Source: Candidatus Poribacteria bacterium (GTDB lineage: Bacteria; Abyssobacteria; SURF-5). From it: a DNA stretch of 24,833 nt. The position numbers were made by a program, and so were the translations under genes. This document shows positions 1 to 24,833 of this stretch, piece by piece; positions within the stretch are counted from its first letter, which is position 1; each line of letters begins with the position of its first letter. The notes beneath the pieces were generated by a model. The model worked only from the letters and a program-made list of their open reading frames with translations, was not told the origin of the DNA and ran no database searches. The stretch lies in NCBI GenBank assembly GCA_016215705.1, contig JACRIR010000076.1:1-24833 (forward strand). Reading direction: 5' to 3'.

Positions 1-13
1 AAGGGGTGGTTCT

Positions 14-625
14 ATGGCGCGACAAAGCATGGTGACGATACGCCGGGCGGAAATCACGGAGGCGCTGTACCGGTGTATTGTGAAGTCGGGATATGCAAAC
101 ACGTCGGTGAGGGATATCGCACACGAAGCGAGCATGCGATCCGGGTTGATCCATCATTATTTCGACAGCAAGGATGAAATACTCTCCGCGCTGATGAAGG
201 ATATCTTCAATAAATATCAACGGAGTTTTGCCCTCCTTTTGGAAGGGCATCGCGACAAGCCTTCTAATGAACGCTTGCGACTTGGCATAGAGTTCATTTT
301 TCTGAAGGTTGCAGGTGACAGAGATTTGATAAAGGTATTCCATGAACTATGGAATCTCTCGCAACATAATGAAACGCTTCATGAATCGCTCAGAGTTCTA
401 TATCGGCAGTATCGAAAGGAGGTAGGGAAGTTTATCGCCGAATGCATGGGAAAAACCCACGGACAGACTAAGGATGCGAAGAGCATTGCGGCTCTTCTGG
501 TGAGCGCAAGCGAAGGGGCAGGTATCCAGTGGCACATTGATTCACGGGGCATATCTCTTTCCGATCTCGCGAAAATGTCAAGCCGGTTCGTCAACATGAC
601 TATCGGACGACATGGATCACAATAA
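14..625 (+). CDS. TetR/AcrR-family transcriptional regulator
   Basis: A 203-residue TetR-type repressor, a one-component DNA-binding protein acting in the cytoplasm. The N-terminal helix-turn-helix spans about residues 9-55 and ends in the family signature IHHYFDSKDEIL. The remaining, poorly conserved part is the ligand-binding and dimer domain. The ATG at 14 follows an AAGGGG ribosome site at 1-6. The stop lies 32 bases before the flavin oxidase start at 658, so the two are probably co-transcribed, and the regulator is likely to control the downstream amine-oxidase genes. Its own upstream region is outside the window, so no operator can be seen. The N-terminal pattern RRAEI-x-EA-x2-RCI-x-K-x-G and a C-terminal W-x-x-D followed by a helix with RF recur in the second TetR protein at 4778-5401, so the two look paralogous. 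Family is secure; ligand unknown. Confidence 0.9.
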   Translation: MARQSMVTIRRAEITEALYRCIVKSGYANTSVRDIAHEASMRSGLIHHYFDSKDEILSALMKDIFNKYQRSFALLLEGHRDKPSNERLRLGIEFIFLKVAGDRDLIKVFHELWNLSQHNETLHESLRVLYRQYRKEVGKFIAECMGKTHGQTKDAKSIAALLVSASEGAGIQWHIDSRGISLSDLAKMSSRFVNMTIGRHGSQ

Positions 626-657
626 TGCGATGAATAATGAGCAGAGAGAAGAATACT

Positions 658-1956
658 ATGACATCCAAAGGTAGAATCATCGTAATTGGAGCCGGAATGG
701 CAGGCTTGACGGCTGCGCACTTCCTGAAAGAGGCCGGCTTCGATGTTGTTGTTGTCGAAAAAGAGAACCGTCCGGGAGGCCGTGTCATTTCGGTTCATAA
801 GGATGGGGATGTTCTCGACGTGGGCGCACAGTTCTTGCACTCTAATTACAGGCTCACCCTGGAACTAACCACAAAATTCAACATGGCGTCCGACCTTGTT
901 CAGATGCAAGATGATGACATGATAATGCGTGACGGCCGCGCGCACATAATCCCATGGGGCAGTGTGCGGATTCCCGCCGTGTCAATATGGTCACAGCTGA
1001 AGATGGCCCGACTGTTCATTCCAATATTCCTGCGAAAGGCGAACATGGCTCTTGAGGGTTGGCCCGGTCTCCTGGACCTGGACAAGCTGGAGCTTGCCAC
1101 ATATGCCCGGTTGAAGCTGAATAATGAGTCCCTGGAATACGTCGTGCGTCCGCTAATGCTGACCTATTCCATGTCAGAGCCGGAAGGCATTTCGCTTGCG
1201 TACTTCCTGCGATCCCTATACATGTATGTAACGACCAAAGCCTATTGTTTCCGCAGTGGCAACGACGTATTGGCCAAGACTATGTCAAAGAATCTCGATA
1301 TCAGATATGAGAGTCCGGTGAAGAAACTCCTGAAAGGCGCAAAGGGAGAAATATGCGGTGTCCAAACGTCCTCGGATGAACTTGAGGGTTTGGCTGTCAT
1401 CTCCGCCGTACCTTCTCCCGCACTGTTTTCACTCTACCCCGACTGGAACAGGGAACAGTCGGCATTCCTGCAAGACTTCACTTTCAGCAAAATGCCATTG
1501 GTGCTTTTTGAAGGCAAAATCCGTGATACTATAACGTATTGGGGCGGCGTGTTCGACAGGCGGGCCGGCCATCGAGTTTCTTTTGTCACCTATCCCCACA
1601 GGAAATATACCAATGCATGCAAAGCGAATTACCTATTAGCCTGGTCAATGGGCTCTTTCGGTGAAGAACTGCTCGACCTGCCCGACGAGGGGATTGCCGA
1701 GGCAGTGGCCGCTGAACTGCGGAAGGCCATTCCTGCCGACGCTGATTCACTTAAACCTGTCTCGATAGTCAGACACCATCACACGTTTCCGCAGTTCAAG
1801 GTCGGAATGTTTGAGAAACTGCTGCATTTTAGAGTGAGCGAAGGCCAGCCTGCAGGTTTGTATTTTGCGGGTGACTACATGGAGGGCGGTATCATCGAAG
1901 GCGCCGTTCAATCTGGTTATAAGGCTGCGCAAAGGTTGATTGCGGCATGCTCTTAG
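658..1956 (+). CDS. FAD-dependent amine oxidase / protoporphyrinogen-oxidase-like oxidoreductase
   Basis: A flavoprotein of the amine oxidase/protoporphyrinogen oxidase/phytoene desaturase superfamily, about 432 residues, which is normal for the family. The N terminus carries the Rossmann FAD signature IGAGMAGL, then the ribose-binding Glu and RPGGR segment (VVVVEKENRPGGR), then DVGAQFL. The C-terminal FAD-contact segment LYFAGDYMEGGIIEGAVQSG closes the protein. There is no signal peptide, so it is cytoplasmic. An upstream in-frame ATG exists at 637, but only the ATG at 658 has a purine-rich ribosome site (GAGAGAAG) at proper spacing, so I chose it. It follows the TetR gene closely and precedes a second flavin oxidase, which suggests oxidation of an amine or related compound. 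The superfamily is certain; the substrate cannot be told from sequence, and porphyrinogen or carotenoid-type substrates are not excluded. Confidence 0.85.
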   Translation: MTSKGRIIVIGAGMAGLTAAHFLKEAGFDVVVVEKENRPGGRVISVHKDGDVLDVGAQFLHSNYRLTLELTTKFNMASDLVQMQDDDMIMRDGRAHIIPWGSVRIPAVSIWSQLKMARLFIPIFLRKANMALEGWPGLLDLDKLELATYARLKLNNESLEYVVRPLMLTYSMSEPEGISLAYFLRSLYMYVTTKAYCFRSGNDVLAKTMSKNLDIRYESPVKKLLKGAKGEICGVQTSSDELEGLAVISAVPSPALFSLYPDWNREQSAFLQDFTFSKMPLVLFEGKIRDTITYWGGVFDRRAGHRVSFVTYPHRKYTNACKANYLLAWSMGSFGEELLDLPDEGIAEAVAAELRKAIPADADSLKPVSIVRHHHTFPQFKVGMFEKLLHFRVSEGQPAGLYFAGDYMEGGIIEGAVQSGYKAAQRLIAACS

Positions 1957-2040
1957 GATAAGATGTTTGGCAACATTCGAGTAGAGGGCTCGTATGAGTC
2001 TTTTTCGCAATGTTGTCGGCAACCACGGAGGTGAACGACA
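1957..2040 (+). other. Intergenic stem-loop ahead of the Tat-exported oxidase
   Basis: The 84-base gap contains an inverted repeat, GGCAACATT at 1969-1977 against AATGTTGTC at 2009-2017. These can pair as a 9-bp stem with one G-U pair around a 31-base loop that itself contains CTC-GTAT-GAG. The right arm ends about 23 bases before the GTG start at 2041, just upstream of the GGAGG ribosome site. It could be a weak transcription attenuator or a leader hairpin. It matches no riboswitch family I recognise. Confidence 0.3.
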
Positions 2041-3522
2041 GTGGGCGAGGACTTAAGAATCGAGAACGCCAATCAGAGCGGCAAGAAAAAGATCACACGG
2101 CGTGCTTTCGTAGGCGGCGTGGCAGCCGGCGCGGCAGGCGCCTGGGGGTTGTCATACGGCCTCAAGCGCTATAGTTACGACCCCTCGCGGCCGCCCCAGT
2201 TGTACGAATACTTCCTCGACAATTTCTGGTTTAAAGCCGCCGACCTCGAACATCAGGAGATGAACCCGCCGCTCAAAGGAACTCAAAAGGCGGACATCGT
2301 CATCATCGGCGGCGGATTTACCGGACTGTCGGCTGCATACAATCTCATTCGCAAGTTCCCCGATAAGAAGATCGTGTTGCTCGAGGGCGCGTGCTGCGGC
2401 TACGGCGCCAGCGGCCGCAACGGGGGCTTCTGCGACGCAGGCATCCCGGGCTTCATGGATTATCTGGCCAAGAATGGACCGGAAATGGGACGGAAAGCGT
2501 TTGACGCCAGTCTCTATGGAATGAAGCAGATAAAGGAGTTGGTCACCGAACACGGCGTGCAGTGCGACTTCGAGGAAAACGGAATGCTCGAGGCCGCCAT
2601 CGGCGAGGAGCAAGCCAAACATCTGGTGAACCAGCGCGAGAGATACAAATCTATGGGGCTCGAGGCTACCTTGATCCAGGGCAAGGAGCTCGAGGGGGAA
2701 ATCAAGTCGCCTCGCTACGTGGCCGGACTCAAGTTCCCGTATGGCGGCATTGTGAATCCCGCAAAACTCGCAAGAGGAACGAAACCCGTGGTCGAGAGAG
2801 CGGGTGTCGAAATCCGTGAGCGCACTGTCGTAATGCGCGTGACGCCGGGCAAGGTCCACCGGATCGAGACCGAGATGGGCGAGATCAGCGCGCCGATTCT
2901 GGTTCTCGGTCTCAACGGCTATGCGCCCAAACTCGGCTTCTTCAGCGACCGAGTAATGCCTCTGTGCAGCTACGTGATTGCCACTGAGCCTCTGAGCAAG
3001 GCGCAATGGGAATCAATCGGGTGGCAAAATCGGCAAGGCATCGCGGATTTGCGAGTGCTTTTTGATTATCAAAGGCCGTCGGCGGATGGACGCATCGTGA
3101 TCGGCGGTTCTGATTATCCCTACTATGCGGGCGACGCGCTCAGTTCGGGCAACAACAAACCAGTCATCGAGTTACTCACCAAGAGCCTTTTTACGACATT
3201 CCCGCAACTGGAAGGACTGCGCATCGACCACGCATGGGGCGGCACAATGGGCTTCACCCTCGATTTCACTCCGTCCGTAGGCGTGATGGGCGACCACAAA
3301 AACGTCTTCTACGGAGTCGCTTACAATGGCGAGGGCGTCGCCTTCGGTCAAACCGCGGGCCGCATCATCTCAGAACTGATCGCGGGCGAAACGAGCGACC
3401 TCTCGGACCTCTTCGTGGTAAACCACAAGATTCCCTACATGGGGCCCGGTAATGTCAGGATTCTCTTCGCTCGTCTCCAGAAAGCGTATCTCACTCGCTT
3501 TGCTGAAAAAACGGTCAGATAG
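2041..3522 (+). CDS. Tat-exported FAD-dependent oxidoreductase, DAO/PuuB family
   Basis: A 493-residue flavoprotein of the D-amino-acid oxidase (DadA/GlpD/PuuB) superfamily. The FAD-binding segment at residues 86-98 (IVIIGGGFTGLSA) is followed by VLLEG at about 112-116 and GASGRNGGF at 122-130. That last motif is characteristic of gamma-glutamylputrescine oxidase-like members. The N terminus has a twin-arginine signal, ITRRAF at residues 18-23, followed by a small hydrophobic stretch of Gly/Ala. The mature enzyme should therefore fold with FAD in the cytoplasm and be exported, or remain anchored to the membrane. The start is GTG at 2041, supported by GGAGG about 9 bases upstream. It lies 84 bases after the previous flavin oxidase on the same strand. 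A substrate with a primary or secondary amine is likely by family, but unproven. Confidence 0.87.
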   Translation: MGEDLRIENANQSGKKKITRRAFVGGVAAGAAGAWGLSYGLKRYSYDPSRPPQLYEYFLDNFWFKAADLEHQEMNPPLKGTQKADIVIIGGGFTGLSAAYNLIRKFPDKKIVLLEGACCGYGASGRNGGFCDAGIPGFMDYLAKNGPEMGRKAFDASLYGMKQIKELVTEHGVQCDFEENGMLEAAIGEEQAKHLVNQRERYKSMGLEATLIQGKELEGEIKSPRYVAGLKFPYGGIVNPAKLARGTKPVVERAGVEIRERTVVMRVTPGKVHRIETEMGEISAPILVLGLNGYAPKLGFFSDRVMPLCSYVIATEPLSKAQWESIGWQNRQGIADLRVLFDYQRPSADGRIVIGGSDYPYYAGDALSSGNNKPVIELLTKSLFTTFPQLEGLRIDHAWGGTMGFTLDFTPSVGVMGDHKNVFYGVAYNGEGVAFGQTAGRIISELIAGETSDLSDLFVVNHKIPYMGPGNVRILFARLQKAYLTRFAEKTVR

Positions 3523-3590
3523 GAATCCGGGGCAAAGAGGCGAAAAGGAAAGACGAAAGGGAATGAATTGCGTTTTGAGGAACTTTGTAG

Positions 3591-3608
3591 GTGCGAATTC
3601 ATTCGCAC
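3591..3608. repeat. Short inverted repeat (REP-like)
   Basis: GTGCGAAT and ATTCGCAC form a perfect 8-bp inverted repeat around a 2-base centre, in the 278-base gap between the exported oxidase and the enoyl-CoA hydratase. No T-run follows, so it is not a classic terminator. It looks like a dispersed intergenic hairpin; other copies would have to be found elsewhere in the genome. Confidence 0.4.
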
Positions 3609-3668
3609 GTTTCTTAGGAGCGCCTGACCACGTCTGCAACGCGATTAATTGTGAAAGAAACATCCACT

Positions 3669-3698
3669 TCGTCATTCTGAGCGAAGCGAAGAATCTCC
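3669..3698. repeat. Dispersed intergenic repeat with GAGCGAAGCGAAGAATC core
   Basis: The stretch contains CATTCTGAG running into GAGCGAAGCGAAGAATC, a short hairpin-forming word that I recall as a widespread intergenic repeat in many environmental bacterial genomes. The ATTCT and AGAAT ends can pair. It sits in the same gap as the inverted repeat at 3591-3608 and belongs to no gene. Family assignment is from memory and is not checked here. Confidence 0.4.
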
Positions 3699-3800
3699 AT
3701 TCGTTTTTGGCTTTTTCCCCTTTCGCTGTTTGCCTTCTTAAGAGCAATGCTTTTGCTTCCAACCGTGAACCGTAAACCTGTTTTCCCGGGAGAATAGCAA

Positions 3801-4658
3801 ATGAATTTCGAGCACATCAAATACGAGCTTGACGACCGAATTCTCACGATCACTCTCAATCGTCCCGAGAAGCTGAACGCTTTCACAAGCGCCATGGGAA
3901 CTGAGATGATCGAGGCATTCGATCGCGCGGATGAAGATGATGAAGTGCGTGTCGTCATCGTCACCGGCGCCGGAAGAGGATTCTGCGCCGGGTCCGACCT
4001 GAGCGGCGGGGCCGATACGTTTGACAACGTAACCCGCAAGAATGAAACTCTTGAGGAACATCGTGACGCAGGGGGCGTGGGCGTTCTGAGAATTTACGAG
4101 ATGAAAAAACCGATCATAGCGGCGATAAACGGCCCAGCGGTGGGTGTGGGAATCACTATGACGCTGCCGATGGATATTCGCATCGCGTCGACCGCCGCGA
4201 AGATGGGGTTCGTGTTTGCGCGCCGGGGAATCACAACGGAGGCATGTAGCAGTTGGTTTCTGCCCCGCATAGTGGGGATCAGCCGCGCCGCTGAATGGGT
4301 CTTGACAGGAAGAGTGTTCCCTGCGCAGGAAGCGCTCGATGGAGGGCTTGTCAGCCGCATAGTAAGCCCTGAAGAACTCATGCCGACCGCCGTCAAATTG
4401 GCGCGCGAAATCGCTGATAATACATCAGCGGTCTCCGTAACTCTCTCCCGGCAACTCCTGTGGCGAATGCTGGGGGCAGACCATCCCATGGAAGCCCACA
4501 AGATAGATTCGAAATGCATTTATTACATGGGCAAGTCGCCGGACAGTTACGAAGGCGTGATGGCGTTTCTGGAAAAGCGACCCGCCCGGTTTACGATGAA
4601 ACCGAGCGTCGATATGCCGCCTTTCTATCCGTGGTGGAAAGAACGGCCATTCAAATAG
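3801..4658 (+). CDS. Enoyl-CoA hydratase/isomerase family protein (crotonase fold)
   Basis: A 285-residue crotonase-superfamily enzyme acting on acyl-CoA thioesters in the cytoplasm, by hydration of 2-enoyl-CoA or by double-bond isomerisation. The N-terminal strand LTITLNRPEKLNAF is typical. The first oxyanion-hole segment is GAGRGFCAGSDL (about residues 57-67), and the second lies in AAINGPAVGVG (about 107-117). A Glu at about residue 147 in GITTEACSSWF is the candidate catalytic acid/base. The C-terminal helices carry a charged W-W-K-E-R tail. Its ATG has a GGGAGAA ribosome site about 8 bases upstream. It stands alone, 278 bases after the exported oxidase and convergent with the second TetR gene, so operon membership is uncertain. 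Family is clear; hydratase versus isomerase activity is not resolved. Confidence 0.88.
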   Translation: MNFEHIKYELDDRILTITLNRPEKLNAFTSAMGTEMIEAFDRADEDDEVRVVIVTGAGRGFCAGSDLSGGADTFDNVTRKNETLEEHRDAGGVGVLRIYEMKKPIIAAINGPAVGVGITMTLPMDIRIASTAAKMGFVFARRGITTEACSSWFLPRIVGISRAAEWVLTGRVFPAQEALDGGLVSRIVSPEELMPTAVKLAREIADNTSAVSVTLSRQLLWRMLGADHPMEAHKIDSKCIYYMGKSPDSYEGVMAFLEKRPARFTMKPSVDMPPFYPWWKERPFK

Positions 4659-4777
4659 GCCGCAGGATTGGCAGCAGTTTTGTCGTGTCGTATGGAAAGC
4701 GAAGAGGGAGTCTAATGCCGCCTTTTGTCGTATTGCTTTTGTTTCTCCTTCACTCGGAACTCAAGTCATGAGCATGA

Positions 4778-5401
4778 CTATGCTTTCTTCCTTTTCCCCC
4801 TTTCCTTCGCATATGCTTCGATGAAACGTTTTGCAAGATTGGCGCTATTCTTCGGAGAAACATTCTCCGGGTCCATATTCCACAAGTATTCCGTGCCCTC
4901 GTGTAAAGCAATAAGCACGTTTGCAAGTTCTTTGATCTCGACACGAGAAATGCCGGGAGCGATGCCTGAATCTCTAATGTGCGTCGTGATCACTTCGCGA
5001 ATGGACTCAATTTCCATTCTAAAGGTTCCCCGTATTTTCTCATTTCGGAACGCTTCAGACCAAAAGTCATAGAAGATTCCCCCATGTCGCCCCAGCAAGA
5101 CACTGGGATCAAAGAGGTACCTGATCATATTGTCAAAGCGTTCTTTTGAAGACCCATATTGGTTGCCCAGAGCTTTTCCACGGTCGATATCTTCCTCGAT
5201 AAGATGCTTTATGAGCTCTTCGACTATCCTGTTTCGGTTTCCAAAATAGTGATGCAGGCTGCTAAGCTGAATACCGGCCTCCTCGGCCAGTTTTCGGTTT
5301 GAGGCCTTGTGCAGCCCGTATTTCATTATGCAGCGATGGAATGCCTCGAGAATCTCAGCGCGCCTTTTTTTCGCAATGCTCTTTCTTTCGCTTTTCTTCA
5401 T
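4778..5401 (-). CDS. TetR/AcrR-family transcriptional regulator
   Basis: A 207-residue TetR-type repressor with an N-terminal helix-turn-helix (about residues 12-55) ending in LHHYFGNRNRIVEEL, and a C-terminal effector and dimer domain. The frame is open to 5443, but the extra 14 residues are not TetR-like, so I take the ATG at 5401. The gene is divergent from the class IV transaminase at 5715. A perfect 24-bp palindrome lies in the shared upstream region at 5509-5532, between promoter-like boxes for this gene. Autorepression together with control of the transaminase is therefore the simplest reading. It resembles the TetR at 14-625 across the whole length, including RRAEI-x-EA-x2-RCI-x-K-x-G, though the recognition helices differ. 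Ligand unknown, perhaps an amine or CoA ester by context. Confidence 0.9.
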   Translation of the reverse strand: MKKSERKSIAKKRRAEILEAFHRCIMKYGLHKASNRKLAEEAGIQLSSLHHYFGNRNRIVEELIKHLIEEDIDRGKALGNQYGSSKERFDNMIRYLFDPSVLLGRHGGIFYDFWSEAFRNEKIRGTFRMEIESIREVITTHIRDSGIAPGISRVEIKELANVLIALHEGTEYLWNMDPENVSPKNSANLAKRFIEAYAKERGKRKKA

Positions 5402-5482
5402 ATGCCCTGTCCGTTTGTGACGGTGGCCGACTTGCGCCGCCAATTTGTCAAAAATCTCCCCATGCGATTAAGGAATCCTCGC

Positions 5483-5511
5483 TTGACTTTATCGGAAAGT
5501 CATGATAAATT
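5483..5511 (+). promoter_or_regulatory. Candidate promoter toward the class IV transaminase
   Basis: TTGACT at 5483-5488 and TAAATT at 5506-5511 are spaced by 17 bases and face rightward toward the gene at 5715. The -10-like box touches the left end of the 24-bp palindrome, so a bound repressor would block it. Predicted from sequence only. Confidence 0.4.
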
Positions 5512-5531
5512 GTATCGGTCGACCGATACAA
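5502..5531 (-). promoter_or_regulatory. Candidate promoter for the TetR gene
   Basis: On the minus strand TTGTAT (5526-5531) and TATCAT (5502-5507) are spaced by 18 bases and face the TetR start at 5401. Most of the palindrome lies between the two boxes, a usual place for an autorepressing TetR operator. Predicted from sequence only. Confidence 0.4.
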
Positions 5532-5532
5532 T
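5509..5532. promoter_or_regulatory. Perfect 24-bp palindrome, probable TetR operator
   Basis: The half-site ATTGTATCGGTC is followed directly by its exact reverse complement, giving an uninterrupted 24-bp palindrome with the centre GGTCGACC. It lies between the divergent TetR gene (start 5401) and transaminase gene (start 5715) and overlaps promoter-like boxes for both. Perfect symmetry, size and position are what is expected of a TetR-dimer operator. No second copy was noticed elsewhere in the window by eye. Confidence 0.8.
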
Positions 5533-5714
5533 ACTTTAGCTGACGTTAGTCTACCTTAAGAAAGAAGGAAAAACAAGTCAAATCTTGCATTGCCGGTGGA
5601 AGGCTCGGGAATAGACGAAAAGGGACATAAAGTCCCAAGAATTTTTCCCTTGATATCTCCTGTTGGAGTTTTCTGAGGAAACATATTCACAAACGAGCTA
5701 GAAAGGAAGAAGAC

Positions 5715-6653
5715 ATGAGCGTTAAAGCAAAGAATGCCAAGAAAGACCAGGACGCCGAACTTTATTCCTTGGGCGCCGCCTTCAATGGCAGCGAAATCGT
5801 TCCCATATTGGAAGCGCGCATTCCTATCATCGACATGGGGTTCCTGCATAGCGACGTTTGCTACGATGTGGTGAGCGTGTGGCATGGAAGCTTCTTCAGG
5901 CTCAAAGAACACATGGACCGTTTCGAGAAGAGTTACCAAGGGCTCGGCTTCTCCATGCCGTATACAAAGCAACAAATGAGGCAGATATTGCTGGACATGG
6001 TGGCCCGTTCCCGTCTCAGGGATGCCTACGTCTATATGTGCGCCACACGCGGTTTGCCAAACCTTGACGACCCGCGCAATTTTGAAAAGTACCAACAGAT
6101 GTTCTACGCGTTCGCCGTGGAGTTTATTTGGCTCATCGATCCGGAAGAGCAGAAGATAGGGACAGACGTGATCGTGAGTTCAGTTCCCCGGATACCAAAG
6201 GAATCAGTCGACCCGACCATAAAGAACCATCACTGGGGCGATTTAACGCGGGCTGACCTTGAGGCGCATAAGAAAGGCGCCAGGACTGCATTTCTTCTTG
6301 ATCTCGAGGGAAATCTCACCGAAGGTCCGGGCTTCAACATATTTGTGATTAAGGACGGGAAGCTTCTCACACCGGATTCGAATGTCCTCTTAGGTATCAC
6401 ACGGCTCACAGTGTTCGAACTCGCCAAAGAGATGAAGATAGAGGCGCGAGCATGTAAAGTCCCACTGGCGACATTGCGCGCGGCTGACGAGATATTCATG
6501 TGCACCACGGCAGGCGGAATAATGCCCATTAAATCGCTGGACGATGTGCCTATCAGCGGCGGCAAGCCCGGCCCAATCACCATGAGATTGCACAAGGCAT
6601 TCTGGAAAGCTCATGACGACCCGAAATACCTGACACCGGTAGACTACAAGTAA
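5715..6653 (+). CDS. PLP fold-class IV transaminase, (R)-amine transaminase-like
   Basis: A 312-residue pyridoxal-phosphate enzyme of fold type IV, the family of branched-chain and D-amino-acid transaminases. The Schiff-base lysine is K170 in IKNHHWGDLTRA, and the Glu that contacts the PLP ring nitrogen is E203 in LTEGPGFNIF. Three segments resemble the (R)-selective amine:pyruvate transaminases known from Aspergillus and Arthrobacter more than ordinary IlvE. These are GFLHSDVCYDV at 42-52, the HWGDLTR context, and DEIFMCTTAGGIMP at 258-271 with a following GPIT. This comparison is from memory. The ATG follows an AGGAAG ribosome site. The gene is divergent from a TetR gene across a perfect palindromic operator, so it is probably induced by a ligand of that regulator. 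D-amino acid or branched-chain substrates remain possible; transaminase activity is secure, the amine specificity is inference. Confidence 0.87.
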   Translation: MSVKAKNAKKDQDAELYSLGAAFNGSEIVPILEARIPIIDMGFLHSDVCYDVVSVWHGSFFRLKEHMDRFEKSYQGLGFSMPYTKQQMRQILLDMVARSRLRDAYVYMCATRGLPNLDDPRNFEKYQQMFYAFAVEFIWLIDPEEQKIGTDVIVSSVPRIPKESVDPTIKNHHWGDLTRADLEAHKKGARTAFLLDLEGNLTEGPGFNIFVIKDGKLLTPDSNVLLGITRLTVFELAKEMKIEARACKVPLATLRAADEIFMCTTAGGIMPIKSLDDVPISGGKPGPITMRLHKAFWKAHDDPKYLTPVDYK

Positions 6654-6780
6654 CGTTTCAAAAAGTTTCCGATTTTGCTGGACCTCGAGGGATCAGGACT
6701 AACGCAGGCGGTAAAAGGAGTAGTTCCCAATTTGGGGTCAGATATTTGCGGTCTGTTGCACAAACGCCTCATCCGGGAAG

Positions 6781-6816
6781 AACCATGTATTCCCGTCTTC
6801 GCAGGAATCCATGGTT
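6781..6816. repeat. Intergenic hairpin repeat
   Basis: AACCATG-T-ATTCC at 6781-6793 pairs with GGAAT-C-CATGGTT at 6804-6816, giving a stem of 12 pairs with one mismatch around a 10-base loop containing CGTCTTCGCA. No T-run follows on either side. It looks like a mobile or dispersed REP-type element rather than a terminator. Confidence 0.45.
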
Positions 6817-6863
6817 CCTTCAACTAAGACCTTAGTAGAGCGCTATCTAAATTTTGCTGCACT

Positions 6864-6957
6864 GCTCCCCCTTTGAAAAAGGGGGATTTTGGAAGTCCCA
6901 GAAATACTTGGGAACAAAAGTCTTAAATCCCCCCTTACCCCCCTTGCAGAGGGGGGA
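6864..6957. repeat. Inverted pair of CCCCC/GGGGG hairpins (REPIN-like)
   Basis: The left unit has TCCCCCTTT at 6866-6874 and AAAGGGGGA at 6878-6886, a perfect 9-bp stem with a 3-base loop, followed by TTTT. The right unit begins AAATCCCCCC at 6925 and closes with GGGGGG at 6951-6956. The left unit read on the opposite strand also begins AAAATCCCCC, so the two are inverted copies of one hairpin family separated by about 40 bases. That arrangement is the layout of REP doublets (REPINs). A shorter relative sits at 17963-17980. Confidence 0.5.
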
Positions 6958-7023
6958 CATCGCCGAATCAATGCATTTTGTTTAGGAAACGGGACTTGTC
7001 ATTTTTGTCTTTGGCGGTTTTCA

Positions 7024-7049
7024 TAGGGCGCAGCACGCTGCGCCCCTAC
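7024..7049. repeat. GC-rich inverted repeat GGGCGCAGC/GCTGCGCCC
   Basis: The arms 7026-7034 and 7037-7045 are a perfect 9-bp inverted repeat with a 2-base centre, flanked by TA on the left and CTAC on the right. I recall very similar GTAGGGGCGCAGC-type hairpins scattered through the intergenic DNA of many environmental bacteria. It lies between genes and carries no T-run. Confidence 0.45.
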
Positions 7050-7373
7050 AGAAAAATATGCCTATACCCCCAAATTCAATTATGAAGGCGTACTAGTTCG
7101 CCCCATTTGTCAGCAAGGACTTCTTTGACCTATTCTCCCCAAACATTCAAGATATTCGTGTAATTTGTCTCGCGCTTTTAGCGATTCGTGATTGGTGTTC
7201 CAAGCATGTTTTTGACTTTCGATTCCCGAATGTAATAGCATAGTGACGGAATCATCCCAGCCAGTTGCGAAAGGGACAGTTCCTTCCTTATGGGTCTGTC
7301 CCAGGTCAGCCCGAAATAAGCCCTCGTCCGTGAACAAACTGGAAAACTCGGCCAAAAAAGGAGCAAAGGGACA

Positions 7374-8618
7374 ATGAGAGACGTGTATGTTATCGGCGCT
7401 GGAATGACCCGCTTCGGCAAGTACATGGAACGCAACATGAAGTCCCTCGTCGAAGAAGCGGTTACGAACACACTGAAGCACGCCGGCATCGACAAGTCGG
7501 AACTGCAAGCGGCGTGGGTCGGCAACTCCGCGCAGGGGATTGTGACGGGCCAGGAGAGCATTCGCGGACAAGTCGTTCTGCGGCCGCTCGGAATCGGTGC
7601 GATACCGGTAATGAATGTCGAGAATGCCTGCGCATCCGCCTCGTCGGCTTTTTACGGCGCGTGGATGGGCATCGCCTGCGGGGTGTATGACGTCGCGCTT
7701 GCGCTCGGGATGGAGAAACTGGTTCAGGCAGATAAGAAGAAGATGTTTGAGACCTTCTGGGCGGCCACGGACGTCGAGATTATGGAAGCTTTCAAAGCGA
7801 TGATGAAGGTGGAAGAGGAGAAGAAGAAGGCGATGGGCGCAAAAGCGGCCGGCGAAGGCGGCGCAGGGCAAAGCCGGAGCGCTTTCATGGACATATATTC
7901 AATGGCTGCGCGCAACCACATGAAGAAGTATGGGACAACGCAAAGGCAGTTGGCCGTGATCTCGGCGAAGAATCATTTTCACAGCTCGATGAACCCTTAC
8001 GCGCAATATCAGGTAAACATGACAGTCGAAGAGGTTCTGGCCGCGCCAGAGGTTTCATACCCTCTCACCCGCCCCATGTGCTCACCGGTTGGCGATGGCG
8101 CTGCGGCCGCGATTCTGTGCTCGAAGGACTACATAAAGAAGACCGGCGCTCAGAGGCCCGTCAAGGTGAGGGCTTGCGTACTCGCTTCGGGACGCGACCG
8201 CGATTTTGATGAAGAAGATATTGGAAAACGCCTCTCTCGCAAGGCATACGAAGTGGCAGGCGTCGGCCCGAAAGACATCAATGTCGCCGAGGTGCATGAC
8301 GCAACCGCATTCGGAGAACTGCACCAGAGCGAGGCCCTGGGGTTCTGCGGAGAGGGAGAAGGCGGACCGTTCGCGGAATCCGGCGCAACTACACTCGGTG
8401 GCAAAGTGCCGATTAATACCAGCGGAGGGCTCGAGTCGCGCGGTCACCCAATAGGCGCAACCGGCCTTGCACAGATAGCCGATCTGGTGTGGCAGCTCAG
8501 AGGCGAATGCGGCAAGAGGCAGGCTGAAGGCGCTCGCCTTGCGCTCGCGGAGAATGGCGGCGGCAACATCGGGATCGAAGAAGCCGCCATGGTGATAACG
8601 ATTCTGGAAAAGGCATGA
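7374..8618 (+). CDS. Thiolase family protein (SCP2/acetyl-CoA acetyltransferase type)
   Basis: A 414-residue thiolase acting on acyl-CoA, either condensing acetyl-CoA units or cleaving 3-ketoacyl-CoA. The nucleophilic Cys is C86 in ENACASASS. The catalytic histidines are H308 in AEVHDATAFGE and H358 in SRGHPIGATG, the pattern of the SCP2/SCPx-like thiolase branch. ENGGGNIGIEEAA near the C terminus is the usual final glycine-rich segment. A Lys/Glu-rich and Gly/Ala-rich insertion lies at about residues 145-166. The ATG has a strong AGGAG ribosome site about 10-14 bases upstream. It is followed after 12 bases by the P1 peptidase gene, so the two are co-transcribed. The small OB-fold DUF35 partner often encoded beside such thiolases is not present in the window. 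Catalytic family secure, substrate unknown. Confidence 0.9.
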   Translation: MRDVYVIGAGMTRFGKYMERNMKSLVEEAVTNTLKHAGIDKSELQAAWVGNSAQGIVTGQESIRGQVVLRPLGIGAIPVMNVENACASASSAFYGAWMGIACGVYDVALALGMEKLVQADKKKMFETFWAATDVEIMEAFKAMMKVEEEKKKAMGAKAAGEGGAGQSRSAFMDIYSMAARNHMKKYGTTQRQLAVISAKNHFHSSMNPYAQYQVNMTVEEVLAAPEVSYPLTRPMCSPVGDGAAAAILCSKDYIKKTGAQRPVKVRACVLASGRDRDFDEEDIGKRLSRKAYEVAGVGPKDINVAEVHDATAFGELHQSEALGFCGEGEGGPFAESGATTLGGKVPINTSGGLESRGHPIGATGLAQIADLVWQLRGECGKRQAEGARLALAENGGGNIGIEEAAMVITILEKA

Positions 8619-8630
8619 GGAGAATACTTG

Positions 8631-9704
8631 ATGGCAACTGAGCGTTGCCGGGCGAGGGAATTCGGACTGGTTATAGGCGGATTGCAGACCGGCGCCCATA
8701 ATGCGATCACGGACGTGGCGGGCGTGCGCGTGGGCCATCGTACGGTCATCAAAGGCGAGGGCAAATGCAAGATCGGCGAAGGGCCGGTTCGCACGGGTGT
8801 CACCGCAATTCTTCCCGCGCCCGATGACCTTTTTGTCAGTAAGTTGCAAGCGGGAGTCCACATTATCAACGGGTTCGGCAAGAGCGTCGGGCTCATGCAG
8901 GTAGCCGAAGTCGGAACAATTGAAACACCAATTCTGATAACGAATACGCTCAATGTGAGCAAGGTAGCGGACGGGCTTTTGGATTATCTTATCATGGATA
9001 AGGGACTCGATGCGCCGTCCATCAATCCCGTCGTCATGGAATGCAACGACTACTATCTGAGCGACATCTGTGGTCGCCACATGGGGAAAACGGAGGTAGT
9101 GGCCGCAATCGAGGCGGCATCGGACGGGCTCGTGACAGAAGGTTCGGTCGGCGCGGGCACGGGAACAGCCGCATACGGATTCAAGGGCGGCGTCGGCACG
9201 TCATCGCGGATTGTCTCTTGCGGCGAGCAAAGATTCACGGTGGGGGCGCTGGTTGTTACCAACATGGGCAAGCCGGACCAATTGAGAATCTGCGGAAAGC
9301 CCGTCGGCAAAAAACTTATGGAACAGGGAGTTGACCCGGCGTTGGGCGGCTCTATTATCATGGTACTGGCGACCAACGCGCCTCTCTCATCGAATCAGCT
9401 TCGCCGCGTGGCCGCCCGCGCCACGCACGGACTGGCGCGCACCGGCAGTTATTCCGGGAATACGAGCGGCGATATCGTACTGGCTTTTTCAACGGCAAGG
9501 CGCATGCCTCTACTACCCGAGCAGCCGATTCTGACTTTGCCCGAAGTGAGCGACAACCACATCGACATGTTTTTCACGGCTGCTGCTGACGCAATAGAGG
9601 AGTCGATCCTTAACGCCATGTTTATGGCTGAGACCCTCATCGGCCGCGACGGCAACACGCTCTGCGCCCTCCCTCTCGACAAGGTCAAGCCGTTGCTGAA
9701 ATAG
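8631..9704 (+). CDS. P1-family N-terminal nucleophile peptidase (DmpA/BapA-like aminopeptidase)
   Basis: A 357-residue member of the P1 peptidase family (MEROPS S58), which includes DmpA L-aminopeptidase/D-esterase and BapA beta-peptidyl aminopeptidases. The N terminus ITDVAGVRVGHRTV is diagnostic. So are RTGVTAILP, the NGFGK segment near residue 80, and the central glycine-rich EGSVGAGTGT. These enzymes cut themselves before a Ser that becomes the nucleophile. Here the site is GNTSGDIVLAFSTA with Ser279. The residue before Ser is Thr, whereas Gly or Asn is usual in characterised members as I recall. A TTG in frame at 8628 precedes the ATG at 8631; I chose the ATG, with GAGGAG at about 8617-8622. 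It lies between the thiolase and a solute symporter in one + strand block, suggesting hydrolysis of an amide or small peptide. Cytoplasmic, with no signal peptide. Confidence 0.88.
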   Translation: MATERCRAREFGLVIGGLQTGAHNAITDVAGVRVGHRTVIKGEGKCKIGEGPVRTGVTAILPAPDDLFVSKLQAGVHIINGFGKSVGLMQVAEVGTIETPILITNTLNVSKVADGLLDYLIMDKGLDAPSINPVVMECNDYYLSDICGRHMGKTEVVAAIEAASDGLVTEGSVGAGTGTAAYGFKGGVGTSSRIVSCGEQRFTVGALVVTNMGKPDQLRICGKPVGKKLMEQGVDPALGGSIIMVLATNAPLSSNQLRRVAARATHGLARTGSYSGNTSGDIVLAFSTARRMPLLPEQPILTLPEVSDNHIDMFFTAAADAIEESILNAMFMAETLIGRDGNTLCALPLDKVKPLLK

Positions 9705-9741
9705 GGACGCACAATCTGTCCGTCAATTCCGGCAAGAGCGA

Positions 9742-11493
9742 ATGCATGTTATTGATTGGCTCATAGTAGTCGCATATTGCCTTCTATCGCTTGTGATCGG
9801 CTTCATCTTTACGAAGCGGGCAGGCAGGAGCCTTTCTGATTTTATTCTTTCAGGCCGGGATCTCCCTTGGTGGCTCGCGGGAACCTCGATGGTCGCCACA
9901 ACCTTTGCCGCCGACACGCCGCTTGCAATCACCGGAATAGTACGCACAAAAGGAATCGCGGGCAACTGGTTCTGGTGGAACCTCGTGATGAGCAGCATGC
10001 TTTGGGCGTTTTTCTACGCACGGTTGTGGCGTCGCACGGGCGTGCTGACCGATGTCGAATTCATCGAGTTGCGCTATTCCGGCAAGCCTGCCGCCTTCTT
10101 GCGTGCTCTTAAAGCTTTCTACTCCGCAATTCTGGTGAACTGCATCGTGATGGGGTGGGTCATCCTCGCGATGACGAAAATCGGCAAAGTCGTGTTCGAG
10201 ATGTATGACATCAATGCGGTTCGCGCGCCGATTATCAACACGGAGATTCCCCTCGATACAGTTGTCACCGTTGCGTCCGTCCTTATTGCCCTTGTTTATT
10301 CCGTGCTCTCCGGTATGTGGGGAGTCGTGGTCACGGACTTCTTCCAATTTGCAATCGCGATGTCCGGCTCGATTGCGCTCGCGGTGATTGCTGTTCGGCA
10401 CATCGGGGGAATCGCAAACATCAGGCCGATGATAACCGCTGCGGCCGCTGCGCCGCCTTCGGTTCTTCGATTTGCGCCTGAATTTGGAGCGGGCCGGCTT
10501 GCGCTCATCACTTTCGGCGTGTATCTGGGCGTACAATGGTGGGCTTTCAGGAATGCTGACGGAGGCGAATACATCGGCTTGCGGGCAATGGCATGCCGCG
10601 ATGAGAAACATGCGCGCATGTCGCTCCTTTGGTACAGCTTCGCGCATTACGTGCTGCGGCCGTGGCCGTGGATATTGGTCGCGCTCGTATCGATAATAGT
10701 CTATCCCGATCTCGCCGACCCGGAATCGGGTTACCCGAAAATGATGATCGATTTCCTTCCGATTGGCCTGCGGGGTCTGATGGTCGCCTCGATTCTCGCG
10801 GCTTTCATGTCGACGGTCGATACGCATCTCCACTGGGGAGCGTCATACCTGGCCAACGACATATACAAGAGATTCATTCATCCGGAGGCAAGCGAGAAAC
10901 ACTATGTGCTTGCCTCGCGCGCCGCAATGGTGATCATGGCGGGGCTTGCAGTGTGGACAAGTTCGATCATGAATTCAATCGAATGGGCGTGGAAATTCCT
11001 CGTGGCAATCGGGGCAGGGATAGGTCCTGTGTATCTGCTGAGATGGTACTGGTGGCGCATCAACGCATGGTCCGAAATAACGGCAATGCTCTGTTCGTTA
11101 GTGACCGCTATTGCAATCTTCTCGTTCACGTCACTCGGTGCGAGAGAATTTGAGGGCATCCGGCTCCTGATCATAGTGGCAATCTCGACAACGGCGTGGC
11201 TCGCGGTTACGCTGCTCAGCGCGCCGGTGGACAAGCGCAATCTGCGCACGTTCTATGAGCGCGTAAGACCCGGAGGTCCGGGCTGGCGTCCTATTGAGCA
11301 GGAGTTCGGACTCACATCAATCCACAGCGGATTGCGCGACATCGGCGGCGCCCTCAGTGGCTCGGTATTCATTTACACGTCTCTGTTCGCGAGCGGAAAA
11401 CTGCTCCTCGGTTTTCCCGCCTCGACCTGGTTTCCGCTCGGAATGGCGGCGCTCGCCGCAGGTGGAATCATGCTCGCCTGTCTCAAAGATTGA
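9742..11493 (+). CDS. Sodium:solute symporter family (SSS) transporter
   Basis: A 583-residue integral membrane protein with about 13 hydrophobic segments, of the Na+/solute symporter family (PutP/SGLT type, LeuT fold). The N-terminal helix MHVIDWLIVVAYCLLSLVIG is followed by DFILSGRDLPWWLAGTSMVATTFAADTPLAITG. That is the typical GR-x-LPWW-x2-G-x-S loop leading into the unwound first core helix. A helical pair containing STVDTHLHWGASYLANDIYKRF (near residue 360) also matches the family. The long C-terminal part has additional hydrophobic segments around a hydrophilic stretch with RVRPGGPGW. It starts 37 bases after the P1 peptidase stop without a strong ribosome site and is probably in the same transcript. 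It may take up the substrate handled by the neighbouring enzymes. The substrate cannot be named. Confidence 0.88.
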   Translation: MHVIDWLIVVAYCLLSLVIGFIFTKRAGRSLSDFILSGRDLPWWLAGTSMVATTFAADTPLAITGIVRTKGIAGNWFWWNLVMSSMLWAFFYARLWRRTGVLTDVEFIELRYSGKPAAFLRALKAFYSAILVNCIVMGWVILAMTKIGKVVFEMYDINAVRAPIINTEIPLDTVVTVASVLIALVYSVLSGMWGVVVTDFFQFAIAMSGSIALAVIAVRHIGGIANIRPMITAAAAAPPSVLRFAPEFGAGRLALITFGVYLGVQWWAFRNADGGEYIGLRAMACRDEKHARMSLLWYSFAHYVLRPWPWILVALVSIIVYPDLADPESGYPKMMIDFLPIGLRGLMVASILAAFMSTVDTHLHWGASYLANDIYKRFIHPEASEKHYVLASRAAMVIMAGLAVWTSSIMNSIEWAWKFLVAIGAGIGPVYLLRWYWWRINAWSEITAMLCSLVTAIAIFSFTSLGAREFEGIRLLIIVAISTTAWLAVTLLSAPVDKRNLRTFYERVRPGGPGWRPIEQEFGLTSIHSGLRDIGGALSGSVFIYTSLFASGKLLLGFPASTWFPLGMAALAAGGIMLACLKD

Positions 11494-11540
11494 ACTTTGC
11501 CCCAGAGACCGCAGCACGGCACAGCCGCAACGACCTGTTC

Positions 11541-13286
11541 TCACGGCCCCCACGCGGGTGTGCCTTCCTCAAATCCATTATGCGTCAATCGCATCAGGCC
11601 CGTACCGTCCAGCCTGATACCGAACAAGTCTCCATAGGGCTGGTACTGGAACGGCAGCGAAATCTCCTCAGCCGAGTAGCCGGCTCGCTGGCTGGTGAAA
11701 ACCAACCATTTGCCGTCGGGCGAGAAGTGCGGGTGGTTGTTCCGGCCGCCACCCCCGATCAGTTTGTGCAGTCCGCTGCCATCCGGCCTTATGATCCAGA
11801 TGTCGAAATCACCGTCTTGATTGCCGGCGAAAGCGATCCATTCACCGGCCGGTGACCAGTTACACATGGTGTCGGTCCATTTGCCTTTGGTCAGTTGCTT
11901 CAGGCCCGTGCCGTCGCTATTGATGATGTATAGGTTTTTGAAGCCTTCCCGTCCGGAGCGGAAGACCAACTGCTTGCCGTCAGGCGAAAAAGCCGGGAAG
12001 CCGTTGTTGCCAACGTCCCGGGTGAGCTTGCGCAGGTCGCTGCCGTCGGGCCGGACCGCCATCAGGTCCACTTCGGCCTTTGGCGACTGGAACACACCAC
12101 CGGCAGCAAAAGCAATCTGGTCGCCCTCCCCCCAACTGGCGCTGAACAGATCGCGGTTCTCACCGGTGTAGAGCGTCTTGCGGTGGGAGCCGTCGATGCC
12201 CATCACGTCGAGATGGGCGAAGCCATCACTGACAAAGGCCAGACGCTTTCCATCCGGCGAGAAAGTTGGGAACGCCCCATCCACTCGAAGCAATTTCAGG
12301 CCGGCTTCCGGTGGCGCGCCCCACAGTTCCACGTTGGGCGCATGGAAGCCGGGCACGGTCTTGTGCCAGATGACCCGCTTGCCGTCAGCGGAGATTGATG
12401 GGTTCCAGTGGTCAGTCGCATCGTTTGTGAGAGCTATCAGACTCCGCGGGCCCAAATCCATTAACTCAATTTGTCGATGCGAACCACGCCGCACGGCCAT
12501 CAACAGCCACTTGCCGTCTGCCGATGCCCGCGGCGTGAAAGCCTCGATGTCCGGCGGCGTAATTCGCTGCAACTGAGAACCGTCCAGATTGATACGCCAG
12601 ACGCCCCAGTTATGCTCCCTCTTGCTGTGAAAGAAGAGACTTTGGCCATCCGAGGCAAAGCTGGGCCAGCCTCCGTTTGCGACGATCAGTTTACGGTCGC
12701 TGCCATCCGTCTTCATCACGAAAAGGTCGGCGCCTCCCGCCTTGCCGCTGCCCGATGCGAACGCGATCAGATCACCGTTTGGCGACCATGCGGGCGAATA
12801 ATCCGCTACGTTGGATGGCGACAGTCGCAGCACACGCGAACCATCGGCGTTCATGACATAAACGGCGCTCCATGCCTGGCCGGGCGTTGTGGCCGGCTGC
12901 CGGGTGCTCACGAAAGCGATTCGTTTGCCGTCCGGCGACCAGGCCGGGTGGTCGTCCAGTGCAAAATCGTCACTAAGACGCTGCAGCCCCTTCCCGTCCG
13001 AACGGATGGTATATAGTTCCATATTGCCGTCGCGCTCCGAGACGAAGGCAATCTGCCGGCCGTCAGGAGAGAAGACCGCGTTGTAGTCGAGAGCCAAATG
13101 TTCGGTGAGACGGCGGCTCTGATGCGTCCGGACGTCGGTTAGATAAAGGTCCCACCCCATTGGAGCAAGCGAAGAAAAAGCGATCTTTCCTCTTGGTGAA
13201 GCATTGACTGAATCTCCGGACAACTCCGATACAAACAGCGGCGCCGCAGCCAGCGCCAAGTCTGTAATCAGAAGCAGCATCTGCAT
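11541..13286 (-). CDS. Secreted TolB-like PD40 beta-propeller protein
   Basis: A 581-residue protein of repeated PD40/WD40-like TolB propeller units. I count eleven blade motifs of the FSPDGKxIAFVS type, some degenerate (ASADGKWLLMA, SISADGKRVIW). The protein ends at EGTPAWGP while the mature N terminus begins with SPRGKIAFSS. The two ends together would make a twelfth, shared blade. Two six-bladed propellers, or one long chain of twelve repeats, are possible. A short hydrophobic N terminus (MLLLITDLALAAAPLFV) looks like an export signal, so it should act in the periplasm or outside. The frame is open to 13382, but ATG 13286 has a strong GGAGG ribosome site, so I chose it. No catalytic domain is attached. 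A binding or scaffold role is likely by family. It is convergent with the symporter gene. Confidence 0.85.
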   Translation of the reverse strand: MQMLLLITDLALAAAPLFVSELSGDSVNASPRGKIAFSSLAPMGWDLYLTDVRTHQSRRLTEHLALDYNAVFSPDGRQIAFVSERDGNMELYTIRSDGKGLQRLSDDFALDDHPAWSPDGKRIAFVSTRQPATTPGQAWSAVYVMNADGSRVLRLSPSNVADYSPAWSPNGDLIAFASGSGKAGGADLFVMKTDGSDRKLIVANGGWPSFASDGQSLFFHSKREHNWGVWRINLDGSQLQRITPPDIEAFTPRASADGKWLLMAVRRGSHRQIELMDLGPRSLIALTNDATDHWNPSISADGKRVIWHKTVPGFHAPNVELWGAPPEAGLKLLRVDGAFPTFSPDGKRLAFVSDGFAHLDVMGIDGSHRKTLYTGENRDLFSASWGEGDQIAFAAGGVFQSPKAEVDLMAVRPDGSDLRKLTRDVGNNGFPAFSPDGKQLVFRSGREGFKNLYIINSDGTGLKQLTKGKWTDTMCNWSPAGEWIAFAGNQDGDFDIWIIRPDGSGLHKLIGGGGRNNHPHFSPDGKWLVFTSQRAGYSAEEISLPFQYQPYGDLFGIRLDGTGLMRLTHNGFEEGTPAWGP

Positions 13287-13333
13287 CGTGTCCTCCCTCT
13301 TATGAATTATGCCATTAGAGAGGTACCTCAAGC

Positions 13334-13371
13334 CACAGAGGTCCCCGAGTTTTCCGGGGGTCTTTCCTGTG
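13334..13371. other. Stem-loop upstream of the PD40 propeller gene
   Basis: AGGTCCCCG (13339-13347) pairs with CGGGGGTCT (13355-13363), including two G-U pairs. An outer CACAG/CTGTG stem forms with a 3-base bulge. A perfect 10-bp palindrome GAGGTACCTC lies beside it at 13320-13329. The structure sits in the 270-base region between the divergent propeller and LysE genes. It could be a leader structure or operator region. No known riboswitch is recognised. Confidence 0.3.
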
Positions 13372-13412
13372 TTCCGCGTCATATATCATGCGTGCAATGG
13401 GGCGCATGGATT

Positions 13413-13440
13413 TTGGGGATGGCGCTGGATAGTGTATACT
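13413..13440 (+). promoter_or_regulatory. Candidate promoter for the LysE-family gene
   Basis: TTGGGG at 13413-13418 and TATACT at 13435-13440 are spaced by 16 bases and face the gene at 13557. The -10 box is close to consensus and the -35 box is weak. The implied leader is about 110 bases. Predicted from sequence only. Confidence 0.3.
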
Positions 13441-13556
13441 TTGGCAAAAAGAGAACATGGCGCGACATAGCCACGAACGGCGCCCGTTGGGCGCGATGAA
13501 TCACGTCTCTGCAGCCGTATTGGCCGAGTCACGAGACGGGTAATTCAGTAAACTCC

Positions 13557-14183
13557 ATGGCAAGCAACATACATTTCCTTATTAAGGGATTGATCATCGG
13601 TTTTTCTATCGCGGCGCCCGTCGGACCAATCGGCGTCTTGTGTATTCAAAGGTCGATTGTTTATGGACGCGCATCGGGATTATTCACCGGTCTGGGAGCG
13701 GCGACAGCCGATGGGCTCTACGGCGCCGTCGCTGCATTCGGCTTGACAGTCATTTCGAATTTCTTCGTTGAACAGCAATTCTGGTTCAGGCCGGTCGGCG
13801 GAGCATTCCTTCTGTATCTGGGAGTGAGAACTTTCTTCTCAAAACCGACGGAACGAGCGGCGACAGGGAATCACAAGGGCTTATCGTCGGATTATTTGTC
13901 CACTCTGTTTCTTACCATGACCAATCCGATGACCATTCTCTCTTTTGCCGCCATATTCGCGGGGCTTGGTCTCGGAGAGACGAATGGAGATTTTCTATCG
14001 GCATCGGCAATGACGGCAGGCGTGTTTGTTGGTTCAGCGTTGTGGTGGTTGATACTGAGCGGCGGCGTGAGCCTGCTTAGATCACGCTTCAATATTTCTT
14101 CCATGAGAATCGCGAACAGGATTTCGGGTCTGGTTATTGTCGCATTCGCGATTTGGATGTTTGTGAACATCTTGAAAATATAG
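13557..14183 (+). CDS. LysE-family translocator (amino acid/homoserine exporter type)
   Basis: A 208-residue membrane protein with about six hydrophobic helices, which is the normal length for LysE/RhtB exporters. The N-terminal signature GLIIGFSIAAPVGPIGVLCIQRS with its A-P-V-G-P-I-G motif is diagnostic. LFLTMTNPMTILSFAAIF in the middle (about residues 120-137) is the second conserved segment. Such proteins export amino acids or related small molecules from the cytoplasm, driven by the proton gradient. There is no clear ribosome site before the ATG at 13557, so the start rests on the match of the first helix to the family. It stands alone, divergent from the propeller gene and convergent with the MFS gene. 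Substrate unknown. Confidence 0.88.
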   Translation: MASNIHFLIKGLIIGFSIAAPVGPIGVLCIQRSIVYGRASGLFTGLGAATADGLYGAVAAFGLTVISNFFVEQQFWFRPVGGAFLLYLGVRTFFSKPTERAATGNHKGLSSDYLSTLFLTMTNPMTILSFAAIFAGLGLGETNGDFLSASAMTAGVFVGSALWWLILSGGVSLLRSRFNISSMRIANRISGLVIVAFAIWMFVNILKI

Positions 14184-14221
14184 CGGCAGACGGGAGTGAC
14201 CTTTCGCCTCTAACTTCCCTT

Positions 14222-15463
14222 TCAGGTCTCGCTGGTAAGCGTTTCGGGAATTCGGCGGAGTAGAAGTATCCCCACTATGAAGAATACTATGATAACCGAG
14301 AAGAGGATGTTGTATCCTCGTCCGGAGGCAGCGCCGAAATTGTCGACTATTCGTCCAAGCGTGATCGGCGTTACGACCCACGGAATAACCATCGTATACT
14401 GCATGACGCCAATGTACTTGCCGGCCTCGTCCTTCGGGATCATGTCGGACACCAAGGTCCAATACAAGCTCAGGTAAGCCCCGTTGCCGAGCCCGAACAG
14501 GAAGCCGCTCAGATACAGGGTCGAGAATCCTCGCGGTGCAAGCAGGAAGTTGACCTGACAGGCGAGCTGAAGAAGACATGCCACAAGAAGTATGCGCCTG
14601 CGACCAAAGCGATCAGCTACGAAACCAGCGCCGATGGACGAAGGAACCGCCGTTCCCATCGCGATCAGAACTGTCTTCCCGAACGTCGCATTGAAGTTCT
14701 TCGCATCGATCTGGTCCTTGATGAAGTAGAGCAGGAAACACGTCATCGCGACCACGCCCATGTACGTGAGGAGATTACCGGCGGCGAGCCAGACGAGGCC
14801 GCTTCCCTTTTCGAGCTTCGGCAGAAAAATCTCTTTCCACGACGTGACGGCCTGGCGGGGCGCATTCTCGAGCGCTTTCTCTCTGATCTTGAGAGCAACC
14901 CAAAGATTGGCCAGGAAAGTCGCCGACCCTGCAATCAGGGCGAGCGTCATTCTGTGAGTTCCGATTAGACGAGAGGCCACGGCATGGGCGAGCATGATTC
15001 CCAAGGTGTTTGTGATATTTCCCAATGCGGAGATGCGCCCTCGACGCTCAAGCGGCACGATATCGCGGATAAGCGCGCGGTTCGGGAACCATAGCGCCAG
15101 CGCTCCGTGCATCATCACCAGTAAGGCCAGCAGGAAGAGATACCTCCGGCAGCCCAAGACCATTAGAAGCAGTACGCTCATCGCGGCCGCTGCAGGAAGA
15201 TAGAACGGACGTCTTCTACCGAAACGCGACGTAGAATTGTCGCTTACCACTCCGAACAAAGGAGTCAGGAACAACAGGAGCAGATTCGCGAGGCTGGCCA
15301 TCAGCCCCAGGCGCGAGTTTTTGACGGAATCATCAACCATTTTGAGCAGGGCGTTCGGTACCATGTAGGCCGTGGCGGTCGTCCAGCAGAACGCCCATCC
15401 CAGATAGTTGACGCTCAGTTGCATGAGGTACGGCCAACTTTGAGTCTTTTCAGATTCGTCCAT
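14222..15463 (-). CDS. Major facilitator superfamily transporter
   Basis: A 413-residue permease with about 12 hydrophobic segments. The cytoplasmic loop between helices 2 and 3 carries FGVVSDNSTSRFGRRRPF, a variant of the MFS motif of Gly/Asp followed by Arg/Gly-rich sequence. A matching loop in the second half is GFVADRFGRRRILL. The frame is open to 15568, but the additional 35 residues are Ser/Cys-rich and not MFS-like. The ATG at 15463 begins MDESEKTQSWPYLMQLSVNYLGW, which fits a cytoplasmic N terminus and first helix. It follows hypE on the same strand after about 145 bases, so it could be a distal part of the hydrogenase operon or a separate unit. The bipartite SD-x-R-x-GRRRP motif is shared with glycoside/sugar-type MFS families, but the substrate cannot be assigned. 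Confidence 0.87.
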   Translation of the reverse strand: MDESEKTQSWPYLMQLSVNYLGWAFCWTTATAYMVPNALLKMVDDSVKNSRLGLMASLANLLLLFLTPLFGVVSDNSTSRFGRRRPFYLPAAAAMSVLLLMVLGCRRYLFLLALLVMMHGALALWFPNRALIRDIVPLERRGRISALGNITNTLGIMLAHAVASRLIGTHRMTLALIAGSATFLANLWVALKIREKALENAPRQAVTSWKEIFLPKLEKGSGLVWLAAGNLLTYMGVVAMTCFLLYFIKDQIDAKNFNATFGKTVLIAMGTAVPSSIGAGFVADRFGRRRILLVACLLQLACQVNFLLAPRGFSTLYLSGFLFGLGNGAYLSLYWTLVSDMIPKDEAGKYIGVMQYTMVIPWVVTPITLGRIVDNFGAASGRGYNILFSVIIVFFIVGILLLRRIPETLTSET

Positions 15464-15607
15464 ATCGAGCTTTCCCGCTTGCGAACGAGCATTGTACGCA
15501 GACAGGCGTTCAGTAGAAACGGCGCTGTCCAGCGCATGAATTCTACAGAATGAAGAGCAAAGAATCAAGAAAGAAAAGATAGGAAAACGACTTCCAATGA
15601 TGTGTCC

Positions 15608-16627
15608 TCAGCAGATTCTTGGCAGGAGGCGGCCGCTCGGCATGTCGATGATGCGTTTTCCGCCGATGGGAGTTCGGCCGATGACGATGCTCTTCTTGTG
15701 CTCGATGATACGACCGATGCGGACTGCGTCTTTGCCATATTCGTGGCGGCGCATGGCCTCGAGAACTTTTTCATCGCAGTCTTCGGCGCAAACAACGATG
15801 CACTTGCCCTCGTTCGCCACGTGAAGCGGATCGAGCCCTAACATGTTGCAGGCCGCAAGCACTTCTTTCCGAATCGGTATGCTTTGCTCGTCCACTTCGA
15901 TGGCTATCCCTGCAGAAACCGCCAACTCGTTCAGAGCGGCGGCAAGCCCTCCACGCGTAAGATCACGCATGAAATGGATGTTTGGCGCAACGGCAAGGAT
16001 CGATTGAACCATGCCCGCGAGCGGCGCGACGTCGCTCGCAATATTTGCCTCGAATCCGTACTCGCCGCGCTGGCTCAGGACCGAGATTCCGTGCTCGGCC
16101 AATGAACCGTTCAGCAGAATCGTATCGCCAACGCGAACCTGTTTAGCGCCGAGACTGATCCCATCAGAAAGCGCTCCTATGCCCGAGGTGTTTATGAACA
16201 GTTCGTCGGCAGCGCCACGCTCCACAACCTTTGTGTCGCCGGTCACAACGATTACATTTGCCTCGGAAGCCGCAACCTTGATGGAATCCATGATCGCGTG
16301 GAGTCTCTTGACTAGAAATCCTTCCTCTATTATCAGAGACAATGAGATGTAAAGAGGGCGCGCGCCAGCCATCGCGAGGTCATTGACAGTGCCGCACACG
16401 GCTAGTTTTCCGATGTCGCCGCCCTTGAAAAAAAGCGGCTTGACCACATAGGAATCCGTTGTAAAGGCAAGTTGTCGGCCGGGAGATTCGATGACCGCGC
16501 TGTCGCCGAGTTCATTCAATATCCGGTTCGAGAAGGTTTTGACAAATGTTCCTTCGATGAGCAAGCGGGTCAGTGATCCGCCGCCGCCGTGGGCAAGCAG
16601 GATGGATTCATGCTCAAGGTTTGCCAT
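15608..16627 (-). CDS. hypE: Hydrogenase maturation protein HypE
   Basis: HypE makes the cyanide ligands of the [NiFe] centre. It receives a carbamoyl group from HypF on its C-terminal cysteine and dehydrates it with ATP to thiocyanate. The protein has the PurM/AIRS fold with an N-terminal LLAHGGGGS, then GDSAVIESPGRQLAFTTDSYVVKPLFFKGGDIGKLAV split over two segments, and VVTGDTKVVERG in the middle. It ends in LPRIC, and the terminal Cys in PRIC is the essential modified residue, so the gene is intact. The ATG at 16627 gives 339 residues, close to the family norm. An alternative ATG lies at 16642, and neither has a strong ribosome site. It overlaps the end of hypD by 14 bases, which indicates translational coupling. 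Confidence 0.96.
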   Translation of the reverse strand: MANLEHESILLAHGGGGSLTRLLIEGTFVKTFSNRILNELGDSAVIESPGRQLAFTTDSYVVKPLFFKGGDIGKLAVCGTVNDLAMAGARPLYISLSLIIEEGFLVKRLHAIMDSIKVAASEANVIVVTGDTKVVERGAADELFINTSGIGALSDGISLGAKQVRVGDTILLNGSLAEHGISVLSQRGEYGFEANIASDVAPLAGMVQSILAVAPNIHFMRDLTRGGLAAALNELAVSAGIAIEVDEQSIPIRKEVLAACNMLGLDPLHVANEGKCIVVCAEDCDEKVLEAMRRHEYGKDAVRIGRIIEHKKSIVIGRTPIGGKRIIDMPSGRLLPRIC

Positions 16628-17786
16628 AGGGGTTGGGTCCATATTTGTAGTAAGCGGCGCACGTTCCCTCCGATGAGATTATGCAAGGGCCTATGGGATT
16701 GTCGGGCGTGCACCGAGTCCCGAACATCGCGCATTCGGTTGGAATCTTGATTCCTTTGAGGACTTCTCCGCAGGCGCAGCCGGACGGCATCGAGTCGTCG
16801 GAAAATGTGCCTGTTTGCGCCTCAGATGAATTCCCGCTTCCGATCAGGTCGAGGGCAGGGTTTTCGCAAGAATGATGGGAAAGCAGGGCATCCATGTGCT
16901 GGTACTTGGGCCGCAGCTTCAGCCCGCTTCGCGGCATGATTCCAAGTCCGCGCCACACGCTGTCGGCGGGCTCAAATACCTCGTCGATAATCTCGCACGC
17001 CCGCTCGTTGCCCCTCTCTGTAACGACCCTTGAATATTCGATTTCGACCTCGGCGCGTTCTTCGACAAGTTGGAGGAGCAGCATGCGAATTGCCAACAGG
17101 ACATCCAGGGGCTCGAATCCGGCGACAGCGCACGGTATTGCGTATTTATTGGCGATAGGCCTGTATGCGGCCGAGCCTATGATAACGCTCACATGGCCCG
17201 GGCAGATGAAGCCATGCACGTTGGTGTTTTTGTCACTTGCGAGCAGGTCCAAAGCCGGCGGAATGAGCTTGTTAGCCGGTATTATGAACAGATTCTTCAA
17301 ACCCGATTCGCCGGCGCGGATGAGCGTCCAACTTATGGAAGGCGTCGTTGTCTCGAAGCCGACGGCGAAGAAGACAATGCGTTTATCAGGAGCATTCTGG
17401 GCGAGTGGAATGAGATCGGCTGGTGAATATACAACATGGACATTCGCGCCTTTGGCTTTTGCCGATTCGAGCGAACGTCTTGTGCCCGGCACTCGCATCA
17501 TATCGCCGAAGGTGACAAGTGTGGTATCCTCTCGCAAGGAAATTTCTGCCGCAAGGTCAATCAGTCCCGGGGGAGTAACACATACCGGGCAGCCGGGTCC
17601 GGAAACGAGTCGAATGTTGCTCGGCAGGAGCCCCGGGATTCCGCTTCGCATGATCGCGAACGTGTGAGTTCCGCATACTTCCATGAGTCTGACGGTGCGC
17701 GAAGACATGCGATTGGCCAGTCCTGAAATATCCTTCAGGACCGCCGCTGCAAGTTCCGTATCACTGAATCTATCAAGAACATTCAT
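16614..17786 (-). CDS. hypD: Hydrogenase maturation protein HypD
   Basis: HypD is the iron-sulfur scaffold on which, with HypC, the Fe(CN)2CO unit is assembled. Diagnostic segments are LMEVCGTHTFAIMRSGIPGLLP, VSGPGCPVCVTP with its two cysteines, and VGFETTTPS. The C-terminal [4Fe-4S] region contains CACGEVLKGIKIPTECAMF, then TRCTPDNPIGPC and SSEGTCAAYY. The frame stays open to 17873, but the upstream residues do not resemble HypD. The ATG at 17786 gives 390 residues, near the usual 360-380. Between its start and the hypC stop is a 208-base gap, unusually long for this operon and holding a repeat-like hairpin. It overlaps hypE at its 3' end. Confidence 0.96.
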   Translation of the reverse strand: MNVLDRFSDTELAAAVLKDISGLANRMSSRTVRLMEVCGTHTFAIMRSGIPGLLPSNIRLVSGPGCPVCVTPPGLIDLAAEISLREDTTLVTFGDMMRVPGTRRSLESAKAKGANVHVVYSPADLIPLAQNAPDKRIVFFAVGFETTTPSISWTLIRAGESGLKNLFIIPANKLIPPALDLLASDKNTNVHGFICPGHVSVIIGSAAYRPIANKYAIPCAVAGFEPLDVLLAIRMLLLQLVEERAEVEIEYSRVVTERGNERACEIIDEVFEPADSVWRGLGIMPRSGLKLRPKYQHMDALLSHHSCENPALDLIGSGNSSEAQTGTFSDDSMPSGCACGEVLKGIKIPTECAMFGTRCTPDNPIGPCIISSEGTCAAYYKYGPNPYGKP

Positions 17787-17962
17787 GGCTAGTCGCGAAA
17801 ATCCCCCCGTTGAGACTGACCCATAATCGGCACACCAGGATGCGATTTTGTAGGCCCCAATTTGTTCGCACAATGTTTTCGAGCTATTTCCGCGTCGCGC
17901 CTCCGAATAAACTCACGCCTACAACGGTCTGGCTAAGACGCACAATTTTGCGGCACATTCTC

Positions 17963-17980
17963 AATCCCCCTTTAGAGGGG
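17963..17980. repeat. Short CCCCC/GGGG hairpin, likely REP remnant
   Basis: AATCCCCC at 17963-17970 followed by TTTAGAGGGG forms a 5-bp stem (CCCCT/AGGGG read on the minus strand) with a 4-base loop. It resembles the hairpin pair at 6864-6957 and lies in the gap between hypC and hypD. No T-run follows on the minus strand, so it is not a standard terminator. Confidence 0.35.
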
Positions 17981-17994
17981 TAATCAACGCATCT

Positions 17995-18204
17995 TCACAT
18001 TAGTTGTTCCAAAAGCCTGAGAGCTTCCTCCGCCTCGGCAAGATCGAGTTTGCTGATCGCGAAGCCGGCGTGAACGATTACGAAATCGCCGATCTCGACG
18101 TCGTCGAGCAATCCGATGCAAGCGCGCACTGTGACGCCGTTAACGTCGACGGTGGCGAACTCGCCGTCTAATGCCGTCACTTTTGCGGGAATTGCGAGGC
18201 ACAT
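17995..18204 (-). CDS. hypC: Hydrogenase assembly chaperone HypC
   Basis: HypC is a small chaperone of 69 residues here that carries the iron complex with HypD and delivers it to the hydrogenase large subunit precursor. Once the initiator Met is removed, the N-terminal Cys binds the complex. That fixes the start at ATG 18204, giving MCLAIPAKV, even though the frame is open to 18252. The conserved His in FVIVHAGFAISKLD (about residue 45) is present, as is the OB-fold strand pattern GVTVRACIGLL. Its start is 5 bases after the hypF stop, so it is translated in tandem with hypF. hypD follows only after 208 bases. This is a short but unambiguous match. Confidence 0.95.
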   Translation of the reverse strand: MCLAIPAKVTALDGEFATVDVNGVTVRACIGLLDDVEIGDFVIVHAGFAISKLDLAEAEEALRLLEQLM

Positions 18205-18209
18205 AGGGA

Positions 18210-20495
18210 TTATCTTTCGTTGGCAATTACTGCTTGTCCGAACGATATGCACTCGTCGTTCGGCGAGAGTGATTTGTGCGTAAGCACCGTGAATCCATGT
18301 TCAGAAAGGCTCTTCGTCAGTCGCTCAAGCAGATACGTATTCTGGAACACTCCGCCGGAAACAGCCACCGTTTCCAGCCCCGTTTTTTCTCTGCTCATTG
18401 CGCAGATGTCGGCGACCATTCTGACAACTGCATTGTGAAATCTTGCGGAAATTGCAGGCGGCTCGCTCCCTTTACGAACGTCCTCGAGTATGCTCATCAG
18501 CACCGGCGACGGATCGATCACCGCACACTTTGAAGAGTTGTCAAATGCGAAATGATACGAATCTTCGACTCCGCGTTCAATCAGGGATTCAAGATATACG
18601 GGGCCTTCTCCCTCGAATGTCGCATTATAGCATAGCCCGAGAATCGCCGCCACGGCGTCAAATAGCCGGCCCATGCCCGATGTCGGCGGAGAATTATCGT
18701 TTCTTCGCATCATATTCAGCAGCACTGCAAGCCTGCCGTCATCGGTCTCTCGAATTACATCGAGCGGCAGGGCGCGGGCGCTGTCACCCATCATTCCAAA
18801 CAGGTATGAGATCGCCATGCGGTAGGGTTCGCGAACGACGGCGTCGCCGCCGGGCATGGGGAAATACTTGAGGTGAGCGACACGATCGTAGCCGGCAGCA
18901 TCAGCAATCATGAACTCGCTCCCCCAGACGGCGCCGTCATCCCCGAGGCCGGCTCCGTCGAAGGCGACGCCTATGATTCTGTCGTACACGCCGTTCTCGG
19001 CCGCGCAACTTACAATATGGGCGTGGTGGTGCTGGACTTTGCAGAGCCGCAGACCGGTTCGCTCGCTCGCGAGTTTCGTCGAGGCGTAGTCGGGATGCAT
19101 GTCACAGGCGATTATCTCGGGTCTGACCGACAAGAGTCTTTCCATCTCCGCGACGGTCTCTTCGAGATACTCGACAGTTTCGAGATTATCGAGATCGCCG
19201 ACGTAACGGCTCACGTATGCGTGACCACCTTTTGCGACGCATATGGTGTTCTTCAGGTGAGACCCATAGGCGCAAATGGGTTTCAATGGCCGCTCGAGCA
19301 CAATCGGCCTCGGAACGTATCCTCGCGCGCGCCTCATGATAGTATGATTTCCGCCGTAGAACTTCACTATGGAATCGTCGCATCTGCGCACTATTTCGCG
19401 ATTGTGCAGCAGGAAATAGTCTGCAATATGAGCGAGATTTCCGATGGCGTCTTCGACCGAGCATTTGATAGGCTCCTCACTCAGATTGCCGCTGGTCATC
19501 ACTAGCGCCCGAAAGCCGCCACTCAGCAACAGGCTATGAAGCGGAGTGTATGCGAGCATGACACCAAGTGTTGAATTGTTGGGTGCGACGGATTCGGCGA
19601 TGCTGTTGCCTTTGCGCTTCTGCAGTAGGACAATCGGCGCAAGCCGCGACTCAAGCATGGCTTCTTCCTGAGCAGTCACATGGGCATATGATTTGACATT
19701 ATCGAGCCGCGCTGACATTATCGCGAAAGGTTTTGTGGGTCGCTTTTTTCTCGAACGAAGCAGCTTCACAGCATCGTCGTCTTCGGCGTTGACGGCCAGA
19801 TGAAATCCCCCGAGTCCCCGTATGGCCACGATCTTGCCTTTCTTGAGGAGATTCGCCGTCGCAAGGGCTGCGTCCACGCAGGGAATCTCGTTTCCGTGTT
19901 TGTCGGCAAGCCAGAGGCGAGGGCCACACTCCCGGCAACTATTGGTTTGTGAATGGAAGCGCCTGCTATCGGGATCCCGATACTCACGCAAACAGGCCTT
20001 GCACATCGGGAACACACGCATGGACGTAGTTTCGCGGTCGAACGGAACGTCTTCCACAATGGTATATCGTGGGCCACAGTTGACGCAGCTATTGAAAGGA
20101 TAGCGGAATCGCCGATCGGACGGATCATTTATCTCCCGGAGGCAGTCGAGACAAACGGCCGTGTCCGGCGCAACCATGAGCGAGATCTCGCCGTTTCCTC
20201 TGCTCGGGATGATTGAGAAGCCGTTCTCTCCGGTTGTTGATAGGTTCTGCTGGTCGAGGGACAGGATTTGGGCGTTGGGTGGACCATCTGAGACAATTCT
20301 CCGGATCAGGCTGTTTACGTTTGCCTCCGCACCTTCGGCCTCGATAATCACGCCATTTGTTGTGTTTGCGATGAAGCCCGCGAGGTTGCATTCAGTCGCA
20401 ACTCGATATATGAAAGGGCGGAATCCTACCCCCTGGACGGTACCCTTGACCGTGAGTTTTTTTCGGATAACACTAGCCATCTGTTTCAAAACCAA
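18210..20495 (-). CDS. hypF: Carbamoyltransferase HypF
   Basis: HypF converts carbamoyl phosphate and ATP to carbamoyl-adenylate and passes the carbamoyl group to HypE, the first step of cyanide ligand synthesis. All domains are present in 761 residues, which is normal. The acylphosphatase domain is at about 12-100 with VQGVGFRPFIYRV. Two zinc fingers follow, with Cys at 115, 118, 137, 140 and at 165, 168, 187, 190, each C-x2-C-x18-C-x2-C. A YrdC-like domain covers about 205-390. A Kae1-like domain follows, with HHHAH near 480, GVAFDGAGLGDDGAVWG and AVSGGVFQN. The first possible start is TTG at 20495 with a GAGG ribosome site 8 bases away. An ATG at 20480 is an alternative. It follows the receiver-domain gene closely and precedes hypC by 5 bases. 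Confidence 0.96.
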   Translation of the reverse strand: MVLKQMASVIRKKLTVKGTVQGVGFRPFIYRVATECNLAGFIANTTNGVIIEAEGAEANVNSLIRRIVSDGPPNAQILSLDQQNLSTTGENGFSIIPSRGNGEISLMVAPDTAVCLDCLREINDPSDRRFRYPFNSCVNCGPRYTIVEDVPFDRETTSMRVFPMCKACLREYRDPDSRRFHSQTNSCRECGPRLWLADKHGNEIPCVDAALATANLLKKGKIVAIRGLGGFHLAVNAEDDDAVKLLRSRKKRPTKPFAIMSARLDNVKSYAHVTAQEEAMLESRLAPIVLLQKRKGNSIAESVAPNNSTLGVMLAYTPLHSLLLSGGFRALVMTSGNLSEEPIKCSVEDAIGNLAHIADYFLLHNREIVRRCDDSIVKFYGGNHTIMRRARGYVPRPIVLERPLKPICAYGSHLKNTICVAKGGHAYVSRYVGDLDNLETVEYLEETVAEMERLLSVRPEIIACDMHPDYASTKLASERTGLRLCKVQHHHAHIVSCAAENGVYDRIIGVAFDGAGLGDDGAVWGSEFMIADAAGYDRVAHLKYFPMPGGDAVVREPYRMAISYLFGMMGDSARALPLDVIRETDDGRLAVLLNMMRRNDNSPPTSGMGRLFDAVAAILGLCYNATFEGEGPVYLESLIERGVEDSYHFAFDNSSKCAVIDPSPVLMSILEDVRKGSEPPAISARFHNAVVRMVADICAMSREKTGLETVAVSGGVFQNTYLLERLTKSLSEHGFTVLTHKSLSPNDECISFGQAVIANER

Positions 20496-20510
20496 ACGAA
20501 ACGCCTCGTA

Positions 20511-20894
20511 TCACTGCTTCTTTTCAATCCTATTCTTGACGGTTGTCAGGAGAGTGTTGGGTTCAATGGGTTTCTGGAAGATACCCGCCAAACCGAGGTC
20601 CGCGTAGTCGGCCTGACTGTCCAATGAGTCACCGACGGAACTGAGCATGAAGATGGGGACGTTGCTGCCAAGCGCTTTCAGCCTTTCGGTGAAGCGGGTT
20701 CCGGCGTCGATCTCCTCCATCATCAAGTCAACTATGACCATGTCGGGATTTTCGGCTTTGAAAACCTTCAGGCCCTCTTCCGCCGTCAGAGCCTCTGTAA
20801 CTTTGTATCCGCCGGACTCGAGGGCAATGCGGAGCATATCCAGAGTATCCTGGTCATCGTCAACACAAAGGATAACGTATTTTGGGTCTTTCAT
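20511..20894 (-). CDS. Stand-alone receiver-domain response regulator (CheY-like)
   Basis: A 127-residue single REC domain with no output domain. The acidic pocket is D12-D14 (CVDDDQ) and the phosphoacceptor is D56 in VIVDLMM. The signalling Ser is in MLSSVG (S85/S86) and the conserved Lys is K108 in FQKPI, so every receiver residue is intact. The ATG follows an AAGGAGG ribosome site and overlaps the maturation-protease stop as ATGA, so the two are translationally coupled. hypF begins 15 bases after its stop. It sits between structural and maturation genes of a hydrogenase operon without a histidine kinase in the window. Its role may be to relay a signal to a partner protein or to take part in hydrogenase regulation. 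Neither is shown by the sequence. Confidence 0.92.
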   Translation of the reverse strand: MKDPKYVILCVDDDQDTLDMLRIALESGGYKVTEALTAEEGLKVFKAENPDMVIVDLMMEEIDAGTRFTERLKALGSNVPIFMLSSVGDSLDSQADYADLGLAGIFQKPIEPNTLLTTVKNRIEKKQ

Positions 20895-21406
20895 TTTCCC
20901 TCCTTGCCGAACAGTGATGCCAAGTGACTGATGCTCTCAGCCGTTTGGCTGAAGGAACCGTTGTGAATCCACGATTGAAAAAAACCGAGGGCAGCCGCCA
21001 AATTGCGCTCGGCGCGTGGAGTCAAAGATTCGTTGAACTCATCAAAGACATATCCCCGAATGCCCAGAAGATATCCCTCTGTTTCAACCCCGAAAAGGTC
21101 CCGGGCAAGGGCGAGAACAGACGCCGGGTCCAGGCTGTGAGAGGAGAAACTCATCCGCGCTTTGGGCTCGATCGGCCGAAAAGAGAAAGGTTCGGGGCCT
21201 TCGGCGGCGGCATCGGCGAAAACGACGCCTCGATGACCTGCCACCGCATAAGCGTCCTCGACGCCGAGCTGATAATTGACCTCGACCGTGACGCCGGCCA
21301 AGCCTAGTTTCTCGACCGCCTCGGCGAAAGCCGGCCCGAGACCGTCATCGCGGCGCCCCGGATTGCCATAGCCAATCACAAGTGTTTTTCCTGTGTTTCC
21401 GCTCAA
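20891..21406 (-). CDS. hoxW: Hydrogenase maturation protease (HoxW/HyaD/HybD family)
   Basis: A 171-residue endopeptidase that removes the C-terminal tail of the hydrogenase large subunit after nickel insertion. The N-terminal signature is LVIGYGNPGRRDDGLGPAF, where the acidic RDDG residue corresponds to the first nickel-sensing acid. FADAAAEG carries the second acid (D) and SFSSHSLDP carries the conserved His. The start is TTG at 21406, overlapping the hoxH stop (TTGA), with no alternative start before the signature. Translation is probably coupled to hoxH. The response regulator follows with an ATGA overlap. The symbol hoxW is chosen because it sits next to a group 3d-type hoxH; the protein family is certain. 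Confidence 0.92.
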   Translation of the reverse strand: MSGNTGKTLVIGYGNPGRRDDGLGPAFAEAVEKLGLAGVTVEVNYQLGVEDAYAVAGHRGVVFADAAAEGPEPFSFRPIEPKARMSFSSHSLDPASVLALARDLFGVETEGYLLGIRGYVFDEFNESLTPRAERNLAAALGFFQSWIHNGSFSQTAESISHLASLFGKEGK

Positions 21407-22845
21407 TCCCGCGTCTTCCTGTTGATTATGTTGCCTTCAGCATCCATGAGTTCCACAAGCAAAGGCATCCGGCCGAGGGCGTGAGTTGCGCACGATAGGC
21501 AAGGGTCATACGCCCGGATGGCCACTTCTATGTGGTTAAGCAGTCCTTCCGTGATCTCTTTGCCGTCGAGATATTCTTCCGCCACTTTCTGCACGGCGCG
21601 ATTCATGGGCTCGTTGTTGTGCGTGGTCGATACGATCAGATTCGCCATAACGACTTGATCGTTTTCGTCAACTTTGTAGTGATGGAACAGCGTGCCGCGC
21701 GGAGCCTCGATCAGGCCAATGCCTTCTCTTCGGCGTTTACCTTTGGCCACAAGGTCATCGCCTTGCAGATCGGGGTCGTTCAGCAATTCCTTAATCTTCT
21801 CGGCTGCGTGAACCAACTCGACCATGCGCGCCCAATGATACGCCATGGTGACATTGATGGGCTTGCCGTTTCCAAGCTTCACAAATTCCTTGCGTTCTTT
21901 TTCGGCGATGGGCGTGTCGATGAAGTCGCAATTATTCAGTCGCGCGAGCGGCCCGACTCGATACCATCCGTCTTCCGGGCCAACTGATTTTATGAACGGA
22001 AACTTCATATAAGACCACGGCCGCACTTCTTCGGCGATGAAATCGAGGTAGTTTGCATAGTCGACCTGATCGAGAATCTTGTTTCCTTCGGCGTCGATGG
22101 CGCGGAGATTGCCGTGATAAAGGTCGAGCGCCCCGTCCTCGCGCACCAGGCTGAGGTGATTCGAGGGGAACGATCCGAATGAAGCAAGCCTGTCGAGATT
22201 TTCGGCGGTATAGTCCTTGGCAATCTTAAGCGCTGATTGCGCCCAGTCCAGCATCTTGTCTATGTCTCGCAGGAACACATCTCGCTCTTCGACGCTGAGG
22301 TTCTTGTTTATTCCGCCGGGGATAGCGCCCGTTCCGTGAATTTTCTTGCCGGCGGTCGCCTTGATTATCTCCTGCCCGTACTTGCGCATCATAACACCCT
22401 GAACCGCAAGGTCCGGATATTTCTTTGCAACTCCGATCACGTTGCGAATTGCGGGGTCTGCATCGAAACCGAAAAGGAGGTCGGGCGACACGAGATGGAA
22501 GAAGTGCAGCGCATGGGACTGGAACATCTGGCCGTAGTGCATTAACCGGCGCATCTTCTCCGCCGTCGGGGTGAGATTCTCGCCTCCGACGATCCGGTCC
22601 ACGGCTTTGGCGGCAGCCAGGTGGTGGCTGACGGGACAGATGCCGCAAAGTCGCTGCACCAGTACGGGCATTTCCCAATACGGGCGGCCCTGGACAAAAC
22701 GTTCGAATCCGCGAAACTCGATGACGTGCATGCGCGCCTGTTTCACGCACCCTTCGTCATTGAGGAACAGTGTAACCTTAGCGTGACCCTCGATGCGGGT
22801 CACGGGCTCGAGCACAATCAGTTTTCCGCCATTTGTCGATTTCAC
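21403..22845 (-). CDS. hoxH: NAD-reducing [NiFe] hydrogenase large subunit HoxH
   Basis: The 480-residue catalytic subunit holding the Ni-Fe centre of the bidirectional NAD-linked hydrogenase, which interconverts H2 with protons and electrons. The four nickel ligands are C67 and C70 in [11 protein letters not shown] and C449 and C452 in [10 protein letters not shown]. These L1 and L2 motifs match group 3d (HoxH) enzymes. The N terminus has the metal-centre signature PVTRIEGH. After the L2 His the chain continues about 25 residues from ALGRMP to the end, the tail that a maturation protease removes. The next gene encodes such a protease. The start is GTG at 22845 with AAGGAG at good spacing. 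It lies 40 bases after hoxY. Confidence 0.97.
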
Positions 22846-22885
22846 TTTGGTCTCCTTTTCTTATACACGGATTCCCAGACCAAGC

Positions 22886-23431
22886 TCAATCATATTTTAT
22901 CAATTCATATGGCAAGTTCAGCGGTTTGCCGTTGAGAAGGGCGACGACGGCCTCCCAAAGGGTGTCGGCCGGCGGAGGACAGCCGGGAAGGTGATAGTCA
23001 ATCTTCACGACTTCGCTGCACGGGTATACACGATTCAGTATGAGCGGAAGCTCGTCGGCATTGGGAACTCTGCCCGACGGATTGTAGACCGAGGGGCCAT
23101 TGCGATATGCTTCATCGAGGCACTCTTGCAACGGAATGCCGTTGCGCATTGCCGGCAGCCCGCCCATGATGGCGCAGTCGCCGACGGCTATGAGGATACT
23201 ACAATGCCGGCGGAACTGCCGGAGAACTTCCACGTTTTCTTCGTTGGCGCATCCGCCCTCAATCAGTCCGACGAGACAGTCGCCGCTAAATTTCTTGATA
23301 TCGTCCACTGGAGATTTGTCGAAGTCGACAAGCTGAATCAGCTTAAGGATTCGGTCGTCGATGTCCAGAAGCGACATGTGGCATCCGAAGCAGCCTGCCA
23401 ATGAAGTTGTTGCGACTTTCGGCTTTTCCAT
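22886..23431 (-). CDS. hoxY: NAD-reducing hydrogenase small subunit HoxY
   Basis: The 181-residue small subunit that passes electrons between the HoxH active site and the diaphorase. It is short because it has only the proximal [4Fe-4S] domain, as usual in soluble group 3 enzymes. Candidate cluster ligands are C14 and C17 in GCFGCHMS, C86 in VGDCAIMGG, and C151 in LPGCPPPAD. EGGCANEENVE near residue 60 is also characteristic. The ATG has a GAGGG ribosome site. It begins 10 bases after hoxU and is followed by hoxH after 40 bases. No twin-arginine signal is present, so the enzyme is cytoplasmic. Confidence 0.96.
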   Translation of the reverse strand: MEKPKVATTSLAGCFGCHMSLLDIDDRILKLIQLVDFDKSPVDDIKKFSGDCLVGLIEGGCANEENVEVLRQFRRHCSILIAVGDCAIMGGLPAMRNGIPLQECLDEAYRNGPSVYNPSGRVPNADELPLILNRVYPCSEVVKIDYHLPGCPPPADTLWEAVVALLNGKPLNLPYELIKYD

Positions 23432-23441
23432 GTTCTAACCC

Positions 23442-24167
23442 TCACTTGCCTCGAGCGGAGCGTCGGGCCTTAGCTTCAGTGTCCGAACCGATGGGCTGAT
23501 GATCGTAAAGCCGTTGACCTACGGGAACCGCAAATCCCACGCGTTTCTTCAAGATCGCGCCGACGGGACAACTTCCGACGGCGTCATCGCTCACGTCAAC
23601 GTTTGTGTCGGCCAGGCGAGCTTCGGCGTTGACGCCGATCTTCTTATGATTTCCGCGGCCGACGAATTGGAAAACGCCCTTCCCATCCAGATCGCGCGAG
23701 GCGCGCACGCACCTGCCGCACAAGATGCATCGGTTCCGGTCGAGGAATATGTCCGGATGGGAGGCATCCAGTTCGCGTTTCGGAAACATATATGGGAATT
23801 TGGGCGCTGCGATGCCGAAGCGATACGCCATCGCCTGAAGCTCGCAGTTGCCGCTCTTCTCGCAGAACATGCAGAAGTGGTTGCCTTCGACAAAGAGCAT
23901 CTCAACGAGGTTCTTCCGATAGGTTATCAGTTGCTCGGTCTCGTTGAGAACGACCATCCCTTCACCTATCGGCTGCGTACATGACGCGGTCGGCCTGTTG
24001 TTGACGAGTACCGTACACAGGCGGCACGAAGCGCCCGGTTTCAGTTTTTTCGTCCAGCACAGCCGAGGTATGTAGATTCCAGCGTCGTCCGCGGCCTGGA
24101 TTATTGTTTGTCCCTTGCGACCGGTAACCTCGACTCCATCAACTGTAAAGGTAATCGTATCGCTCAT
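23442..24167 (-). CDS. hoxU: NAD-reducing hydrogenase diaphorase moiety small subunit HoxU
   Basis: A 241-residue iron-sulfur subunit homologous to the N-terminal part of NuoG. A [2Fe-2S] cluster is formed by C37, C48, C51 and C63. Next is the His-Cys3 cluster with H97, C99, C102 and C108 (HFCMFCEKSGNC). A [4Fe-4S] cluster follows with C147, C150, C153 and C200 (CILCGRC and SCPVGAIL). It wires the flavin subunit HoxF to HoxY. The length of about 240 residues is typical of HoxU and excludes full-length NuoG. The ATG follows an AGGGA-type ribosome site, 15 bases after the hoxF stop. The C-terminal tail after residue 205 is basic and poorly conserved. Confidence 0.95.
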   Translation of the reverse strand: MSDTITFTVDGVEVTGRKGQTIIQAADDAGIYIPRLCWTKKLKPGASCRLCTVLVNNRPTASCTQPIGEGMVVLNETEQLITYRKNLVEMLFVEGNHFCMFCEKSGNCELQAMAYRFGIAAPKFPYMFPKRELDASHPDIFLDRNRCILCGRCVRASRDLDGKGVFQFVGRGNHKKIGVNAEARLADTNVDVSDDAVGSCPVGAILKKRVGFAVPVGQRLYDHQPIGSDTEAKARRSARGK

Positions 24168-24182
24168 GAGATTTTTTCCCTT

Positions 24183-24833
24183 TCATTCCTCGGCGTGAAC
24201 GGGACCGCGTCCCTGAGCCCGCACCGCCTCTTGCAGAGCCGCATCAAGGTCAAAAGCCCTGTTGAGCCCGTCGGCGGACCGGCTGACGCCTTTCTCATAT
24301 ACGTGCCGGAAGTTTTGCATCGTTGTGAGAACCACGTTCGGAGAGGTCTGGCCGAGCCCGCATCGGCTCATGGTCTTCACTGTTCGGCACAACTCCTCCA
24401 GGTAGACCAGGTCTTCAGGCTCGCCGCTCCCGCTGCGGATTTTGTCGAGGCGCTCCTTTATGAGCACGTTACCAACACGGCATGGAGTGCACCAGCCGCA
24501 GCTTTCCTCTATGAAAAAATCCATGAATTGAGAGGCCCTGTCCAGGATGTTCCGGCCCGGGCCGAACACAATGACGGACCCGCCTGTGGCCAGGTCGTCA
24601 TAGCAGATGACGCGCTTGAAACCTTCGGGGCTTATGCACTGGCCCGATGGCCCCCCGACCTGGACGGCGATAGCGTCCTCGCCGCCCACTTCGCCGAGCA
24701 GGTCTTCCATCGTGATTCCGTATGGAAGCTCGTAGATTCCGGGTCTTCGGCAATCGCCCGAGACACTGAACAATTTGGTGCCGGAACTCTTTTTGGACCC
24801 GATCTGCGCGAACCACGGCGCGCCCTTTTCCAT
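24183..24833 (-). CDS. hoxF: NAD-reducing hydrogenase diaphorase large subunit HoxF (C-terminal part, partial)
   Basis: The C-terminal 216 residues of a NuoF/HoxF-type flavin subunit that transfers electrons between NAD(H) and the iron-sulfur chain. KLFSVSGDCRRPGIYE and VGGPSGQC are from the NuoF FMN/SLBB region. ESCGWCTPCRVG plus a downstream RCGLGQ supply the four cysteines of the [4Fe-4S] cluster N3. The gene runs off the end of the window, so the Met at the edge is an internal residue and the true start lies outside. It ends without the additional ferredoxin domains of HndC or bifurcating HydB proteins, which supports HoxF. hoxE, if present, would also lie outside the window. Confidence 0.93.
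   Translation of the reverse strand: MEKGAPWFAQIGSKKSSGTKLFSVSGDCRRPGIYELPYGITMEDLLGEVGGEDAIAVQVGGPSGQCISPEGFKRVICYDDLATGGSVIVFGPGRNILDRASQFMDFFIEESCGWCTPCRVGNVLIKERLDKIRSGSGEPEDLVYLEELCRTVKTMSRCGLGQTSPNVVLTTMQNFRHVYEKGVSRSADGLNRAFDLDAALQEAVRAQGRGPVHAEE

Follow-up and report, generated by a model that had tools for sequence, protein, structure and literature searches.

A member of the (R)-amine transaminase group with a changed large pocket, conserved in Candidatus Abyssobacteria

The transaminase gene and its surroundings

The window, by which we mean the whole stretch of 24,833 nucleotides that was analysed, contains a stop-free open reading frame that translates to a protein of 312 amino acids and is preceded by a putative ribosome-binding site, AAAGGAAG (Table 1). 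Its product was found to consist of a single Pfam domain, PF01063 (class IV aminotransferase), which scored 157 bits against a cut-off of 28.5. The original prediction had drawn attention to the class IV residues K170 and E203 and to four motifs, GFLHSDVCYDV (residues 42-52), HWGDLTR (173-179), TEGPGFN (202-208) and DEIFMCTTAGGIMP (258-271), and all of these were found as written. In an alignment to an A. terreus-type (R)-transaminase, both residues fell on their known counterparts, the catalytic Lys180 and the N1-binding Glu213.

Table 1. Positions of the transaminase gene, of its active-site and pocket codons, and of the divergent regulatory features in the window
Feature	Position	Strand	Basis
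TetR-family regulator, divergent, with BetI-type C-terminal domain	4778..5443	-	PF00440 (TetR_N), PF13977
Promoter-like site TTGACT-17-TAAATT facing the transaminase; -10 overlaps the palindrome	5483..5511	+	9/12 matches
Candidate TetR operator: perfect 24-bp palindrome ATTGTATCGGTC/GACCGATACAAT in the divergent intergenic region	5509..5532	.	sequence scan
Fold-type IV transaminase, (R)-amine transaminase group, 312 aa	5715..6653	+	motifs, PDB phmmer, Pfam, tree, Foldseek
Codons H45 to V52 (H45 and Y50, large pocket; V52, small pocket), as in characterised (R)-transaminases	5847..5870	+	alignment, PMC3907554
Codon Y107, in place of the fungal large-pocket Glu117	6033..6035	+	alignment
Codon D118, in place of Arg128	6066..6068	+	alignment
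Codon R121, aligned with Arthrobacter loop Arg138	6075..6077	+	alignment; loop Arg in PMC5131300
Codon K170, catalytic lysine, equivalent to A. terreus Lys180	6222..6224	+	alignment
Codon H172, in place of Leu182	6228..6230	+	alignment
Codon E203, PLP N1-binding (Glu213)	6321..6323	+	alignment
Codons T264-T265-A266, small-pocket beta-turn	6504..6512	+	alignment

The transaminase gene and the TetR-family gene are divergent and lie 271 bp apart. The region between them contains only one perfect long palindrome, with 12-bp arms and no gap, and we estimate the chance of such a palindrome in 271 bp at about 1.6e-5 (4^-12 x length). Four promoter-like sites were seen in the 2 kb scanned, against 2.3 expected by chance.

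Elsewhere in the window, two genes resembling FAD-dependent amine or amino-acid oxidoreductases (637-1956 and 2041-3522; PF01593, PF01266) lie upstream of the transaminase and are adjoined by a second, BetI-like TetR gene (14-625), while a gene for a peptidase of family S58 (DmpA type; 8628-9704) followed by one for a sodium/solute symporter (9742-11493) lies downstream. Judged by the starts of their translations, several minus-strand open reading frames between 15608 and 24167 resemble a hydrogenase cluster with its Hyp maturation genes.

Placement in the family and distribution

When the protein was compared with PDB chains by phmmer, the 26 best chains all belonged to the (R)-transaminase group, with E-values from 2.4e-89 to 1.1e-64; 8zm7 was the best match (2.4e-89), and the group further included 6snl, 6fte, 4ce5, 6xwb, 4cmd, 6xu3, 4chi, 7dbe and 3wwh among others, some of its entries bearing the depositor name "branched-chain amino acid aminotransferase". 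This likeness covers the full length of the protein, is far beyond chance and corresponds to about 40-49% identity to (R)-amine transaminases. After the group came a gap, with 7p3t at 1.3e-49 and 5mqz at 1.4e-44, while Thermus IlvE and the Bacillus D-amino-acid transaminase reached 1.1e-28 and 4.2e-28, respectively. An AlphaFold model built from four aligned sequences (mean pLDDT 63.4, with several loops, including pocket loops, below 50) was used for comparison of the fold and not for pocket geometry, and in Foldseek all 50 of the matches listed belonged to the (R)-transaminase group. The model contains a low-confidence helix at residues 3-16; an N-terminal helix of about 20 residues is a feature of the group.

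A tree of 39 proteins was calculated with IQ-TREE under LG+C20. Its rows comprised the window protein, three full orthologues, 11 plasmid-borne relatives, paralogues, the Bacillus D-amino-acid transaminase, ten solved (R)-transaminases (including a near-identical Shinella HZN7 protein) and six IlvE-type references; the references were taken from HMMER alignments or checked against PDB chains, and two short or misread paralogue rows were left out of the final tree as distorting. The (R)-group, together with the window protein, was split from the IlvE and D-amino-acid enzymes with a support of 100/100. Within this part of the tree the window protein and its orthologues from SURF_17, G002 and G003 formed a clade (100/100) that was sister to all the solved (R)-transaminases (95/85). 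A topology with this clade outside the other members of the (R)-group was not rejected in an AU test (p 0.31), so that it may branch either inside or beside the group.

The same genome encodes three other full class IV proteins, which are 27-32% identical to the transaminase: two are IlvE-like (C219 and C31) and one is PabC/DAT-like (C10), its frame overlapping a PabB-like gene. We count the presence of these paralogues in favour of the (R)-group assignment. IlvE and the Bacillus D-amino-acid transaminases share the fold class and the catalytic Lys and Glu with the window protein but are much less similar to it, and their carboxylate-binding residues are absent from it. Membership of D-alanine transaminases was rejected by the tree, the signature residues and the PDB E-values alike, and a Bacillus-type D-amino-acid transaminase was rejected as well, since the carboxylate trap Arg98/His100 corresponds to L117/D119 when the loops after TRG are set side by side. 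By sequence, fold and residues, then, the protein belongs to the (R)-group, and it is firmly of neither the IlvE nor the D-alanine transaminase type. The closeness to fungal and Arthrobacter (R)-amine transaminases that had been proposed from the motifs was thus borne out by PDB phmmer, tree and Foldseek, and the class IV tree that had been proposed as a check placed the protein within or beside that group.

The transaminase is carried once, at high similarity, by all three of the Candidatus Abyssobacteria genomes examined (G000, G001 and G002), the orthologues from G001 (taken as SURF_17; locus L011 on QZKI01000079) and G002 being 76-78% identical to the window protein. Among 395 genomes of a phylum taken as Desulfobacterota it was found in two (loci L010 and L012), and 287 further bacteria sampled from the whole domain yielded no match at 1e-50. 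Taken over both phyla, the orthologues are 75-86% identical to the window protein. Between those of G003 and G005 the identity is 92% over 218 amino acids; the one at L012 is cut by the end of its 6.5-kb contig (JAQYVQ010000216) and is 86% identical to the window protein over 217 amino acids and 92% to that of G003. With dN at about 0.04-0.16 and dS at 0.8-1.8 (large or saturated), the gene is under purifying selection.

Two orthologues begin with a Lys/Ala-rich, histone H1-like tail, of 52 residues with 19 lysines in SURF_17 (L011:353-1411) and of 93 residues with 27 lysines in G002 (L014:1495-2808, minus strand). A purine-rich ribosome-binding site precedes both, and at this place the window protein is limited to about 12 residues.

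More distant relatives were found in 53 plasmid records (Rhizobiales, Burkholderiales and others), with 40-49% identity among the matches listed. A viral collection yielded one partial relative (46%), and a phage collection yielded weak matches only (27-34%), of which those annotated were IlvE. Solved bacterial (R)-transaminases come from Arthrobacter, Shinella, Pseudonocardia, Mycobacterium, Mycolicibacterium, Ancylobacter and Sphingopyxis, and, as a 2020 review reports, 17 (R)-selective enzymes had been identified through a motif in 2010 (PMC7228992). The supposed rarity of a bacterial member is a weak premise, given that several such enzymes have already been solved and that relatives occur in the plasmid records.

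The substrate pocket

In the A. terreus enzyme the small pocket is formed by Val62, Phe115, Thr274, Thr275 and Ala276, and the large pocket by His55, Tyr60, Phe115, Glu117, Arg128, Leu182 and Trp184 (PMC3907554); the equivalents in A. fumigatus, and a comparison with IlvE, have been described (PMC8320979). The small pocket is kept in the window protein as V52, Y105 and T264-T265-A266, and the Tyr at position 115 is also present in the Shinella and Pseudonocardia enzymes. Part of the large pocket is kept too, with H45, Y50 and W174 equivalent to His55, Tyr60 and Trp184. Of the remaining residues, Glu117 is replaced by Tyr107 (Phe in the SURF_17 and G002 orthologues) and Arg128 by Asp118 (Glu in the same two). 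Leu182 is replaced by His172 in all five orthologues, with Leu, Phe or Tyr at this position in all other rows of the (R)-group. The Glu117 and Leu182 of the fungal-type large pocket are thus both absent from the window protein. Solved bacterial members likewise have other residues in place of Glu117 (Met, Ser, Asn), and Glu117 is therefore not defining for the (R)-group as a whole. Loop arginines, to which dual substrate recognition is ascribed, occupy different positions among the enzymes, yet their guanidinium groups localise similarly in space (PMC5131300); position 128 is Asp or Glu in the orthologues, but the window protein carries R121 at the position of Arthrobacter Arg138, in a loop modelled with a pLDDT below 50.

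Compared enzyme by enzyme, the window protein is 42-45% identical over its full length to the fungal (R)-transaminases (A. terreus 4CE5, A. fumigatus 4CHI, Nectria 4CMD, Exophiala 6FTE/6SNL) and shares their fold and PLP residues, but differs from them in the three large-pocket positions above, in the Tyr for Phe115 and in its shorter N-terminus. Arthrobacter sp. KNK168 (3WWH, the parent of ATA-117), likewise bacterial, has an enzyme to which it is 41% identical; here Y107 stands for Ser and H172 for Phe, and the two lie in separate clades of the tree. The Shinella enzyme (6XU3) and the plasmid-borne proteobacterial relatives, also bacterial and 40-49% identical, mostly have Tyr at the Phe115 position, but their large-pocket residues and gene neighbourhoods differ from those of the window protein.

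The original prediction had named pocket residues matching the (R)-amine clade as support. Such a match was found for the small pocket, the PLP contacts and H45/Y50/W174, but not for the positions of Glu117, Arg128 and Leu182, which are changed in all orthologues, so that the amine substrate of the fungal enzymes is not simply transferable. From the comparison of residues, the change in the large pocket may concern its amine side, with the pyruvate side retained, and the altered positions (Y/F107, D/E118 and H172) suggest a natural substrate unlike those of the fungal enzymes.

An alternative that we regard as quite possible, though not as the favoured one, is that the protein acts in vivo mainly as a D-amino-acid transaminase or as a generalist of the (R)-group, its amine activity being incidental. 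D-amino-acid and (R)-group enzymes bind the substrate with the same face, CpuTA1 and MgiTA1 perform both activities (PMC5131300), and the large pocket of the window protein is more polar than the fungal one, through Tyr107, Asp118 and His172 together with the loop R121; a D-amino acid dehydrogenase gene is also found near one plasmid relative. Against this, the trap R98/H100 of the Bacillus D-amino-acid transaminase (PMC3907554) is the one that reads L117/D119 here, and the window protein stands apart from that enzyme in the tree.

Regulation, neighbouring genes and proposed role

The -10 region of the promoter-like site facing the transaminase is overlapped by the palindrome, and such an overlap is a usual place for a TetR operator. 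No second copy of the palindrome with fewer than two mismatches was found in the genome; with up to three mismatches it occurs at 15 places, against nine for a control. A wider TetR regulon was rejected, since no other site in the genome qualifies as a good operator. In the readable flanks of the orthologues no TetR relative was found, two of the contigs ending about 0.5 kb upstream and a third cutting the gene, and SURF_17 and G002 have their closest TetR relatives (40-46% identical) on contigs other than that of the transaminase. The idea that the transaminase has its own TetR switch is plausible as far as the divergent gene and the palindrome over the promoter-like site are concerned, but finds no counterpart beside the orthologues. 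From the arrangement of these sites, local control of the transaminase by the TetR protein through the candidate operator is plausible.

The TetR protein could instead control neighbouring genes of fatty-acid type, those for an enoyl-CoA hydratase (3801-4658) and a thiolase-like protein (7374-8618), with the transaminase adjoining by accident. In favour of this, relatives near the four orthologues were lacking for every window gene except the transaminase, but the only perfect long intergenic palindrome overlaps a promoter-like site that faces the transaminase, and its lack of a second good copy in the genome is as expected for a local regulator; we consider such an accident less likely than not, though a real possibility. 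A conserved gene neighbourhood was rejected as such, the downstream S58 peptidase and symporter genes not being common to the orthologous loci.

A partnership with a glycyl-radical lyase in an anaerobic pathway, the enzyme acting on an amino compound that the lyase forms or uses up, appears improbable. In G003 (Desulfobacterota) a glycyl-radical enzyme gene ends 11 nt ahead of the start of the orthologue, with GGAG in the gap, and the product of that gene bears the GCVEP eliminase motif. It has 790 amino acids, is PFL-like and nearest to B12-independent glycerol dehydratase, and its gene is preceded by one of NrfD type. Such a link was seen at one orthologous locus only, two other contigs ending within about 0.5 kb upstream, and the glycyl-radical enzymes of Abyssobacteria do not exceed 39% identity to the one in G003, with none in the window. 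The neighbour is thus a lead towards an anaerobic pathway, seen once.

At L025:7626-10948 the glycyl-radical enzyme and the transaminase orthologue apparently form one operon. In an alignment of the G003 glycyl-radical enzyme, the columns taken as His281/Ser282 of glycerol dehydratase read Ser/Ala. The 8.9-Mb G003 genome (PL23a_bin.76) has 25 matches to glycyl-radical enzymes.

That the protein is an IlvE branched-chain amino acid transaminase of unusual sequence, as some database names of its relatives and the best NCBIfam models would have it, is barely credible, since no NCBIfam model exceeded its cut-off and the two branched-chain models scored far below their curated ones (181/363 and 177/246), the residues of the IlvE L-carboxylate site (Arg97, Gly39, Tyr164 and a Gly-Thr turn; PMC8320979) are absent (V52 for Gly, Y107 for Arg, W174 for Tyr, T264 at the turn), the tree excludes it at the 100/100 split, and two proper IlvE-like paralogues are already present in the genome.

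We hold it to be highly probable, on the other hand, that the protein is an (R)-group transaminase, PLP-dependent, of fold type IV and D/(R)-facing, with the activity of its family and probable repression by the TetR protein; activity, dimeric state, stereochemistry and acceptor are all taken from the family. As an (R)-group transaminase it would most likely be a homodimer in which K170 forms the internal aldimine and E203 holds the ring nitrogen of PLP. The small pocket of V52, Y105 and T264-T265-A266 would accommodate a carboxylate or a group the size of a methyl, and the large pocket of H45, Y50 and W174 a bulky group, the carboxylate of pyruvate probably being held by the loop arginine R121. 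Amino groups would then be exchanged between an (R)-amine or a D-amino acid on one side and a keto acid, for instance pyruvate, on the other, and, by analogy with the family, such a transfer is most likely also the role in the cell. The divergent TetR protein, bound to the palindrome over the -10 region, would probably repress the gene.

A bolder proposal, which we offer as speculative, is that of a separate (R)-/D-selective subfamily in uncultivated anaerobes, whose polar large pocket lined by His, Tyr and Asp would serve an undescribed natural substrate; in the genome of the window this substrate would act through TetR as the inducer, and in a relative the subfamily would be tied to glycyl-radical chemistry.

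(R)-amine transaminases are used in making drugs, and to our knowledge little is known of their physiological substrates. A published description of Candidatus Abyssubacteria does not mention any transaminase. What is new is the clade, a conserved (R)-group transaminase with a different large pocket in an uncultivated subsurface lineage for which we found none described, and the protein adds one more member to a familiar kind of enzyme and is not a surprise. It brings an enzyme with a different pocket to the set available for biocatalysis, and the conserved clade of subsurface anaerobes, in which the large pocket is fixed but differs, together with a candidate regulator that may respond to a ligand and one glycyl-radical neighbour, offers a testable route to the natural substrate.
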